A stretch of 64,000 nucleotides of DNA, from NCBI GenBank assembly GCA_029268515.1, contig JAQWNP010000002.1:1-64000 (forward strand), given 5' to 3'. The position numbers and the translations under genes are program-made. The notes under the pieces were generated by a model. The model did not search any database. It saw only the letters and a list, made by a program, of their open reading frames with translations, and was not told where the DNA came from. Shown piece by piece: positions 1 to 64,000 of this stretch (within the stretch, counting starts at the first letter, position 1; every line of letters starts with the position of its first letter). Origin of the DNA: Phycisphaerales bacterium (GTDB lineage: Bacteria; Planctomycetota; Phycisphaerae; Phycisphaerales; SM1A02).

Positions 1-1746
1 GATGTACTCCAGCGCCGGCTCAAGCGTGATGTCGCGAGAGGCTTTCAGGACGACCGTCGCTTCCTTGTTTGCCTCGCGTACATTCGAGAAGGCCTTGCCC
101 TTGACGATGTTGACGCCAAGATCGCTGTCGCGAGCATTCTCGCCCACGATTTGGCCTGCATAAATAACATCCTGTGGCTCGACAAACAGAACGCCGCGTT
201 GACTGAGACTGAGCATTGAATAGGTCGTCGCCTGCCCGTCCGCCGTCGCCACCATCACGCCGTTCTGGCGACGATAGAGCGTCGCCCGAATAGGCGCATA
301 CCGCTGAAAACAGTGATACATCACTGCTTCACCGCCTGTAGCAGTAAGCATATGGCTACGAAGACCAATCAACCCACGCGCAGGAATCTCGGCTTCGATG
401 TGCATGCGATTACCCCGCTGCTCAAGGGTCTGCACTTCACCACCACGCGCACCGAGCAATTCCATAGCCGGGCCGACGTGATCTTGGTCAACATCAATCG
501 TCAATAGCTCGATCGGTTCACTTCGCACACCATCAATCACCTTCTCAATAACCTGCGGACGGCCAACAGTGAGTTCGTACCCTTCGCGGCGCATGTTCTC
601 GAGCAGAATGCCGAGGTGCAAAAGCCCTCGTCCCGATACTTGGAACTCGTCGGCCGTCTTGCCTGGCTCCACTCGCAATGCCAGATTGCTGCGAAGTTCT
701 CGCTGCAAACGTTCATCAATCTGACGACTTGTGACAAACTTGCCGCTGCGTCCAGCATTGGGCGAATCGTTGATGCGAAAGAGCATATGAAGCGTCGGTT
801 CATCTACGGCAATTCTGGCGATTGGATTGGGCTGCTCTGGACAGGCAATGGTGTCGCCGATTTCAAAGTCGCCAATGCCTTCTACCGCACAAAGATCTCC
901 AACCGACACAATCTCGGCAGGCGCCTTACCGAGATCCTTGAATCGATACACCTTGAGTGCTCTCGCCATCCGATTCTTGCTCTCATGGCAGATCGTTACA
1001 GCTTGACCTGCCGTGATCGCACCTGCAAAGATTCGGCCAATGGCAATACGACCCGCGTACGGCGAGTAGTCCTGACTTGCGATCAGCATCTGCAGCGGCA
1101 CATCGGCATAGCCCACGGGCGATGGGATATGTTCCATCACCGCATCAAGAACTGGCTTCATATCGCCTTTGTGCACGCCCTCTTCGAGATTCGACCACCC
1201 ATCGCGGCCTGAGGCATAAATGACCGGAAAGTCGAGCCGCTCATCGCTCGCTCCAAGTGCGACAAGTAAATCAAAAACCTCGGTGATCACATCATCAGGC
1301 CTCGCGTTGGGGCGATCACATTTGTTAATCACAACGATGATTGGATGATCAAGTTCAAGTGCCTTACCGAGCACAAATCGTGTTTGGGGCATCGGTCCTT
1401 CAAAAGCATCGACGAGCAACAACACACCGTCGGCCATCTTCAGTACACGCTCGACCTCGCCGCCAAAGTCGGCATGCCCCGGAGTGTCAATAATGTTGAT
1501 ACGACAAGTCGAACCTGCCTGAGCACCATGTTGCGGCCGATAGGTCACAGCGCAATTCTTGGACGTGATCGTGATCCCCCGCTCCTTCTCAAGCGGATCT
1601 GAGTCGAGAATGCAATCGGCTTCGTCGCGATTCAACTGCATCGAACCACAATAGGCGAGGATTGAATCGACCAGGGTGGTCTTGCCGTGATCGACATGGG
1701 CAATGATCGCGACGTTTCTGAGATTTGGGTCGGCGGTGTGCAGCAT
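1..1746 (-). CDS. typA: Ribosome-associated GTPase TypA/BipA (3' end outside window)
   Basis: Translational GTPase of the TypA/BipA family, which binds the ribosome and helps large-subunit assembly and stress or cold adaptation. Reading leftward from the ATG at 1746, the GTPase motifs are plain: HVDHGKTT at residues 17-24 (G1), ERGITI at 55-60 (G2) and DTPGH at 87-91 (G3), followed by an NKCD-type G4. The later EF-G-like part contains ARGLIGLRS, typical of the TypA C-terminal half. 582 codons are present and the frame is still open at base 1, ending in EPALEYI; TypA proteins normally continue about 25 residues further, so only the tail is missing. The gene is divergent from the ABC-F gene with 73 bp between the two starts. 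Confidence 0.95.
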
Positions 1747-1805
1747 GAGTAGCGTGAATCCAAAGGGGAAGCCGAGCATTGTACGATGAACCAGCCTAGA
1801 TCCGA

Positions 1806-1811
1806 TAGAAT
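1806..1811 (+). promoter_or_regulatory. Putative -10 hexamer for a leaderless ABC-F mRNA
   Basis: TAGAAT lies 8 nt before the ATG at 1820 and there is no Shine-Dalgarno. Transcription starting about 7 nt after this hexamer would begin almost at the start codon. No good -35 is visible at 16-18 nt. One of a repeated pattern in this window. Confidence 0.4.
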
Positions 1812-1819
1812 TTCCACCT

Positions 1820-3625
1820 ATGGCCGACCTGCTTTCTGCCCGCGATCTATCTAAATCACACCCCGCTGCAACCCTCTTTGAAGGGGTAAGCATCACTATT
1901 GGGGAGCGGGCCCGCACCGGCCTCATTGGCCCCAATGGCGCAGGAAAGACAACCTTGGTCCGCATCCTTGCAGGACTTGAGGAACCGGATGAAGGCACTG
2001 TGTCCCGGCGAAAGTCGATGCGTGCTGCCTATGTCGAGCAGAGTGATCTCTACGAGGATGGCGACACCCCGCTTTCAGTCGCTACAGCGGCCATGGAGCG
2101 TGCTGCAGACCCTCGCCTTGACAGTGAGACTCGGGCCAGTATTGCGCTGTCGAAACTGGGATTTGAGAACTTTGAGCGGCCTGTTTCCGAACTTTCCGGC
2201 GGATGGAAAAAACGGCTTTCCATTGCGTGCGCCGTTGGCCTTGAGCCAGACCTCTTGATGCTGGACGAACCGACGAATCATCTGGATCTTGAAGGCGTAT
2301 TGTGGCTGGAGTCATTTGCTCGGACCACACCAATCGCGATGATTTTTATCACGCATGATCGGCAATTTCTCGAGAACGTAGCGAATCGAATCATCGAACT
2401 TTCGCCCGCCTATCCAGGTGGCATGTTTGAGGCAACGGGCAACTACACCGAATTTCTCAATCGCAAGCATGCGTTCTTGGATGCCCAGGCAGCCGAAGAA
2501 TCGGCACTTGCAAACAAGGTTCGACGAGACACGGCGTGGCTACGTCAAGGCATTCAAGGTCGGCAAACCCGGAATAAAACGCAGGTGGCAGCAGCAGCAG
2601 ATCGTCGCGGAGAATTAAAGGCCACCAAAGATCGCAACATCGCGCCAACTCGAACGACGACCATTGACTTTCAGGCCACTGAGCGAAAGACGAATCGATT
2701 GCTTGCATTGCACAGTGTCGCAATGTCAATGGGTGGAAAGCGGCTCTTTCATGATCTTGATCTGGTGCTCACGCCCGGACGTAGGCTCGGGGTTCTTGGT
2801 GTCAACGGCGCAGGGAAGACGACGCTTCTGAGATTGATGAATGGCGAAATTGAGCCTGACAGCGGAACGATCAAACGTGCAGTCGATCTTCGCATCGTGA
2901 CATTTAGCCAACACCGCGGAACGCTCGATCGGACACAAACACTGCAAGAAGCGCTCTGCCCGGTCGGTGACATGATCGAGTACCGCGGCAAACAAGTCCA
3001 TGTCACAGGATGGGCACAACGATTTCTCTTCGAAGCTGATCAACTCGCAACATTGGTGGCCAATCTCTCGGGCGGCGAACAGGCTCGACTATTAATTGCC
3101 AATCTCATGCTTGAACCTGCAGACATCTTGCTGCTCGATGAACCGACGAACGATCTTGACATCCCCTCGCTGGAGGTTCTAGAGAGCGCGTTGTTGGAAT
3201 TTCCCGGTGCCATTGCCCTGGTAACGCATGACCGATTCATGTTGGATCGTATTGCTACGGAGTTCGTCGGTCTTGATGACGAAGGTGGAATCAAAGAGTT
3301 TCAAACCTGCGAACAATGGTACGCACATAGGAAGGCGATGCGTCATTCTAAAACTGTGGTTCAATCAGCAAAGAAGAACGCTGTTCCCATGGCCGCAGCC
3401 AAAAAGTCCAAACGAAAGCGTACCTACAACGATGAACGTGAATACAAGCAGATGGAAAAAGTCATTCTCGAAGCTGAGGAGCGTCTAGAAGCCCTCAAGG
3501 CCGACGCTGAAGCCAATACACAGCATGCTTGCGCTAGGGAGATATTCCAATCGCTCTCGGATACGCAGGAACACGTCAAGAAGTTGTACGCTCGCTGGGC
3601 CGAGCTTGAAGCGATGGCAGACTAA
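1820..3625 (+). CDS. uup: ABC-F family ATPase, Uup-like
   Basis: Soluble protein with two ABC ATPase domains and no membrane segments, the architecture of ABC-F translation factors that act at the ribosomal E site. Domain 1 has Walker A GPNGAGKT at about 37-44, signature LSGGWKKR near 144 and Walker B LLMLDEPTNHLD. Domain 2 has GVNGAGKT near 329-336, LSGGEQAR near 416 and LLLDEPTNDLD. After about residue 530 there is a Lys-rich segment (KKSKRKRTYNDERE) and a Glu/Lys-rich coiled coil, matching the Uup C-terminal domain rather than EttA. At 601 aa it is close to the usual Uup length (about 635). Uup family proteins have also been linked to DNA binding and transposon excision, so the exact role is not fixed by sequence. 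Confidence 0.88.
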   Translation: MADLLSARDLSKSHPAATLFEGVSITIGERARTGLIGPNGAGKTTLVRILAGLEEPDEGTVSRRKSMRAAYVEQSDLYEDGDTPLSVATAAMERAADPRLDSETRASIALSKLGFENFERPVSELSGGWKKRLSIACAVGLEPDLLMLDEPTNHLDLEGVLWLESFARTTPIAMIFITHDRQFLENVANRIIELSPAYPGGMFEATGNYTEFLNRKHAFLDAQAAEESALANKVRRDTAWLRQGIQGRQTRNKTQVAAAADRRGELKATKDRNIAPTRTTTIDFQATERKTNRLLALHSVAMSMGGKRLFHDLDLVLTPGRRLGVLGVNGAGKTTLLRLMNGEIEPDSGTIKRAVDLRIVTFSQHRGTLDRTQTLQEALCPVGDMIEYRGKQVHVTGWAQRFLFEADQLATLVANLSGGEQARLLIANLMLEPADILLLDEPTNDLDIPSLEVLESALLEFPGAIALVTHDRFMLDRIATEFVGLDDEGGIKEFQTCEQWYAHRKAMRHSKTVVQSAKKNAVPMAAAKKSKRKRTYNDEREYKQMEKVILEAEERLEALKADAEANTQHACAREIFQSLSDTQEHVKKLYARWAELEAMAD

Positions 3626-3664
3626 TTCGTTACGCCGGCCCTCGGCGGTATCATCAGTATTGCT

Positions 3665-4123
3665 ATGACAAAGGTCAAAAAATCACATATGGACGACGGT
3701 ACATTTCATTACATCGTCCGCGGCATCATCCGAGATGGTGATCACGTGCTGCTCGTGAAGCAACGTGGTGGCAACTACACATTTCTACTCGGCGGGCATA
3801 TTGATTTTGGCGAGCCAGCGGAGGTTGCCTTGGCCCGCGAGCTGAAAGAAGAGATTGGTATTGATGCCACCGTGCAGTCATTTGTAGGCGCCATCGAGAA
3901 TGGCTGGGGCGACGAGTGTGAAATCTCTCTGGTCTTTGACGTTGACACGCCCACGCTCCGCTCTGATCAGACGCCCAAACCAGCGTCTCCCGCCGAGGAG
4001 CACTTGGAGTTTCTCTGGGTGGAAGTTGGCGAACTTTCGAACCACAACCTGCTGCCCACGCCACTGGTGGAGTGGCTCCAAGAACCCGACAAAGCAGGCT
4101 GGGCGTCAACGCTGGCCGACTAG
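3665..4123 (+). CDS. NUDIX hydrolase
   Basis: Hydrolase of nucleoside diphosphates linked to another moiety. A complete Nudix box GX5EX7REUXEEXGU runs from G44 to I66 (GGHIDFGE, then RELKEEIGI), so the metal-binding Glu residues are present. The 152-aa protein is a single domain; residues 18-35 give the first beta strands (RGIIRDGDHVLLVKQ). Substrate cannot be told from sequence. The ATG at 3665 is preceded by TATCAT (3649-3654) and no Shine-Dalgarno; an internal ATG at 3689 is an alternative start. It lies 39 bp downstream of the ABC-F gene on the same strand but may have its own promoter. Confidence 0.9.
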   Translation: MTKVKKSHMDDGTFHYIVRGIIRDGDHVLLVKQRGGNYTFLLGGHIDFGEPAEVALARELKEEIGIDATVQSFVGAIENGWGDECEISLVFDVDTPTLRSDQTPKPASPAEEHLEFLWVEVGELSNHNLLPTPLVEWLQEPDKAGWASTLAD

Positions 4124-4255
4124 GCTGTGAAGATTCTATGGCGCGCGTACGGGCAGAATTTCTACCGGGGCATCATCAAGCGCCGCTCTCGCAACTCTAC
4201 ACCGCGCTCGAAGCCCTGATACCAGCCCGCCCCTTGAACAAACTACAGTGCGACG

Positions 4256-7099
4256 ATGCACCTCCTGCTCGCCACACTGTGCCTGACCATCGCCTTCGGC
4301 CCAGCCGATACGCGACTACATGTGCTTTTTCTTGGTGACCGCGCCTATCACCAACCTGAAGTTCGCCTGAACGATGTCTGGGGGCCACTCGCCCGCCAAG
4401 GAATTGTGTTTGACTGGGAAGATGATCTCGACGCGATCACGCCTGCGGTACTTGACCGCTACGACTGCGTCGTCATGTACGCCAACCACCCGGCCCAGTC
4501 AGTCGAACCGGCGGCCTTCTCTGAATCGCTCGACGCCTACATCCGCGCGGGCGGTGGCTTTGCGGCCCTGCACTGCACGAGCGGCTGCTTCATGGAATCG
4601 CCCAGTTGGATCTCACTCATTGGCGCTCGCTTTCAATCGCACGGTTCAGAAGTCTTTTCACAAGATGTCGTAGACGAATCACACCCGATCACTCGGGGCT
4701 GGACACCGTTTGAAACATGGGACGAGACATATGTTCAAGAACATATTGACGACGATCGCACACTCTTGACCACACGTGGCGACGAGCCATGGTGCTGGAC
4801 ACGAGCCCATGGAAATGGACGCATCTTCTACACGGCATCAGGGCATGACCACCGCACCTGGACGCACCCGGGCTGGGTCGACCATCTCGAGCGGGCGATT
4901 GTCTGGGCCGCTGGCCCCCTCGCCGCCTCCCGCCACAGCCAGTTCAAGCCCGTGGAGTTTGACTTTGAGCCACATGACTGGGTGCCCAACTACGAATCGC
5001 ATGACCCGCCGATGCCATTCCAACTGGCATCCACGCCCGAGCAAGCCACGGCGGCGCTCATCCCCGCCGCAGGCTTTCACGCCGAACTCTTTGCGAGCGA
5101 GCCACTGATCGTCAATCCGGTCGCCATGACGTGGGACGAGCGTGGTCGGTGCTGGCTCATCGAGTCACCCGACTATCCCAATGACACGCGAGATAATGGT
5201 GTCGGCACCGATCGCATCAGTGTGCTCGAAGACACCGATGGCGATGGCATGGCCGACTCAAAAACAGTATTTGCCGAGAACCTCAATATCCCCACGGGCC
5301 TGCTCAAAGTCACTGGTGGCTTGATCGTGGCGTCACCGCCACACCTCCTCTTCTACGAAGATGTTGATTGCGACGACCAAGCCGATCGACGCGCCACCCT
5401 GCTCACTGGCTTCGGTACGTGGGATACCCACGCCGGCCCCTCGAATCTCGCTTGGGGGCCCGACAACAACGTCTGGGGCGCTATTGGATACGCCGGATAC
5501 AAGAGCGAAGACAGCCCTACATTCGCATCAGGACTCTGGCGATCGGATCAGGCCAAGTTGCATCCCGAGTTTGTAGCGCAGTTCACCAACAACACATGGG
5601 GGCTCGGCCTCCGCAGCGACGGCGAAGTATTTGGCTCAACGGCCAATGGCGCACCATCCTTCTTTGTCGGCGCGGCGAAGCCCGATCTTGCGGCGAGCCT
5701 GCCGCAGCACCCGGGCGCGGAAATCGTGGCCGATAGCACGATCGTGCATGCAGCGCTTCCTCAATTGCAACAAGGTGACTTCATGGGCCAGTTCACAGCA
5801 GCAGCTGGCCACGCATTTGCAACCGGGACACAAGTGCCAGCCCACTGGCCTGAACGCATGGCCTTCATTGCCGAACCAACGGCGCATCTTGTTGGCCGAC
5901 AAGAAGTCTACCCAGAAAAATCTGGCTTTCGGACACGCGATTGTTTCAATCTTGTCGCGTCCACCGATGAATGGTTCTGCCCGGTGCAAGCCGAAGTCGG
6001 CCCAGATGGCGCCATCTGGATTGCAGACCTCGCACAGTTCATCATCCTGCATAATCTGCCAGGAAATCCAGAGCGAGGCCTCCCGGACATTAACTATGGA
6101 CCGGGCAACGCCCACCTCAACCCACTACGCGACCGAACACATGGGCGAATCTATCGGCTGGTCTCAAGCGACTCCACGCAAACGCCAGACCTCTCTGATG
6201 CCACTGCCGAGCAGCTCATCGCCGCACTGTCGAGCGACAACCGTTTCTGGCGCACAACTGCAAGGCGACTCCTTGTCGAGGGCATGTATGCCGAGGCTGG
6301 GCCATTACTCCATGAACTTGCTCGCGGGGAACACGACTTCGCCGCCGCTGAGGCCATCCGGACACTGCACGGCCTTGGCATGCTCGGTGGGCGAGTCGCA
6401 ACGACAACGCTCGCGGAGGCACTCCGCGCCACCAGACCAGCCACTCGGCATGCAGCATTGGCTTCGCTTCCACGAAGCGAGGCGTCATCAATACTCCTGT
6501 TAGAAGCAGGCATCTTCGAACACTCGAATGCTGCGACCCGCCGCCACGCCTACCTCGCCGCCTCACGCCTGCCGGAGTCTGATGCGATGGGCGCAGCGAT
6601 CGCCGGGCGTGCACTCAGCGAGGCACAAGGCGATCCCTGGATAACGCTCTCGCTCACTGCCGCCGCCGCTGCACACCCCAACGCATTTGTGGCTGCGACA
6701 GCCCCGCTGCTCACCGGCCCTAACCAATCCACTGATCTCCTCGCCATGGTCGAACTTGCCCGCGCAAAGGCCGACGGGTCGCTCACAACGCCGAGCCAAC
6801 GAACACTGAGTCTCAAAGGTGGCCGCATCGCCGAGGGCGAGCGAGTCTTTCGCACCAACACTATTGCAGCCTGCTTTCGCTGCCACAGTTTGGATGGTTC
6901 AGGAACTGGCGTCGGACCAGATCTATCTACTGTTGGCGGACGGCTCAGTAAGGAACAACTTCTTGAGTCGATCCTCAGCCCCAACGCAGCGTTGGCAGAA
7001 GGATGGATAGCGCCAGCCTCGGCAATGCCCGCCTTGGCGGCATTCCTCTCAGATGACGAACTACGCGACATCGTTGCGTTTCTCTCGGCCCAACAATAG
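4256..7099 (+). CDS. PVC-type multidomain protein: ThuA, propeller dehydrogenase, HEAT, cytochrome c
   Basis: Large secreted oxidoreductase-like protein of a kind expanded in Planctomycetota and Verrucomicrobiota. A signal peptide (MHLLLATLCLTIAFG) is followed by a ThuA-like glutamine-amidotransferase fold (about 22-225; GGGFAALHC, TWDETYV), a membrane-bound-dehydrogenase-type beta-propeller (about 265-640; ESPDYPND, VLEDTDGDGMAD), alpha-helical HEAT-like repeats (about 655-850) and a C-terminal heme domain with CFRCH at 873-877 and a candidate axial Met at 924. The cytochrome segment is of the PVC heme-binding type. Such proteins are thought to oxidise sugars or sugar derivatives and pass electrons to the fused heme; no substrate is shown here. 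TACAGT sits 6 nt before the ATG. The gene stands alone on the plus strand. Confidence 0.87.
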   Translation: MHLLLATLCLTIAFGPADTRLHVLFLGDRAYHQPEVRLNDVWGPLARQGIVFDWEDDLDAITPAVLDRYDCVVMYANHPAQSVEPAAFSESLDAYIRAGGGFAALHCTSGCFMESPSWISLIGARFQSHGSEVFSQDVVDESHPITRGWTPFETWDETYVQEHIDDDRTLLTTRGDEPWCWTRAHGNGRIFYTASGHDHRTWTHPGWVDHLERAIVWAAGPLAASRHSQFKPVEFDFEPHDWVPNYESHDPPMPFQLASTPEQATAALIPAAGFHAELFASEPLIVNPVAMTWDERGRCWLIESPDYPNDTRDNGVGTDRISVLEDTDGDGMADSKTVFAENLNIPTGLLKVTGGLIVASPPHLLFYEDVDCDDQADRRATLLTGFGTWDTHAGPSNLAWGPDNNVWGAIGYAGYKSEDSPTFASGLWRSDQAKLHPEFVAQFTNNTWGLGLRSDGEVFGSTANGAPSFFVGAAKPDLAASLPQHPGAEIVADSTIVHAALPQLQQGDFMGQFTAAAGHAFATGTQVPAHWPERMAFIAEPTAHLVGRQEVYPEKSGFRTRDCFNLVASTDEWFCPVQAEVGPDGAIWIADLAQFIILHNLPGNPERGLPDINYGPGNAHLNPLRDRTHGRIYRLVSSDSTQTPDLSDATAEQLIAALSSDNRFWRTTARRLLVEGMYAEAGPLLHELARGEHDFAAAEAIRTLHGLGMLGGRVATTTLAEALRATRPATRHAALASLPRSEASSILLLEAGIFEHSNAATRRHAYLAASRLPESDAMGAAIAGRALSEAQGDPWITLSLTAAAAAHPNAFVAATAPLLTGPNQSTDLLAMVELARAKADGSLTTPSQRTLSLKGGRIAEGERVFRTNTIAACFRCHSLDGSGTGVGPDLSTVGGRLSKEQLLESILSPNAALAEGWIAPASAMPALAAFLSDDELRDIVAFLSAQQ

Positions 7100-7106
7100 C
7101 TGGGGG

Positions 7107-7592
7107 TCAATTCTCAGCAAGACGCTCAAGAAACTCCACCGTTGCACTGCCAATGCGATCGGCGACTTCTCGATTGTTGGCAAAGCCGTTCATGTTTACA
7201 GTCAACTCTGCGATGCCAACGGTCATATCGCCACGCGTGAGGGTTCCTTGAAGTTCGAGTACTTTCCTCGCGGGCCTGTCGATAGAACGTGTCAGTTCCA
7301 TTGACAATGTCAGATCGGCCGCGCCGCCACCGAACAAGCCTGCCGCTGCAAGTTGTGACTCGATGCTCGATTGCAGCACACTTATATCTTTGGCTTCGAT
7401 CTGAACGCCCAATTTGTTCACGATGAAAACGCTCTGAACTTGCTCGCTAGGTTCGATACCGCCGTTGTATTCGATGAGTTCCATCTTCCCCTTCGGGCCG
7501 ACGATTGTTCCGATGCTTTTTCGGGCCGCCGCAATGCAACCGCCTGCAGTCATAACAAAAACCAACGCCATTAAAAATAAGCACCGACCCAT
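7107..7592 (-). CDS. Hypothetical lipoprotein
   Basis: I do not recognise a family. The 161-aa product begins with a short basic region and a hydrophobic segment ending in TAGGC (Cys19), a weak lipobox, so it is probably a lipoprotein, or otherwise a secreted protein. The rest is a small mixed alpha/beta domain: alternating beta-like stretches (VQSVFIVNKLG, LTLSMELTRSID, KVLELQGTLT) and a C-terminal helix (VADRIGSATVEFLERLA). The layout resembles small periplasmic lipoproteins that help outer-membrane assembly, but that is only an impression. It faces the preceding cytochrome protein tail to tail with 7 bp between stops, and lies downstream of the beta-helix gene. Confidence 0.7.
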   Translation of the reverse strand: MGRCLFLMALVFVMTAGGCIAAARKSIGTIVGPKGKMELIEYNGGIEPSEQVQSVFIVNKLGVQIEAKDISVLQSSIESQLAAAGLFGGGAADLTLSMELTRSIDRPARKVLELQGTLTRGDMTVGIAELTVNMNGFANNREVADRIGSATVEFLERLAEN

Positions 7593-7642
7593 TGTGTTCT
7601 CTTTCTTAGTTTACATCTCGCCCATGCTCAGATAGCACAGGT

Positions 7643-7661
7643 AATGAATCATCTATTCATT
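7643..7661. other. Small AT-rich hairpin between two minus-strand genes
   Basis: AATGAAT (7643-7649) and ATTCATT (7655-7661) form a perfect 7-bp stem with loop catct. It lies between the stop of the beta-helix gene (7688) and the start of the lipoprotein gene (7592) and lacks a following U-tract, so it may be an mRNA-stability or weak termination structure. Confidence 0.3.
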
Positions 7662-7687
7662 GGCCGGGCCTTCAGAGACATGTAGGG

Positions 7688-9121
7688 TCAGGGGCAGTCG
7701 CCCCAAGCAGAAAGCACGATCAAGATGTCGTCTACACCGACGATGCCGTCATCATCAACATCGGCCGGACATCCATCACACGGACCGAATGAGGATATGA
7801 GTTCGAGCACATCATCAACGCCAACAGTGCCGTCGCCAGTAATGTCGCCTGAGCAGGCCGAACACTCTGGATCTACAACGATCCCACCTATGCTTACAAA
7901 GGCACCATCAATCTGCTCCAACGAGTTGCCGCACAGACGAGTTTCCATCACTGTGCTCGCCGGCCCCTCAAAGAAGTGAAGGCCCCCGCCGCTCTCGCCA
8001 CAAGAGTTGCCACGCAGATCGCAGTTCATCATCGATGGTTCGCTTGCCCGAACAAAGAAGCCGCCACCTCGATCGGAGGCTACGTTATCTTCAAAGAGAC
8101 AGCTATGAAATGTGCCATTGCTCGGAACGTCAGGCTCATGGGCGCCAACACAAGCCACGCCTCCACCATCACGTCCGCAGGTATTCCCACGAAATACGCA
8201 GTTACTCACTGCCGAGTGTGAGTCATACGCGTTGCTCATGCCGCCCCCATCGCCATTGACCTCATTATTCTCGAAGAGGCAATCTGCAATCACGGGGTAG
8301 CAGGGCCCGCCCCCAGTGCCGCTGCCATACACACAGATTCCGCCGCCACTACCAAGCGGATTGCTGGTTTGAAAGTTGCTCACAAACGTGCAGCCTGTAA
8401 CAGTCGGACTACTGCTCGATCGAATGAACATCCCCCCGCCAACATTCAGCGTGTTATTGGCAACAAAGTCGCAGTCGGTAATAATGGCATCGGTCAAGTC
8501 GGTACATGTCATGCCGCCACCCCACGAAGCCACATTGGACTCAAATCGGCAGCGCTCAAATGTTGGTGTTGAGTGCAACGCATACACGCCGCCGCCGTGC
8601 CCCTCCGATGTGTTATTTCGAAACGTGCAGTCGGTAATCGTGGGCGTGCCTCCATTGACACACAAACCTGCGCCACCCCAACTTGCGTTGGTGTCGAAGA
8701 TGCAATTGAGAATGGTTGGTGACGCACTATTTATCAGCATGCCGCCGCCGCAATGGACCATTCCAAAGACCGGATCATTGATAAGTTCTCCCTCCCCATG
8801 AACAATGCGAAACCCATCGAGCACACTCCCTGATCCTTCCTCGGAAGCAAATCGAACAACCGGCCCGCCAAGGCCACTGCCATCAAGAATCGTTGTTTCA
8901 GGACCGTCGCCCATGACCAAGATTGGCTTGCCCAGGAAGTCGAGTTTTTCGTGATAGAAGCCAGGCTCAACCTGCACGGTGTCGCCTGAAGAAGCCGCTT
9001 CGATTGCCAATTGAATCGTTGGATATCCACTTGGTACCTCCAGCACGGACGCCGCCGCAAACGAGCCCACCAAAAGAATTACTGCAATGCCACATCCAAA
9101 ACCCATCAATCGACTCATCAT
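7688..9121 (-). CDS. Secreted right-handed beta-helix protein with dockerin-like C-terminus
   Basis: 477-aa secreted protein. A signal peptide (about residues 1-24) leads to a pectate-lyase-like parallel beta-helix (about 28-400): an opening PTIQLAIEAASSGDTV typical of the NosD/pectate-lyase fold, then many coils of the form G-G-G-(M/V) with short strands (GGGMLINSASPTILNC, GGGVYALHSTPTFERC). The C-terminus has two calcium-loop repeats, GDITGDGTVGVDDVLELI and ADVDDDGIVGVDDILIVL, each followed by a short G/W-containing turn (SSFGPC, SAWGDC), as in type I dockerin-like modules. A catalytic role cannot be read from the sequence; binding or cleaving polysaccharide is the usual guess for such folds. 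The start at 9121 is supported by GAGGAG just upstream. Confidence 0.85.
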   Translation of the reverse strand: MMSRLMGFGCGIAVILLVGSFAAASVLEVPSGYPTIQLAIEAASSGDTVQVEPGFYHEKLDFLGKPILVMGDGPETTILDGSGLGGPVVRFASEEGSGSVLDGFRIVHGEGELINDPVFGMVHCGGGMLINSASPTILNCIFDTNASWGGAGLCVNGGTPTITDCTFRNNTSEGHGGGVYALHSTPTFERCRFESNVASWGGGMTCTDLTDAIITDCDFVANNTLNVGGGMFIRSSSSPTVTGCTFVSNFQTSNPLGSGGGICVYGSGTGGGPCYPVIADCLFENNEVNGDGGGMSNAYDSHSAVSNCVFRGNTCGRDGGGVACVGAHEPDVPSNGTFHSCLFEDNVASDRGGGFFVRASEPSMMNCDLRGNSCGESGGGLHFFEGPASTVMETRLCGNSLEQIDGAFVSIGGIVVDPECSACSGDITGDGTVGVDDVLELISSFGPCDGCPADVDDDGIVGVDDILIVLSAWGDCP

Positions 9122-9218
9122 GAGCTCTCCTCATTCCAGATAGTTGCATCTCATACCGTACCGCATGCGGGGACAATCTCTGCAACAGCAATTCTGGAAT
9201 TGGAGTACACCGAGCATA

Positions 9219-11684
9219 TCACTGCGTAGGAGTGCTAATTCTCAACGATTCAACGTCGATTCCACCTGCCTGCAACTCGATCGAGACACCACCAGAGGCG
9301 AATGCCACAGAGGACGCCGCCACCTCGATGCCGTTGATAGACACCGACACAGCCTCGCTGGCACCTGTCACATCGAGTTCATACCAGGTGTCCTCAGGGA
9401 TCAAGCGAACCGCCAGTGGCCTATGCCCAAGGATGCTCCCTGTGCTCGGCGCTGGCGAGCGACCCTCTGCAATCGCAATCGATACGCCCCCAATCACAAG
9501 TGTGGCTGATGCACCAGACTCAAACCGCAGCTTTCCGTGAATTCGCCAGTTCCGACCAACGTCAGACCGCAATTGCAACTGGCCGCTTCCTGTCAGCGAG
9601 AGACCTTCACTACCAAGCCCTCCGCCAAGATCTCCGCTCAATACAAACGAACCACGCAATAGCGACTCGCCTTGTGTCGCGGCATCGATCATCGGCTTGA
9701 GCCGAACGTCGGCGATGCCTCCTGGTCCCACAGCCGCCAGCACACGCAGCCACTGCTCGTGCCCACCAGTGGGCAGTGCAATTCCCGCAAGCACTTGCAT
9801 ATCGTCCATGAGTACCTCTTTGAGTTGCCCATCAGATACCTCGAACTCAAGTTGGTGCCGCTGGCCTGGGCCGCGCCATGCATCTTCAGTTGATTGCGCG
9901 AGTATGACGCCGTCTGAGTCGATGACTTCAACTGATCCATGTCCCGCGTGATCCCGCACCACAATCGCTGCATGACCTGGAAGACCGATCGCAATTCCTC
10001 CAGTCTTCGGAAGCATGATCGTAGCACGCACACGAGCACTCCTTGGAGGCGATGCCTGCAAGACATAGTCTTCTTGTGCCGAATCATTGACGAGCAAATC
10101 ATTACCACTGCTACGGGTAAATCGAGTTCGATCGCTGAGATCGAGTTTGTCCTTCGCAAGTCGCCAATCGCCAGACCAAAGCTGTTGAGGATCAGCCCAT
10201 GTCAGCCGCAGCCAGCCCGATTCATCTGCCGTTCTTGCATTTGGCGGCGGCGGCGTAACTTCACGGGCAACGGTGCGGGTGGGGCCACCAGGAAGCCGAT
10301 TGACTGTGTAAGCCACCTCGTCGGTGCGAAGTGCTCGACCCGAAGTGTCGACGATATCACTCAATTTCAAACGCACAACACGGCCCGCAGACAACTCAGG
10401 CATTTCCAAGTGCAAAATACGCCGATCTCTCGACAACGTCGCCTGCGTGATGTCCACCGCACTTCGCCGCTGCTCAGGCGAGCCGTACTTCCACCACCAG
10501 TTGTAATCGTACGACTCAGCTTGTACTTGTTCAGGAGCAACCACGCCTGCGATAGCGTGGGTGAATTCGATATCAAAGCCACCCGGCACCAACTGCATAT
10601 GCAGCATCTCCAATGGCGTCTCGCCCTGCCAAGTCACTCTTGCCAGACCATGCCCGGGTGACAAGCCTCCCCATCCACGATTGGTGAGTCCGCACACCAG
10701 TGAACCATCGGGCGCAAACGCAACACGAGCGACTGAGCCAACACGACTCAAGAACGGCCACACTGCGCCCTGGGACACACCATCAACTTCCTCGATCTCG
10801 GCACGGAGAATTCGTCCAGTGGTCATTTCGGCAACAAAGAGTTGGTTTACAAAGGGACCGAACGCCCCGCCAGTCGTGTCTGGAACCAAGTTGCCCGTTG
10901 ACCGTGACCATTCATAAGGAATCCAAATCGCGGCGGGAACTCGCTCGACATTGGGCGGCTCGCGATCATGTGGCTTGCGTTCGCCGAAGCCGTAGCCTTC
11001 AGTCCAGCGAAGGCTTGCCGGATGCCCATGAAAGCCACCCTTCTTGACGACAAAGATCGGCGACGATGGCATCCAGTCGCCTTGGTTGTCTGTTGCAAGC
11101 AGTCGACCGTCTACATCAATTCCAAGACCACAGGGACTGCGGAATCCGCACGCCCATGGCTCAACCGCTCCATCAGGCGACACCCGAAGTATCCATCCAC
11201 GATGGGGTTCGAATGCCTGCCCATGCCACCACTCAGGTGAACCGAAGCCCAGATTAAGCGCGATAAATCGTCCACCACTTTCATCGCGAGGTAACCCGAA
11301 TGCAAACTCATGGTAGTTGTCTGACACACCCCAGTCCTGGCTCACAACCTCCACATCATCAACCAAGCCATCGTGGTCAACATCACGTAGTCGCGACAAT
11401 TCACCGCGTTGCAAGACGATCAAATCATCCCCGTCAACATCAAGACCTAGACCCTCCCACAAGCCATCGGCAAAGCGTGTCCACTGGGCATCGGACGGAT
11501 CATTGCCAAGTGCGCCATCTACCAGCCACACGCGGCCCCGCCGAGTGCTCACGGCGACACGCCCGTCGGGGAGAAATGCCAAGCCGCCAGCTTCGATGAC
11601 TTCGCCCGCAGGCGCTGGAATTGTCTCCACAAGCCACGAGTCGGTCACGGTCATGGCGAGCAGCAGTGTCGTGATTGCAATCAT
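9219..11684 (-). CDS. Secreted beta-propeller dehydrogenase-like protein with two LamG-like domains
   Basis: 821-aa protein with a short signal peptide (MIAITTLLLAMT). Residues about 20-340 form a PQQ-dehydrogenase/NHL-like propeller of the PVC membrane-bound dehydrogenase family: GGLAFLPDGRVAVSTRRGRVW, DHDGLVDDVE, FRSPCGLGIDVDG. About 355-480 follow as a Greek-key-like linker domain, then two concanavalin/DUF1080-like domains (about 530-660 and 675-818). No CxxCH motif is present, so it has no heme of its own. Its ATG overlaps the stop of the upstream anchored cytochrome c gene by 4 bp (ATGA), which strongly suggests co-translation and that the cytochrome accepts its electrons. Substrate unknown; sugars are the usual proposal for this family. 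Confidence 0.8.
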   Translation of the reverse strand: MIAITTLLLAMTVTDSWLVETIPAPAGEVIEAGGLAFLPDGRVAVSTRRGRVWLVDGALGNDPSDAQWTRFADGLWEGLGLDVDGDDLIVLQRGELSRLRDVDHDGLVDDVEVVSQDWGVSDNYHEFAFGLPRDESGGRFIALNLGFGSPEWWHGQAFEPHRGWILRVSPDGAVEPWACGFRSPCGLGIDVDGRLLATDNQGDWMPSSPIFVVKKGGFHGHPASLRWTEGYGFGERKPHDREPPNVERVPAAIWIPYEWSRSTGNLVPDTTGGAFGPFVNQLFVAEMTTGRILRAEIEEVDGVSQGAVWPFLSRVGSVARVAFAPDGSLVCGLTNRGWGGLSPGHGLARVTWQGETPLEMLHMQLVPGGFDIEFTHAIAGVVAPEQVQAESYDYNWWWKYGSPEQRRSAVDITQATLSRDRRILHLEMPELSAGRVVRLKLSDIVDTSGRALRTDEVAYTVNRLPGGPTRTVAREVTPPPPNARTADESGWLRLTWADPQQLWSGDWRLAKDKLDLSDRTRFTRSSGNDLLVNDSAQEDYVLQASPPRSARVRATIMLPKTGGIAIGLPGHAAIVVRDHAGHGSVEVIDSDGVILAQSTEDAWRGPGQRHQLEFEVSDGQLKEVLMDDMQVLAGIALPTGGHEQWLRVLAAVGPGGIADVRLKPMIDAATQGESLLRGSFVLSGDLGGGLGSEGLSLTGSGQLQLRSDVGRNWRIHGKLRFESGASATLVIGGVSIAIAEGRSPAPSTGSILGHRPLAVRLIPEDTWYELDVTGASEAVSVSINGIEVAASSVAFASGGVSIELQAGGIDVESLRISTPTQ

Positions 11685-12838
11685 GAGGGCATCACCGTTC
11701 GCCGGTCTTGGGGATCAAGCGGTATCCCTACGGCGGCAGCTCGCTCGGCGTCAAGACCAGGCAAGACCATAATCTCGACACTCCCGTTCGCGGGAAGCGA
11801 GAAACGATCAATATGAGATCGTCCGCCACGGACACCAATGACATCTGGCCCAGATCTCCACCATGACCATCCATCAGCAGTTCCAAGCACGGCCAATGAT
11901 GAGCCTGCCGGGATCGACATACTCAATCCATTGGTATTGCCTTCAATGTCAAGTACACGCACATAACCTGGGATATCGTGATAAGTCGCTGTCTTCCCAT
12001 ACTCAGTGATGCTCGCACCAGCAATCGCCATGCGCAAACTGGCACGATCATCACGAATGCTCGTTCCAAGGAACTTTGCAGAGATCGGATCACCACCAAT
12101 GAAGAACGAAGGCCATGGACCAGCGCGGTGAATGACTCTCCCGAGTGGTTCAAGGGCAGTGCCACCGCGCCCCTCCCAATCAGTGCGTCGCACAAATTTT
12201 CCTTGCCGTGCGGCCCGAAAGCTGGCATCGGTGGTGTTGTAAGCCAGCGTCAGACCATCTGTACCACCAATGAGAATGCCGCGTGGCTCAGGGGTATCGC
12301 CCGGTCCGTGTGGCGGCAACATCCCTCGCACAACCATTGGTCGGTGGTCGACGACCAATTCAGCATCATTGCTCGGAGGTGGTGAGGGCGGCGAGAGTGA
12401 CAGCACATACTCCACCACTGCTTTGGTCTGTTGTCCGCTGAGTATCTTGATGAACCCAGGCATAGGCGTTCCTGCAATGCCGTGCTGCACGACACGCCGC
12501 ACGGCCTCGGTGGTATTGCCAAATGAGAATCCGCCTGCCAAAAAGGAACGCGCGGGCCGATCAAGTTTCTCGGTGCCCTGCCCGTCACCACTCGCACCGT
12601 GGCATCGAGCACAGTTGGCCATATAAACCGTCCGCCCCGAAACCAACGTCTGTGGTGCGGGGCGGATATGTGCCGAGGAAGCGTTGTCCGTTTGGCTGGA
12701 TGGTGGCGGTTCAATCGACGCCGGAGGAGGCGGTGGTTCCGGTATGAGCACCCAGCATCCCCACACAATAATTGCAGCCAAAATCGGCGCTACAACTACG
12801 ACACACACAATATTGGTGACGATCGACTTGACGGTCAT
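11681..12838 (-). CDS. Membrane-anchored cytochrome c
   Basis: The ATG at 12838 is chosen because AAGGA sits 6 nt upstream; it gives 385 aa. Residues 4-30 are a single N-terminal membrane anchor, 33-50 a Pro-rich linker, and 66-155 a class I cytochrome c domain with CARCH at 76-80 and the axial Met in GTPMPGF (M126). Residues about 190-385 are an additional domain (GGTDGLTLAYNT, RTDWEGRGGTALEP) often found beside PVC dehydrogenases, without an assigned function. The heme domain would face the periplasm. It is followed by the propeller dehydrogenase with a 4-bp overlap, so the pair probably forms one electron-transfer unit. A longer reading frame extends upstream to 12973 but lacks a signal or RBS. 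Confidence 0.87.
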   Translation of the reverse strand: MTVKSIVTNIVCVVVVAPILAAIIVWGCWVLIPEPPPPPASIEPPPSSQTDNASSAHIRPAPQTLVSGRTVYMANCARCHGASGDGQGTEKLDRPARSFLAGGFSFGNTTEAVRRVVQHGIAGTPMPGFIKILSGQQTKAVVEYVLSLSPPSPPPSNDAELVVDHRPMVVRGMLPPHGPGDTPEPRGILIGGTDGLTLAYNTTDASFRAARQGKFVRRTDWEGRGGTALEPLGRVIHRAGPWPSFFIGGDPISAKFLGTSIRDDRASLRMAIAGASITEYGKTATYHDIPGYVRVLDIEGNTNGLSMSIPAGSSLAVLGTADGWSWWRSGPDVIGVRGGRSHIDRFSLPANGSVEIMVLPGLDAERAAAVGIPLDPQDRRTVMPS

Positions 12839-12972
12839 GCTGTGTCCTTGGGCCATAGGCGGGAAAGGATAGCGAAAAACTCGCCCTCTGCAGGCCTTGA
12901 AAAACGCCTTTGAAACCGCCACACAGCTCATCCGCCGTTTATTCCGATTGCGGGTGAGATCATGGCCAATCA

Positions 12973-12993
12973 CAACGACCTACTGAGTCGTTG
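12973..12993. other. Hairpin in the divergent cytochrome/GH81 leader region
   Basis: CAACGAC (12973-12979) and GTCGTTG (12987-12993) form a perfect 7-bp stem with a 7-nt loop; the loop plus the following bases could instead pair as CCTAC/GTAGG, so two alternative folds exist. It lies about 85 bp before the GH81 start at 13078, in a 239-bp divergent intergenic region. Confidence 0.3.
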
Positions 12994-13077
12994 TTTCGTA
13001 GGTTGAATGAGATGCTTTGCTCGCTGCTCCTCCGAGCATGCAGCCGGCCTTGTGAGGCTATTTACAGGAGATTCAGT

Positions 13078-15945
13078 ATGCAAATAAGCGATGTGATGAG
13101 TAAATGTGCTGCTGGTGTAGCGATCATGGTGATCAGCCATACACAAGCAGGGCCGACGCAGTCAATCGGTTTCGGTAGTTTCCATGCAGATGGTTCAGTG
13201 TCCTACTCAGGGCCAACCGACACCGATGGCAACCCCGTCACACCTCGCGTCACAAGTGATTTCGCCGGGGCCCCGCCGACCAATACTTGGTGGTCCTCGC
13301 TCATTTGGGAGCGCCACCCGGGCAACTCATACGGCCAACCATTCCATCCACATCCCTTGTCGATGCAAGCTGCAAGCGAGGGTTTGTATCTCGGCCACTC
13401 CACAACCCCAGGAAGTTGGGATCGCGGATACGAATATAGTTTCTCCGGTTCAAGCGCCGCGATCACGATCGGTGTCGACGGGCTCTCCTCGCCTGAAGTA
13501 CAAGTCGCTGGTAACAGCGATTGGACAGTCGTCGCTGCATGGAACGACGGCACGCGATCACTGCGGGCGACCATTGGTCGCGGCATGCCAATCGTGCTTG
13601 CTGAGTGCCAAGGCGGCGATCCAATCATCCATGCCGAAAATACCACCGTTCACTTTCAAAGTGAAAGAACTGTTGTTCTCGAGAAGAATGGCCAGCACTG
13701 GGCCGCTTTCGCGCCGAATGGATTCCATTGGACACAAGAGGGCAGCCTCTGGCGATGTGCTGGCGCAGCGCATGTGTCTGCCGGCATCTTGCCCGATGGC
13801 TCTAGCGACACTATCTCGCTATTTGAAGCGGCTGCTTTTGCAGCGGTCCGCGACACGCAAGTGTCTTGGGAGTGGCAACCTGATTCACGCACCGTGCGCG
13901 CTACCTACGCATTTACAGTTGAGCAACTCGATGGCGGCAGTGCCGACCCACTCTGCTGCCTCTATCGCCACCAATGGATTTATGCAGATGCGCCGTTTAC
14001 TGGCCATACCTACCCGTCTGCACGAGGACTACTGAAACTTGCGTCGACCGCAAGTTTTGAAGTTGATTTCCCCGTTCCCGCAGCGCTCCCACAACTTCCG
14101 GCCGTTGACACAATCGATTTATTCACCGCGACTAACTTAATCGCCGAAGGCGTCTCGAATGGTGCGGCCAGCTATACATCGGATACGTATTGGGGTGGCA
14201 AATCCCTTGGCCGCACTGCCCAACTCGCAATGATGGCGAATGCAACTGGCGACACCAATAGCCGCAACCAACTTGTTGCTGATTTGAAGTCTGGACTCGA
14301 AGAGTGGTTCACGGTCGACGCATCATCCGATGACGGCGGCAATGCATCAGATCTATTACAAGCCGAAAACGCGGCTTCAATGCAGGGTGTCGTAGTTGAA
14401 TCGGTTGATGGCGCTGACGGCGATGCCGTAACTGGATTCAGTGATGGTGACTGGATTCGCCTTGCTGCTATCGAGTTTCCGAACGAACTTCCCAACCGCG
14501 TCGTACTGCGCCGCGCATCAGGCACGACAGGAAGCACGATGTTGCGTCTTCGTCTGGACAGCCCCTCCGGACTAAAAATCGCCGAAGCAGCCGTTGGCAG
14601 CACTGGTGGCTGGAGCAACTGGGACGACCTCGCCATGGGTATGACGATCTCAGACCCCAGTTTGCTGAGCGGCACACATGATGTCTATGTCGTATGCGAA
14701 GGTGGTGGTGGCGCGGAAATGTTCTCGGTTGACCGATTGACGTTTGAAATTCCAGGCAGTGGTGGTTCCTCAAATGCGGCATTTGCATATCACGATACGT
14801 GGGGCACACTCATTGGCTATCCGGCGAGTTATGGCGCCGACAGCGAACTCAATGATCACCACTTTCACTATGGCTACTTTCTGTGGGCAGCAGCCGTAGT
14901 GGCACGCTTTGATCCTGCATGGGCAGACGATGAAGCTTGGGGTGGCATGGTTGACCTACTGGTCAGTGATGCTGCGAACTGGGATCGAAGTGATACACGC
15001 TATTGCTTTCTCCGCAACTTTGAACCATATGTCGGCTATTCCTACGCCGCCGGTCACGCTGGCTTCGCAGCAGGCAACAACCAAGAGTCGTCCTCAGAGT
15101 CGATGAACTTTGCAGCCGGATGTTTAATGTGGGGCGAGACAACCGGACGCAATGATATTCGCGACCTCGGCTTGTTCTTGCTCGCCGTCGAATCGGCATC
15201 GATCGAACAGTACTGGTTTGATGTTGATGAACAAGTATTCCCAGCCGAGATGCCACGAGATCTTGCTGGAATTGTCTGGGACGCTGGCGCCACGTACGCA
15301 ACGTGGTGGACCGCCAATGTCGAAGAAATTCATGGCATCAACATGCTGCCGATTACCGGTGGCTCGCTGTACCTCGGCACGCGAGTCGATGCCGTGGAAC
15401 GATTGTGGTCATACTTTCTCGCCGAGAATGGAGGCGCTCCAACCGTATGGCAGGACATCTTATGGAGTTATCAGGCACTCTTTGATCCACAGTCTGCACT
15501 CAGTAGTCTAGAGGCATGGGCCTATACGCCAGAAGGCGGTGACTCAAAGGCGAGAGCGTACTGGTGGATTTCAGCCCTCGCCGGGCTCGGCCAAGTTGAT
15601 GCAAGCGTGAGTGGCAACTCGCCGCTCTCGGCGGTGTTCTTCAATGGAACGACTCGCACCTATGTTGCTCACAATATGTCGCAGGCTGATAGCGAAACAG
15701 TCTTTACGGATGGGTTTCGAATGTGCGTTGCCTCAGGTCAGACCCTTGCTACAACCAACGATGGCAACATGACCATATGTCCCCCAGGCGGCGACTTTGA
15801 TGGAAGCGGCGACATCAATGTTTCAGACTTGTTAATTCTTCTGCAGACATGGGGCACCTGCCAAGATGTTAATTGCCCAACGGACATGACAGGCGATGGA
15901 GTCGTCGATGTAAGTGACTTACAAGCGTTTTTGGCTGCATGGTGA
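13078..15945 (+). CDS. GH81 endo-beta-1,3-glucanase with inserted CBM6-like module and dockerin-like tail
   Basis: Secreted laminarinase-type enzyme, 955 aa from the ATG at 13078, which has AGGAG 7 nt upstream and leads into a signal peptide (VAIMVISHTQA). GH81 hallmarks include NTWWSSLIWERHPGNSYGQP near 63-85, WGGKSLGRTAQLAMMANATG near 368, LNDHHFHYGYFLWAAA near 590 and the acidic active-site stretch ESSSESMNFAAG near 670-681. Between the two halves, at about 426-560, sits a CBM6-like beta-sandwich (AENAASMQGV, GDWIRL). The last 50 residues have two calcium-loop repeats (DFDGSGDINVSDLLILL and DMTGDGVVDVSDLQAFL). It would cut beta-1,3-glucans such as algal laminarin. It stands alone and divergent from the cytochrome pair. 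Confidence 0.9.
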   Translation: MQISDVMSKCAAGVAIMVISHTQAGPTQSIGFGSFHADGSVSYSGPTDTDGNPVTPRVTSDFAGAPPTNTWWSSLIWERHPGNSYGQPFHPHPLSMQAASEGLYLGHSTTPGSWDRGYEYSFSGSSAAITIGVDGLSSPEVQVAGNSDWTVVAAWNDGTRSLRATIGRGMPIVLAECQGGDPIIHAENTTVHFQSERTVVLEKNGQHWAAFAPNGFHWTQEGSLWRCAGAAHVSAGILPDGSSDTISLFEAAAFAAVRDTQVSWEWQPDSRTVRATYAFTVEQLDGGSADPLCCLYRHQWIYADAPFTGHTYPSARGLLKLASTASFEVDFPVPAALPQLPAVDTIDLFTATNLIAEGVSNGAASYTSDTYWGGKSLGRTAQLAMMANATGDTNSRNQLVADLKSGLEEWFTVDASSDDGGNASDLLQAENAASMQGVVVESVDGADGDAVTGFSDGDWIRLAAIEFPNELPNRVVLRRASGTTGSTMLRLRLDSPSGLKIAEAAVGSTGGWSNWDDLAMGMTISDPSLLSGTHDVYVVCEGGGGAEMFSVDRLTFEIPGSGGSSNAAFAYHDTWGTLIGYPASYGADSELNDHHFHYGYFLWAAAVVARFDPAWADDEAWGGMVDLLVSDAANWDRSDTRYCFLRNFEPYVGYSYAAGHAGFAAGNNQESSSESMNFAAGCLMWGETTGRNDIRDLGLFLLAVESASIEQYWFDVDEQVFPAEMPRDLAGIVWDAGATYATWWTANVEEIHGINMLPITGGSLYLGTRVDAVERLWSYFLAENGGAPTVWQDILWSYQALFDPQSALSSLEAWAYTPEGGDSKARAYWWISALAGLGQVDASVSGNSPLSAVFFNGTTRTYVAHNMSQADSETVFTDGFRMCVASGQTLATTNDGNMTICPPGGDFDGSGDINVSDLLILLQTWGTCQDVNCPTDMTGDGVVDVSDLQAFLAAW

Positions 15946-16009
15946 TCTGCTGGCCCAGTCCACAACATGCCCGTGCGATTGCTCTCACCTACAGATCTAT
16001 GCCTGATCG

Positions 16010-16384
16010 CTACGCGCTAAAGCTGCTGCCACAACCACAACTGCTCGTCGCGTTGGGATTATTGAAGACGAAGCCGCGGCCCATGATCTCGTCCTTGAAA
16101 TCGATCTCGGTACCGTTGAGATAGAGCAGACTCTTGGGGTCGCAGATGACCTCTAGTTGGAAAGACTCGCTCCCCTCGCCCTCAGCTGCCTCGATCTCGT
16201 AGTCGAATGACCAAGCCTCATCGGTCTCTCTCGCCGTCTCGGTCAAGTCAAGCAGATAGGAAAAACCAGAGCAGCCCCCGCCCTTGACACCGACGCGAAG
16301 TTTGATGATCGCCGCATCGAGGTCTTGTTGGCGAATAATGGAGGCGATCTCACGAACAGCCGTTTCGGTGATGCTGACAGTCAT
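16010..16384 (-). CDS. A-type iron-sulfur carrier (HesB/IscA/ErpA family)
   Basis: 124-aa Fe-S cluster carrier that takes a cluster from the SUF scaffold and delivers it to apo-proteins. The three conserved cysteines are present: C38 in GGGCSGFSY and C116/C118 in the C-terminal CGC. Length fits the family (107-125 aa). It is divergent from sufB with 159 bp between the starts, so it is best regarded as the SufA of this cluster, although sequence alone does not separate SufA, IscA and ErpA. GGAG lies about 15 nt upstream of the ATG, rather far for a strong RBS. Confidence 0.92.
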   Translation of the reverse strand: MTVSITETAVREIASIIRQQDLDAAIIKLRVGVKGGGCSGFSYLLDLTETARETDEAWSFDYEIEAAEGEGSESFQLEVICDPKSLLYLNGTEIDFKDEIMGRGFVFNNPNATSSCGCGSSFSA

Positions 16385-16443
16385 AGGGAGAGTCTCCGGA
16401 ATGCTGAAGGACGAGTGACCCCAACTCAGGGCCGGAATCTACC

Positions 16444-16501
16444 ATTCTAACCGGCTTGAGACAGTGCGAAAGTCCTTATTGCAGACTAGAATTATTCTAA
16501 C
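16444..16501. promoter_or_regulatory. Repeated ATTCTAAC boxes and palindrome in the suf divergent promoter region
   Basis: ATTCTAAC occurs at 16444-16451 and again at 16494-16501. The second copy overlaps a 13-bp palindrome TAGAATTATTCTA (16487-16499), which itself contains a -10-like TAGAAT for sufB. A repressor site covering the sufB promoter and affecting the divergent carrier gene is plausible; the regulator is not known. Confidence 0.4.
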
Positions 16502-16543
16502 TTACGACTTCTCTCCGCCCTATTGCCTTTGGAACCATCACCT

Positions 16544-18007
<1,464 letters not shown>

Positions 18008-18023
18008 GAAGGAACCACCAATT

Positions 18024-18788
18024 ATGAGCCTGCTTGAAGTCAAAAATCTACACGCATCAGTCGATGGAATTGAGATCCTCAAGGGTCTCAACCTCACCAT
18101 CAAACCAGGCGAAGTGCATTCGATCATGGGCCCCAACGGATCTGGCAAGAGCACCCTCTCTCGCGTGATCGCCGGCGAGGACACCTATGAGGTAACTCAG
18201 GGGAGTGTCACGCTCAAAGGCAAGGATCTCCTTGACATGGACCCGGAAGAACGAGCCCGCGAAGGCATCTTTCTTGCCTTTCAGTATCCCGTCGAAATTC
18301 CCGGCGTGAGCACAAAGTACTTCCTGCGAACTGCGGTCAACTCGATTCGCGCGCACCGAGGACTTGATGAGCTCGATGCCTATGGCTTCCTGAAACTGGT
18401 CAAGGAGAAGGCCGCGTGGGTAGAACTCGATCAATCGCTGCTCGACAGGCCAGTCAACGAAGGGTTCTCTGGCGGCGAAAAGAAACGCGCTGAGATCTTC
18501 CAGATGGCCATGCTTGAACCGACCATGGCAATTCTGGATGAAACCGACTCGGGACTCGACATCGATGCGTTGCGGATCGTCGCCGCTGGCGTCAACCAAC
18601 AACGAAGTCCGGAGCGTGGCTTTCTTATCATCACCCACTACCAGCGTCTGCTTGAGTACATCGTGCCAGATGTTGTACATGTGCTACTTGACGGGCAGAT
18701 CGTCCGCAGTGGCGGCAAGGAATTGGCAATGGAACTCGAAGAGAAGGGCTACAGTTGGATCGAACAAGAGGTCGCAGCGAGCGCCTGA
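18024..18788 (+). CDS. sufC: Fe-S cluster assembly ATPase SufC
   Basis: ABC-type ATPase that drives conformational change of SufBD. Walker A GPNGSGKST is at 36-44, the signature FSGGEKKRAE at 148-157 and Walker B AILDETDSG at 169-177; the DETDSGLD variant (instead of DEPTSGLD) is the SufC signature. 254 aa, standard length. GAAGGA lies upstream of the ATG. It is placed between sufB and sufD with gaps of 16 and 2 bp, so the three are certainly co-transcribed. Confidence 0.97.
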   Translation: MSLLEVKNLHASVDGIEILKGLNLTIKPGEVHSIMGPNGSGKSTLSRVIAGEDTYEVTQGSVTLKGKDLLDMDPEERAREGIFLAFQYPVEIPGVSTKYFLRTAVNSIRAHRGLDELDAYGFLKLVKEKAAWVELDQSLLDRPVNEGFSGGEKKRAEIFQMAMLEPTMAILDETDSGLDIDALRIVAAGVNQQRSPERGFLIITHYQRLLEYIVPDVVHVLLDGQIVRSGGKELAMELEEKGYSWIEQEVAASA

Positions 18789-18790
18789 CC

Positions 18791-20080
18791 ATGTGCACAG
18801 AAATACTCGACAATATGTGCCCTTTATCCGACGCCATCGACGGACTCGCAAAGCAGTCACTCGGCAAACACCGACTCGCCGCCTCGGCCCGCCTACATAA
18901 ACTCGGATGGCCGACTAAGCGAACAGACGCCTTTCGATATTGTGATCTTCGGAAACTGGCTGAAACGCAGTGGCTTCCAGCTCCTCAAGCCGTCGTTGAA
19001 AGCAAACTGCTGAATACGCTCTCCATCGACGGGACAGGAACACAGCTTGTATTTGTCAATGGACGGTTTGACGCGGACAATAGTTCGCCTCTTCCAGAGG
19101 GCGTTCGCATTCTCGGTCCGATGCTCGGCGAGACCGAACTCGATCAGATTGCAGATTTCAGCGACGACGCCTTTGCCCAACTCGCAACCGCTATCGTCGA
19201 AGATGGCGTGCTCATCGAGATCGCAGATGGCGAAGTACTCACTGATCCAATCCATATCGTGCACGTCGCTGCCGCCGGCGCAGACCCCATCGCTTGCACG
19301 CTTCGTATCGTCATTCGTATTGGCCGCGGAAGCCGTGCCTGTATTCTCGAAACATGGGCAAGCGAAGGACAAGCACTCGTCACACCAATGACTGAAGTGG
19401 TGCTCGCCGAGAACGCGCACTGCGATCACGCCCGGTTGATCGAAGACGGGCCAGACACATTCAATATGGGTGCCATCGCATCAAAACAGGCTGCTGGCAG
19501 CACCTTTGAGTCGGTCGTCCTCGTGGTTGGAAGTGCTGTAGCCCGCACGAGGGCCTACAACTCACTGGACGGCGAAGGTGCACATGTCGCCATCCGTGGC
19601 TTTGGCATCGGTGATGATCGGCGGCATATCGATAGCCGCCTATATGTCTCCCATATGGCACCCAATTGCACCAGCCGTGAAGTCTTTAAGCACCTCCTTC
19701 CTGACAAGAGTACCGCCGCATTTACCGCGCGCATCTTCGTCAATCACGGCGCTCATGGAACCGATGCTGTGCAGACGAGTCGCAATCTTCTGCTCAGTAC
19801 CGAGGCGAAGTCTTGGAGCCAGCCTCAACTTGAGATTTACGCCGATGATGTCAAGTGCACACACGCCTCGACAACTGGCGAAATTGATCCCGGGGGGCTC
19901 TTCTATCTTCGCGCTCGCGGTGTACCTGAATCAACAGCGAGGGCACTGCTGGCATGGGCCTTTGCATCCGAAGTCATCGACGAAGTTCCCTTGGTAGCAC
20001 TCCGAACACATCTCGCACGTCGCATTCTGGCCCAACTACCTGGCGCAGAAATGCTTGACGAAGGCGTCGTGTCATTGTGA
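18791..20080 (+). CDS. sufD: Fe-S cluster assembly protein SufD
   Basis: Paralogue and partner of SufB in the SufBC2D scaffold, involved in iron acquisition and complex stability. The ATG at 18791 begins 2 bp after the sufC stop and gives 429 aa, the usual SufD length. Typical features are the N-terminal helical region with WPTKRTDAFRYCDLRKL (close to the RTEEWRYT motif of SufD) and the C-terminal beta-helix with AFTARIFVNHGAHGTDAVQT and the family pattern TSRNLLLSTEAK...PQLEIYADDVKCTH. An ATG at 18815 is an alternative start. Its stop overlaps the GTG start of sufS (GTGA). Confidence 0.95.
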   Translation: MCTEILDNMCPLSDAIDGLAKQSLGKHRLAASARLHKLGWPTKRTDAFRYCDLRKLAETQWLPAPQAVVESKLLNTLSIDGTGTQLVFVNGRFDADNSSPLPEGVRILGPMLGETELDQIADFSDDAFAQLATAIVEDGVLIEIADGEVLTDPIHIVHVAAAGADPIACTLRIVIRIGRGSRACILETWASEGQALVTPMTEVVLAENAHCDHARLIEDGPDTFNMGAIASKQAAGSTFESVVLVVGSAVARTRAYNSLDGEGAHVAIRGFGIGDDRRHIDSRLYVSHMAPNCTSREVFKHLLPDKSTAAFTARIFVNHGAHGTDAVQTSRNLLLSTEAKSWSQPQLEIYADDVKCTHASTTGEIDPGGLFYLRARGVPESTARALLAWAFASEVIDEVPLVALRTHLARRILAQLPGAEMLDEGVVSL

Positions 20081-21321
20081 GTCGCCAGTCCGGAGAGATC
20101 GGCGAATCGATCAATCTGCAAGCTGTCCGCGAATCCATCCCCGCCCTTGCGCGACTCGTCCATGACAAACCGCTGGTGTATCTCGACGCCGCCGCAACGA
20201 CTCCTCGGCCGCAAGCAGTCATCGATGCCGTGGCCAATTACGAATCGACCTTCCCAGCCAATGTCCATCGCGGCGTCCACACGCTCTCAGGCGAAGCAAC
20301 GGCCGCCTATGAGAATGCCCGCGAACACATCGCTACCTTTCTTGGCGCAGATAGTCCTGAACTTATCTTTACTCGAGGCACGACCGAAGCAATCAATCTT
20401 GTGGCAGGCTCATGGGCCACCGCTCACCTCAAGGCTGGCGATGAAATCCTGATTTCGGTCCTTGAACACCATGCCAATATTGTGCCATGGCAAATGCTGT
20501 GTGAACGGCTGGGCACTCATCTTCGAGTCGCCGATGTCACTGATGCGGGCGACTTAACGGTCGCGGCTGTGGAATCGGCGATTACACCAAATACACGGCT
20601 CATTGCCATGACCTGCGTTTCCAATGCGATCGGGACGGTGACGCCGATTGTGGATGTTTGCGCACTGGCAAAAAGTCGAGGCATTGTATCCCTGATCGAC
20701 GCCGCGCAGATGACACCGCACATGCCTGTCGACTTTCATTCACTGGGCTGCGACTTTCTCGCATTCAGTGGCCACAAAATGTATGGCCCAACCGGCATCG
20801 GTGGCCTACTCGGACGAAGCGAGATGCTTGCATCAATGCCGCCCTGGCAGGGTGGCGGCGACATGATTCGCACGGTCACACTCGAAGGCAGTACATGGAA
20901 CGACGTACCGTGGAAATTTGAAGCGGGCACACCCAATATTGGCGGCACGATTGGCTTGGCCGCGGCGGTTGAGTGGCTTGACACCATTGGCTTGGACGCG
21001 ATTGGCATTCGTGAGCAAGGACTCCTTGACGAGGCTGTAAAGCGGCTGCAATCAATTGATCGCTTACAGTTGGTCGGCGAGCCCACTGAGCGGGCTGGTG
21101 CAATTTCATTCATCATTGACGGCATGCACCCCGCCGATATCGGCGCCATGCTCGACCGGCACGGCATCGCCATTCGTGCCGGACACCACTGCGCTCAACC
21201 AGCCTTACATCGATTCGGCCAGACCACAACTGCTCGCATTGCGCCAGCTTTCTACAACACATCCACTGAACTTGAGACGCTCGAAACTGCCATCAGGAGG
21301 ATCATCGATGTCTTCGGCTAG
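20077..21321 (+). CDS. sufS: Cysteine desulfurase SufS
   Basis: PLP-dependent enzyme that releases sulfur from cysteine as a persulfide for cluster assembly. Starts with GTG overlapping the sufD stop; 414 aa. The PLP-binding Lys is K234 in FSGHKMYGP, preceded by the cofactor-binding DAAQ, and the persulfide Cys is C372 in RAGHHCAQP, the group II arrangement. The N-terminus YLDAAATTPRP is also typical. SufE or SufU sulfur-transfer partners were not seen in the window. The stop overlaps the beginning of sufT by 14 bp. Confidence 0.96.
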   Translation: MSRQSGEIGESINLQAVRESIPALARLVHDKPLVYLDAAATTPRPQAVIDAVANYESTFPANVHRGVHTLSGEATAAYENAREHIATFLGADSPELIFTRGTTEAINLVAGSWATAHLKAGDEILISVLEHHANIVPWQMLCERLGTHLRVADVTDAGDLTVAAVESAITPNTRLIAMTCVSNAIGTVTPIVDVCALAKSRGIVSLIDAAQMTPHMPVDFHSLGCDFLAFSGHKMYGPTGIGGLLGRSEMLASMPPWQGGGDMIRTVTLEGSTWNDVPWKFEAGTPNIGGTIGLAAAVEWLDTIGLDAIGIREQGLLDEAVKRLQSIDRLQLVGEPTERAGAISFIIDGMHPADIGAMLDRHGIAIRAGHHCAQPALHRFGQTTTARIAPAFYNTSTELETLETAIRRIIDVFG

Positions 21322-21694
21322 CCCACTCCGCGAGCACATCATCGATGCTATTCGCACCGTTCGTGACCCCGAAATTCCGGTCAACCTGTACGAGCTAGGG
21401 CTTATCTATGACATCCGGATCGATGAGCGAGGCGGAGTACACATCGACATGACCCTCACCACGCCGAATTGTCCCGTCGCGGAAGTGCTTCCCCAACAGG
21501 TTGAGCAGGCTGTCGCAGCGGTTGAAGGCGTGAGTGGCGTGGCTGTTGATGTCGTCTGGGAACCAGAGTGGAAGCCCGAGATGATGAGTGAAGCTGCCAA
21601 GCTCGACCTCGACTTCACCGGCAAATTTGACCCCCAGAAGATTGCGGGCAAAACCAATCTGACGATCGGTCGAAAACCACGCGATCGCCGCTAG
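21308..21694 (+). CDS. sufT: SUF system maturation protein SufT (MIP18/DUF59 family)
   Basis: 128-aa MIP18-like protein that assists Fe-S protein maturation. The ATG at 21308 is fixed by a perfect AGGAGG 7 nt upstream, inside the end of sufS. Family motifs are TVRDPEIPVNLYELGLIYDI (19-36 region) and TTPNCPVAEVLP with the conserved Cys at about 55. The C-terminal 30 residues (FTGKFDPQKIAGKTNL) are an extension beyond the core fold. Fifth gene of the suf operon; the Rieske gene follows 28 bp later. Confidence 0.93.
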   Translation: MSSASPLREHIIDAIRTVRDPEIPVNLYELGLIYDIRIDERGGVHIDMTLTTPNCPVAEVLPQQVEQAVAAVEGVSGVAVDVVWEPEWKPEMMSEAAKLDLDFTGKFDPQKIAGKTNLTIGRKPRDRR

Positions 21695-21707
21695 TCTTCT
21701 CAGACGG

Positions 21708-21713
21708 TATTCT
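21708..21713 (+). promoter_or_regulatory. Putative -10 hexamer before the Rieske gene
   Basis: TATTCT lies 9 nt before the ATG at 21723, preceded by GG, with no Shine-Dalgarno. It would allow the Rieske gene to be transcribed from its own start as a near-leaderless mRNA as well as from the suf operon. Confidence 0.35.
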
Positions 21714-21722
21714 TCCATTGCT

Positions 21723-22034
21723 ATGACTAACTTTATTCGAATTGCGTCCCTGTCGAGTCTTTCAGAAGGCCAGCTCACCAGCGCCGAAATCAATGGCGTT
21801 GCCATTGCACTGGTGAAGCTGGGCGAGACGGTGCACGCCGTCAATGACACGTGCACACACGCCGAAGCATCGTTCTGTGACGGTGGACATGTAGAGGGCG
21901 ATTGCATCGTGTGCCCGCTGCACTACGGGTCATTTCGACTTGCCGATGGTGAGGCGAATGATCCTCCAGCAGACGAACCGCTCCGCGTGTACGAAGTGAA
22001 AATCGATGGAGATGATGTGCTGATCAAGGCATAG
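21723..22034 (+). CDS. Rieske-type [2Fe-2S] ferredoxin
   Basis: Small 103-aa soluble Rieske protein of the dioxygenase-ferredoxin type. The ligands are C44 and H46 (CTH) and C64 and H67 (CPLH), spaced as in NirD/BphF-like ferredoxins, followed by YGSF. No signal peptide, so cytoplasmic. Similar short Rieske genes are found at the end of suf operons in other bacteria, where they are presumed to carry electrons for cluster assembly or to be an early client; the exact partner is unknown. It ends the rightward suf block. Confidence 0.92.
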   Translation: MTNFIRIASLSSLSEGQLTSAEINGVAIALVKLGETVHAVNDTCTHAEASFCDGGHVEGDCIVCPLHYGSFRLADGEANDPPADEPLRVYEVKIDGDDVLIKA

Positions 22035-22101
22035 CAGTGTTCACGCTGCTACGGCACCACTCATCTACAACGAGCTTCCCTACAAAACTGCTCTCCCTCC
22101 A

Positions 22102-22908
22102 TCACTGGCACATACCCCAGTTGTTGAGAACATTCAGCAGATCAGTGTGATTCACCCGGCGATCTATATTGGTGTCGCCGAAACATGGCGTGGGACATAC
22201 TCCACTACCACAGGCTGCATCCGCATGCCAAAAACCGCCTGCAGCCATACACGCCTCATCGGTTGTCTCGACGCAGTGATTCCCCAGACAACAGGCGCCG
22301 CCGGGCTGATCACAGTCGTTGCGAATACTCACAATTGGCGCATCTGCCCACTGCACGCCGTCCTCGTGAAATCCGCACCGAATGAACTTCGGCGCTGTCC
22401 CTTCACACACAATGCCGTCAGTCTGCTCAGAAATATTGTCATGAAACCAGCAGTCCTCAAACACCGGTACACCGCTGGCAATCCAGGCAGCCGCTCCGCG
22501 ATCGGCGGTATTACCGACAACCAAACACAACCGAATCGTGGGGCTTGCGTCCACGAGCAATAGTCCGCCGCCGCGGCGAAGACCATCGGCATCAAGTTGG
22601 CCAGTCCCACCTGCAATCGTCAGACCTTCAATGACGGTTGCCGGACCCTCGCCGCTTACACAGCGAATGACGCCCTCTCCGCCCATGATTGCTGTGAACT
22701 CAGCCCCGTACTTCCCGCGCAGCGTGATCGCCTTTCCGCGCATGTCAACGCCGCCACGGTGCACGCCCCTTCCAAGCACGATCGTCTCGCCGTCTGACGC
22801 AGCATCAATTGCAGCTTGCACTGACTGAAAGTCTCCTGGCACACACATCGGCTCCGCGCGCACCAATACCACAGTCGCCATGATGGCGACACTCATACTT
22901 GCGATCAT
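22102..22908 (-). CDS. Secreted beta-helix protein with one dockerin-like repeat
   Basis: 268 aa with a signal peptide (ASMSVAIMATVVLVRA) and a short right-handed beta-helix (about 22-200; FQSVQAAIDAASDGETIVLG opens it, then GGGLLLVDASPTIRLC coils). Residues about 203-235 are a Cys-rich segment (GGACCLGNHCVETTDEACMA). The end is a single degenerate dockerin-like repeat, FGDTNIDRRVNHTDLLNVL followed by NNWGMC, in which several calcium ligands are lost. Smaller relative of the 7.7-9.1 kb protein. AAAGGA about 8 nt upstream supports the start. Function unknown. Confidence 0.8.
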   Translation of the reverse strand: MIASMSVAIMATVVLVRAEPMCVPGDFQSVQAAIDAASDGETIVLGRGVHRGGVDMRGKAITLRGKYGAEFTAIMGGEGVIRCVSGEGPATVIEGLTIAGGTGQLDADGLRRGGGLLLVDASPTIRLCLVVGNTADRGAAAWIASGVPVFEDCWFHDNISEQTDGIVCEGTAPKFIRCGFHEDGVQWADAPIVSIRNDCDQPGGACCLGNHCVETTDEACMAAGGFWHADAACGSGVCPTPCFGDTNIDRRVNHTDLLNVLNNWGMCQ

Positions 22909-22992
22909 GTATCACGTCCTTTCGCCGCGTGCTGTGCGGCGGATGGACTCTACGAGAGGATTGTCAGCATCTCGACCATCGCTGCCAAAACG

Positions 22993-24084
22993 CTACCGGT
23001 ATGAACGAGGCCCGCGTATTCGTCCAGTGGCATCGATCACCCACCGCTGGCCCCGATACTCCTGCACAAGCAGGCGTCCATCAGCGGAAGGACTCAACCG
23101 CGGCATCGGCAAATCTTGGTTTGGTTTCCATAGACCATCAAGATCAGCGATCGTCTTGGGCGGGCTCCCTTGTGAAGCTGAAAACTTCTCATCTGCGGCA
23201 ATCAAGGCGCGAAGTTGTGCCCGCACGACAACATCATCCGGCACCGCAAACATAGTGTTCCCAGGCTGTGATGTGGAGAATTGCACAAGACCCCAATACT
23301 CGGGACGGTGCATGTCGATGGCGTATTGTGGAGACCAAACCCAATTGTCTTCTCTCGCTCCGTCTGGCTTGACATAGCGCCCATCTACAATCTCATACGG
23401 CCACTGCACTCGGGAGAAATTCACCCACCACGTGTCCTGATTCCCTGGAGGGCATCCCACGCCAGCGGTGTCGGCCATGGATGACCATGGAATAGCAATC
23501 TCAACGGTCCAGCTATTGTCATGATCAGATGAGTCATTGATTGTGCCTGTGTGGCTCACTGCAGAACGCACGCCATCAAAGTTCCACACGATGTCGTAGT
23601 CGCCACCAGATCGATACGGGCGGTTCATGTAGAGATCCATCTCGGTACCAAGCACATTGATTTCGTACTCGTTATAGGTGTGCCGATCGCCATCTGGATC
23701 GATGAATACCTCAAAATCATTGTCGTGGTAGATGATCGAATCTCGCTCGGTCAAGGTGCCCCACAGGTGTGGTTCTTCAAGCGTGGCCGCGACGTAGAAG
23801 TACTCCGTATCCCAACACATCTTCGCGCGAGTTCGGAATTCTGGCGCGGGCTTCTGTGAACCCTCGATGTCGACAAAGTTCTGCGTCCATGGGGCTCGAT
23901 GCCAGGCACGCTCATCGAGTTGCCCATCGATGACTGGCGGCGTGATGACAAAGCCAGCCACATAAGTGCGTGGATGATCAGTCGGAAGCGGCTTGGAGAG
24001 CCGCGGTCCAGTTGACTCGCAGCCACCAAAGATCGTCACGGCACCAGCGAGCAGGACAGCGAATTGGGGTGTTGTGCACAGCAT
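22993..24084 (-). CDS. Lipoprotein with CBM9-like carbohydrate-binding domain
   Basis: From the ATG at 24084 the product is 363 aa with a lipoprotein signal ending FGGC (Cys22). Residues about 45-240 form a family 9-like carbohydrate-binding beta-sandwich of the DOMON/CBM9-2 type: PPVIDGQLDERAWHRAPW at the start, YFYVAATLEEPHLWG, FEVFIDPDGDRHTYNEYEIN and WTVEIAIPWSSM. The C-terminal part (about 300-363) carries another beta region. It probably binds a sugar or lactone-like ligand on the cell surface. TACTAT lies 9 nt upstream of the ATG, divergent from moaA whose start is only 36 bp away. Confidence 0.84.
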   Translation of the reverse strand: MLCTTPQFAVLLAGAVTIFGGCESTGPRLSKPLPTDHPRTYVAGFVITPPVIDGQLDERAWHRAPWTQNFVDIEGSQKPAPEFRTRAKMCWDTEYFYVAATLEEPHLWGTLTERDSIIYHDNDFEVFIDPDGDRHTYNEYEINVLGTEMDLYMNRPYRSGGDYDIVWNFDGVRSAVSHTGTINDSSDHDNSWTVEIAIPWSSMADTAGVGCPPGNQDTWWVNFSRVQWPYEIVDGRYVKPDGAREDNWVWSPQYAIDMHRPEYWGLVQFSTSQPGNTMFAVPDDVVVRAQLRALIAADEKFSASQGSPPKTIADLDGLWKPNQDLPMPRLSPSADGRLLVQEYRGQRWVIDATGRIRGPRSYR

Positions 24085-24120
24085 ATGCTTTGGATAGTAC
24101 GCCCACGCGAGCGAACTATC

Positions 24121-25194
24121 ATGGTCGGCTTCATGGACCGGCCACTCACTCAACTCAATGTTTCAATAGAGCCTCCACTGGCACCTCGCGATGAACATGC
24201 CAAAGGCGCCTTGCGTGACTCTCACGGGCGAACGATCCATGATCTCCGACTCAGCATTACTGATCGCTGCAACTTTCGTTGCCGTTATTGCATGGAGCCC
24301 GACGACCGCTTTCTGCCCAAGCAATCACTCCTTTCGATTGCCGAGTACTTGAGAGTTGTCGATGCTGCCATATCACTTGGCATTTGCAAGATTCGTATCA
24401 CCGGGGGCGAGCCGACCCTGTACCCCGAGCTCGATGAACTCATCGTTCAACTGGGGAGGCGGGATCTCGATGACATTGCCATGACCACCAATGGCTGGCG
24501 TCTCGATGAGTCGAAAGCACGCCACTGGCGAGCGAGTGGACTTACTCGATTGACCTTCAGCCTCGACACACTGCGTGAAGAACGCTTTACTGACATCACT
24601 CGATCTAGTTCCTGTGTCGCAGATGTACTTCGCTCAATCGACGCAGCGCGTGAAGCTGGCTTCCCGCGACCAAAGGTAAATGTCGTCGCAATGCGGAGCG
24701 TCAACGAGGATGAGTACGCCGACTTTGCTGATCTCGCCCGCGAGCGGAACCTTGATGTCCGCTTCATTGAATTCATGCCGCTGGACTCTGGTCGATCTTG
24801 GAAACCCGAGACTGTTGTATCGGAGACGGAAATTGTGGCCGCTATTTGCATGCGGCACGCAATTGAGGTGGCCGACTCGTCGAATATCCACAGCACTTCA
24901 CGCAATTATCGATTCGCCGATGGGGCACCGGGGCGAATCGGTGTCATTGCACCTGTGACACGCCCGTTCTGCGGCGCATGTAACCGGCTACGGGTGACTG
25001 CGGAAGGCGCGGTGCGGCCTTGTCTCTTTAGCAACACAGAATGGGATATTCGCCCACTACTACGCCGTGGAGCGAGTATCGACGAACTTGCCGGCTTCCT
25101 TGTTGATTCGGTGTGGACCAAGCAGGCTGGTCATGGCATCGGCGGCAGCGATTTTTCGCAGCCCCATCGAGGCATGTCTGCCATTGGCGGCTGA
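24121..25194 (+). CDS. moaA: GTP 3',8-cyclase MoaA
   Basis: Radical SAM enzyme that makes the first intermediate of molybdenum cofactor from GTP, together with MoaC. The SAM cluster motif CNFRCRYC places Cys at 50, 54 and 57; the second cluster is the C-terminal FCGACN with a later Cys in VRPCLF; ITGGEPTLYPEL is the SAM-binding GGE region; and the protein ends in the required Gly-Gly. 357 aa from 24121; an ATG at 24133 is equally possible and would place TATCAT (24117-24122) 10 nt upstream, as in other genes here. No other molybdopterin gene is in the window. Confidence 0.95.
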   Translation: MVGFMDRPLTQLNVSIEPPLAPRDEHAKGALRDSHGRTIHDLRLSITDRCNFRCRYCMEPDDRFLPKQSLLSIAEYLRVVDAAISLGICKIRITGGEPTLYPELDELIVQLGRRDLDDIAMTTNGWRLDESKARHWRASGLTRLTFSLDTLREERFTDITRSSSCVADVLRSIDAAREAGFPRPKVNVVAMRSVNEDEYADFADLARERNLDVRFIEFMPLDSGRSWKPETVVSETEIVAAICMRHAIEVADSSNIHSTSRNYRFADGAPGRIGVIAPVTRPFCGACNRLRVTAEGAVRPCLFSNTEWDIRPLLRRGASIDELAGFLVDSVWTKQAGHGIGGSDFSQPHRGMSAIGG

Positions 25195-25234
25195 CCGAAG
25201 CCCCCGCTGCAACCGCTGATACCATTCCCCACCA

Positions 25235-26257
25235 ATGACACACGGCCCACGACTGGAAAATCCGTTGGTATTGATCCGATGCGGCCTCGGCGGCATTCTG
25301 ATGGGACTTGCCAATCTGGTTCCAGGCATCAGCGGTGGCACCATGTTGCTCGCCGCGGGCGTGTACCGCCGATTTGTAGATGCCGTGGCACGAGTCACGA
25401 CATTTCGATGGTCAATAGAAACGATTGTCACGCTGGCTGTCATCATCGCTGGTGCTGGATGTGCAATCGTGCTCGGGGCTGGGCTTATTGCAGATCTCGT
25501 CACCGAATATCGGTGGGTGATGTACAGCATCTTCCTTGGACTGACGCTCGGTGGCGTACCGCTGCTGTGGTCGCTGCTGAAGCCCGTCACACCTGCCGCT
25601 ATCGCCGGTTTTGTGTGTGGGATGGGATTCATGATCTTTCTCGCAGTCGTGCAGGCATCCGGAAGTAGCGAGGGCGCAAGCGCTGGTACGTGGTGGTTGC
25701 ATTTGATCGCTGGACTTGCGGCAGGTTCTGCAATGGTGCTGCCGGGGCTCTCTGGCAGTTATGTGCTGCTCATTCTTGGCGAATACCTTGTCGTACTGGC
25801 TGCAGTGCAGGGCGCAAAAGAAGCTGTGCTTGGCGATGGCGCACTGACCGAACCACTTGCAGTCCTCATCCCCGTGGGAATTGGTGCGGTGGTTGGGGTC
25901 GTTGGCGTAAGCAATGCCGTGAAGTGGCTGCTCGAACACTACAAACAAGCGACACTGGGCGTGCTCATGGGCTTGCTACTTGGTGCAGTCCTTGGACTCT
26001 GGCCATTTCGAGAACCTCGCCAGCCAGCCATTGGCGAAGTCGTTCAGGGCCAAACGGTCACGGCAGCGTCTCTTCCTGAGATCGATGTCAAGCACTGGCC
26101 CACCGAAGGCTTCACCGCCTCGGCCGGACAGTGGGCCTCGGCCATTGCATTGGTACTTGTGGGTTTCGCTTGCTCGGTCGGAATCGGCATGATTGGCGGG
26201 GACGATGAGGATGCTGACGCCTCCTCGGAGGTCGAAAAAACCACCGGCCTCGCCTAA
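25235..26257 (+). CDS. DUF368 membrane protein (PopT-type undecaprenyl phosphate transporter family)
   Basis: 340-aa integral membrane protein of the DUF368 family, with roughly eight to nine membrane segments. The family signature NLVPGISGGTMLLAAGVY is at about 29-46, with the mirrored MVLPGLSGSYVLLILGEY near 167-184. DUF368 proteins, like DedA proteins, have been shown to translocate undecaprenyl phosphate across the inner membrane so that the lipid carrier is recycled for peptidoglycan and O-antigen synthesis; that role is from family knowledge. TACCAT is 9 nt before the ATG. The last 33 bases of the gene are repeated in inverted form 300 bp downstream. Confidence 0.88.
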   Translation: MTHGPRLENPLVLIRCGLGGILMGLANLVPGISGGTMLLAAGVYRRFVDAVARVTTFRWSIETIVTLAVIIAGAGCAIVLGAGLIADLVTEYRWVMYSIFLGLTLGGVPLLWSLLKPVTPAAIAGFVCGMGFMIFLAVVQASGSSEGASAGTWWLHLIAGLAAGSAMVLPGLSGSYVLLILGEYLVVLAAVQGAKEAVLGDGALTEPLAVLIPVGIGAVVGVVGVSNAVKWLLEHYKQATLGVLMGLLLGAVLGLWPFREPRQPAIGEVVQGQTVTAASLPEIDVKHWPTEGFTASAGQWASAIALVLVGFACSVGIGMIGGDDEDADASSEVEKTTGLA

Positions 26258-26592
26258 GAGGTGTGAGGTGCCTTGGTGTGCCCCAGCCATGCACAAGATC
26301 TGCTTGCCATAGATGCTTGCCTGCCCAACAACTTCATGTATCACAGACTGGGGTAAACCCTCGTTTTTGGCATTGAAACGCTTGGTTTTGAAAAAAAGAA
26401 CTGAAAGTTTGATGCCGCATCAAACAGAGGACGGGGAACCCCGTAGTTGAGGGTGAAGTGAGCATGACTGACTCACTTCTGGACTCCCCTGAAAGGACTC
26501 CATCCAACTTTGATTCTCCTCCTTGATCTCTCCTCTCTCTCCACCACCGGCCTCGCCTTTTAGGCGAGGCCGGTGGTTTTTTCGACCTCCGA
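26225..26592. repeat. 33-bp perfect inverted repeat linking DUF368 3' end and a terminator
   Basis: Bases 26225-26257, the last 33 bases of the DUF368 gene including its TAA, are exactly the reverse complement of 26560-26592, which form the right arm of the terminator hairpin, its U-tract and the flanking bases. A shorter direct copy of the central 16 bases is the terminator's left arm (26543-26558). The arms are 302 bp apart. Confidence 0.9.
26543..26583 (+). terminator. Strong rho-independent terminator
   Basis: ACCACCGGCCTCGCCT (26543-26558), a short loop and AGGCGAGGCCGGTGGT (26562-26577) make a 16-bp perfect GC-rich stem, followed by a run of six Ts (26577-26582). It terminates rightward transcription about 290 bp after the DUF368 stop, leaving a long 3' UTR or a separate small transcript. 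Confidence 0.9.
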
Positions 26593-26826
26593 CCTGATGG
26601 AGTATTCACCCATTTGCCGGGGAAGCGCCCGCACACTTATCTAGATGTAAGTGACTGTTTGACAACCAGATGAATAATTCACTTGTGGAATTCCAGATTC
26701 TTGGTTCACAAAAAGCATTGACTCCCATAGTGGATGATGAGAGGCCCGCCTAGAGCCACGACGCTTCCCTGGCCAGCCAATACAGCGCGGCGACGACGTT
26801 CCATGATGCACCTAGTCCAACCGTTT

Positions 26827-26863
26827 CAACGAGGCCTACCGAGCAAATCGGTGGGCCTCGTTG
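26827..26863. terminator. Isolated 16-bp hairpin, possible terminator
   Basis: CAACGAGGCCTACCGA (26827-26842) pairs with TCGGTGGGCCTCGTTG (26848-26863), 16 bp with one G-T pair and a 5-nt loop GCAAA. The following ctttctctgtt is only partly T-rich. No gene ends just before it, so it may close an unrecognised small RNA. Confidence 0.5.
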
Positions 26864-26893
26864 CTTTCTCTGTTGCTTGATGGGGGCTTGAGG

Positions 26894-26909
26894 TGTGAAA
26901 TCATTCACA
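26894..26909. promoter_or_regulatory. Perfect CRP-like dyad TGTGA-N6-TCACA
   Basis: TGTGA (26894-26898), six bases, TCACA (26905-26909): both half sites match the CRP/FNR-family consensus exactly, and the dyad extends to 7 bp (GTGTGAA/TTCACAC). It lies about 370 bp before dut, between the isolated hairpin and the weak small open frames. The regulator in this organism is unknown. Confidence 0.45.
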
Positions 26910-27277
26910 CATTGGGCTACGGAAGTCGCTTGCTACCAAAGGCTTTGTTGAACCTCCGAATGTGCAGTTGCTGAACCATTCTGGACGAATACCAACACGG
27001 CGTCATCTCAAACTGATCGCCGATTTCTAGAACGAGACTCAGCATTACACACACAAACCCCATGGACACTCCACCAGCCAATTCCACACATGCCGCATTG
27101 GTTGGGCAGGCTGTCAAGGCCGCTGATGCCGTCATTTGCTCTGTCGACCGTGCATTGCAACCCGAAACCGAGCTGCCGATTATGACGAGTTGCAGTGGCC
27201 TCTCCAGGCTCCGAACAAGTGATTCCTAGCAGCGGGTAGCACCCACCTTAGAATTGAACCCGCTACCGTGCCACACC

Positions 27278-27724
27278 ATGGCACCCACACTTCGCATTCG
27301 TCGGCTCTCGCCGCTTGCACATATCCCTGAGTATCAATCTCACAACGCTGCAGGGCTTGACTTGCATGCCGCGATTGATTCGCCCATCACCATCGAGCCC
27401 GGTGATACGCACATGATTCCAATTGGCATCGCGATCGCCCTACCCGCGGGGCATGAGGGCCAGGTACGCCCTCGATCAGGGCTTGGGAGCAAGCATGGCA
27501 TCACACTGCCCAACTCCCCTGGCACAATCGATGAGGACTATCGCGGCGAAGTCTCGGTGCCGCTGATCAACTTGGGGAAAGTCGCGTTCACAGTCGAGCC
27601 TGCCATGCGAATCGCGCAGATGATTGTCGCGCCTGTCACGCACTGCGAGATTCAAGAAGTCGACTCACTTGACGAAACCTCTCGAGGATCTGGTGGATTT
27701 GGGTCGACCGGCACCGAGGTCTAG
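27278..27724 (+). CDS. dut: Deoxyuridine 5'-triphosphate nucleotidohydrolase
   Basis: Trimeric dUTPase that hydrolyses dUTP to dUMP and PPi, keeping uracil out of DNA and feeding dTMP synthesis. The conserved motifs are in order: AAGLDLHA (motif 1), [12 protein letters not shown] (motif 2), [11 protein letters not shown] (motif 3), RIAQMIVAP (motif 4) and [10 protein letters not shown] (motif 5). 148 aa from the ATG at 27278; an in-frame TTG at 27254 would add 8 residues but has no support. TAGAAT is present at 27249-27254. Its stop overlaps that of the opposing PIG-L gene by 4 bp. Confidence 0.96.
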
Positions 27725-28407
27725 CCAAGGGCAAGATCAGATAGCCCACGCAGCCCGATCGGCTCGCGAGCAAAGAAAGGCTCGGCCGCCGCAACACCAA
27801 TCCTGCTGCCAAAGTAAGCGCCTGCATGCTCAACCCACTCCACAACCCGCCGATTTTTCTCAGGCATCACAAATTGCGTCTCATAGGCGACGATTGCATC
27901 ACGCTTGCGAGATTCATATCCCGTGATGTCCAATAAGAAAGACGGCGATGGAATGATCCGCAGGTGCGTGCAGTAATAGTGGAATAGCCAGCGCGGATAG
28001 ACGGGTTCGCCGGGCAAGTCAATCTTGGTCAACTTCGCATCAAATCGTGCGTCCTCGACAATGCGGGTCACAGCTCGATGATCAGGATGGGCGTCCTCAA
28101 AGTACGGCACAAAGAGTATGTCAGCCTGATGTTGACGAATGATGCCAGCAACCGCATGCCTTGCTTCAATCGTGTGCTCGACGTAGCGATTCTTCAGTCC
28201 AACCTCCACACGAGTGACACCAAGAATCTCTGCTGCTCGGCTCGCTTCGACTGCCCGAGTCTCCGCGTCACCATGCGGCGTGGGTTCGCCATCAGTCATG
28301 TCAACAAGGACAACCTCGTGACCTTGGTCAGCAAGTTTGGCGATCGTGCCGCCCATACCAAGTTCTTGATCATCAGGGTGCGGACCGAAGACGAGAATGC
28401 GTGCCAT
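27721..28407 (-). CDS. PIG-L/LmbE family deacetylase, BshB1-like
   Basis: Zinc-dependent de-N-acetylase of GlcNAc-type substrates. The N-terminal HPDDQE motif is at 10-15 and the second zinc motif AHPDH at 106-110, with metal ligands H10, D13 and H110 in place. At 228 aa and with [12 protein letters not shown] it most resembles the bacillithiol-type BshB1 deacetylases (N-acetylglucosaminyl-malate), but no other bacillithiol gene is in the window and other GlcNAc lipids remain possible. TATGAT lies 8 nt upstream of the ATG, so it may be transcribed on its own besides being at the end of the leftward phoU-truA run. Confidence 0.9.
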
Positions 28408-28415
28408 GGTGGGTA

Positions 28416-28421
28416 ATCATA
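28416..28421 (-). promoter_or_regulatory. Putative -10 hexamer of the PIG-L gene
   Basis: On the minus strand TATGAT lies 8 nt before the ATG (28407), with no Shine-Dalgarno between them. It differs from the TATAAT consensus at one position. A leaderless or near-leaderless start is implied. Confidence 0.4.
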
Positions 28422-28448
28422 ACTCGATAGGCTTGTAGTGGGATTTGA

Positions 28449-29549
28449 TCATTCAAGATCGAGGCAGGCCAGTACCTGCCCAGCAATGAACTCAACCTCT
28501 TTGCATGCATCCCGCCACCTCGGCATGGACCGAGTGATTGCATAAAAACGTCGAGCTTCCATGGCCATAAGCAACCGCCCAACTTCATCAACACATCCAT
28601 CAGGCGGCATCCAAAGCAGGCGATCAGCAGAATCTTTCGGCCAGTTGATGCCCGCAAGCGCAGCAGTCAGTTTTGGCTGCACACCATGCCTCTCTGCAAT
28701 GTGGGCCAACGCAGCATGCGTTGCGGCGTTGTCTTGATCATCTCTGATCTGCATGGCTGCATCAAGTAATTGCCGCCGAAGCGGCTGGCCGGCAGCGTCC
28801 CATACGCTGATTGTGGCACATGCTGTAAACACCGCCCGCTCCGCCGCGACTTTCTGCAGCCCGACCATCACAGCAAAGGCTCCGGGATGCTGCCACGGAT
28901 CTCCTGCCGCACACAACCAGTGTGACTGCGACTCCAATCGAGCAAGCGAACGATTAAGCCGCTCATCGAGTACTTCGACAGCCCCTCGAAGTTGTATCGT
29001 GCTCTCCCATGCAGGAATCGCTAACGAACTTGCGGCAATATGCACATGCGCAATGACTGCATCCCTACCCGCACGAGCATCCTCTTCAGCAAACATCGTT
29101 CGCATGGCGGATTCGATACTGCGGCGAATGTGTGGCCCGACCCCCGCAGCCAGAATAGCCTCCTGTGACTCCTTGGCTGCCCGCTGCGCTGTGTTTGGGC
29201 CGTGAATCCGCGCAGCTGATGAGAGCGTCTCCCTCGCCGACCAGTTTGGACCGAATGGCCCCGAGGCCATCGCCACCATCAACGCCTCACGCTCACCTAC
29301 ATCGACTGCCTCCATCCACGAATCCATGTAAGGGAGTGCTCGTGACCAAAGAGCGATTTGTGCATGCACAAAGTGGTTGTGCTGTTCGGTGGCTCGGAGC
29401 AATGTTTCAGCGAGCACTGTACGGAGCAATGCCTTTGCTGACGCCGCTGGATGTTGCATGAGGTCTCGCCGACCATACTTTGCCGCTTGAGCATTCAGCT
29501 GGCGATGCAGAGAAGCTGCCCATACAGGTTCGATTTCACGAAATATCAT
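28449..29549 (-). CDS. Hypothetical alpha-helical protein
   Basis: I do not recognise this 366-aa protein. It has no signal peptide or membrane segment and is predicted by eye to be mostly alpha-helical, rich in Ala, Arg, His and Trp, with amphipathic stretches of repeat-like length (for example VIAHVHIAASSLAIPAW, AAERAVFTACATISVWD, DQDNAATHAALAHIAERHG). No catalytic motif is visible. The ATG at 29549 overlaps the end of truA by 14 bp, so it is translationally linked to truA; a longer frame reaching 29594 is less likely. The context (truA, adenylate-kinase-like gene) gives no clear role. Confidence 0.75.
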   Translation of the reverse strand: MIFREIEPVWAASLHRQLNAQAAKYGRRDLMQHPAASAKALLRTVLAETLLRATEQHNHFVHAQIALWSRALPYMDSWMEAVDVGEREALMVAMASGPFGPNWSARETLSSAARIHGPNTAQRAAKESQEAILAAGVGPHIRRSIESAMRTMFAEEDARAGRDAVIAHVHIAASSLAIPAWESTIQLRGAVEVLDERLNRSLARLESQSHWLCAAGDPWQHPGAFAVMVGLQKVAAERAVFTACATISVWDAAGQPLRRQLLDAAMQIRDDQDNAATHAALAHIAERHGVQPKLTAALAGINWPKDSADRLLWMPPDGCVDEVGRLLMAMEARRFYAITRSMPRWRDACKEVEFIAGQVLACLDLE

Positions 29550-30363
29550 CACGTCGCTTCTGCAATTGACGCTGCCGCCCGCTTCCAGGCTCACCGTAGC
29601 GAATCCACTGCAGCGAAAGACCCTCGGGGGGCATCGTCACACCCGCCGCTGATCGTTCACCCGCTACGAGTGCTGTTTGAATCGAGTCTAAGGTTCTTCT
29701 GCCCGCGCCGGCCTCAACCAATGTGCCAGCAATGATCCGAACCATATTCCACAGAAATCCTCCACCCGATACGGTAATACTCGCCACTTGCGAAGCAGGC
29801 AATTCGACATCACATGTGTGAACCGTGCGCACCGTTGATTCACGGCCGTGATTGAGTCGAGTAAAGCTTGAAAAGTCATGCTGCCCAATAAGCAAGGCAG
29901 CGGCTGCATTCATCGCGTCGACATCGAGGTCCCATGGCACCCATGCAAGATGGTGCCGATCGAAGAGCGGTCGTTGGTGTGCCTCCCGCCGACCGAATGC
30001 CACGCGGTACTGATAAGACTTGTCCTGCACATCACCGATGACATTGAATGCACTAGAGACTTCTTCTGCATCAAGCACACGAATATCATCTGGCAATCGA
30101 GACGAAACTGCTGGCGCAAACCGATCTACATCCATCTCGCTCTTCGTATCAAATGCTGCGACTTGACCGATGGCATGCACGCCAGAATCCGTTCGAGACG
30201 CGCCGTGCACTGAGACCTCTTCGCGAACAACATGGCGAACGGCCTGCTCCAACACTCCCTGCGCAGTACGAAGCGGTGGTTCATCTGGCGGATGCTGCTT
30301 CTGCCAACCTCGAAAGTTGGTCCCGTCATAGGCGACCGTCAACTTGATGCGGCGCTGGGCCAC
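29536..30363 (-). CDS. truA: tRNA pseudouridine(38-40) synthase TruA
   Basis: Converts U38-U40 in the anticodon stem of tRNAs to pseudouridine. The catalytic Asp is D59 in GASRTDSGVHA. Other family blocks are IKLTVAYDGTNFRGWQ at the start, FDRHHLAWVPWD, GQHDFSSFT and FLWNMVRIIAGTL. The GTG at 30363 is chosen because it begins the conserved domain 2 bp after the upstream stop; the open frame continues further upstream inside the neighbouring gene. 275 aa, normal length. Part of a tightly packed leftward run. Confidence 0.95.
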   Translation of the reverse strand: MAQRRIKLTVAYDGTNFRGWQKQHPPDEPPLRTAQGVLEQAVRHVVREEVSVHGASRTDSGVHAIGQVAAFDTKSEMDVDRFAPAVSSRLPDDIRVLDAEEVSSAFNVIGDVQDKSYQYRVAFGRREAHQRPLFDRHHLAWVPWDLDVDAMNAAAALLIGQHDFSSFTRLNHGRESTVRTVHTCDVELPASQVASITVSGGGFLWNMVRIIAGTLVEAGAGRRTLDSIQTALVAGERSAAGVTMPPEGLSLQWIRYGEPGSGRQRQLQKRRDDIS

Positions 30364-30365
30364 GC

Positions 30366-31502
30366 TCAGTGTCCGAAGAGGTTTCCAGCCGCGAACATTC
30401 GCTCGGACTCGAAATACCCAAGGGCTGCGTCCACATCGGGAAAGATCTTCGTCGCCGTCTCGGTAATGAACGGTGATGGTGGCTTGGCTGGCTTCCACAC
30501 AACGTACACCTCTTTGGTGTGCTCCCACGCGTGCTGCAACTCTCGTTCAACGCCGCTGGAGAGGCCCGGAATGCCGCCCGGCAATTCAGGGACAAGCGAA
30601 ACGATCATGTCGCTCTGATCAATCAACTTAAAGTCCCGCATATAAATCTGCCCGTCGACATCGCCCGCAATATCGAGCACTTCGCGAACACTGACACGAA
30701 GGTCTGCACCCTTACGCCCACCGAAGGCATGAGGCGCAACATCAATCCAATCCTGTCCCTTTTTTGCTGCTTCGATAGCGCGATCCAAAAGAAGCTTCTC
30801 ATCAACATCCGCTGGATCGAACGTAATGAAGTGCTCGGCCAATGCGTCGCGAAAGCGCCCGATTTCATCGAGCACATCAGGCATGTCCATAACGTGGCTC
30901 ATGGGAAATGACGGATACACACGTTTCATGTCGGGTCGGGTAACCAATCGAAGACATGTTTCCACAGTGTCCTGCTGGCGACCGCGGCTGAGGATATAGA
31001 ACTGATTCGCACATCCCATTGCACTTGCGAGCAACTCGGTTGCGAGAATCTCCTCCTCACGCCATACCATGCAATCCTTAAGTGTTGCATCGATGTCGTG
31101 TTCGGCATGCAAGCGATGATGCACGACTTCAATATTGTCGAGCAAACAAATGAACATGTCTGCCTTGAGTTTTTCCATCTGGTCAAAGTCGAAGGCGCTA
31201 AACAAACCGTGCCGCCACCTGAATGTTGCGTGCGTGTTGACCATGATGTCGGGGAAGTTGCTCGGCGGCGAAGTCTCAGCGATGATGTCCTTGAACGCCG
31301 CGCGGCGAAGGGACGCCAATCGGCTTAGTGGTAAGTCGAGAATACGACCGGAACGAACGTCTGGCCCTTCCTGATACATCAGGTCGCCGACGTTATACAA
31401 CTCAATGCGTGTGCCCTGGCTTCCGCCGAGATCGCGCACAGCGTTCAGATATGGTTTCTTGTCGATGCCGATTTGACCGGTGATGACTGCTCGCATGGGC
31501 AT
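30366..31502 (-). CDS. Archaeal-type adenylate-kinase-like domain fused to deoxyribosyltransferase-like domain
   Basis: 378-aa protein without an assigned function. Residues about 3-200 resemble archaeal adenylate kinase AdkA: RAVITGQIGIDKKPYL opens like its P-loop, but GQIGIDKK (9-16) has Lys where Ser/Thr binds Mg-phosphate, and the NVGDLM, VNTHATF and REEEILATELLASAMG blocks match the AdkA order. Residues about 250-370 resemble nucleoside 2-deoxyribosyltransferases: DIDQSDMIVSLVPE-type strand then SSGVERELQHAWEH, followed by VYVVWKP. Together they suggest a nucleotide-binding or nucleotide-processing protein, possibly not a kinase. An ATG at 31496 is an alternative start with TATCCT 6 nt upstream. 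Upstream of truA by 2 bp. Confidence 0.65.
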   Translation of the reverse strand: MPMRAVITGQIGIDKKPYLNAVRDLGGSQGTRIELYNVGDLMYQEGPDVRSGRILDLPLSRLASLRRAAFKDIIAETSPPSNFPDIMVNTHATFRWRHGLFSAFDFDQMEKLKADMFICLLDNIEVVHHRLHAEHDIDATLKDCMVWREEEILATELLASAMGCANQFYILSRGRQQDTVETCLRLVTRPDMKRVYPSFPMSHVMDMPDVLDEIGRFRDALAEHFITFDPADVDEKLLLDRAIEAAKKGQDWIDVAPHAFGGRKGADLRVSVREVLDIAGDVDGQIYMRDFKLIDQSDMIVSLVPELPGGIPGLSSGVERELQHAWEHTKEVYVVWKPAKPPSPFITETATKIFPDVDAALGYFESERMFAAGNLFGH

Positions 31503-31556
31503 AGGATAACGCCCATGAACGGGTTGCTGGAAAATTCGGCCTTCCCCGGGACTTGT

Positions 31557-32228
31557 TCAGTGGCTGCTCGAATTTGGTGGGTGGCGATACCGCCGCAGCC
31601 ATGATGCCCTCGCCCGCGGCGGCACCATACCCCCCTTGCGGGACTTTGCGAAGACAATGACGACTGCCGACACCACCACAGCAAGCACGAGCCCAGCGAT
31701 GATCCACTGAATCGTCCCAAAGGCACTTCGTGAAGCCAATCCATAGCCCACCAAGATGCCTGCACCCAGTTGCATTGGTGCGGTCACAAGCACGCACAGC
31801 CACGTTGCAATCGCAAATCTCCAGAACCGAAGATGCATCAACCCTGCAACCGTGATGGCCGGTGTCCGACTGCCTGGTATGAATCTTGCGGCGACAATGA
31901 ACCACACACCACGCAGATCAATTTGATGTTTGGCCTGAAGCAGTCGCTTGGGATGCAACATTCGCCGGATAAATCTTCGATGCAGCAGTCGCGTACCAAA
32001 CAGGCTGCACCATGTGAACCACAACACATCGGCAGTCCCCACGCCGACAATAGCGGCAATGAGCGTTGGCACCCATACTTCGGTCCCCAACATCTGCTCA
32101 CCAATCAAAACCCCCGCAGGAATAATGACGATGTCTTCACCGATGGGAATCCCGATGGAACTTGCAAGCAGCAAACCCAGCACAACCCATGGAAGGTAGT
32201 CGGCGTACTGGGAGATGAATTCGGTCAT
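31557..32228 (-). CDS. DedA family membrane protein (copy 1)
   Basis: 223-aa inner-membrane protein of the DedA/VTT family. The ATG at 32228 overlaps the stop of the second DedA gene (ATGA). Family features are the re-entrant GIPIGEDIVIIPAGVLIG near 25-42, a charged helix (RRFIRRMLHPKRLLQAK) and ARFIPGSRTPAITVAGLMHL with the conserved Arg residues and GxxR/P pattern. DedA proteins such as UptA move undecaprenyl phosphate back across the membrane; other DedA members serve other lipids or proton homeostasis. The two tandem copies may have split roles. Confidence 0.9.
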   Translation of the reverse strand: MTEFISQYADYLPWVVLGLLLASSIGIPIGEDIVIIPAGVLIGEQMLGTEVWVPTLIAAIVGVGTADVLWFTWCSLFGTRLLHRRFIRRMLHPKRLLQAKHQIDLRGVWFIVAARFIPGSRTPAITVAGLMHLRFWRFAIATWLCVLVTAPMQLGAGILVGYGLASRSAFGTIQWIIAGLVLAVVVSAVVIVFAKSRKGGMVPPRARASWLRRYRHPPNSSSH

Positions 32229-33007
32229 GCGTGCGCTCTTGTCCGTTCTAATGGGGGCTTGCAGGCCTCGCGGAGCCAACGCATCTGAGCCCTCGGGCGA
32301 TGCTGATGGTGTTTCTTTTTTCGTTGACGAGCCCACCAAATTATCATCAGCAACGCCAAGATACCCACTCCAATGAGCACCGCGTCCACGATGTGCCGAT
32401 CATGGGTCGACTCAGTAATGCCCTTGGCAATCAACCAGCCCACGCCAAGTTGCCAGGCCACACTCTTAGCCGCTCCAATGCACTCACCTAGCATGAACTT
32501 CCGGATTGGCATATGCGCGAGTCCGGCGGCAGTGATAACTGGTGTTCGAGCGGCAGGCAGAATACGTCCCATGATGACGACGCCTGCCCCCCACTTATCA
32601 AGCAGGTGTTTGATCTCGAGCAGCCGACGGGGGTGAAACATCCGTCTAAAGAAGCGAATCGCAAGTAGGCGATGGGCAAACCGACGGACAAGCAGCATCC
32701 AGATGAGGTCTGCAAGCACCACTCCAGCCCATGCCGCTGCAATTGTCGGCCAGAGCGGTAGAACGCCCCGCTCGATGAGGAACCCAGCAGGAATAATGAG
32801 GATCTCTTCGCTGATAGGAATACCAACACCAGCAAGCATGATCACGCCAAAGAGCAACCACGGTCCTTCATCGACGAGCGAGTCCTCAACCTTCTGCTCC
32901 ACCTTGCCTTTCAGAGAGCGGGGATCGTCGACCAGATTGCCCTCGCTGGAAGCGGCAACCGCAGAACCCAGCGTCACCAGTAGCAATATCAATACCCATC
33001 GCCTCAT
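32225..33007 (-). CDS. DedA family membrane protein (copy 2), with N-terminal extension
   Basis: 260-aa DedA/VTT protein. Unlike its neighbour it begins with a signal-like hydrophobic segment (RRWVLILLLVTLGSAVAAS) and a hydrophilic stretch of about 30 residues before the first core helix. Core motifs are GVGIPISEEILIIPAGFLI, the basic FRRMFHPRRLLEIK helix and GRILPAARTPVITAAGL. The C-terminal tail is Lys/His-rich (RKKKHHQHR). It lies 38 bp downstream of the sugar-nucleotide enzyme gene and overlaps the other DedA gene by 4 bp. Confidence 0.9.
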   Translation of the reverse strand: MRRWVLILLLVTLGSAVAASSEGNLVDDPRSLKGKVEQKVEDSLVDEGPWLLFGVIMLAGVGIPISEEILIIPAGFLIERGVLPLWPTIAAAWAGVVLADLIWMLLVRRFAHRLLAIRFFRRMFHPRRLLEIKHLLDKWGAGVVIMGRILPAARTPVITAAGLAHMPIRKFMLGECIGAAKSVAWQLGVGWLIAKGITESTHDRHIVDAVLIGVGILALLMIIWWARQRKKKHHQHRPRAQMRWLREACKPPLERTRAHA

Positions 33008-33045
33008 AGAGTGAAGGCTACACGGAGGAGACGACGCATGTCCGC

Positions 33046-34467
33046 CTACAGTATGACTGACGAACCTGGCTCGACGCGATCAGGCAAAGCCGTAGCCGAC
33101 AAATGGACAGCTGACATCGCCGTCAAAGGCGAGATCTCGATGATCGCATCAACATGACCGTCATTGCGGCGTGGCACGACAACTCCAGCCGCTTCGAGCC
33201 AACTTCCGTATAGATCCGACTGCAACTGACGACTGGACTCGGCCGAATCGGTGCCGTCAGCGTTCTTGATTGGAGCGAATTCTGCGGTGCGGTCAACCTC
33301 GAGAATCGCCGGCTGCTTCGCCACCGGCATCGCGTCGAATACAAAACGCTCAAGTTTGACTGCGTTGGGCTCACTCGGGGTGATGCGTTTGCCTGTTTCT
33401 GGATCAATGCACGGCACCTTCTTGTCGGCTCGGTGCCAAGGCAGCGATTCTTCCCCAGCCATCGCCACGCGACGTGCAAAATCGGTGCTGATGATGTGCA
33501 TAGCCAAGTTGCCAGCGGAAAACTTAAGCCGGCCATCCTCATCAGTTTCCGTCGCCTGCGCCTCGGTCATGTCAGAATATTCAACAACCCCTGGCACGCC
33601 ACCCCGAATCGCAAACACACCCACCTTCTCGTCAGGACTCGATTTAAACACCATCTTGCTCGTAAATTCACCAGATGAGTAATTGGTGTCTGCATGTAAG
33701 CCCAAGAAGACGGGGTCCAGAACAGGCGCAATCGGATTGTCGACCTGGTGGTAACTGATCATGTCGATGCCGCGACCCTCCATCTGGTCAAGTGCGCCGC
33801 ACCGCAGCAGTGCGCCGTACGAGCCGCCATGACCGTCCGGACTCATCGCCAGTGATGTTGGTGAGTCCATCAGCACACAACCGGTGTTGGCGTCAAACGC
33901 GGGCATCATGCCTTGAGGAAACATCATGATTTGCCTTCGGTCGAGTCCAAAACAGCGGTTGTCCAAAAAGAAACTTCGCGTCGCAGCGTCATTGACCTCA
34001 CTGGTCATGATGAACCAGCGGATGCGGCATTCCCATCGCTTTTCTGCCGCCAATATCTGTTCAGCGAACAACCGAAAGAGCGGCTTGCCCATGACCGGGC
34101 TTGCGGGGAAAGTGCCCTTGGGGCCGTTCCATCCCAGACGTGTGCCTTGGCCACCGGCAACCGTAAAGACTGCCACTCGGCCGGCTGAGAGCATCGCTTC
34201 GCCTCGCTGTCGCAGTTGATCCGCATCCAGCAAGGTGACCGCACCCCCTGCAGAAGCAGGATTCGTGCTTACACATGCGGCTGGGTGCAAATCGCCTGAG
34301 GCAGCGACTGGCCGGCGACGCACGTAGCGATCGACAAGCGAGGGAATTGCATCCCAGTCAACTTTCGCAAGACAATCGCCAATGATTGGCTGAGATTTCA
34401 TCGCCAGAGCGAGATGAGATTGCCCGCACGCATCCAACCGAGCACACAGTGATGCGGTCGCTTCCAT
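33046..34467 (-). CDS. UDP-sugar pyrophosphorylase, eukaryotic UAP/UGP-like
   Basis: 473-aa nucleotidyltransferase of the UDPGP family, which makes UDP-GlcNAc, UDP-GalNAc or UDP-glucose from UTP and the sugar 1-phosphate. The nucleotide-binding GGQGTRLGWNGPKG loop is at 105-118, and the GNGG-like SPDGHGGSYGALL, ISYHQVDNPIAP and HRADKKVPC blocks follow the order of eukaryotic UDP-N-acetylglucosamine pyrophosphorylase rather than bacterial GlmU. The start at 34467 comes 5 bp after the phoU stop. If it acts on GlcNAc-1-P it would lie downstream of GlmM, which is encoded in the window, and feed the LpxA pathway; the sugar preference cannot be read from sequence. Confidence 0.87.
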   Translation of the reverse strand: MEATASLCARLDACGQSHLALAMKSQPIIGDCLAKVDWDAIPSLVDRYVRRRPVAASGDLHPAACVSTNPASAGGAVTLLDADQLRQRGEAMLSAGRVAVFTVAGGQGTRLGWNGPKGTFPASPVMGKPLFRLFAEQILAAEKRWECRIRWFIMTSEVNDAATRSFFLDNRCFGLDRRQIMMFPQGMMPAFDANTGCVLMDSPTSLAMSPDGHGGSYGALLRCGALDQMEGRGIDMISYHQVDNPIAPVLDPVFLGLHADTNYSSGEFTSKMVFKSSPDEKVGVFAIRGGVPGVVEYSDMTEAQATETDEDGRLKFSAGNLAMHIISTDFARRVAMAGEESLPWHRADKKVPCIDPETGKRITPSEPNAVKLERFVFDAMPVAKQPAILEVDRTAEFAPIKNADGTDSAESSRQLQSDLYGSWLEAAGVVVPRRNDGHVDAIIEISPLTAMSAVHLSATALPDRVEPGSSVIL

Positions 34468-34472
34468 CGGGA

Positions 34473-35150
34473 TCAGCCATCCTCCGGCAAAGCCGGCGAT
34501 GTCCAACCTGACGCGAGATGCCGAACAATCTTCCCCGTCTCGAGATAGATGACCTGCTCGCATATATTGGTGCAGTGATCGGCAATATGCTCGACCTCTC
34601 GCACGACGGTCAGTAACTGCATGGCTGCGCCAACAGACACGACCCCATTCGCAAGAGCGGTTTGTGCACGCGATACAAGTTCATCCTTGAATGCATCGAC
34701 GGTGTCATCAAAGCCAAGCACTCGCTGCGCAAGCGCCGTGTCACGTGACCGTAAGACCTCGACAGCGTCTCGCACCATGCCCACCACGCTATTTGCCATA
34801 ACTTGCAGTGTGTCGGGCACCTCAGTGGACTTTCTCTGCTCAACGGCTTCGGCGATGTTGACTGCACAGTCGGCAATCCGCTCCAACTCATTGTTGACTT
34901 TGACGATAGTCAGAATCGAGCGCTGATCGAACATCTCACTGGGGCGGTGCCCCATTAAGTTGATGCACGCCCGTTCAATCTGCACATCGACATGGTCAAC
35001 CATGACATCTTCTCGGATGGCCTTTGCTGCGGCTGCGGCATCATTTTGGAAGTAGGACTCGACCGCGAGAAGTGACAGGTCGGTCACGCGACGCCCCTGC
35101 GAAAGCAGGTCGTCGAGAACGTATTCGAGGCTCTTGTGAAAGTCGTCCAT
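34473..35150 (-). CDS. phoU: Phosphate signalling protein PhoU
   Basis: 225-aa protein of two PhoU three-helix bundles, which restrains the PhoR/PhoB-type response and the Pst transporter. Repeats start at about 1-105 and 115-215; each has the metal-site pattern E/DxxxD (VNNELERIADCAVNIAE near 86-103; VVREVEHIADHCTNICE near 188-204). The ATG at 35150 defines the domain; a longer open frame continuing upstream to 36002 is the antisense of pdxJ. No pst or pho genes are adjacent. First gene of a long leftward run, divergent from pdxJ. Confidence 0.93.
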   Translation of the reverse strand: MDDFHKSLEYVLDDLLSQGRRVTDLSLLAVESYFQNDAAAAAKAIREDVMVDHVDVQIERACINLMGHRPSEMFDQRSILTIVKVNNELERIADCAVNIAEAVEQRKSTEVPDTLQVMANSVVGMVRDAVEVLRSRDTALAQRVLGFDDTVDAFKDELVSRAQTALANGVVSVGAAMQLLTVVREVEHIADHCTNICEQVIYLETGKIVRHLASGWTSPALPEDG

Positions 35151-35231
35151 GCCACGTCCGTATGCGAAACTGGAGTATAGATCGGCAACGGGGCCTGCGC
35201 CTTCCGTAGGAGGGGTACCATTGCTGAATCC

Positions 35232-35972
35232 ATGCCGATACTCAGTGTCAATATTGATCATGTCGCAACCGTTCGCCAAGCAAGACGAACGATCGAGCCA
35301 GACCCAATTGCGGCAGCTGCTGAGGCTGAACTCGGCGGCGCTGGCGGAATCACGGTGCACCTGCGTGAGGATCGACGCCATATCCAGGATGCCGATGTGC
35401 GGCGACTCCGTGAGGCCGTGGGCGTACCCCTGAACTTTGAGATGGCCGCCACAAATGAGATGTTGAGGATCGCCCTCTCGGTTATGCCCCAATCGGCCAT
35501 GCTCGTTCCTGAGGGCCGACAAGAGATTACGACCGAGGGCGGGCTCGATGTCGCTGGCCAGAAGGATGCCCTTCGCCGCGTGATCGAACAATTTGCAGCT
35601 GCAACGATTCCTGTGAGTGCCTTCATCGATGCCGATGAGAGCCAAATCGCCGCAGCCGCAGACTGCGGATTTACAGTATGTGAGGTCCACACAGGCCCAT
35701 GGGCAGAGGCTGCACAGCAGTATGGGCAGGAGAGCGACCAGGCCACAGTCGAGCTTGATCGCGTCGCTCAAGCTGGGCAGCTCATCGTGCAAACTGGCAT
35801 GCGGTTTAATGCTGGCCACGCACTGAATTACGACAATATCCAACCCATCGCCGGGCTCCCACAGCTTTGCGAACTTCATATTGGCCATGCGATCGTGTCG
35901 CGGGCAATCTTTACGGGAATGAAGCAGGCCGTCCAGGAGATGGTCGAGTTGATCGAGGCATCCACCCCATGA
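35232..35972 (+). CDS. pdxJ: Pyridoxine 5'-phosphate synthase PdxJ
   Basis: Final ring-closing enzyme of the DXP-dependent vitamin B6 route, condensing 1-deoxyxylulose 5-phosphate with amino-acetone phosphate. Recognised from VNIDHVATVRQAR at the start, GITVHLREDRRHIQD, NFEMAAT and GHALNYDNI. At 246 aa it has the normal length. TACCAT is 10 nt upstream of the ATG; a GGAGG further upstream is too distant to be its RBS. It overlaps the following NUDIX gene by ATGA, so the two are co-translated. Confidence 0.96.
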   Translation: MPILSVNIDHVATVRQARRTIEPDPIAAAAEAELGGAGGITVHLREDRRHIQDADVRRLREAVGVPLNFEMAATNEMLRIALSVMPQSAMLVPEGRQEITTEGGLDVAGQKDALRRVIEQFAAATIPVSAFIDADESQIAAAADCGFTVCEVHTGPWAEAAQQYGQESDQATVELDRVAQAGQLIVQTGMRFNAGHALNYDNIQPIAGLPQLCELHIGHAIVSRAIFTGMKQAVQEMVELIEASTP

Positions 35973-36517
35973 GCACCAACCTCTCCGACGGATCTCTTCC
36001 ATACCGCATCGCTGTGCTCTGCTACCTCCGCGATGCCGAGGGGCGCCTGCTGATGCTGCATCGAGCCAAAGCCCCCAACTGTGGGATGTACTCGCCTATT
36101 GGTGGGAAACTGGAACCGTCAACTGGCGAGAGTCCGCACTGCTGCGCGTTGCGGGAAACCGAGGAAGAAGCTGGCATCAGCCTGGGCTATGACGAAATAC
36201 GGCTGATGGGCATGGTGTCTGAGACCGCGTATGAGGGCGAGTGCCACTGGTTGCTCTTCCTGTTCGAAGTTACCAGGACCATTGGGCATGATGAAATTGC
36301 CGCGTACGAAATGAACGAGGGCACACTGAAGTGGCTCGATCGCGATGCGATCGAGGACTTACCCCTGCCCGAGACCGACCGCACCATCATCTGGCCGCTG
36401 GTAGCGGAACATGCCGGCGGGTACTTCGCATGCCATATCGATTGCCGGACCACACCACTCTCGTGGACGGTGCAGGAGTCGTGGAAAGCCTCAAGCACCT
36501 GTGCGAGTGAGTCCTGA
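35969..36517 (+). CDS. NUDIX hydrolase, MutT-like
   Basis: 182 aa; begins at the ATG overlapping the pdxJ stop. The Nudix box has GGKLEPSTGESPHC and RETEEEAGI: the REUXEEXGU half is intact, while the first part has a two-residue insertion between Gly and Glu relative to the consensus. HRAKAPNCGMYSPIGGKLE is typical of MutT/8-oxo-dGTPase-like and other NUDIX families. The C-terminal 40 residues (CRTTPLSWTVQES) are an extra tail. The link to pdxJ might mean a role in cofactor or metabolite clean-up, but this is speculation. Confidence 0.88.
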   Translation: MSTNLSDGSLPYRIAVLCYLRDAEGRLLMLHRAKAPNCGMYSPIGGKLEPSTGESPHCCALRETEEEAGISLGYDEIRLMGMVSETAYEGECHWLLFLFEVTRTIGHDEIAAYEMNEGTLKWLDRDAIEDLPLPETDRTIIWPLVAEHAGGYFACHIDCRTTPLSWTVQESWKASSTCASES

Positions 36518-36627
36518 ACAATCCGAAGCGCGAGGCAGGGCCCTACCTCTCCAACATCCCTGATGAGCTCTGCAGTACGCGCTGGCCATGTCGCACAAAA
36601 ACCCTAGCGATCCATCGCCGAACTGGG

Positions 36628-37992
36628 CTAGAGATGCGCCACTTCTCGCACGCGATCCACAAGCGCAGCGGCGGAGGCCTCATCGGAAGCCTCGATGATG
36701 ATGCGTGCGATGGGCTCGGTATTGCTTGGCCGGACATGGGCCCAGCCCTCAAGGAAGTCGATGCGGACACCATCACAGTCGTCGATACGGGCATCAGGAA
36801 ACCCGCTCCGCAGTCGCTCCAGTGCGGGCGCCAAAGTGTCACGGGATGCCAACGGCAACTTTTGTTTAACAATGACGTACTTCGGCAGATCTGCAACGAG
36901 TTCCGAGAGTGATTTATTCTCGCGGCGCATGAGATCCAGCACCAAGGCCATACCGGAGAGACTGTCTCGCACATAGGTGATATGCGGCAAAATAACTCCA
37001 CCATTACCCTCGCCGCCAATGGTTGCGTTGTGCTTACGCATCACCGCTGCCACATTGGCTTCACCAACAGCGCTGCGATAGACGCAGCCGCCAAACCTCG
37101 CTGCAAGATCATCGATCATGCGACTCGTTGAAAGGTTCGTCACAAGCGTCGCGGATGGATTCTCGAGCAGCACCCGCCAAGCAGCGAGTACAAGCGTGTA
37201 CTCCTCGCCGATGTATTGGCCTTGTTCGTCAATCAATGCGAGACGATCTGCGTCAGGGTCCTGCGCAAAACCGATGTCCGCGCCGGCGGCACGAACAGCC
37301 TCACAAAGTCCGGTGAGATTCTCAGCCGTTGGTTCCGGCGTGTGTTGAAAGTCACCGTCTGCCTGCTCGCCAAGATGTATCAGATCACAGCCCAGATGTC
37401 CCAATACGGCCGAACCACCTGCAACACCTGCGCCGTGTACCGAGTCGAGCACCACGCGAAAGCCCCGCTCACGCAGTGGCATGGGGTCAATCGAACCAAG
37501 CACTTTGGAAACATGGGTGTCGGTCGCCCTCGCGTCAATCTCAATATCGCCAGGAGTTTGAGCAGCCTCCACTTGATGATCGCTACGAAACACCTTGATA
37601 ACCTCCGCCGCAAGGTCGGGGGATGGCGCCGTGCCGAATTCATCAAGCAACTTGAGCCCGTTCCACTGAGCCGGGTTATGAGAGGCCGTAATGACGACAC
37701 CGCCTTGAGCTTGCCTTGCGCCAATCATCACGCCAACAGTGGGTGTCGCCACGACGCCAAGATCGATGACGTTGCATCCAGCACCAGTAAGACCAGCAGC
37801 AGCGGCAGTTGCAAATAACTCGCCCGAGGGTCGAGTGTCTCTGCCAAGACACACCGTCGGCCGAGAAGCTGAATCGGCGGCAAGCCGTGCACCCCAACAT
37901 GCAGCGAATCGCCTGACAACCTGTTCGGTCATGGTCTTGCCAACAATGCCACGTGCGCCCGACACACCGAGCATAAGAGGGGCATCACTCAT
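36628..37992 (-). CDS. glmM: Phosphoglucosamine mutase GlmM-type phosphohexomutase
   Basis: 454-aa alpha-D-phosphohexomutase. The phosphoserine is S104 in ITASHNPAQW, the Mg loop DPDADR has D245, D247 and D249, the sugar-binding loop is GEGNGG and the phosphate loop is RPSNTEP. GlmM converts GlcN-6-P to GlcN-1-P for UDP-GlcNAc; the HNPxxxNGLKLL and VSGARGIVG patterns fit GlmM, though a phosphomannomutase/phosphoglucomutase of the same superfamily cannot be fully excluded. Its start overlaps the upstream pterin synthase by ATGA. Last gene of the leftward pilT run. Confidence 0.88.
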   Translation of the reverse strand: MSDAPLMLGVSGARGIVGKTMTEQVVRRFAACWGARLAADSASRPTVCLGRDTRPSGELFATAAAAGLTGAGCNVIDLGVVATPTVGVMIGARQAQGGVVITASHNPAQWNGLKLLDEFGTAPSPDLAAEVIKVFRSDHQVEAAQTPGDIEIDARATDTHVSKVLGSIDPMPLRERGFRVVLDSVHGAGVAGGSAVLGHLGCDLIHLGEQADGDFQHTPEPTAENLTGLCEAVRAAGADIGFAQDPDADRLALIDEQGQYIGEEYTLVLAAWRVLLENPSATLVTNLSTSRMIDDLAARFGGCVYRSAVGEANVAAVMRKHNATIGGEGNGGVILPHITYVRDSLSGMALVLDLMRRENKSLSELVADLPKYVIVKQKLPLASRDTLAPALERLRSGFPDARIDDCDGVRIDFLEGWAHVRPSNTEPIARIIIEASDEASAAALVDRVREVAHL

Positions 37993-38372
37993 ATCGTCAA
38001 TTCCTGCGTCACGGCGGCCTCACAACCTGGAGCCTCGGTAATCGCCAACCGAAGTCGGCGAATACCCGGTGGAAGATCGCCAGCCACAGTGCTCGCGAGA
38101 TAGAGGGCGACATTTTCAGCGGTTGGATTGATGCCCGTCAGCACTGCTACATCATTGAGATTGGAATCTCGCAGCGGCGCGATCGCATTGTCCAGCAATC
38201 GCTCCAATAAATGGAAATCGCACAAAAGTCCATCGTCATCCAGTTGATCGCCCTCAACCGTCACCCGCACCCGCCAATCATGGCCGTGCAGGGCTTCTCG
38301 CTCGCCACCAAGAACGATGGCGTGCGCGGCAGAAAACGTGCGCTCGATCCGTAAGCTGAACATGCAGGGCAA
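37989..38372 (-). CDS. 6-pyruvoyl-tetrahydropterin synthase homologue, PTPS-III-like
   Basis: 127-aa T-fold protein of the PTPS/QueD family. The zinc histidines are H17 (FSAAHAI), H29 and H31 (LHGHDW). Where QueD has the catalytic Cys four residues before HGH, this protein has Arg25, and Glu26 makes an ExxHGH pattern (EALHGH). From memory that is the signature of PTPS-III, which makes 6-hydroxymethyl-dihydropterin for folate and bypasses FolB. The C-terminal Glu (ITEAPGCEA) is present. The stop overlaps glmM by 4 bp; 24 bp separate it from the upstream prepilin gene. Confidence 0.83.
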   Translation of the reverse strand: MPCMFSLRIERTFSAAHAIVLGGEREALHGHDWRVRVTVEGDQLDDDGLLCDFHLLERLLDNAIAPLRDSNLNDVAVLTGINPTAENVALYLASTVAGDLPPGIRRLRLAITEAPGCEAAVTQELTI

Positions 38373-38396
38373 GGTAACGGAAGCCTTGTACGCTGA

Positions 38397-38966
38397 CTAC
38401 TCGCTCCAAGCCACACGGCGAGGCATGGCCGAGCCGACAAATCGCATCTCTGGCACCTCCGTCAGATCGATGTCCGTACTCGTGACGCCCTCGCCATGGA
38501 CGACGAGGTCGATGGTGGCGTGGGTCAGCCAGCGGCCTTCTCGAAACCGCAGTCGGAATGGAGAAATTGCAACGCCAGCGCCATCGACCAATTGTGTGAC
38601 ATTCTCAAGCATCGGCCAACTGTCGCTGCCTTGTTCCCAGTACACGGTTTCGGTCAGATCGTCCCACCGAATAGTTGTCCAAGTACCGTCCGCCACTTGA
38701 ATCGACAACTCATCGGACTCAACAATGACATCAGCTGGCGATGCTGGGGTAGGACCAAAATCAACACCACCTCGAATCATCATCTGTACACGATCGATGA
38801 TCAAGCGGCCTGAGACATTGGTAGATACACGCTCTGCTGATCGACGATACGACTCGAAGCTTGCGCGCAGCGCAAACATGGTTGCGGTGAGCAGAATGAC
38901 AGAGATGGTCAATGCAACCAGCACTTCAACCAGTGAAAATGCTCTTCGGCGAGATTGCTTCACCAT
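38397..38966 (-). CDS. Type IV pilin/pseudopilin-like prepilin (copy 2)
   Basis: 189-aa prepilin. The start at 38966 leads straight to the basic leader and the cleavage site A|FSLVEVLVALTISVILL: Ala at -1 (usual Gly is replaced), Phe at +1 and Glu at +5. The rest is a mostly beta globular domain (VIVESDELSIQVADGTW, TIDLVVHGEGV), the layout of minor pseudopilins such as GspJ/PilW. It overlaps the end of the PilX-like gene by 7 bp. Probably a minor pilin of the pseudopilus assembled with the pilC/gspF and pilT products. Confidence 0.85.
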   Translation of the reverse strand: MVKQSRRRAFSLVEVLVALTISVILLTATMFALRASFESYRRSAERVSTNVSGRLIIDRVQMMIRGGVDFGPTPASPADVIVESDELSIQVADGTWTTIRWDDLTETVYWEQGSDSWPMLENVTQLVDGAGVAISPFRLRFREGRWLTHATIDLVVHGEGVTSTDIDLTEVPEMRFVGSAMPRRVAWSE

Positions 38967-41305
38967 GAGCCCCCTTCGTACCAGGTTGTCGACTGCGGAG
39001 TCGCCAAGAGAGGCCAAGGAATGCCGTCGGGCAGTTTCGCCTCGGGGTCATAACGAAGTGTGATTCGGCCGAATCCACCAAACCCAGGATCTTCTGTATC
39101 AACACCTTCTTGGTCGCCATCATCCTCACCGAAATATCCAAGTGTTGTGTTGAATGCGTCGGGCGTACCGCCGTAGAACAACGGCCCTTCAGTTTCGGTT
39201 GGACGGAAGGTCGTCATCAGTGTGCCATGTACATCAGCAGAACCACGAATGTCAATCAGGCCCGTCACAATGGTGCCCGTCAGTTTCACAGTTGTGCTCG
39301 TATCGCTTTCGAAGTTACCGACATCAACCGACCAGCCCGGCAATAGCATGCTTGTTCGAGCCATTTCTTGGCGATCAGACTCGGGCATGGCCAAGAGCAC
39401 CGCCTGCAAGGCCGTCGCGTCGGACTCGGCCAACAGATCAGCATCATTCGGGTCGATGTAGAAACGCGTGTTGCCGGTGAGTTGCACCTTGTTCCGCCAG
39501 TGCGTGTATTCCAGCGGTCGATCCCCACCGAGTGTGCCAAGGAATGTGCACCCATCGAAGCGAAGATTGTTCGAAACCGCGCTGGTATCGGTGTACTCAA
39601 TCGCTCCTGAAGTGGCCGTGATGTCAGGGAAGCGAAGTTGCGGCACACTGCCCGGGCCCATCTCGCGGGCACCAGCGTAATTCCAATTGATATCAGTACA
39701 GGCCTCGGTGGTTTCGATCCACGTTACACCCACGAACGAGCAGTCCACAAACAAAGCATTGGTGCCCATCGGAATGGCCATATCACCGAAGGTCATATTG
39801 CGGTACACAGGCCGGTCGAACAAGTCATAGGCGCCAGCCGAGCCCCAGGGCACCCCTTCAGGGCTCGTTGTCTCACCACTCCATCCGCCATTGGCTGTGA
39901 CCTGCGATGCGAAAGATGCACCAAGGCCTGCCTTTGTTTCATACCACGTCGTTGAGTTCAAGAACATGTCGCTGGTCAGAGAAAGGAGCCATGGGTCGCC
40001 AACGGAGAAACTGGCTGAGGCAGTCGAACCACTCGGCCGAACAACACCTTCGACTCGTGACTGCCAAGATGCTCCTCGGGCCGTCTCCCATGAAGCGGCA
40101 TCAACGGCGAAGTTCAAGTGACCGCGAACCTTGGCGTATCGGTCGCGTCCATCCAATATGCCATCGTTATAGCCAAGGGCCGTATCCATTGCGTTGATGA
40201 GGCCGTCGTCATTGCGGTCAGGAGCGGTCTCGTCGAGCAGCGCAGCAAGATCATCGTCCGCGTCAAACTCGTCGGCGAGCACACCCCATCCGGCAGCCTG
40301 AGCTGCAGATGGATCGAAGACGACCATGTCGTCATCGTCGGCATCAAAGACTCCGAGAAAGAGATCAAAGTCATCAACATATTGATCCGAATCGTGGTCT
40401 TGTAAGTCGGGGTTGCCCGAAAGCGCTATCCCCTCGGTGGCATGACCGGGCCGCAAGCGACCATCACCATCAACATCATCACTCGCCACCATGGCGTGCA
40501 ATGCATCAAGTAGTGGATCGAGTGTTACTGGGTCCAGATCGTAGAAATCGCTGCGTAGAACCAATGGGTCACCATTGTCCGGGGTCAACTCACCCGCTTC
40601 CGTTCCATAAAGCACGCCGATCGGACCCTCGACTAACACGTTCTTACCAATCATGATGCGGCTCTGCCCGAGTAGCGCATATTCGATTCGCTTCTCAAGC
40701 AGAAAGTCCATCTGCACGAGCCGCTGTATGTCGCCAACCATCCCACGGCTTGTGACCCGCACGCCACTGCCGTCTGCGAGCATTTCGTATCGAAGTTGGT
40801 ACCACGGCGGGTTGGATCCGTCATGCAGGGGAATGCCCTGCGACGTGACGATGTTGTTGGCCTCATCCAACACCGCGTCGACAGAGGCACCGGCCTCATC
40901 GAACACTACGTTGTGGTCATCATGCCATAGGTGCGCGTCATACACGGCATACATCAAGCCAGTTCCGCTGGTGACCAATGGCGTGTACCCGGAAGCCGGC
41001 TGCACATCAACAGTGCCGTCTGCGCCAACCCATGTACCAGTCCACAAGCGATCGCCAAAGCCGCCCTCTAAGTCGCCCGCCTCGACAATGAAACGGGAGC
41101 ACTCACGGCGTAGACGCCACATGGCAGCCTTGAGCCCGCTCTCCGCAGCGCTCAAACTTCTCGAGACATGAATGGCCGACTCAGCACTGCGCACATTGCC
41201 TTCAGACACGATCGCCATGACCGAGGTTAATGAGGCAACAATTGCCAAGAAGATCATGGCAAGGACGGAGGACACGCCTCGACGAAATGCATTGTTGCTA
41301 TTCAT
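38960..41305 (-). CDS. PilX-like large pilus-assembly protein with calcium-loop region
   Basis: 781 aa from the ATG that overlaps the previous prepilin stop (ATGA). The N-terminus GVSSVLAMIFLAIVASLTS with LSAAESGLKAAMWRLR is of PilX/GspK type (hydrophobic helix then a conserved Glu in AAESGL), but lacks a clean prepilin site. Far larger than PilX (about 170 aa) or GspK (about 320 aa). Residues about 255-355 hold several Asp-rich loops (DVDGDGRLRPGH, DADDDDMVVFD, DRNDDGLINAMD) like EF-hand or thrombospondin-3 repeats. The C-terminal part is beta-rich with Trp and Thr. Probably a big minor pilin at the tip, possibly a calcium-stabilised adhesin; the function is inferred from context. Confidence 0.7.
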   Translation of the reverse strand: MNSNNAFRRGVSSVLAMIFLAIVASLTSVMAIVSEGNVRSAESAIHVSRSLSAAESGLKAAMWRLRRECSRFIVEAGDLEGGFGDRLWTGTWVGADGTVDVQPASGYTPLVTSGTGLMYAVYDAHLWHDDHNVVFDEAGASVDAVLDEANNIVTSQGIPLHDGSNPPWYQLRYEMLADGSGVRVTSRGMVGDIQRLVQMDFLLEKRIEYALLGQSRIMIGKNVLVEGPIGVLYGTEAGELTPDNGDPLVLRSDFYDLDPVTLDPLLDALHAMVASDDVDGDGRLRPGHATEGIALSGNPDLQDHDSDQYVDDFDLFLGVFDADDDDMVVFDPSAAQAAGWGVLADEFDADDDLAALLDETAPDRNDDGLINAMDTALGYNDGILDGRDRYAKVRGHLNFAVDAASWETARGASWQSRVEGVVRPSGSTASASFSVGDPWLLSLTSDMFLNSTTWYETKAGLGASFASQVTANGGWSGETTSPEGVPWGSAGAYDLFDRPVYRNMTFGDMAIPMGTNALFVDCSFVGVTWIETTEACTDINWNYAGAREMGPGSVPQLRFPDITATSGAIEYTDTSAVSNNLRFDGCTFLGTLGGDRPLEYTHWRNKVQLTGNTRFYIDPNDADLLAESDATALQAVLLAMPESDRQEMARTSMLLPGWSVDVGNFESDTSTTVKLTGTIVTGLIDIRGSADVHGTLMTTFRPTETEGPLFYGGTPDAFNTTLGYFGEDDGDQEGVDTEDPGFGGFGRITLRYDPEAKLPDGIPWPLLATPQSTTWYEGGSW

Positions 41306-41838
41306 TGCATATGCACCCATGTCACAGTTGTCACCAAATCACCAGGATCAATTGCTGATTCCTGCCAATACACGTCGACGGTGACGCGTACAGCCTCGGC
41401 TGTGCCATCTGGCAGAACGATCGCTAAATTGGTTGGATCGACTGACTGCACCGCGACGACTTGCCTCCAACCGTCCATCGCCGGAATGACAGAACCCGAA
41501 GAATCAATCGGACCGTCTCCCCCGTATCCGGACACATCAAGACCATCAAAGTCGTCCATATCATCCCAGTCAAAGATCATTCCTTCTCCAACTTCAGTGC
41601 CCCATGTTGCTGTGCCCGTCACCGGGTCAGATACAGCAAGCACCATGCTTCGCTCACGAATCTCAGCACCAAGGCGGGCGGCCTGCGATGCTCGCTCGCC
41701 CCATTGATTCTGATGCACAAATGCCTCATGAGCGGCAACCATTGCCAGCATCGACGTCGCCACGATGATGATCGCAAGCCCCGTCTCCACCAACGTGAAG
41801 CCGCGACGCCCTGACGATCTGTACGAGCATTGATGCAT
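41302..41838 (-). CDS. Type IV pilin/pseudopilin-like prepilin (copy 1)
   Basis: 178 aa, with prepilin cleavage site RRG|FTLVETGLAIIIVATS: Gly at -1, Phe at +1 and Glu at +5, followed by the conserved hydrophobic helix. The C-terminal globular domain is short and Asp-rich (DWDDMDDFDGLDV, GDGPIDSSG), so perhaps calcium-binding. The layout resembles GspI/PilV minor pilins. Overlaps the pilC/gspF stop by one base and the PilX-like start by 4 bp. Confidence 0.88.
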   Translation of the reverse strand: MHQCSYRSSGRRGFTLVETGLAIIIVATSMLAMVAAHEAFVHQNQWGERASQAARLGAEIRERSMVLAVSDPVTGTATWGTEVGEGMIFDWDDMDDFDGLDVSGYGGDGPIDSSGSVIPAMDGWRQVVAVQSVDPTNLAIVLPDGTAEAVRVTVDVYWQESAIDPGDLVTTVTWVHMQ

Positions 41839-43064
41839 CAGCCAGACACCACTGAACTCATTTTGAAGATCGGCAGGATGATCGCCATTGCGATGAACCC
41901 AACCATGCCGCCCATGACCACAATCAGGACCGGCTCAATCATGCTGGTCATCGTCTTGATTGCATCGCGTAGAACGCGTTGGTAGAAGTCGGCAACCTCT
42001 TCAAGTACTTCACCAAGGCGGCCAGACTCTTCGCCTGCAGAAACCATCTGCACAACCGAACCTGGAAGTAGATTTGACTGTTCGAGTTCATCGTTAAGTT
42101 TTCGACCTTCTCGTACCGAAGATTGCACACGCCTCCACAGATCGCTATACAGGCGATTGCCGGAGATGTCTGCTGTCACGCCAACGGCATCAAGTACCGG
42201 CACACCAGCATTGAGCAGTTCTCCCATCGTTTGCAACGATCGGCTGACATAGAGCGCACGGAACATGCCACGAAAGAGCGGCACCGTCAGTTTGAGGCGA
42301 TCAAAGAAGAGTTGCCCGGGATTCGTACGCAGCAACAACAGAAATCCGATGATGACTGCCACTGCAGCGACGACCAGAAGTTGCCAATTCAAAACCATCC
42401 AAGCGGACAAGCTCAACAGTACTTTCGTCGGGCCAGGAAGAATCTCTTCTTTGCCCGCAAACACTCCTGCAAAGCGTGGCAACACGAAAGTCAGCAAAAA
42501 AACCGTCACGCCGATAGCCATCATGGCGATGATGCCTGGGTAGATACTCGCACCCACAACCATCTTGCGGGTTTCAAGTTGCTGCTGCATGAACAAAGCA
42601 ATTCGATCAAGCATCTTTGCGAAGGAGCCTGACATCTCGGATGCTTTGACCATATTGACGTACAAAGGATTGAATAGACGAGGGTGCCTTGCAATAGCCT
42701 CGGAGAATGATTTGCCGGACTCGACATCTGCCCGCACAGTCTGAATGATGCGACGGAACTTGGTGTTCTTCGTTTGTTCAGCAATTCCGTCCAACGCAAG
42801 ACGTAAGTTGATACCCGCTCGCACCATCACAGCAAGTTGCACCGTGAAATCGAGCACTTCCTTCTGAGAAGGCCCGGTGCCTGCATTTAATACTTCAACA
42901 ATCCGTTTCCATTCGATGCGGTGCTCTGTGATCGGGATCAACTTGAGCACATGATGCCCCTGCCGCCGAAGTGTCATCGCCGCAACGCCTGCCGTGTCCG
43001 CGCTCATGCGGCCCGATTCGGTGCTTCCCGATGATGTACGAACTTCCCACTGGTAATTGGGCAT
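41838..43064 (-). CDS. Type II secretion/type IV pilus inner-membrane platform protein (GspF/PilC)
   Basis: 408-aa platform protein that couples the cytoplasmic ATPase to pilin extrusion. Two repeated helical cytoplasmic domains are seen (about 65-185 and 270-380) with three membrane helices (about 170-190, 215-240, 380-400). Typical GspF motifs are FTVQLAVMVRAGINLRLAL, FSEAIARHPRLFNPLYVNMV and GVPVLDAV. The N-terminal 50 residues (YQWEVRTSSGSTESGRMSAD) are the usual GspF extension. It follows pilT by 6 bp and precedes the prepilin genes. Confidence 0.94.
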   Translation of the reverse strand: MPNYQWEVRTSSGSTESGRMSADTAGVAAMTLRRQGHHVLKLIPITEHRIEWKRIVEVLNAGTGPSQKEVLDFTVQLAVMVRAGINLRLALDGIAEQTKNTKFRRIIQTVRADVESGKSFSEAIARHPRLFNPLYVNMVKASEMSGSFAKMLDRIALFMQQQLETRKMVVGASIYPGIIAMMAIGVTVFLLTFVLPRFAGVFAGKEEILPGPTKVLLSLSAWMVLNWQLLVVAAVAVIIGFLLLLRTNPGQLFFDRLKLTVPLFRGMFRALYVSRSLQTMGELLNAGVPVLDAVGVTADISGNRLYSDLWRRVQSSVREGRKLNDELEQSNLLPGSVVQMVSAGEESGRLGEVLEEVADFYQRVLRDAIKTMTSMIEPVLIVVMGGMVGFIAMAIILPIFKMSSVVSG

Positions 43065-43070
43065 GCGTGA

Positions 43071-44126
43071 TCAGGCAGCGATTGCCTGCTCCATAGCATC
43101 TGGATACGTCGCTCGGGACACTGCGTCTTCTCGCGAGATAAATCCGTTGAAATACAACTCGGCGATCGAACCGTCGAGGGTGATCATGCCGAGTCCACGA
43201 CTCGTCTCGATGACATTTGGAATCTCGAACGTGCGGTTCTCTCGAATGAGATTGCGTACCGCAGACGTACACAGCAGAATCTCGACTGCTGGCACCATGC
43301 CATCGCAGTCACACCGAGGAAAGAGCGACTGCGACAGAACAGCCTGCAAGGTATCGCCGAGCATTGACCGAATTTGATTCTGTTGATTGGCCGGATACAT
43401 ATCGATAATTCGCTCGACCGTCTGAGCGGCGCTCACCGTATGAAGCGTTGAGAGCACAAGGTGGCCTGTCTCCGCAGCACTCATCGCAAGAGCTGTTGTT
43501 TCGAGATCACGCATTTCACCCACGAGGATGATGTCGGGGTCTTGCCGAAGTGCGTGCTTGAGACCTGAAGCAAAGTCAGGGAGATCCTCACCAAGCTCAC
43601 GCTGCTCGATGAGACACTGCCGAGATTCAAAGGTGTATTCAATGGGGTCTTCAAGCGTGATGATGTGCTTGCGCTCGCGGGCATTAATCGCCTGAATGAT
43701 CGAAGCCAGCGTGGTCGACTTTCCCGACCCAGTATCGCCGGTGACCAACACGAGGCCACGAGGGAGTAAAGCAAACTTCTGGACGACCTGCGGCAAGTTC
43801 AGTGACTCGAGCGGTGGCACCGTCTCCCGAATGGAACGCATGGCCATCGCCATCCCTGTCCGCTGATGATGGATATTTACGCGAAACCGGCCCAGACCCT
43901 CTACGGCGTAGGACAGATCGATGTCCTTCTGAACAGCAAACCGGTCTTGCTGGATGTCATTGGTGATGCCTCTGGCAAATGCTTCAACACATGCCGCGCT
44001 GAGCATCGGCAAGTCCATGCCCTGCATGACCGTGTCAACCCGCACCATCGGAATATGGCCCGCGACAAGGTGGATATCGCTGGCCCCAAGGGCATCGGCA
44101 GCGTGCAGAATCTCGTCAAGTTGCAT
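43071..44126 (-). CDS. pilT: Type IV pilus retraction ATPase PilT
   Basis: Hexameric ATPase that retracts pili (or drives twitching). From the ATG at 44126 the product has 351 aa. Walker A TGDTGSGKST is at 129-138, Asp box IITLEDPIEYTF, Walker B DPDIILVGEMRD and the PilT-type His box GHLVLSTLHT. The AIRAxxxL motif of classical PilT is not obvious (the C-terminus has ISREDAVSRATYPDAM), so a PilU-like or GspE-related variant is possible. It heads the leftward pilus run; no PilB extension ATPase is in the window. Confidence 0.9.
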   Translation of the reverse strand: MQLDEILHAADALGASDIHLVAGHIPMVRVDTVMQGMDLPMLSAACVEAFARGITNDIQQDRFAVQKDIDLSYAVEGLGRFRVNIHHQRTGMAMAMRSIRETVPPLESLNLPQVVQKFALLPRGLVLVTGDTGSGKSTTLASIIQAINARERKHIITLEDPIEYTFESRQCLIEQRELGEDLPDFASGLKHALRQDPDIILVGEMRDLETTALAMSAAETGHLVLSTLHTVSAAQTVERIIDMYPANQQNQIRSMLGDTLQAVLSQSLFPRCDCDGMVPAVEILLCTSAVRNLIRENRTFEIPNVIETSRGLGMITLDGSIAELYFNGFISREDAVSRATYPDAMEQAIAA

Positions 44127-44274
44127 GCAATGGCTCCAAGTCCAGAGGTGGACATATTCGGGATCGACTCGTTTGGATTGCCGCCTGAGTGGATTCGCCA
44201 CAAGTCAGTCCCAAAGAATGATGCAGTGCGGACTGGCCGATCTATGCGGGCAGAGGCACTTGATTCCCGTTTGG

Positions 44275-44280
44275 TATTGT
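44275..44280 (+). promoter_or_regulatory. Putative extended -10 for leaderless lipoprotein mRNA
   Basis: TATTGT, with TG one base before it (TGGTATTGT), ends 6 nt before the ATG at 44287. The transcript would begin at the start codon itself. No Shine-Dalgarno is present. Confidence 0.45.
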
Positions 44281-44286
44281 GCATTC

Positions 44287-44724
44287 ATGCACATACGCTC
44301 CCTTCTCCTGACAGCCGCCCTCATCCCAGCAGGGTGCGTCACGCCCCCATCTGTTCAAGTACTCGAACAGGCCACCATTACCCAACGAACGCCGGACGCG
44401 TCCGCGGGCACCGTCCCTGTGCGAATCACCAATCCGAACTCCGAACCGATCAAATTGCTGGAATACAAGTACACCGTGCATGCAACCGGCTATCTGCCCT
44501 GGACCGGTCGGCATGCGGGCGGAATTGTGTTGTCACCTGGATTTGAGCGGGTTTCGAACCTGCCAGTCGTGTTACCAGCTGGCGTCCCCCCTGGAACAAA
44601 CATTCACGTTGGTGGGTCGCTTCGCTACCTCGACACAACCACCATCTCGGAGACACTCGCCGACTGGGGCTACCGCCCTGCCGCATCGTTCTCTGGCAGC
44701 GCGGTCATCACGGCTGAGCAATAG
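44287..44724 (+). CDS. LEA14/WHy-domain lipoprotein
   Basis: 145-aa lipoprotein: signal LLLTAALIPAGC with the modified Cys at 17, followed by a single LEA type 14 (water-stress and hypersensitive response) beta-sandwich, recognised from VPVRITNPNSEPIKLLEYKY and VVLPAGVPPGTNIHVGGS. WHy domains act as small periplasmic or stress-associated modules; the ligand is unknown. Divergent from pilT (160 bp between starts) and convergent with lpxA (7 bp between stops), so it is transcribed alone, apparently from the TATTGT hexamer. Confidence 0.82.
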   Translation: MHIRSLLLTAALIPAGCVTPPSVQVLEQATITQRTPDASAGTVPVRITNPNSEPIKLLEYKYTVHATGYLPWTGRHAGGIVLSPGFERVSNLPVVLPAGVPPGTNIHVGGSLRYLDTTTISETLADWGYRPAASFSGSAVITAEQ

Positions 44725-44731
44725 TCCTGCT

Positions 44732-45586
44732 TCAGAGCTTTGTTGCAGCGACGGAGGGGGGCGTAGCCCACTTATTGTCGGGACGATGCGCCTCTCTTGC
44801 TCGTCCATGCACCCCTAACGCAGCCGCCTCAACGGCATGGCACAATTGTTCAATAGCACCATGGTCTGGGTACTTGTTTCGCAATTCAGGCAGTGCCTCG
44901 GCAACCGGCGTGGCATGCTTGAACAAGAGCCGGAAAGCTTCCTTCATTGCATCCACATCAGTTTGTGAGAAGTCACTCCGAAGCATGCCAATGGCGTTGA
45001 CCGCTCGGGCCTCTGCGGGATGGCCTTCGATGATCATGAATGGTGGAACGTCACGCGAGATTCTCGCAAGTCCCCCTACAAAGGACAGCTGGCCAATGGT
45101 TGCAAAGTGATGCACGCCCGCACCACCGCCAATGGATGCGCCATCCTCAACCTTGACGTGCCCAGCCAACATCACTTGGTTTGCAATAACAGTTCCATTG
45201 CCCACGATGCAATCGTGGGCAATGTGGCACCCAACCATAAGCAAATTGTCGGACCCGATGATGGTCTCACCACCACCACTTCCCGTTCCGCGATGAATCG
45301 TCACATGCTCACGAATATGATTGTTATTGCCGATTCGAAGCAACGTGGGTTCGCCTGCATACTTTCGATCCTGTGGATCTCCGCCCACAATGCAACCTGC
45401 ATGCAATTGGTTTCCAGTGCCCATACGTGTGCCACGAACGACGATGGCATGCTCATTGAGCACACACCGATCCCCGATCTCAACGTCTGGGCCGACTACG
45501 CAGTAGGCGCCAACAACTACATCGTCGGCGAGTTCAGCCGATGGGTCGATGATTGCAGTGGAGTGAATCTGTGCCATAGTGCTCAA
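44732..45586 (-). CDS. lpxA: UDP-N-acetylglucosamine acyltransferase LpxA
   Basis: First enzyme of lipid A synthesis, transferring a hydroxyacyl chain from ACP to UDP-GlcNAc. A left-handed beta-helix of hexapeptide repeats fills residues 8-190, with HIREHVTIHRGT at 90-101 and GCHIAHDCIVGN at 119-130, in which H124 corresponds to the catalytic His125 of E. coli LpxA. The C-terminal helical domain begins near 195 (EARAVNAIGMLR). 284 aa. An ATG at 45577 is an alternative start. Last gene of the leftward bamA-lpxA run; lpxB is not in the window. Confidence 0.96.
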   Translation of the reverse strand: MSTMAQIHSTAIIDPSAELADDVVVGAYCVVGPDVEIGDRCVLNEHAIVVRGTRMGTGNQLHAGCIVGGDPQDRKYAGEPTLLRIGNNNHIREHVTIHRGTGSGGGETIIGSDNLLMVGCHIAHDCIVGNGTVIANQVMLAGHVKVEDGASIGGGAGVHHFATIGQLSFVGGLARISRDVPPFMIIEGHPAEARAVNAIGMLRSDFSQTDVDAMKEAFRLLFKHATPVAEALPELRNKYPDHGAIEQLCHAVEAAALGVHGRAREAHRPDNKWATPPSVAATKL

Positions 45587-45604
45587 GCGATACTGCCGCG
45601 TTCC

Positions 45605-46966
45605 TCATCCAGGTGCCTGATCGGCATCCACCATCATAAATCGAATCTGTGCTTCAGCAACCTGCCGAGCGCCGACATGGGCGCGACATTGAATAGCAGC
45701 CGTTCGTGTGCTTGCTCGAATAGTCTCGGCCTCAAGAACCAGTTGATCACCCGGCGTCACCGGATGTCGCAACTTTACACGGTCTAGGCTCAGCAGGACC
45801 GCAATCTTGCCGTGATGCTCAAGCGTCTGACTCAGAAGCAAACCGCCAAGTTGGGCCATCGCTTCAACAATGAGTACGCCCGGCATGATCGGCGTCCCCG
45901 GATAGTGGCCCGTGAAGAAGGGCTCATTGATCGTGACATTCTTGACGCCAATTGCCCGCTTGTTTCCGTCAACTTCAACCACTCGATCAACAAGCAACAT
46001 CGGGTATCGATGCGGCATGATCTGCTGGATGGCCCGAATATCCATCGTACGACCGGCATCGAGCCGCTCATCGCGATCACGGTTCTCCATCTGCTCACGG
46101 ATGGCTTTGCACATGCGTCGGTTCAAAGTGTGACCCGAACGACTCGCTACAAAGTAGCCATATATTGGACCGCCAGCCAACATCAGGTCGCCAATCAGAT
46201 CAAGCACCTTGTGCCGCACTGGTTCGTTTTCGAATCGCCAGACGTTGTCAATTGGACCATCGTCGCCAACAACCAACACGTCAGCAGGAGAAAGATGATT
46301 ACAAAGACCTTGCTCTTGCAGAGCCTTCGCCTCTTCTGACAAACTATAGGTGCGGGCAGGACCTACCTCTTTACGATATCCCTCTTCAGTCAGCGTGAAG
46401 GCAAATGACTGCCTTGGAATGCGTGAAGACTCATCGCCATAGTCAAGCTCATACATGACTCGCATTTCATCACCATCAACAGGAAAGGCGGCCAACATAC
46501 ACTCGCCGTCCTGAAGAATGATTGGCTCGATAATGCGCAGGGCCTGCCGACTTGCCTTGAGTTCAACGGTGCCAACTTCAGTAATTCCTTCCGTGAACGC
46601 CGCGGCGCTGCCGTCGCCGAGGGGCACTTCCGGACCATCAATTTGCAACAGTGCATTATCAACGCCAGCGCCACGCAGAGCCGACATGCAGTGTTCAATC
46701 GTCTCGACCACTGCCTCACCGCGGCCAACAGCGGTTCGCCGATCGCGTTCAATGGCATATTCGATGCTTACTGGAATCAAGACTGGTGGATCAAGGTCAA
46801 CACGCTCAAAGACGATGCCGTCATCCGCCTCGGCAGGCAGCATTCGCAATGTGGCATCTTGCCCAAGCATCAAACCCTTACCCTGAACCACAATCTCGCC
46901 AGCGAGGGTTCGCTGATGAATGGTCTGGGTACCGGACTGAGAATTGGCGGTCGCCTGATCGGCCAT
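45605..46966 (-). CDS. lpxC-fabZ: Fused UDP-3-O-acyl-GlcNAc deacetylase LpxC and hydroxyacyl-ACP dehydratase FabZ
   Basis: 453-aa bifunctional protein. Residues 15-300 are LpxC, the committed zinc deacetylase of lipid A: ETIEHCMSAL (base E91, zinc H92), RHKVLDLIGD (zinc H252 and D256) and SGHTLN (H279). Residues about 308-445 are FabZ: IMPHRYPMLLVD with catalytic H319, and GHYPGTPIMPGVLIVEAMAQ with E368. Such LpxC-FabZ fusions are known in Bacteroidetes, Chlorobi and some other phyla and tie lipid A to fatty acid elongation. Located between lpxD and lpxA with gaps of 29 and 18 bp. Confidence 0.95.
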   Translation of the reverse strand: MADQATANSQSGTQTIHQRTLAGEIVVQGKGLMLGQDATLRMLPAEADDGIVFERVDLDPPVLIPVSIEYAIERDRRTAVGRGEAVVETIEHCMSALRGAGVDNALLQIDGPEVPLGDGSAAAFTEGITEVGTVELKASRQALRIIEPIILQDGECMLAAFPVDGDEMRVMYELDYGDESSRIPRQSFAFTLTEEGYRKEVGPARTYSLSEEAKALQEQGLCNHLSPADVLVVGDDGPIDNVWRFENEPVRHKVLDLIGDLMLAGGPIYGYFVASRSGHTLNRRMCKAIREQMENRDRDERLDAGRTMDIRAIQQIMPHRYPMLLVDRVVEVDGNKRAIGVKNVTINEPFFTGHYPGTPIMPGVLIVEAMAQLGGLLLSQTLEHHGKIAVLLSLDRVKLRHPVTPGDQLVLEAETIRASTRTAAIQCRAHVGARQVAEAQIRFMMVDADQAPG

Positions 46967-46995
46967 AAGTAAATAATTCGAGGGCCTTGCAGTCG

Positions 46996-48021
46996 TCAGG
47001 ACGATTCCCGACGCGGCATTGAGGCCACCAGTTCGGGCAGTCTACGAAGGGCGGCAACCTCTCGCAAAGTCTGCCGGGCTGGGCGTGCTGGTGTACCTGC
47101 CCAGTCCTCACCCGCCGGTATGTCTCGCATAACGCCACTGGTGGCCGCAATCCGGGCCCCAGCACCGATTTTGACATGTTCAGCAATGCCCACTTGAGCC
47201 CCAAGTACCGCCCCATCTCCGATTTCAGCCGAGCCAGCAATGCCCGTTTGGCCCACAATAAGGACACCCTTCCCTATTTGAACGTTGTGGGCCACTTGCA
47301 CCAGATTGTCGATCTTTGTTCCCTCGCCAATTCGAGTCGGGCCGAACTTTCCGCGGTCCACGCAACTCGATGCGCCAATTTCGACATCGTCGCCGATTTC
47401 GACCGTACCCAGATGTGGCACGCGCCGGGGAAGGCCGGTCTCAGGGTCCGGGCGAAATCCGAAGCCTTCAGACCCAATGACCGCGCCGAGATGCAAAATC
47501 GATCGATCGCCCAGTGTGCAGCCCGCACCCAGCACCGCCGAAGCGTGCACTATTGCGCCATCGCCAACGATAGCCCCATGTTCAATCACGCAGCCTGCAC
47601 CGAGCACTACTCCGTTGCCAATACGGGCGTCTGCTTGTACGACGGCTCCGGCGGCAATGCTCACCTCATCACCCACAGTTGCAGTCGGATCAATGCTCGA
47701 AGTGGCATGCACAAACGCAGCCGGCGATGGCCTGAGTTCAGCAGCGACCGACTCAAGCAGCAGCATCATGCCGATCTCGGCATTCTCAACCCGCACGAGT
47801 GTTCGCTTTGTCTCGTCATGATCTGGCACCTCGACATCACGAGATACCAAGCCGACCAGTGCGCTGCTCTCCGCCCACTTTCCTGCCCACTTACTGTGCG
47901 CAATAAAGACAAGATCACTCGCTGTCGCCTCGTCAAGACCAGCGAAACCGGCAACTCGAAGATCGCCAGAGCCGACAAGTTCGCCGCCCAAGCGTTTCGC
48001 GATGTCCGCAGCACTCAACAT
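46996..48021 (-). CDS. lpxD: UDP-3-O-acylglucosamine N-acyltransferase LpxD (copy 1)
   Basis: Adds the second acyl chain in lipid A synthesis. 341 aa: an N-terminal uridine-binding domain (1-100; [17 protein letters not shown]), then hexapeptide repeats (about 105-300) with the catalytic His at 245 in VAHNVQIG, matching His239 of E. coli LpxD in the same N-V-x-I-G context. The C-terminus is truncated to a short basic tail without the usual LpxD helix. In the bamA-ompH-ompH-lpxD order typical of proteobacteria-like clusters. Confidence 0.92.
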
Positions 48022-48040
48022 GCTGGGAATCTCATGCAGC

Positions 48041-48646
48041 TCACTGCCCGTACGCCGCTTGCCACTGCGAGTTCAAGTGCTGAATGATCGCATCCGTCAC
48101 GTCGAGGGTAGGACTCGCGTACAGCACGCGACGAGCTGAAATGTCGCCAAGTATGTCGGCGCTGTCTTCAGGAATTGCAATAGCAGAGTCATCCATCAGC
48201 ACAATGCCATAGCCCTCCTGTTGAGAGACGGCTGCACTACCCTCACGAATGTGATTATAAATCCGAAGGATGGCCCGTTGCTTTGTTCGAGCCTCTCGAA
48301 GATCAGCCAGACTCATGAACGCACGAAGATCAATTGACGCCTTCTTGAGCGCATGCTCGGCCTCGGCATACTGCTCGGTCCCGACAACAAAGTCGTCAAG
48401 ATCTGCGGCGAGCGCGTCTAGATTATCACGACTCTTAATCAATTCAGCCTGAAATGACTCGCCTGCTGCAGCGGAACGCGCCATCTCGGCTTTCCACTCA
48501 TCGAGCGATTCAAGTACGCGAGGCAGATCCATAGTGCCCACGACTGTGGGTGGTGCAGAGGCGCGACCTGCCACCGCGTCCCAAGCAAGCACGGTACTTG
48601 CCACGACGGCGGCAAGCATGATGATTCGAATCACATGTCGATGCAT
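48041..48646 (-). CDS. OmpH/Skp family periplasmic chaperone (copy 1)
   Basis: 201-aa Skp/OmpH-type periplasmic chaperone that keeps unfolded outer-membrane proteins soluble. The ATG at 48646 follows GAGAGGA; a signal peptide (about 1-28, [14 protein letters not shown]) precedes the [15 protein letters not shown] beta strand and a long Glu/Ala/Asp-rich coiled coil (about 55-150; [29 protein letters not shown]). Longer than E. coli Skp (161 aa). The C-terminal part has a beta-like [17 protein letters not shown]. Lies between lpxD and a second copy, with gaps of 19 bp on each side. Confidence 0.83.
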
Positions 48647-48665
48647 GGTTTCATTCCTCTCCGGT

Positions 48666-49295
48666 TCAGCGGCGTTCTGGTTGGTAGGCATTGTTCATGC
48701 GGATGATGACATCCCGCGTTCGGTCTATTCGCTCGGACGCAAAGGCAATACGACGCTGTGCGATCTGTTGTCGCACCTGCGTGGCCAGTGGCGGCGCTTC
48801 AGGTGATGGATTTGTCTCGATTGGCCTGATGCCATCATGTATCAGCACCAAATCGATACCGTCGGCTGTTGCCATATCGGCTACTGCCGCCATGATGTCG
48901 CGGTACAGCTTCTCAAGTTGCAGGGCGCGATCGACATCAAGTTCCTGCTTCATGAGTTCCTGCCAAGCCATGAACTGCACAACTTCTCCATCGACACGCT
49001 CCTCAACGGTCAATCGCTCAATTGGATCGGTAATGGCGGCAAGCTCAACCTGAAAGCCACGCACCGCCTCTTGGCGAGACTCTGCTTCGGCAGCGACTTG
49101 CCCTGCCTTGGCCCGAAGGCTCGCTTCGGCATCGGCGCGCTCAACCAAGCCCTCTAAAACACCAGAAAGATTGACGACCGCAACGGGGCTGCTGGCGCCT
49201 CGCTGAGCTGCTTCGCCCGGCATCAGGCCGATTGCAAAGAGTCCAATTCCAGCAAGACAAAGGGCTGGAACTGACATACGTGAGTGACTCGCCAT
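48666..49295 (-). CDS. OmpH/Skp family periplasmic chaperone (copy 2)
   Basis: 209-aa paralogue of the adjacent OmpH-like protein. Signal peptide (about 1-30) then VAVVNLSGVLEGLVERADAE and a coiled coil of about 90 residues (VDRALQLEKLYRDIMAAVA). Clearly diverged from copy 1 but with the same plan: short beta strand, helical tentacle, C-terminal beta strand (IDLVLIHDGIRPI). Directly downstream of bamA, as Skp is in many bacteria, so it probably delivers substrates to BamA. Confidence 0.83.
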   Translation of the reverse strand: MASHSRMSVPALCLAGIGLFAIGLMPGEAAQRGASSPVAVVNLSGVLEGLVERADAEASLRAKAGQVAAEAESRQEAVRGFQVELAAITDPIERLTVEERVDGEVVQFMAWQELMKQELDVDRALQLEKLYRDIMAAVADMATADGIDLVLIHDGIRPIETNPSPEAPPLATQVRQQIAQRRIAFASERIDRTRDVIIRMNNAYQPERR

Positions 49296-49324
49296 GAAGA
49301 ACCTCCCGCTCTCGCCTCCACCCT

Positions 49325-51682
49325 TTAGAAAGGAAGATCGGCCGAGAAACTGAACAGCTGTGTTTGATCCTCATCCTGCTTGATGAGGGGGATTGCAAAA
49401 TCGAACGCCAAGGGTGTCGGCCCAAGTTGGGGAATATACACCCGAAAGCCGATCCCGACGGAGACTCGGTACTCATCGAAGCCCGGGTCATTGTTGACCG
49501 TGCCTGAATCGACGAAGACCACACCATCGAGCAATTCGCCAATCAGCGGGTGCTGGTATTGGGTGCCTGCAAAGAACATGAATGTGCCGCCAACTGGAAC
49601 GTCGGTCACGTTGCCCGCAGCGTCAATGCCCATTGGCGATACCTGGCGGAATTGAAATCCACGAAATGAACGCCCACCGAGAAAGAATCGCTCATAGGTC
49701 GGGGCATCGCCACCAAACATTTGGCCGACTTGAGCATCAACCCGCAGCGTCGTGACACGACCAAGAAAATCGCGATGCAGAGCCAAATACGTCGTGTAGT
49801 CAATCGACACACGGTTGAAGTTCCGGTCACCACCAATCATGCCCCAGTTCGCAATATCTAGTTGCGTTCGGCTGCCCCGCGTTGGACGCGACATTTGATC
49901 GATCGTGGTGCGAGTCAGCGTCAGTCCTGTACTGATGAGCGTCTCAGGGCCAGCGTCCTGCAATACGTCAACCGGCTCGAAAGGATTGAGATCCGTGAGT
50001 TCTACACTGGCTGCATCGAGTCGAAGTGATGCGTACCAGACATCACCGAGACGCCGTGACAACACCATCCCAACCGACGATCGCTCTTCTGTATAACTAT
50101 CGAAGATGCGGCGGAAGTAACCCGCGGACCCGCCAAGTGCGTATGGAGTACCGAAGATCTGTGGTTCCGTCAGGCTAATGTCGTAGGCGAATATTTCGGT
50201 ACCAGGCTGAAAATTCATTGCAAAGCGTTGGCCTGCTCCGCGAAACGCGCGGCCACGAACAAACTCGCCGAATGTCTCTGGCACATCAAAGAGGTCAAAG
50301 TTGTTTTGCGTGAGCGAAATATTTCCAAGCACACCGGCGTCCGAACCAATTCCCACGCCAAAGTTGATCGAGCCCGTGTTCTTTTCCTTGATCTCGACAA
50401 GAACATCGCGGACTTCTGGGTTGTCTTCGTTCGGCGCCTGCACAGCGACTTTGGCGTCGCCAAAGAGGCCTGTCCCCATGATGCGTTCTTTGGTGGCCTT
50501 GACCTCACTCGCGTCGAAACGACGACCTGGGATGAGGCCGACCTGAGATCGGATGATTTTGTCCTTCGTCAGGGTGTTGCCGGTGATATTGACAAGACCC
50601 ACATCCGCAACTTGGCCCTCCCTGATCTCGACAATCAGCGACAGCCCCGTCGTTGTTCCTTTGCGAATCGGAACGATGGCGGCACGCGCATCAAGGTAGC
50701 CAAGCACGCCGTACGCATCATTAATTGATTCACGCGAGCGTTTCACGAGGTCCTGCTGGAACACATCGCCAACCTGAATATTCATGATGGCCGTAATTTG
50801 ATCAGCTGAGAACACCTCGAGCGGAACACCCCCGGGGGCCGACGCCGTAATCTCTTCAACCGTGTACCGGCGGCCTTCTTCAATGAGGAAGATGACCTTG
50901 GCCTCACGCTGACTCGGGCTCACTTCAATTTCTTTGTCAACACGCACATCAATCCAACCACGATCGTGATAGAACTTTTGCAGCGAAACAACATCTGCAG
51001 CCAACTGGTCTTGGTCTACTTCTCCACGACGCAAGAATGGAAACCATGTGGTCGTTTCAATTTCAGCCCAAAGTTGTCCGGTCGAGAAAGATGTCGCCCC
51101 GGCAAAAATGATGGACCGCGTCCGCACGCGAGGCCCTTCAATAACCTCGAAAATCAAAATGTCATTGTCTTCGAGTTGCTGTGAGTCCAGTGACACCTCG
51201 GCGAGGTAGTACCCCTTGTTGCGATACAACTCTATCATTTCGCGGATGCCGCGCTGAATGAGAAAATCATCGCGAGGTGAGCCACGGTGCAAACCGGTCG
51301 GACCGAGCAAGGCGCGGTCAGCCAACACACGGTTGCCCACCACTGACACTGCGGCAAGGAGCCGCTCCTCCCGAAAGACATATGTCAGATCAACGGTTCC
51401 GTCTGTCCGCAATTTGGCAATAATGTCAATGCTCGCAAAGTCACCCAGCCGGGTGAGTCTTGAGATATCACCTTGAGCGGTCTCTGGGTCATAGGGCTGA
51501 CCTACGCGCGAGCGAATGTTATTGAGCACCGTTTGCTCTGATACACGCTCGAGACCTTTGACCTGAATGCTTCCAATCGGACGGTCGAGCAGTGAGTCCG
51601 AGTCGGACGCAACGGCCCCAGCCCACGCCGACATGGCGAGCAACATGAGGAGACCTAGCAAGATGGATGGAAACCGGCCCAT
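49325..51682 (-). CDS. bamA: Outer membrane protein assembly factor BamA
   Basis: 785-aa Omp85 protein that inserts outer-membrane beta-barrels. After a signal peptide (about 1-25) come POTRA repeats over about residues 36-400 (each with patterns such as GSIQVKGLERVSEQTV and LVNITGNTLTKDKIIRSQVG), then a C-terminal 16-strand barrel. The lid motif is (V/I/S)RGF-like at about 668-673 (RSFRGF) and the protein ends in Phe (LPF), the usual insertion signal. Divergent from the second lpxD with 87 bp between starts; TATCCT lies 11 nt upstream. Heads the leftward envelope run. Confidence 0.95.
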   Translation of the reverse strand: MGRFPSILLGLLMLLAMSAWAGAVASDSDSLLDRPIGSIQVKGLERVSEQTVLNNIRSRVGQPYDPETAQGDISRLTRLGDFASIDIIAKLRTDGTVDLTYVFREERLLAAVSVVGNRVLADRALLGPTGLHRGSPRDDFLIQRGIREMIELYRNKGYYLAEVSLDSQQLEDNDILIFEVIEGPRVRTRSIIFAGATSFSTGQLWAEIETTTWFPFLRRGEVDQDQLAADVVSLQKFYHDRGWIDVRVDKEIEVSPSQREAKVIFLIEEGRRYTVEEITASAPGGVPLEVFSADQITAIMNIQVGDVFQQDLVKRSRESINDAYGVLGYLDARAAIVPIRKGTTTGLSLIVEIREGQVADVGLVNITGNTLTKDKIIRSQVGLIPGRRFDASEVKATKERIMGTGLFGDAKVAVQAPNEDNPEVRDVLVEIKEKNTGSINFGVGIGSDAGVLGNISLTQNNFDLFDVPETFGEFVRGRAFRGAGQRFAMNFQPGTEIFAYDISLTEPQIFGTPYALGGSAGYFRRIFDSYTEERSSVGMVLSRRLGDVWYASLRLDAASVELTDLNPFEPVDVLQDAGPETLISTGLTLTRTTIDQMSRPTRGSRTQLDIANWGMIGGDRNFNRVSIDYTTYLALHRDFLGRVTTLRVDAQVGQMFGGDAPTYERFFLGGRSFRGFQFRQVSPMGIDAAGNVTDVPVGGTFMFFAGTQYQHPLIGELLDGVVFVDSGTVNNDPGFDEYRVSVGIGFRVYIPQLGPTPLAFDFAIPLIKQDEDQTQLFSFSADLPF

Positions 51683-51769
51683 TCGGGGTATGAAGGATAC
51701 CTGCGAGCCCCATCGGGTGCCGCCCTCGGCGGTGCGGCGGTACCCTGAGCATGTGAAGGAGCACCGTTC

Positions 51770-52807
51770 ATGGGCATGACTCTACGAGAACTTGCTGACC
51801 ACCTTGGTGCCGATCTCAGCGGCGAGCCGGATCGGCATATCAATCGATGCGCGGGCATCGAGACCGCGGGCCCTGATGAACTCACATTCCTCTCCAACCC
51901 CAAGTACCGAGATCAACTGGCCAAGACCACCGCCGGGGCCGTCCTGATCTCGACTGGTGTGGAGTGTCCGGACGGCCTCAACGCCCTGATCTGCAAGGAT
52001 CCCTACTTTTCGTTCCGGAATGCAGTCATTGCTTTGCAGGGCATGCGGCAGCACCCTGCTCCGATGGATCATGATGGCTCTGGACACAGCCGCCGTGCCA
52101 TCGTGCATGAATCCGCTCAAATCGGCGAGGGCACGCATATTCACCCATTTGTGGTGATTGAGGCCGGGGCCACTGTGGGAAGGGGATGTCATCTTTACCC
52201 AGGCGTGTGGATCGGCCCGGACGCAACAGTCGGGGACGACTGCATCTTGTTCCCCAATAGCGTGGTGCACGAGCATTGCATTCTTGGAGATCGGGTCACC
52301 TTGCATGCTGGAACCGTGATTGGCAATGACGGTTTTGGATACGCCACGCACCAAGGACAGCATCACAAGATCCCCCAGCATGGCATCGTCGTACTGGAGG
52401 ATGACGTCGAGATTGGCGGAAACTGTGCCATTGAACGAGCCGCCATGGGCGAAACCCGCATCGGCCGCGGCACCAAGTTCGCCGACCTCATTTCGATTGG
52501 ACACGGCACAAGCATCGGGCCGCACTGCCTCTTGGTGTCGCTGGTGGGAGTGGCTGGATCCGTCACAATGGGCCATCACGTCGTGCTCGGCGGACAGACC
52601 GGGGTAGCTGGTCATCTGACGATTGGAGATGGCGTACAGGCCATCGCTCAGACAGGGATCGCGACTGATATCCCGGCAGGTACCCAAGTAGGTGGGGCAC
52701 CAGCGATCCCCGCCGATACGGCGAAACGCAATGCGCTGGCAAGCACCAACCTCGCTGCCCTCTTCAAGCGAGTCAAGAAGTTAGAACGAGCGGCAAAGCA
52801 AGACTGA
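51770..52807 (+). CDS. lpxD: UDP-3-O-acylglucosamine N-acyltransferase LpxD (copy 2)
   Basis: 345-aa second LpxD, more canonical at its ends than copy 1: the uridine-binding region has LTFLSNPKYRDQLAKTTAGA, and the C-terminal helix NLAALFKRVKKLERAAK is of the normal LpxD kind. The His at 245 is conserved, but the following Asn is Gly (IGHGTSIG instead of AHNVxIG). Hexapeptide repeats run from about 110 to 300 (GDDCILFPNSVVHEHCIL). AAGGAG precedes the ATG, which has a second ATG two codons in. Rightward and divergent from bamA; gcvT follows after 19 bp but with its own apparent promoter. Confidence 0.91.
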   Translation: MGMTLRELADHLGADLSGEPDRHINRCAGIETAGPDELTFLSNPKYRDQLAKTTAGAVLISTGVECPDGLNALICKDPYFSFRNAVIALQGMRQHPAPMDHDGSGHSRRAIVHESAQIGEGTHIHPFVVIEAGATVGRGCHLYPGVWIGPDATVGDDCILFPNSVVHEHCILGDRVTLHAGTVIGNDGFGYATHQGQHHKIPQHGIVVLEDDVEIGGNCAIERAAMGETRIGRGTKFADLISIGHGTSIGPHCLLVSLVGVAGSVTMGHHVVLGGQTGVAGHLTIGDGVQAIAQTGIATDIPAGTQVGGAPAIPADTAKRNALASTNLAALFKRVKKLERAAKQD

Positions 52808-52814
52808 TTGCAGA

Positions 52815-52820
52815 TACGAT
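52815..52820 (+). promoter_or_regulatory. Putative -10 hexamer for leaderless gcvT mRNA
   Basis: TACGAT ends 6 nt before the gcvT ATG at 52827; no Shine-Dalgarno is present. A transcript starting about 7 nt downstream of the hexamer begins at the start codon. Confidence 0.4.
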
Positions 52821-52826
52821 GCCGGG

Positions 52827-53951
52827 ATGGCCACCTTGACAACACTGCGTCAGACCCCATTTCACTCCTTCCATGTCGACCACGGCGCGAAGCTCGTCGA
52901 CTACACAGGCTGGGAGATGCCACTGCACTACGGCTCGATCATCGAGGAGCACCTGCAAGTTCGTCGAAGTGGCGGCATGTTTGATGTCTCCCACATGGGT
53001 CGACTGCGATTCTCCGGGCGAGACGCGAGAAAGTTTCTCGACCATGTATGCACCCGCAAGATCAACGGCATGCAGCCTGGGCAGGTGCGGTACTCCTTGG
53101 TCTGCAACGAGAACGGCGGTTGCCGAGACGACGTGCTTGTGTACTGCATCGATGATGCCGAATACATCATGGTGTGCAATGCTGCGAACCGAGAGAAACT
53201 GCTTGAACACTTCGAAGCTGTGAAAGGCGACATGGTCTTCAAGCAACGAGACGAAACCGAGTCAACGGCAATGGTCGCCCTGCAAGGCCCTCAGGTCATG
53301 GAACTCATCGGTCAGTTTTCCAAGGAAATTCCCGGGCTCAAGCGGTATCGCTTCACCCAAAAGTCGATCTTGATTGCCAAATTCCTTGTCTCGCGTACCG
53401 GATACACCGGCGAAGACGGCGTAGAGGTGATCCTGCCCAAAATGCTCGCAGGACAGATGGTCAAAATGTTGCTTGGCAATATTGACGCCGATGACACTGC
53501 AGTCAAACCCTGTGGTCTTGGCGCTCGCGACTCACTACGCCTTGAGGCCGGCATGGCGCTCTATGGCCACGAAATCACCGAAGAAATTGACCCGCTCACC
53601 GCTGGCTTGAACTTTGCCATCAAACTCGACAAGGGCCAAGATGACGACACTGGCCGATTTATCGGCCAGGATGCCCTGGAAGCGATCATGGCCGCAGGCG
53701 GTCCGAAGCAACAGTTGACCGGGCTCATCCTCGAAGGCAAGCGAGCAGCAAGACAAGGAATGCCCGTCACGGCTGATGGTGTGGCGGTTGGCACTGTGAC
53801 CAGTGGCTGCCTCAGCCCAACGCTTGAGCAATCTATTGCGATGGCCATTATCGACCGCAATGCATGCGAGCCTGGCACCTCGGTTGAGGTGAACCTTGGC
53901 CGCGCCTCGGTGAATGCCGAGACCTGCAAATTGCCATTCCTAAAGAAGTAG
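52827..53951 (+). CDS. gcvT: Aminomethyltransferase GcvT (glycine cleavage T protein)
   Basis: 374-aa T protein, which transfers the methylene from the aminomethyl-lipoyl H protein to tetrahydrofolate. Family blocks are TPFHSFHVDHGAKLVDYTGW, GGMFDVSHMGRLRFSG, RTGYTGEDGVEV, GARDSLRLEAGMALYGHE and VTSGCLSPTLEQSIAMA. The folate-contact Asp and Arg residues are in the expected places. gcvH, gcvP and the L protein are not in the window. The gene lies alone on the plus strand between lpxD copy 2 and the opposing sigma-factor gene (7 bp between stops). Confidence 0.95.
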   Translation: MATLTTLRQTPFHSFHVDHGAKLVDYTGWEMPLHYGSIIEEHLQVRRSGGMFDVSHMGRLRFSGRDARKFLDHVCTRKINGMQPGQVRYSLVCNENGGCRDDVLVYCIDDAEYIMVCNAANREKLLEHFEAVKGDMVFKQRDETESTAMVALQGPQVMELIGQFSKEIPGLKRYRFTQKSILIAKFLVSRTGYTGEDGVEVILPKMLAGQMVKMLLGNIDADDTAVKPCGLGARDSLRLEAGMALYGHEITEEIDPLTAGLNFAIKLDKGQDDDTGRFIGQDALEAIMAAGGPKQQLTGLILEGKRAARQGMPVTADGVAVGTVTSGCLSPTLEQSIAMAIIDRNACEPGTSVEVNLGRASVNAETCKLPFLKK

Positions 53952-53958
53952 TGGGCCT

Positions 53959-54795
53959 CTACGCCACTCGGCGCAGTTTGAGTTTGTGTTGAATTCGCCG
54001 CAGCGTGTCCATTTCAATCTGTCGCACGCGCTCACGCGTCAAGCCAATCACGGCCCCGATCTGTTTGAGCGTCAGCGGCGCCTGCCCTTCAAGGCCGTAC
54101 CGAAGACGCAGTACCCGAGCACCACGCTCTTCAAGCGTCTCGATGATCAATAACACCGCCTGAAGATCTTCGCCGCGGCCAAAGGTCTTCTCTGGAGTTT
54201 CTAATCGACCGTCCGCAATGACACTTGCGAAGTCGAGCGCCTCACCGTTTTCAACTGTTGGAGCATGCGAAGCCGAACGGTGCGCCAGCATTGCTTGCTG
54301 CACAATCTTAGCCTTACGCTCTGGCAAATCCATGAGATCAGCCATTTCTTCAACCGTCGGCGGCCGGCTCTGTTCGTCTTCGAATACGGCGCTCGTCCGG
54401 CGCCATCGCGTAATCAATTCAACCATGTAGGCCGGAATGTGAATTGGATGACGAGCATTGATGAGTGTCCGCTTGATCGATTGCTTGATCCACCATGACG
54501 CATAGGTCGAGAATCTCGCGCCCTGCGCAGGGTCAAAGCCTTCGACAGCTCGGATTAGGCCAATATTGCCTTCTTCGATGAGATCGCCAATTGGTAGGCC
54601 TCGCCTCATGTAGTTCTTACTAATTGCAACAACAAGCCGCAGATTCGCCCGAATCATGTGGTCCTTGGCCTCGAAGTCGTTGTCGTTGATAATCCGCCAG
54701 CCAAGGGTCTTTTCCTCAGCAGCAGTCAACAGGGGAACCTGATTGATATCGCGAAGATAGACCTCAAGATTGCGGTCAGATGAATACCGTGCCAT
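53959..54795 (-). CDS. RNA polymerase sigma-70 family sigma factor (group 2-like)
   Basis: 278-aa sigma factor with regions 1.2 to 4.2 but no region 1.1 or large non-conserved insertion. Region 1.2/2.1 is YLRDINQVPLLTAAEEKTLG; regions 2.2-2.4 are DLIEEGNIGLIRAVEGFDP and FSTYASWWIKQSIKRTL, with the core-binding and promoter-melting residues; region 4.2 is the helix-turn-helix LTLKQIGAVIGLTRERVRQIE. The short form fits RpoS-like or planctomycete secondary sigma factors rather than the housekeeping RpoD. Convergent with gcvT and divergent from the UVR-domain gene. Confidence 0.92.
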   Translation of the reverse strand: MARYSSDRNLEVYLRDINQVPLLTAAEEKTLGWRIINDNDFEAKDHMIRANLRLVVAISKNYMRRGLPIGDLIEEGNIGLIRAVEGFDPAQGARFSTYASWWIKQSIKRTLINARHPIHIPAYMVELITRWRRTSAVFEDEQSRPPTVEEMADLMDLPERKAKIVQQAMLAHRSASHAPTVENGEALDFASVIADGRLETPEKTFGRGEDLQAVLLIIETLEERGARVLRLRYGLEGQAPLTLKQIGAVIGLTRERVRQIEMDTLRRIQHKLKLRRVA

Positions 54796-55101
54796 TTCAC
54801 ACCATTTTCCCTACTGAGCCGGGCACTCGCCGCTCCCACATGAGCGCGGCTTCATCGGTGCCTCCAAGCACCCGGCTGGCCTCCCTGAAGCCGCAATGAC
54901 AACAGAGCAAATTCAACACCCACTATCAAGGTCCGATAGCAACATGTGACTGTTCCCTCAAATCCTGAGGAATTCACATCTACCGCTACAATCGAACCAT
55001 CAATCGGCCTGCTTAACTGCAATAAGTGGGTGTCAAGGAAGTCAATCTAATTTTTTGATCACCTGTTCCGCACGGCCCGAATAACCCTCACCCATATTGA
55101 G
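54796..55101. other. Divergent intergenic region upstream of the sigma factor
   Basis: 306 bp between the sigma-factor start and the UVR-protein start. Two inverted repeats are visible: a 36-base imperfect hairpin at 54944-54979 (ATGTGA/TCACAT outer stem, TTCC-TCA/TGA-GGAA inner stem) and the 9-bp pair ACACCCACT (54916-54924) / AGTGGGTGT (55025-55033). No RNA gene or coding region is recognisable. Confidence 0.55.
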
Positions 55102-55794
55102 ATGGCTTTGCCCAAGATGAACCACGACCTGACTGACCTCCTCCGCCAGTGGCCCCGATCCGGCCGCGGGCTTGACGTGCGAGAAATCCAACTCGCAGAT
55201 GGACGACATGTGCTGCAGATTCGTGTAGCTCTGGGCCTCCTCCAGTTGGAGGTCACGGGTAGACCCGACGGACTCCCCTCCTGCCTTGGCAGACTCAAGG
55301 AGACCGAAGGCCCTTTCAGCGAGGAGGATGAATTGGCCCTGCGAGACGAAGTGTCTCAATTCGATGCCCGCGTGCAGGTCCTGCTATTGCTTGGTCGACC
55401 TGGTCCAGCAGCCCTCGATGCCGACCATATGCGGGCGTGCGCCATGGAACTTGAGGCTAAAGCAAGCGGCACTGCTCCCAGCCACGCCCTGCTCGCTCGG
55501 AGCATCACACTACGAGGCCGCGCCATGGCCGATGCAGCCACTGCCCGTACCCGCCGGGACCTTGCCAGACTTGCAATCGATGATGCGTTGGGGGAGTTGC
55601 AGTCGCTCCTCTCAACTGCCGCATTCGAGTCGAGTAATGATGTGCAACTCCTCCAAGGCATGAAAGATCTGCTCATTCCACGGCTCCCCGGCTCGCAACG
55701 TGTCGAATTCGATGATCGGCTACAAGAAGCGCTACGCAGCGAGAACTATGAGCTCGCCGCCATCTTGCGAGATGAGCTGCGGCAAATGCGATAA
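55102..55794 (+). CDS. UVR-domain (UvrB/UvrC motif) protein
   Basis: 230 aa, no signal or membrane segment. The C-terminal 35 residues are a UVR motif, FDDRLQEALRSENYELAAIL, the coiled-coil hook by which UvrB, UvrC and the Clp adaptor McsA bind partners. The N-terminal 190 residues are an unassigned alpha/beta region (DVREIQLADGRHVLQIRVAL) rich in Leu and Arg. The protein may be an adaptor in protein quality control or a DNA-repair accessory, but neither is shown. ATG at 55102 (or 55117) with weak upstream signals; divergent from the sigma-factor gene. Confidence 0.68.
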   Translation: MALPKMNHDLTDLLRQWPRSGRGLDVREIQLADGRHVLQIRVALGLLQLEVTGRPDGLPSCLGRLKETEGPFSEEDELALRDEVSQFDARVQVLLLLGRPGPAALDADHMRACAMELEAKASGTAPSHALLARSITLRGRAMADAATARTRRDLARLAIDDALGELQSLLSTAAFESSNDVQLLQGMKDLLIPRLPGSQRVEFDDRLQEALRSENYELAAILRDELRQMR

Positions 55795-55877
55795 CAACCC
55801 TGTCTGTTGCTCGGATGCCTTCGGCCAAAGGCCGAGAAATTGCAGCGCCGAGATTGCCATTGTGGGATACTGCTCCA

Positions 55878-56141
55878 ATGCATCGAGCACTGCGAATCGG
55901 CGGGGGACTCTTTCTCATCGCCCTGGCACTGGGCCTCTTGATGATGAGTTGTGGCGGGGAATCCAATCTGGATCGCGTCGCCATCTTGGCGATGCCAGGC
56001 GGGGCACCACAAAGTGGGCTCTACGCGGCAGATTGGCTTGCCGGCCATCCGGTTCGGGCTCAACTCTTGGGCGTGGGCCTCCCCATTCTGCTCCTGACAA
56101 CCGCGGTGTGGATGCTTCGCTCCGCCAAATCAACAAATTAG
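55878..56141 (+). CDS. Small membrane protein, possible lipoprotein
   Basis: 87 aa, unrecognised. A first hydrophobic segment (about 8-26, GLFLIALALGLLMMSCGG) could be a lipoprotein signal (LMMSC) or a membrane helix; a second is at about 60-79 (LLGVGLPILLLTTAVWML). The loop between them is Gly/Ala-rich. Starts 83 bp after the UVR gene; a longer frame begins at 55815, inside the spacer. Function unknown. Confidence 0.6.
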   Translation: MHRALRIGGGLFLIALALGLLMMSCGGESNLDRVAILAMPGGAPQSGLYAADWLAGHPVRAQLLGVGLPILLLTTAVWMLRSAKSTN

Positions 56142-56560
56142 CACTGGCCGATCCCTTCTTTGATTCTTTAGCACTCTCGATTTGTGATTTGCCATGAAGT
56201 TGTTGTTGAGGGCCACGCTTCTTTGAAAGCCCCTGCCGCCTCAAGAACGCCGCCTTGACCCTGCGATGCATAACTTTCAGTTCTGCAGAATTCTGCTTGG
56301 CCACATCAGCCGGACATGCTCTACTATGAATGTCGATTTACCAAAGCCATCCATGAGAGATGGGTTCATGGCAAGTAAGCCCTTCATTGGTGAAACGACC
56401 TTCGCGATGTTTCCGCAATGGGAACCATGACAACGCCTGTCAATGTCTGACCGGCCTTACGCGTCAATGAGACCACAAAACGTCTTGTTCATGCACAACC
56501 ATGGGGAGTGGTTCCACGTACGTCCTGAGAAGGGCCGTGTATCGAAAGAGGAGAGAATGA
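56142..56560 (+). other. 419-bp intergenic region before the subtilase
   Basis: Mostly featureless. Notable are two overlapping palindromes, TTCTGCAGAA (56281-56290) and GCAGAATTCTGC (56285-56296); a -10-like TACTAT with TTGGCC about 19 bp upstream; and a 34-codon open frame (ATG 56326 to stop 56430) with no clear RBS. The subtilase start itself is preceded by GAGGAG. Confidence 0.45.
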
Positions 56561-59500
56561 ATGTTGATGATGGCACTGACATGCGCGGCTTTGGTCGCGA
56601 CAGGATCGTTCGAACATATATTGCCGCTGCAAACGGGCGAGGTCAGAGTCGAAGCAATGACGCGTACGGCGCGGTCTGCTGAGCTTGCTCGGCTCACTTG
56701 GCAATCAACGCACCCACATGCCATCGTGGTGCTGAACCATACTGATGCAACAGCCGACCTCGCAGCGCATGGGCTCACCTTGCTTCGTAGCCTTGGCGGG
56801 TCGACATGGATCGCCGCTGTTGCACCAGCCGCAGCAGGCTCAACGCAAGTACTCGACGCGGTCTCTTGGATCGGTGCCATCGACCCAACCTGGAAAGTGC
56901 ATCCGTATCTTGCATCCGGTGGCGTACCGGACTGGACGATCGACCAAAGCGCCTCCACTGCGCTCGCCGCCGGTGAACGCTTCGACATCGAATCCCTACT
57001 TCGCGAACTCGACGAGGCGGCCGACCCTCGCGTCGTCGTGTACATGCTGGCCCACCGCGACGTGTCGCTCGACGCGTTGGCTGTTGACCTTCCTGTGCTG
57101 GCCGATGCGACAGTGCTCTCCAAACTCCAGACCGTGCATGGGCTCACCGTGGCCATCCCAATGTCAGCAATCGTGCCACTGGCTGAAGACGACCGCGTGC
57201 TCTGGATTGAGCCGGCGATGCCACAGTTCAACGAACTAAATGACCAAAATCGGGAAGTCACGCAAGCGAACGTCTTACAAGAATCGCCTTATGGTCTCGA
57301 TGGCGACAACGTTGTCGTCATGGTGTATGACGGCGGCAAAGCGTTTGGTGGCCACGCCGACTTTAGCGGACGACTCACCGAACGTGACACCAGTGGTACC
57401 AGCGACCACGCCACACATGTGTCGGGAACGATTGGCGGCGACGGCAGCGCCAGCGGCGGGCAGTACCGCGGCATGGCTCCTGCGGTCACGATCGAGTCCT
57501 ATGGATTTGAACAAGAGGGAGGCTTGCAAGAGGGCTTTCTGTACACCGATCCGGGCGACCTCGAAGCCGACTATGGCGACGCCATCAATAACTATGGCGC
57601 GGTCATCGCGAATAACTCCATCGGCACCAATACGGCACCCAATGGCTTCCCTTGCGAGTGGACCGGCAACTACGGCATCACCAGCAGTGTGATTGATGCG
57701 GTCGTGCGTGGTGCACTTGGCGGCAACATCCGAATCATGTGGGCCAACGGAAATGAGCGAGGCTCGTCGAATTGTGGAACGAGTTTCTACTCGACCGCAC
57801 CTCCCGCGACCGCAAAGAACCACATCACTATCGGGGCACTCAATAGCAATGATGAATCTGTTACCAACTTCACGAGTTGGGGGCCAACCGATGATGGCCG
57901 CATCAAGCCAGATATCTCGACCGCGGGTTGCCAGAGCGATGGCGACGGCGGCGTAACAAGTTGCTCCTCTAGTGGTGGCTACAGTTCGAAGTGCGGTACA
58001 TCGATGGCAAGCCCGACGGCCTGCGGCATTGGCGCGTTGCTGATTCAGGATTGGCGAACGATGAACCCGGGCAAGCCGGACATGCTCAATAGCACACTCA
58101 AGGCCATGCTTGCGCACACGGCAGTAGACCTTGGCAACGCGGGGCCGGATTGCCAGTACGGGTACGGCAGTATTCGCGCCGAGGCCGCAGTTGACCACCT
58201 TCGCAGTGGATCGCTCATTGAAAACGAAGTCGCCCACGGCGACTCGTTTGAGTTTCTCGTGATCGTCGATCCTGGCGATCCGCAATTGCAAGTGACACTC
58301 GCGTGGGATGATGCGCCTGCCACGCCTCTTGTCATTCCATCTTTGGTAAATGATCTTGACCTCGTCGTGCTCGGACCAGACGGTAATCGCCACTATCCGT
58401 GGGCAATTGACCCGGCGAACCCGGGTGCTCCTGCAACGAAGACTGCCGAAGATCATCTCAACAACATCGAGCAAGTCACCGTGGCCCTCCCGCAGGCCGG
58501 CGTGTGGCGTGTGCAAATCGTAGGGTTCTCCGTGCCCGTTGGCCCACAGACATTCGGCGTGATGGCAACGCCTAACTTAGTTGCATGCTCGCGCACAGGC
58601 CTTATCGGTCTCGACCGCGGCGCCTACCCGCTCGAAGGTACTCTCAGCGTGACCGTTGTCGACTGCGATCTCAATACCGACGATACCGTCACTGACTCGG
58701 TTGATGTCTTGATTCGCTCGGATGATGAACCTAGTGGGGAGTGGATCACGCTCTACGAAGAAGATCCTGCAGCATCGGCTTTCAGCGGAACGATGTTGCA
58801 CTCGACAACCGATGCGACTGGAACAATTCTTGCATTACACGGTTCAACGATTGAAGCAATCTATCTTGATGCCGAAGATGCCGACGGAAACATCGATGTA
58901 CAACATCTCGTATCCGCCGTCGTGGACGGCGAGGCCCCTCAATTGATCATGCAAGCTGCCATTGCTGAAAATCCAGGTGAGATTCAGTTTGACGTAGCGA
59001 GTAATGAGTCGACGTCACTCATCGTCCGCGTTGGGCCAGCCTGCAACGACCTCTCTCGGACCATTGGTCCATCTGGTCTCGATACGAACCACTCAGAAAT
59101 CGGTGCAGGATTTGATCACAGTACAACGTACTACTACACGATCGAGTTAATCGACATGGCTGGTAACACAGCGTCATTTGACAACAACGGCACCTGCTGG
59201 ATGATCGATACGCTCGACATTCCAAACTACTTCACCGAGCAATATGGGAACTTTGACCTCGATGGAATGTTGATCCACTTCACGCCCACTAGCACCTTCA
59301 ATGGGTACACAGCCTGTCCCGAACTCATTGACTCGCTTCCAGTCAATCCATCAGGCGGCGCAGCCCTTTCGCTGGGTGATGATGACTACGAAGCAATCTC
59401 GCCCACCTCTTCAGTCATGCTCCATGGCGAGGCGTACTCACAACTCTACGTCGGCAGTAATGGCTTTGTTACGTTCAATAGCGGCGAAAGCGACTACACC

Positions 59501-60568
59501 GAGTCGCTGAGCGAACACTTCTCGCAGCCGCGCATCAGCCTACTTTGGGATGACCTCAACCCATCTGCCGGTGGCACTGTCAGTTGGAAGAACACCATCA
59601 ACGGCCTCGCGATCACTTGGCAAGATGTGCCGGAGTACAGTTCGTCCAATAGCAATACATTCCAGCTACTCATGCATAACGATGAATCAATCACCCTGGC
59701 GTGGCTAGGCATTGACTCGGCTGATTCGATTGTTGGACTCTCGTCCGGCAATGGACTCGACCCGAACTACTTTGCCTCGGACCTGTCAGAGCAAGACTCC
59801 GGCTGCAATTCTGAACTGCCTGGTGATGCCAATGGCGACGGTGTCGTTGACACAAACGATCTGCTGCTCATCATCGCGGGCTGGGGCCCGTGCCCACCCG
59901 CACCGTGCCCTGGCGACGTCAACGGCGATGGTTTCATTGGTGCGGATGACATCCTGCTGGCCATTGCTCATTGGGGAAATACCGGATCCCCACGATCGGC
60001 CGGTCACGTGGACGATGGAGATGACGCCAGCGGCGTCAGCTACGGCGATCGCTGGATAAGCACACTGCTCATCAACGACGAACTGTTCAAGCCTGCACGC
60101 AACAACGGCTTGATTACCACAAGTGGCAGTTATCTACAGCGACCGTGGGCCACCCTCGATCTTGAGGTGGCTGGCGATGTGCCCATGATTGATCGTGATC
60201 TCATGGTGATCGGCGACACAGCATGGCTTGATGGCACGCTCATCGTCCGACTCACCGACGACGGGCTCCTCTCGGCAGGTCGCCACCCACTACTCGTAGC
60301 AAACACCTTTGAAGGGTGGTTTCATACAGTTTCCATCTTCGATCCGCTCGATCGAGGGGCAACATGGTGCCTGAGCGAACAATCGCTGAGCATTATCCTC
60401 CCACTCGGCCTGGATGACGCCAAGCCAACGGATGTCCATCCTGAGCAGGTGCTTGCAGCACTGGAGGCCCTTGGAACCCCTGATTCCCTATGGGATCTGG
60501 ATGGAGATGGCCTCGTAAGCGAGTTGGACTTGATTCAATTACTTGATGGTGGCGCCTGCCCGGAATAG
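56561..60568 (+). CDS. Secreted subtilisin-like (S8) protease with dockerin-like repeats
   Basis: 1335-aa secreted protease. After a signal peptide (about 1-16) and a long N-terminal pro-region (about 30-235), the peptidase S8 domain has catalytic D257 (VYDGGKA), H283 (DHATHVSG) and S481 (GTSMASPTA), with oxyanion N398 (ANGNE). It resembles the KP-43-type subtilases: residues about 560-680 form a C-terminal jelly-roll (LQVTLAWDDAPATP). Two dockerin-like repeats follow near 1087-1145 (DANGDGVVDTNDLLLII and DVNGDGFIGADDILLAI, each with a W-G turn) and one more at the end (DLDGDGLVSELDLIQLL). Probably degrades extracellular protein; the repeats may anchor it to a matrix. GAGGAG supports the start. 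Confidence 0.9.
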   Translation: MLMMALTCAALVATGSFEHILPLQTGEVRVEAMTRTARSAELARLTWQSTHPHAIVVLNHTDATADLAAHGLTLLRSLGGSTWIAAVAPAAAGSTQVLDAVSWIGAIDPTWKVHPYLASGGVPDWTIDQSASTALAAGERFDIESLLRELDEAADPRVVVYMLAHRDVSLDALAVDLPVLADATVLSKLQTVHGLTVAIPMSAIVPLAEDDRVLWIEPAMPQFNELNDQNREVTQANVLQESPYGLDGDNVVVMVYDGGKAFGGHADFSGRLTERDTSGTSDHATHVSGTIGGDGSASGGQYRGMAPAVTIESYGFEQEGGLQEGFLYTDPGDLEADYGDAINNYGAVIANNSIGTNTAPNGFPCEWTGNYGITSSVIDAVVRGALGGNIRIMWANGNERGSSNCGTSFYSTAPPATAKNHITIGALNSNDESVTNFTSWGPTDDGRIKPDISTAGCQSDGDGGVTSCSSSGGYSSKCGTSMASPTACGIGALLIQDWRTMNPGKPDMLNSTLKAMLAHTAVDLGNAGPDCQYGYGSIRAEAAVDHLRSGSLIENEVAHGDSFEFLVIVDPGDPQLQVTLAWDDAPATPLVIPSLVNDLDLVVLGPDGNRHYPWAIDPANPGAPATKTAEDHLNNIEQVTVALPQAGVWRVQIVGFSVPVGPQTFGVMATPNLVACSRTGLIGLDRGAYPLEGTLSVTVVDCDLNTDDTVTDSVDVLIRSDDEPSGEWITLYEEDPAASAFSGTMLHSTTDATGTILALHGSTIEAIYLDAEDADGNIDVQHLVSAVVDGEAPQLIMQAAIAENPGEIQFDVASNESTSLIVRVGPACNDLSRTIGPSGLDTNHSEIGAGFDHSTTYYYTIELIDMAGNTASFDNNGTCWMIDTLDIPNYFTEQYGNFDLDGMLIHFTPTSTFNGYTACPELIDSLPVNPSGGAALSLGDDDYEAISPTSSVMLHGEAYSQLYVGSNGFVTFNSGESDYTESLSEHFSQPRISLLWDDLNPSAGGTVSWKNTINGLAITWQDVPEYSSSNSNTFQLLMHNDESITLAWLGIDSADSIVGLSSGNGLDPNYFASDLSEQDSGCNSELPGDANGDGVVDTNDLLLIIAGWGPCPPAPCPGDVNGDGFIGADDILLAIAHWGNTGSPRSAGHVDDGDDASGVSYGDRWISTLLINDELFKPARNNGLITTSGSYLQRPWATLDLEVAGDVPMIDRDLMVIGDTAWLDGTLIVRLTDDGLLSAGRHPLLVANTFEGWFHTVSIFDPLDRGATWCLSEQSLSIILPLGLDDAKPTDVHPEQVLAALEALGTPDSLWDLDGDGLVSELDLIQLLDGGACPE

Positions 60569-60602
60569 AGCACTCGCCAGTTCGTTCTTATGTCGCATAC
60601 AT

Positions 60603-60631
60603 TTGATGCCCCGCCCCGCATACGGTATCTT
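60603..60631 (+). promoter_or_regulatory. Putative sigma-70-type promoter before the membrane HTH gene
   Basis: TTGATG (60603-60608), a 17-bp spacer and TATCTT (60626-60631). The -10 is preceded by GG, like other candidate hexamers in the window. The leader to the ATG at 60702 would be about 64 nt and contains a small ATCCC/GGGAT hairpin. Confidence 0.4.
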
Positions 60632-60701
60632 CTTCGATTCTCAAAGATCCCAGACCGGGGTATTGGGATGCGTTGAGTGGGGCACGAGGAGTTCATGACC
60701 A

Positions 60702-61682
60702 ATGGCCAAGATGTTCTACACACTCACGGAGGTCTGCGAGAAGCTCAGCAAGAGCGAGACCGAAGTCGAGGCTATGGTCGCCTCTGGACAGATTCAAGAA
60801 TTCCGTGACGGCGAGCACCTTGTGTTCAAAGTCGAGCAGATTGAACTCCTGACTGCGAGCGAGGACTCTGGCGAGCTTGATCTCAATCTCGATCTCGATA
60901 GTTCCTCGCTTGATCTTGATGACAGTTTCGGCCTCGGCGCATCGGCTACTGGCGGCATTGGTCTCGCAGGTAGCCAAAGTGCTGATATTCCAACGCCCGC
61001 GGCGAACCCAGACCTAAGCGGCAGCATCGAAGAGTCCGGCAGCGCCATTGGACTTGGCTCTTCCTCAATGATGTCCGGCGGCAACAACGATCTTGATCTC
61101 TCAGCCGAACTGAGCTCCCCTCCCGACAGCGCCGATGCTTCTGCATCGGCCTTCGATGGGGCCGCGATTGAGGGTGGCGGAGATACGCAACTTGGCGAAG
61201 GTCTCGATGATGATCTCACACTTGAGTCAGTCGGCTCAGGCAGTGGGCTTCTGGATCTCACCCGCGAATCCGATGACACTTCACTCGGCGCTGAATTGCT
61301 CGAAGAGGTGTACTCAAGCGAAGACGATGTCAATTTCCCCGCAGCATCAGGCCTCTTTGAGGCTGCGACCGAAGATGATGAGGTCGCCCCCGCCCAAGTG
61401 GCGGCAATCGGTGGCCAGGCCGCTCCCTCATTGGCTGCGCCGGTGATGGCGGCAACACAGAGTTGGGACCCCGCTTGGTCTGGGCTGAGTGCAGGATTGA
61501 TGATCGGAGGCTTGCTCGCCCTGATCGCTGTTTTTGCGATCACCGCAGTTGAAACGATGGGTGGTGCTTCAGGCATTGCCTCGCTCATGGCCGAGCAAAT
61601 GTGGATGTGGGTTGGTGGCCTCTTCGTCGGCACAGTTGTGCTGGGCCTCGTTGGCTGGGTCATTGGCGGCAAGGCCGGCTGA
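60702..61682 (+). CDS. Membrane-anchored protein with MerR/excisionase-like helix-turn-helix
   Basis: 326 aa in three parts. Residues 1-52 are a helix-turn-helix of the excisionase/MerR_1 type (YTLTEVCEKLSKSETEVEAM, then FRDGEHLVFK). Residues about 53-250 are an acidic low-complexity linker rich in Asp, Leu, Ser and Gly with repeated LDLD and LGSSS-type stretches. Residues about 258-325 hold two membrane helices (GLMIGGLLALIAVFAIT and WVGGLFVGTVVLGLVGW). The likely role is a DNA-binding domain tethered to the membrane, but no target is known. It is followed after 6 bp by psd. Confidence 0.72.
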   Translation: MAKMFYTLTEVCEKLSKSETEVEAMVASGQIQEFRDGEHLVFKVEQIELLTASEDSGELDLNLDLDSSSLDLDDSFGLGASATGGIGLAGSQSADIPTPAANPDLSGSIEESGSAIGLGSSSMMSGGNNDLDLSAELSSPPDSADASASAFDGAAIEGGGDTQLGEGLDDDLTLESVGSGSGLLDLTRESDDTSLGAELLEEVYSSEDDVNFPAASGLFEAATEDDEVAPAQVAAIGGQAAPSLAAPVMAATQSWDPAWSGLSAGLMIGGLLALIAVFAITAVETMGGASGIASLMAEQMWMWVGGLFVGTVVLGLVGWVIGGKAG

Positions 61683-61688
61683 TCAATC

Positions 61689-62387
61689 ATGAGACTCGCT
61701 CCTGCTGGCCTTCGTGAGTGGGGCCTTGGCGGCATCGCTACAGCCTCCATCGTGGTCATCGCATGGTGGCTTATTCCCCTTGGCTGGGTGAACTGGACAC
61801 TGACAGGGCTCGCGTCGCTGGCATGGTTCTGCACAGCCGCATTCTTTCGGGACCCCCACCGCCGCATACCATCGGGCCTTGTTGCCGCTGACATGCTCAG
61901 TCCAGCAGACGGTTGTATCTCCGCTATCGAAACATTGGATTCGCACGAAGCCGTGCATGGCCCAGCGATCGTTGTACGGATCTTCTTGAGTGTTCTCAAT
62001 GTGCACATCAATCGCATGCCGTGTGATGTCACGGTGATTGATTTGACGTACCGCCCGGGCAAGTTTCTTGATGCAAGAAATCCCGAGTCGGCCAAGATCA
62101 ACGAGTCAATGCTTACTCGTCTGAAACGATCAGATCAATTGTGCTTGGGAGTGCGGCAGGTTTCCGGCGCGATTGCAAGACGAATTGTGTGCCCCCTCTC
62201 AAGCGGCGAGCAGTTTGTGCGGGGCGATCGTTTTGGCATGATTAAGTTTGGTAGTACAACCGAGCTCATTCTGCCTGCAGACTGTGGTGCCGAAGTGCGT
62301 GTTGCTATTGGCGACAAAGTCGTTGCAGGCCGGACGGTGCTTGCAAGCGTGCCAGTTCAAGAACGCTTGCCCACCCCGCGGCAATAA
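61689..62387 (+). CDS. psd: Phosphatidylserine decarboxylase
   Basis: Converts phosphatidylserine to phosphatidylethanolamine in the inner membrane. 232 aa, the short PSD form. Two N-terminal membrane segments (about 12-52) precede the catalytic domain with SPADG (D74), NVHINRMP (H106) and the self-processing FGST motif (MIKFGSTTEL), where cleavage between G188 and S189 makes the pyruvoyl group. PE in the membrane would support lipid A and outer-membrane assembly. Transcribed with the HTH gene (6 bp apart), convergent with metG. Confidence 0.93.
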   Translation: MRLAPAGLREWGLGGIATASIVVIAWWLIPLGWVNWTLTGLASLAWFCTAAFFRDPHRRIPSGLVAADMLSPADGCISAIETLDSHEAVHGPAIVVRIFLSVLNVHINRMPCDVTVIDLTYRPGKFLDARNPESAKINESMLTRLKRSDQLCLGVRQVSGAIARRIVCPLSSGEQFVRGDRFGMIKFGSTTELILPADCGAEVRVAIGDKVVAGRTVLASVPVQERLPTPRQ

Positions 62388-62412
62388 CAGAAGCAGACTT
62401 TGGTGACGCTGC

Positions 62413-63993
62413 CTACGAGGACGACGAAGCAGCCGCTGCCGCGTCGACTCTTGGAAAGAGCGCCACCTTCTGTACTGCAGCGGCTTCCTGGAAACAGCCC
62501 CATGTGCACTCCTTCGCCAAATCGCCTGTCGCTGGTCCGAGGCTCCACGCTTCACGGAGTGCGCCGACAGCCTCGGGGAGCACCGACTCAAGCAAACAAG
62601 CCGCAATACGAATTGCTTCGGCGCAGCGGTAGAGAATTGCACCAACAAGTTCTGTGTTCTGAGGATCTTTTGCAAGTTTGAATGGTGCCGTATCGTTGAT
62701 GAATAAGTCAACTGCCCGGACAATTGTCATCGCGCTGGCAATCGCGGAGCCGAGTTCAAACTTCTCCATACCATCAATCGTCTTGGCCACCTGCGTAGCG
62801 CAAAGGTCCGACCACTCGACCCCACCGATCGATACATCGATGTCCTTTGGCAAAACGCCATCGCAGTACTTGCCGATCATCGCGGATGTGCGGCTAGAGC
62901 AATTCCCGAGTGTGTTCACCAGATCACTGGTATAGGTGTCGTGGAATTGTTGTCGAGAAAAATCAGAGTCGGTTGCACCCAGTGGGCCTTGGACAGCCAA
63001 GAAATACCGCAGCGCATCCCGGCCATACGTATTGATGTAGTCCTGCAACTGCTCAAGATCGATGAAATTCCCTAGAGATTTGGACATCTTCTTGCCCTCG
63101 CTAATCCAAAAGGAGTGCGCGTATACGCAGTGCGGCAAAGACATGTCCAATGCCATCAAGAGTGCTGGCCAAATCACAGCGTGGAACCAAAGAATTTCCT
63201 TGCCAAGGATTTGCACCGACGCTGGCCAATACTTGGCACGCCCTTGTGCCCACTCGCCATCAGGCTCGCCAAGCCCCATCGCAGTGATGTAGTTGAAGAG
63301 CGCGTCGATCCAGACATAGATCACATGATCTGGCGCATCAGGGACTGCAATTCCCCACGAGAAGTTACTGCGACTGATCGGCACATCGAGCAGGCCTTCC
63401 TTGAGCCTCCCAAGCACCTCATTTCGACGTGCTTCTGGCCTCACAAAGTGTGGATTTTCGTCAAACATCTTCGACAGTCGCTCTTCGAATGCGCTCAACT
63501 TGAAGTAATAATTTTCCTCGGTTGCACGCTCGAGCGGCCGACCTGAGATCGGGGATGTATACGCAACCTCGCGGGCCTTGGTCTCGGTGTAATACTCCTC
63601 TTGTCCTGCGTCATACCAGCCCTCGAAGGTGCCGAGATACACATCGCCAGAGTCCATGAGTCGCTTGACAAAGCCTTGCACTTGCCGCTCATGCCGTGGG
63701 TCGGTCGTGCGAATGAATGCATCATTCGTGAGATCGAACATGCCCATGATCTTCTGAAACTCGGCTGCATTTTGGTCGGCGAGGGCTTGTGGTTCCATGC
63801 CCTTCTCAGCTGCGGATTGCTCGACCTTCTGCCCATGCTCGTCGGTGCCAGTCAGAAAGAACACGTCTTCGCCCAGCAATCTCTGAAATCTGGCCCAGAC
63901 GTCACAAATGGTTGTCGTGTACACATGCCCAATATGCGGCCGGTCATTGACGTAGTAGATAGGTGTCGTGATTGATCGAGGCATGCCGGTCAT
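62413..63993 (-). CDS. metG: Methionyl-tRNA synthetase MetG
   Basis: Class I aminoacyl-tRNA synthetase, 526 aa, apparently complete (starts at 63993, 7 bp from the window end). HIGH motif PHIGHVY at 19-25; KMSKS at 302-306; the catalytic-domain GTDEHGQKVEQ and WIDALFNYITAMG are present. The CP insertion is short and lacks the zinc-knuckle cysteines, so this is the zinc-less type, and no C-terminal tRNA-binding (TRBD) domain is present. The last residues are a run of Ala and Ser (AAAASSSS). Convergent with psd, 25 bp between stops. Confidence 0.95.
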   Translation of the reverse strand: MTGMPRSITTPIYYVNDRPHIGHVYTTTICDVWARFQRLLGEDVFFLTGTDEHGQKVEQSAAEKGMEPQALADQNAAEFQKIMGMFDLTNDAFIRTTDPRHERQVQGFVKRLMDSGDVYLGTFEGWYDAGQEEYYTETKAREVAYTSPISGRPLERATEENYYFKLSAFEERLSKMFDENPHFVRPEARRNEVLGRLKEGLLDVPISRSNFSWGIAVPDAPDHVIYVWIDALFNYITAMGLGEPDGEWAQGRAKYWPASVQILGKEILWFHAVIWPALLMALDMSLPHCVYAHSFWISEGKKMSKSLGNFIDLEQLQDYINTYGRDALRYFLAVQGPLGATDSDFSRQQFHDTYTSDLVNTLGNCSSRTSAMIGKYCDGVLPKDIDVSIGGVEWSDLCATQVAKTIDGMEKFELGSAIASAMTIVRAVDLFINDTAPFKLAKDPQNTELVGAILYRCAEAIRIAACLLESVLPEAVGALREAWSLGPATGDLAKECTWGCFQEAAAVQKVALFPRVDAAAAASSSS

Positions 63994-64000
63994 AGCGAGC

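Follow-up and report, generated by a model that had tools for sequence, protein, structure and literature searches.

In the window, by which we mean the whole 64,000-nucleotide stretch of a Phycisphaerales contig that was analysed, one gene encodes a protein in which a domain similar to the archaeal adenylate kinase AdkA is joined to a domain similar to the nucleoside 2'-deoxyribosyltransferases (NDT) and to DNPH1 (RCL), the 2'-deoxynucleoside 5'-phosphate N-hydrolase. The locus raises the question of which reaction such a fusion may catalyze, and what an adenylate kinase fold with a degenerate P-loop may contribute to it. The gene and its immediate neighbors are:

30366–31502, minus strand: the whole gene, a pseudo-AdkA domain followed by an NDT/DNPH1-like domain (378 residues, ATG start; from the list of open reading frames)
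29536–30363, minus strand: truA, the next gene downstream, read from an in-frame GTG located 2 bases past the stop of the target gene (PseudoU_synth_1, E 1.3e-39)
31557–32339, minus strand: a DedA/VTT membrane protein, upstream (VTT_dom, E 1.3e-13)
32225–33007, minus strand: a second DedA/VTT membrane protein, upstream (VTT_dom, E 5.8e-15)

The target gene could alternatively start at M3 (31496), where many of its homologues begin, and the GTG start of truA is plausible, with an open frame of 275 residues. All of these genes lie on the minus strand, so that the co-directionality with truA and both DedA genes stated in the preliminary description holds.

The complete protein was modelled with AlphaFold2 from a 32-row alignment (mean pLDDT 86.8, pTM 0.86). 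When residues 1–190 of this predicted structure were compared with known structures by VIA-align, they matched archaeal AdkA 3h86 with a Z score of 21.0 (rmsd 2.5 over 182 residues) and 6ln3 with a Z score of 20.7 and 23% identity. The same relationship was found at the sequence level, since a search of PDB sequences retrieved the Aeropyrum pernix adenylate kinase 6ln3 with an E-value of 1.8e-6, or 4.1e-10 when a family profile was used. The Pfam family AAA_17 was matched above its cut-off over residues 30–134 (E 1.5e-7), and the NCBIfam model of archaeal adenylate kinase, NF003122, gave only a weak match below its curated threshold (E 8.2e-4, 18.9 bits for a cut-off of 155). PADLOC and PHROGs returned zero matches to the protein up to E 1. 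For residue conservation, 183 matching loci were collected, 41 exact duplicates were dropped, and the 142 remaining loci, none of them short, were aligned with the window protein; these 143 rows contain the window protein twice (its own row and L001) and are weighted towards its own family. Median identity to the window protein was 73% for the N-terminal and 79% for the C-terminal domain. The features of the N-terminal half are:

30933–31502, minus strand: N-terminal domain, residues 1–190, predicted archaeal adenylate kinase fold (VIA-align on the AlphaFold model)
31455–31478, minus strand: degenerate Walker A motif GQIGIDKK, residues 9–16 (from the alignment; 6ln3 and 1nks have GVGKT and GVGKS)
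31227–31238, minus strand: NTHA, residues 89–92, the counterpart of DTHA in archaeal AdkA (aligned to the DTHA of 6ln3 and 1nks)
31050–31061, minus strand: REEE, residues 148–151, invariant (143/143 at all four positions)

Adenylate kinases use both the Ser/Thr of Walker A and the DTHA aspartate for Mg2+. In the present family, Gly12 is invariant (143/143) and the Walker lysine, Lys15, is retained in 141 of the 143 rows. The next position is Lys in the window protein and in 117/143 rows, the others having R, A, Q, T, G, L, or P; Thr occurs there in two rows and Ser in none. A replacement of the Walker A Ser/Thr by Lys, together with doubt about classical kinase catalysis, had been noted in the preliminary description: the degeneracy of the P-loop proved to be family-wide, but Lys16 is common rather than essential. 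The idea that Lys16 is a conserved functional stand-in for Mg2+ was accordingly weakened by the range of residues found at this position. The Asp of DTHA is likewise absent, with Asn in 142 rows and Ser in one at position 89. Judged from these alignments, the N-terminal half is a former archaeal-type adenylate kinase lacking both of the proposed Mg2+-binding positions. Residues expected on the NMP side (R61, R66, R67, H91, R95, and W96) are nevertheless invariant or nearly so over the 143 rows, and thus the N-terminal half appears to be under strong selection and is likely a nucleotide-binding pseudokinase. We also considered that the protein might replace a missing adenylate kinase, and rejected this since an ordinary ADK (PF00406) was found in 45 of 46 genomes of relatives, including that of the window (G000). 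The blocks GQIGIDKK, NVGDLM, NTHAT, REEE, and SSGVERELQHA listed in the preliminary description are all present, in the order of archaeal AdkA where this applies.

The C-terminal domain (residues 190–378) was also modelled alone (pLDDT 87.1). Its best VIA match was 7o62, a Desulfotalea deoxyribosyltransferase (Z 15.2, rmsd 2.4 over 132 residues), and human DNPH1 9i57 (Z 13.9, 19% identity over 133 residues) and MilB 4jem (Z 12.1) were also recovered. Residues 190–369 of the full-length model gave a consistent result against 7o62 (VIA-align Z 13.5, rmsd 2.0 over 128 residues). Among the best 50 VIA matches, all were NDT, DNPH1/RCL, or MilB structures with the exception of 7m5h, which is titled a conserved protein of E. 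faecalis; PMC12884076 counts a structure from E. faecalis V583 among the deoxyribosyltransferases. Foldseek gave weaker support than VIA, its eight matches at E ≤ 0.001 being six NDT/DNPH1 structures and two sirtuins. Both folds proposed in the preliminary description were thus supported by structure prediction, an AdkA-like one for the first 190 residues and an NDT-like one for the remainder.

Sequence comparisons of the C-terminal domain were less informative. Neither sequence searches nor a profile search of PDB sequences reached a solved NDT or DNPH1, and the window protein was unmatched by Pfam PF05014 (Nuc_deoxyrib_tr) at E 1, short of the curated cut-off; six of 32 family members gave weak matches (best E 0.087). 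A profile comparison with L163, the sole PF05014 protein above the cut-off in 61 class genomes, gave no useful alignment. When this L163 protein was itself searched against phages, zero matches were returned. The features of the C-terminal half are:

30396–30932, minus strand: C-terminal domain, residues 191–369, predicted NDT/DNPH1/MilB fold (modelled alone, VIA)
30915–30917, minus strand: Tyr196, proposed equivalent of human DNPH1 Tyr24 (143/143 rows)
30633–30635, minus strand: Asp290, proposed acid, equivalent of DNPH1 Asp80 (143/143 rows)
30528–30560, minus strand: SSGVERELQHA, residues 315–325, with Ser315 (proposed phosphate contact) and Glu321 (proposed nucleophile) (from the alignment)

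In the motif, S315, S316, G317, V318, E319, R320, E321, L322, H324, and A325 are each present in all 143 rows. According to the available sections of PMC10603095, the catalytic residues of human DNPH1 are Tyr24, Asp80, and Glu104, and Ser98 contacts the phosphate; the accessible text of PMC3834327 gives Ser87 and Glu93 for the rat enzyme, and PMC10483697 is a further source on this active site. In DNPH1-type enzymes, a second phosphate-binding Ser is contributed by the other subunit of a dimer. The spacing of Ser315 and Glu321 is the same as that of human S98/E104 and rat Ser87/Glu93. Tyr196 is residue 7 of the C-terminal model, and the VIA alignment pairs residue 1 of this model with DNPH1 residue 18; Asp290 is located, in the predicted structure, in the helix ahead of the strand running to the Glu motif. 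On the basis of motif, spacing, and the range of folds matched, we propose that Tyr196, Asp290, and Glu321 correspond to the DNPH1 triad and Ser315 to its phosphate-binding serine. DNPH1 and the window protein nevertheless share no significant sequence match, and the distance from Asp to Ser is 25 residues in the latter and 18 in the former.

The target gene is a core gene of the sampled class. Within the family and order, 60 of 61 genomes have it, that of the window included, and homologues in the other genomes are 66–86% identical; identity reaches 90% in the 80 loci listed out of 355 found. In the class as a whole, 170 of 198 sampled genomes carry it (139 of the 155 of good quality), with one match in 162 of these 170 and two in eight, the two matches in G010 being halves of a single copy. 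This G010 copy (L207, G010:C1:1671400-1672900) is intact except for an in-frame insertion of about 35 residues in a variable loop near residue 263. Several copies had been flagged as broken by one internal stop, and this was not borne out in the seven that were read (L200–L206), which had the terminal stop alone. Several families of the class, f8, f108, and f110 among them, had no match in any listed genome.

In the sample of the phylum, 39 of 392 genomes had a match at E below 1e-100, 38 of them in the class; 45 genomes were matched in all, and the six weak matches (E 0.006 to 0.95) were not counted as holders, nor was one weak match (G149, E 1.2e-4) of the 18 found in a separate genome scan. 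The one holder outside the class is G274, a genome fragmented into 1020 contigs; in the tree its copy falls among order-level families, and it may be a contaminant. The titles of the 80 listed loci of 355 name Phycisphaerae, Phycisphaerales, or other planctomycetes, the exceptions being a small number of uncultured bacteria and a single bin called Chitinophaga. Judging by these titles, the sampled class is probably Phycisphaerae. Phyla beyond this one were scanned with exact peptides of the target protein, and a wider spread is thus possible. A mobile or phage origin was considered and rejected, since searches of plasmids, phages, and viral contigs gave zero matches to the target. In a tree of 45 rows (from which L143, L157, L158, and L159 are absent because identical sequences are present under other identifiers), most families formed coherent groups, which fits mainly vertical inheritance. 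The copies G550:C73 (L189) and G274:C466 (L112, L151) group with families f5/f6 and not with their own family or class, by horizontal transfer or contamination.

The neighborhood of the gene was analyzed with tblastn and homology-supported open reading frames, the truA query being a trimmed protein free of overlap with the target; calling the longest open reading frames recovered the target itself in just 51 of 80 loci, probably because antisense frames win in GC-rich DNA. Near relatives had truA in 63 of 80 loci, 53 of them on the same strand and mostly less than 60 bases from the target, and DedA, PIG-L, and dut genes in 36, 54, and 50 loci, respectively, many of these 80 loci being cut short. 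In 20 loci taken mainly from other families, truA was present in two, one of which is a second copy in the window's own bin.

Another neighbor recurred in several families. An open reading frame of about 230 residues, DeoC, was found in seven loci of five families in a set of 46 loci with 22 family labels, and all seven deoC frames tested scored above the deoC equivalog cut-off. One other cluster was equally widespread, an ABC-transporter ATPase (assigned by eye) in eight loci with five labels, about 2 to 7 kb away. We then compared 150 listed places of the target (148 of its 170 genomes) with 150 listed places of deoC (129 of its 152 genomes), 108 genomes being common to both. In 11 of these 108 genomes, belonging to families f7, f9, f111, and f115, deoC is the direct downstream neighbor in the same orientation, the model ends being no more than 239 bases apart; two further genomes have it downstream on the same strand at a distance of up to 2.7 kb, and two (G040 and G535) have it on the opposite strand, at distances of 3.4 and 5.5 kb. 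Of five junctions read, using the first in-frame start, two have 4-base overlaps (GTGA in L154, ATGA in L187), and in the others the two genes are separated by 5 (L183), 16 (L155), or about 200 (L153) bases. The adjacency occurs in separate parts of the tree and requires at least five changes. Direct adjacency is missing in 97 of the 108 genomes, those of the window's family included, and in the window's own lineage the neighbors are truA and the DedA genes, not deoC.

Co-occurrence of the two genes supports a link between them. A deoC gene is present in 152 of the 198 class genomes; 143 genomes have both genes, 27 of the 170 target holders have no deoC match, nine have deoC alone, and 19 have neither (Fisher p 5e-8, uncorrected for kinship). 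Deoxyribose 1-phosphate is usually converted to deoxyribose 5-phosphate by DeoB. This phosphopentomutase was detected in one of the 198 class genomes and in six of 14 control genomes. Pyrimidine-nucleoside phosphorylase (Y_phosphoryl) was found above the cut-off in none of the 198 genomes, with two weaker matches, and in six of 14 controls; PNP-family matches occurred in 164 of 198 genomes, zero of them above the cut-off. Despite the scarcity of DeoB, deoxyribose 5-phosphate may also come from other sugar-phosphate mutases or deoxyribose kinases.

Taken together, these data lead us to favor, with a probability of roughly 0.57, a (deoxy)nucleoside 5'-monophosphate N-hydrolase carrying a pseudo-adenylate-kinase domain and feeding deoxyribose 5-phosphate to DeoC. 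We infer the hydrolysis itself, the preference for deoxy substrates, the specificity for a base, and what the dead kinase does; it is the linkage to deoC that suggests cleavage of dNMPs to base and deoxyribose 5-phosphate. In the proposed mechanism, the C-terminal domain would bind the nucleotide through its 5'-phosphate (Ser315), Glu321 would attack C1' while being oriented by Tyr196, and Asp290 would protonate the leaving base. The resulting covalent glycosyl-Glu321 intermediate would then be resolved by water, freeing (deoxy)ribose 5-phosphate. The preferred substrate would be a 2'-deoxynucleotide and the product hence deoxyribose 5-phosphate, which DeoC would split into glyceraldehyde 3-phosphate and acetaldehyde. 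A DNPH1-type enzyme would provide a direct supply of this sugar phosphate. The N-terminal pseudokinase most likely binds a nucleotide, either to present or gate the substrate or to sense the nucleotide pool. A broader and distinctly more tentative idea is that the class runs deoxynucleotide breakdown largely without DeoA and DeoB: the fused enzyme would strip the base from dNMPs, deoxyribose 5-phosphate would pass to DeoC, and the dead adenylate kinase would read the adenylate or dNMP pool and set the rate. In that case, the protein would be an N-glycosidase controlled by a pseudo-nucleotide-kinase.

Among known systems, DNPH1 resembles the target in the C-terminal fold, in the Tyr/Asp/Glu residues, and in having a Ser six positions ahead of the Glu. 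The crystal construct of DNPH1 described in PMC10603095 spans residues 19–162, with no kinase-like domain within it. NDTs such as 7o62 and that of L. leichmannii share the fold of the C-terminal domain; they act on nucleosides and transfer the sugar to a base, as stated in the part of PMC12884076 that was available. The target falls short of PF05014. The same source, within its accessible portion, describes DmtZ and DmtZ-DutZ (Gordonia phage Ghobes, Arthrobacter phage Wayne), an NDT-family dNMP hydrolase that is fused in one phage to a nucleotide enzyme. DmtZ, which was assayed through DeoC, hydrolyses dAMP and can also pass the sugar phosphate on to base Z. Its partner is a phage-borne Dut-like dNTP hydrolase (PMC12884076, same portion), whereas that of the target is a pseudo-adenylate kinase; DmtZ is a precedent both for such fusions and for a competing transferase reading. 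Archaeal AdkA (3h86, 6ln3, and 1nks) shares the fold of residues 1–190 (Z 17.7–21.0) and the order of the blocks, and differs in having the Walker A Ser/Thr and the DTHA Asp and in lacking the NDT-like half. In the HGPRT/adenylate kinase of Zobellia galactanivorans, as in the target, an adenylate kinase domain is joined to an enzyme that works on the bond between base and ribose; PMC7326950 describes that fusion as a characterised bifunctional enzyme, and its partner is a phosphoribosyltransferase, whereas the partner in the target is NDT-like. A literature search gave no paper on an AdkA–NDT fusion among the matches listed, which is weak evidence of absence given that most subscription journals lie outside its coverage.

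Other functions were weighed against the monophosphate N-hydrolase. The target could be a ribonucleotide N-glycosidase like MilB or AMP nucleosidase, releasing base and ribose 5-phosphate from rNMPs; the presence of MilB among the structural matches and an AdkA-like N-terminal half, which would suit AMP, speak for this, but the adjacency and co-occurrence with deoC point to deoxyribose 5-phosphate, and we regard it as unlikely. A base-exchange enzyme moving deoxyribose 5-phosphate or deoxyribose between bases, as phage DmtZ or NDT do, would agree with the annotation of the top structural match, 7o62, as a deoxyribosyltransferase and with the dual hydrolysis and transfer described for DmtZ in the accessible part of PMC12884076. 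The deoC linkage, however, suits hydrolysis, and a Ser at Glu minus 6 is a feature of the nucleotide hydrolase DNPH1, which makes exchange rather improbable.

The preliminary description had offered a nucleotide sensor, a base-exchange enzyme, or a defence-type nucleotide processor. Nucleotide processing remains the best fit, in the form of the monophosphate N-hydrolase. A sensor, an NADase, or a defence effector, in which the NDT-like half would act as the receptor or the effector, could be envisaged since DrHyd, TIR, and SLOG domains are often found in conflict systems (PMC9503650, in the sections available), but appears very improbable here: the proposed catalytic residues are invariant, and the defence part of the earlier suggestion is unsupported because this is a core gene, mostly in single copy, with no PADLOC, plasmid, phage, or viral match. 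The least probable of the readings considered is a bifunctional enzyme in which the kinase half is active with unusual metal handling and couples NMP phosphorylation to base removal. Conservation of P-loop Gly12 and Lys15 and of the NMP-side residues would be expected in such a case, but the loss of Ser/Thr after the Walker lysine and of the DTHA Asp, and the ordinary ADK in nearly all relatives examined, argue against it.

If the monophosphate N-hydrolase reading is true, the protein would exemplify how the fold of a nucleotide kinase can be reused, minus its metal site, as the partner of a nucleotide N-hydrolase. The reading would also explain how DeoC is kept while DeoB is missing in most sampled genomes. 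A core protein that is highly conserved in a class represented here mostly by metagenome-assembled genomes would thereby gain a function that can be tested.

Some further observations concern the surroundings of the gene and its relatives. Between truA and the PIG-L gene, a 381-residue open reading frame (window 28449–29594, minus strand) matched no family above the cut-off (DUF7213, E 0.017) and had a tblastn match in just five of 80 neighborhood loci. The bin of the window has a second copy of the gene (L140, G000:C1:250000-269900), 76% identical to the target, and its gene order, dut, PIG-L, truA, target, DedA, UDPGP, and a PhoU-like gene (labelled by eye), matches that of the window. Its local GC content is 49.9%, compared with 56.2% in the window, and contamination of the bin is 4.18%; contig C1 thus probably comes from a second, related organism. 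Finally, a genome of family f103 contains, on a different contig from the target gene, a 520-residue deoC frame (L198:643-2205) whose N-terminal part resembles, by eye, ribose-5-phosphate isomerase B, and which is thus an apparent RpiB–DeoC fusion.
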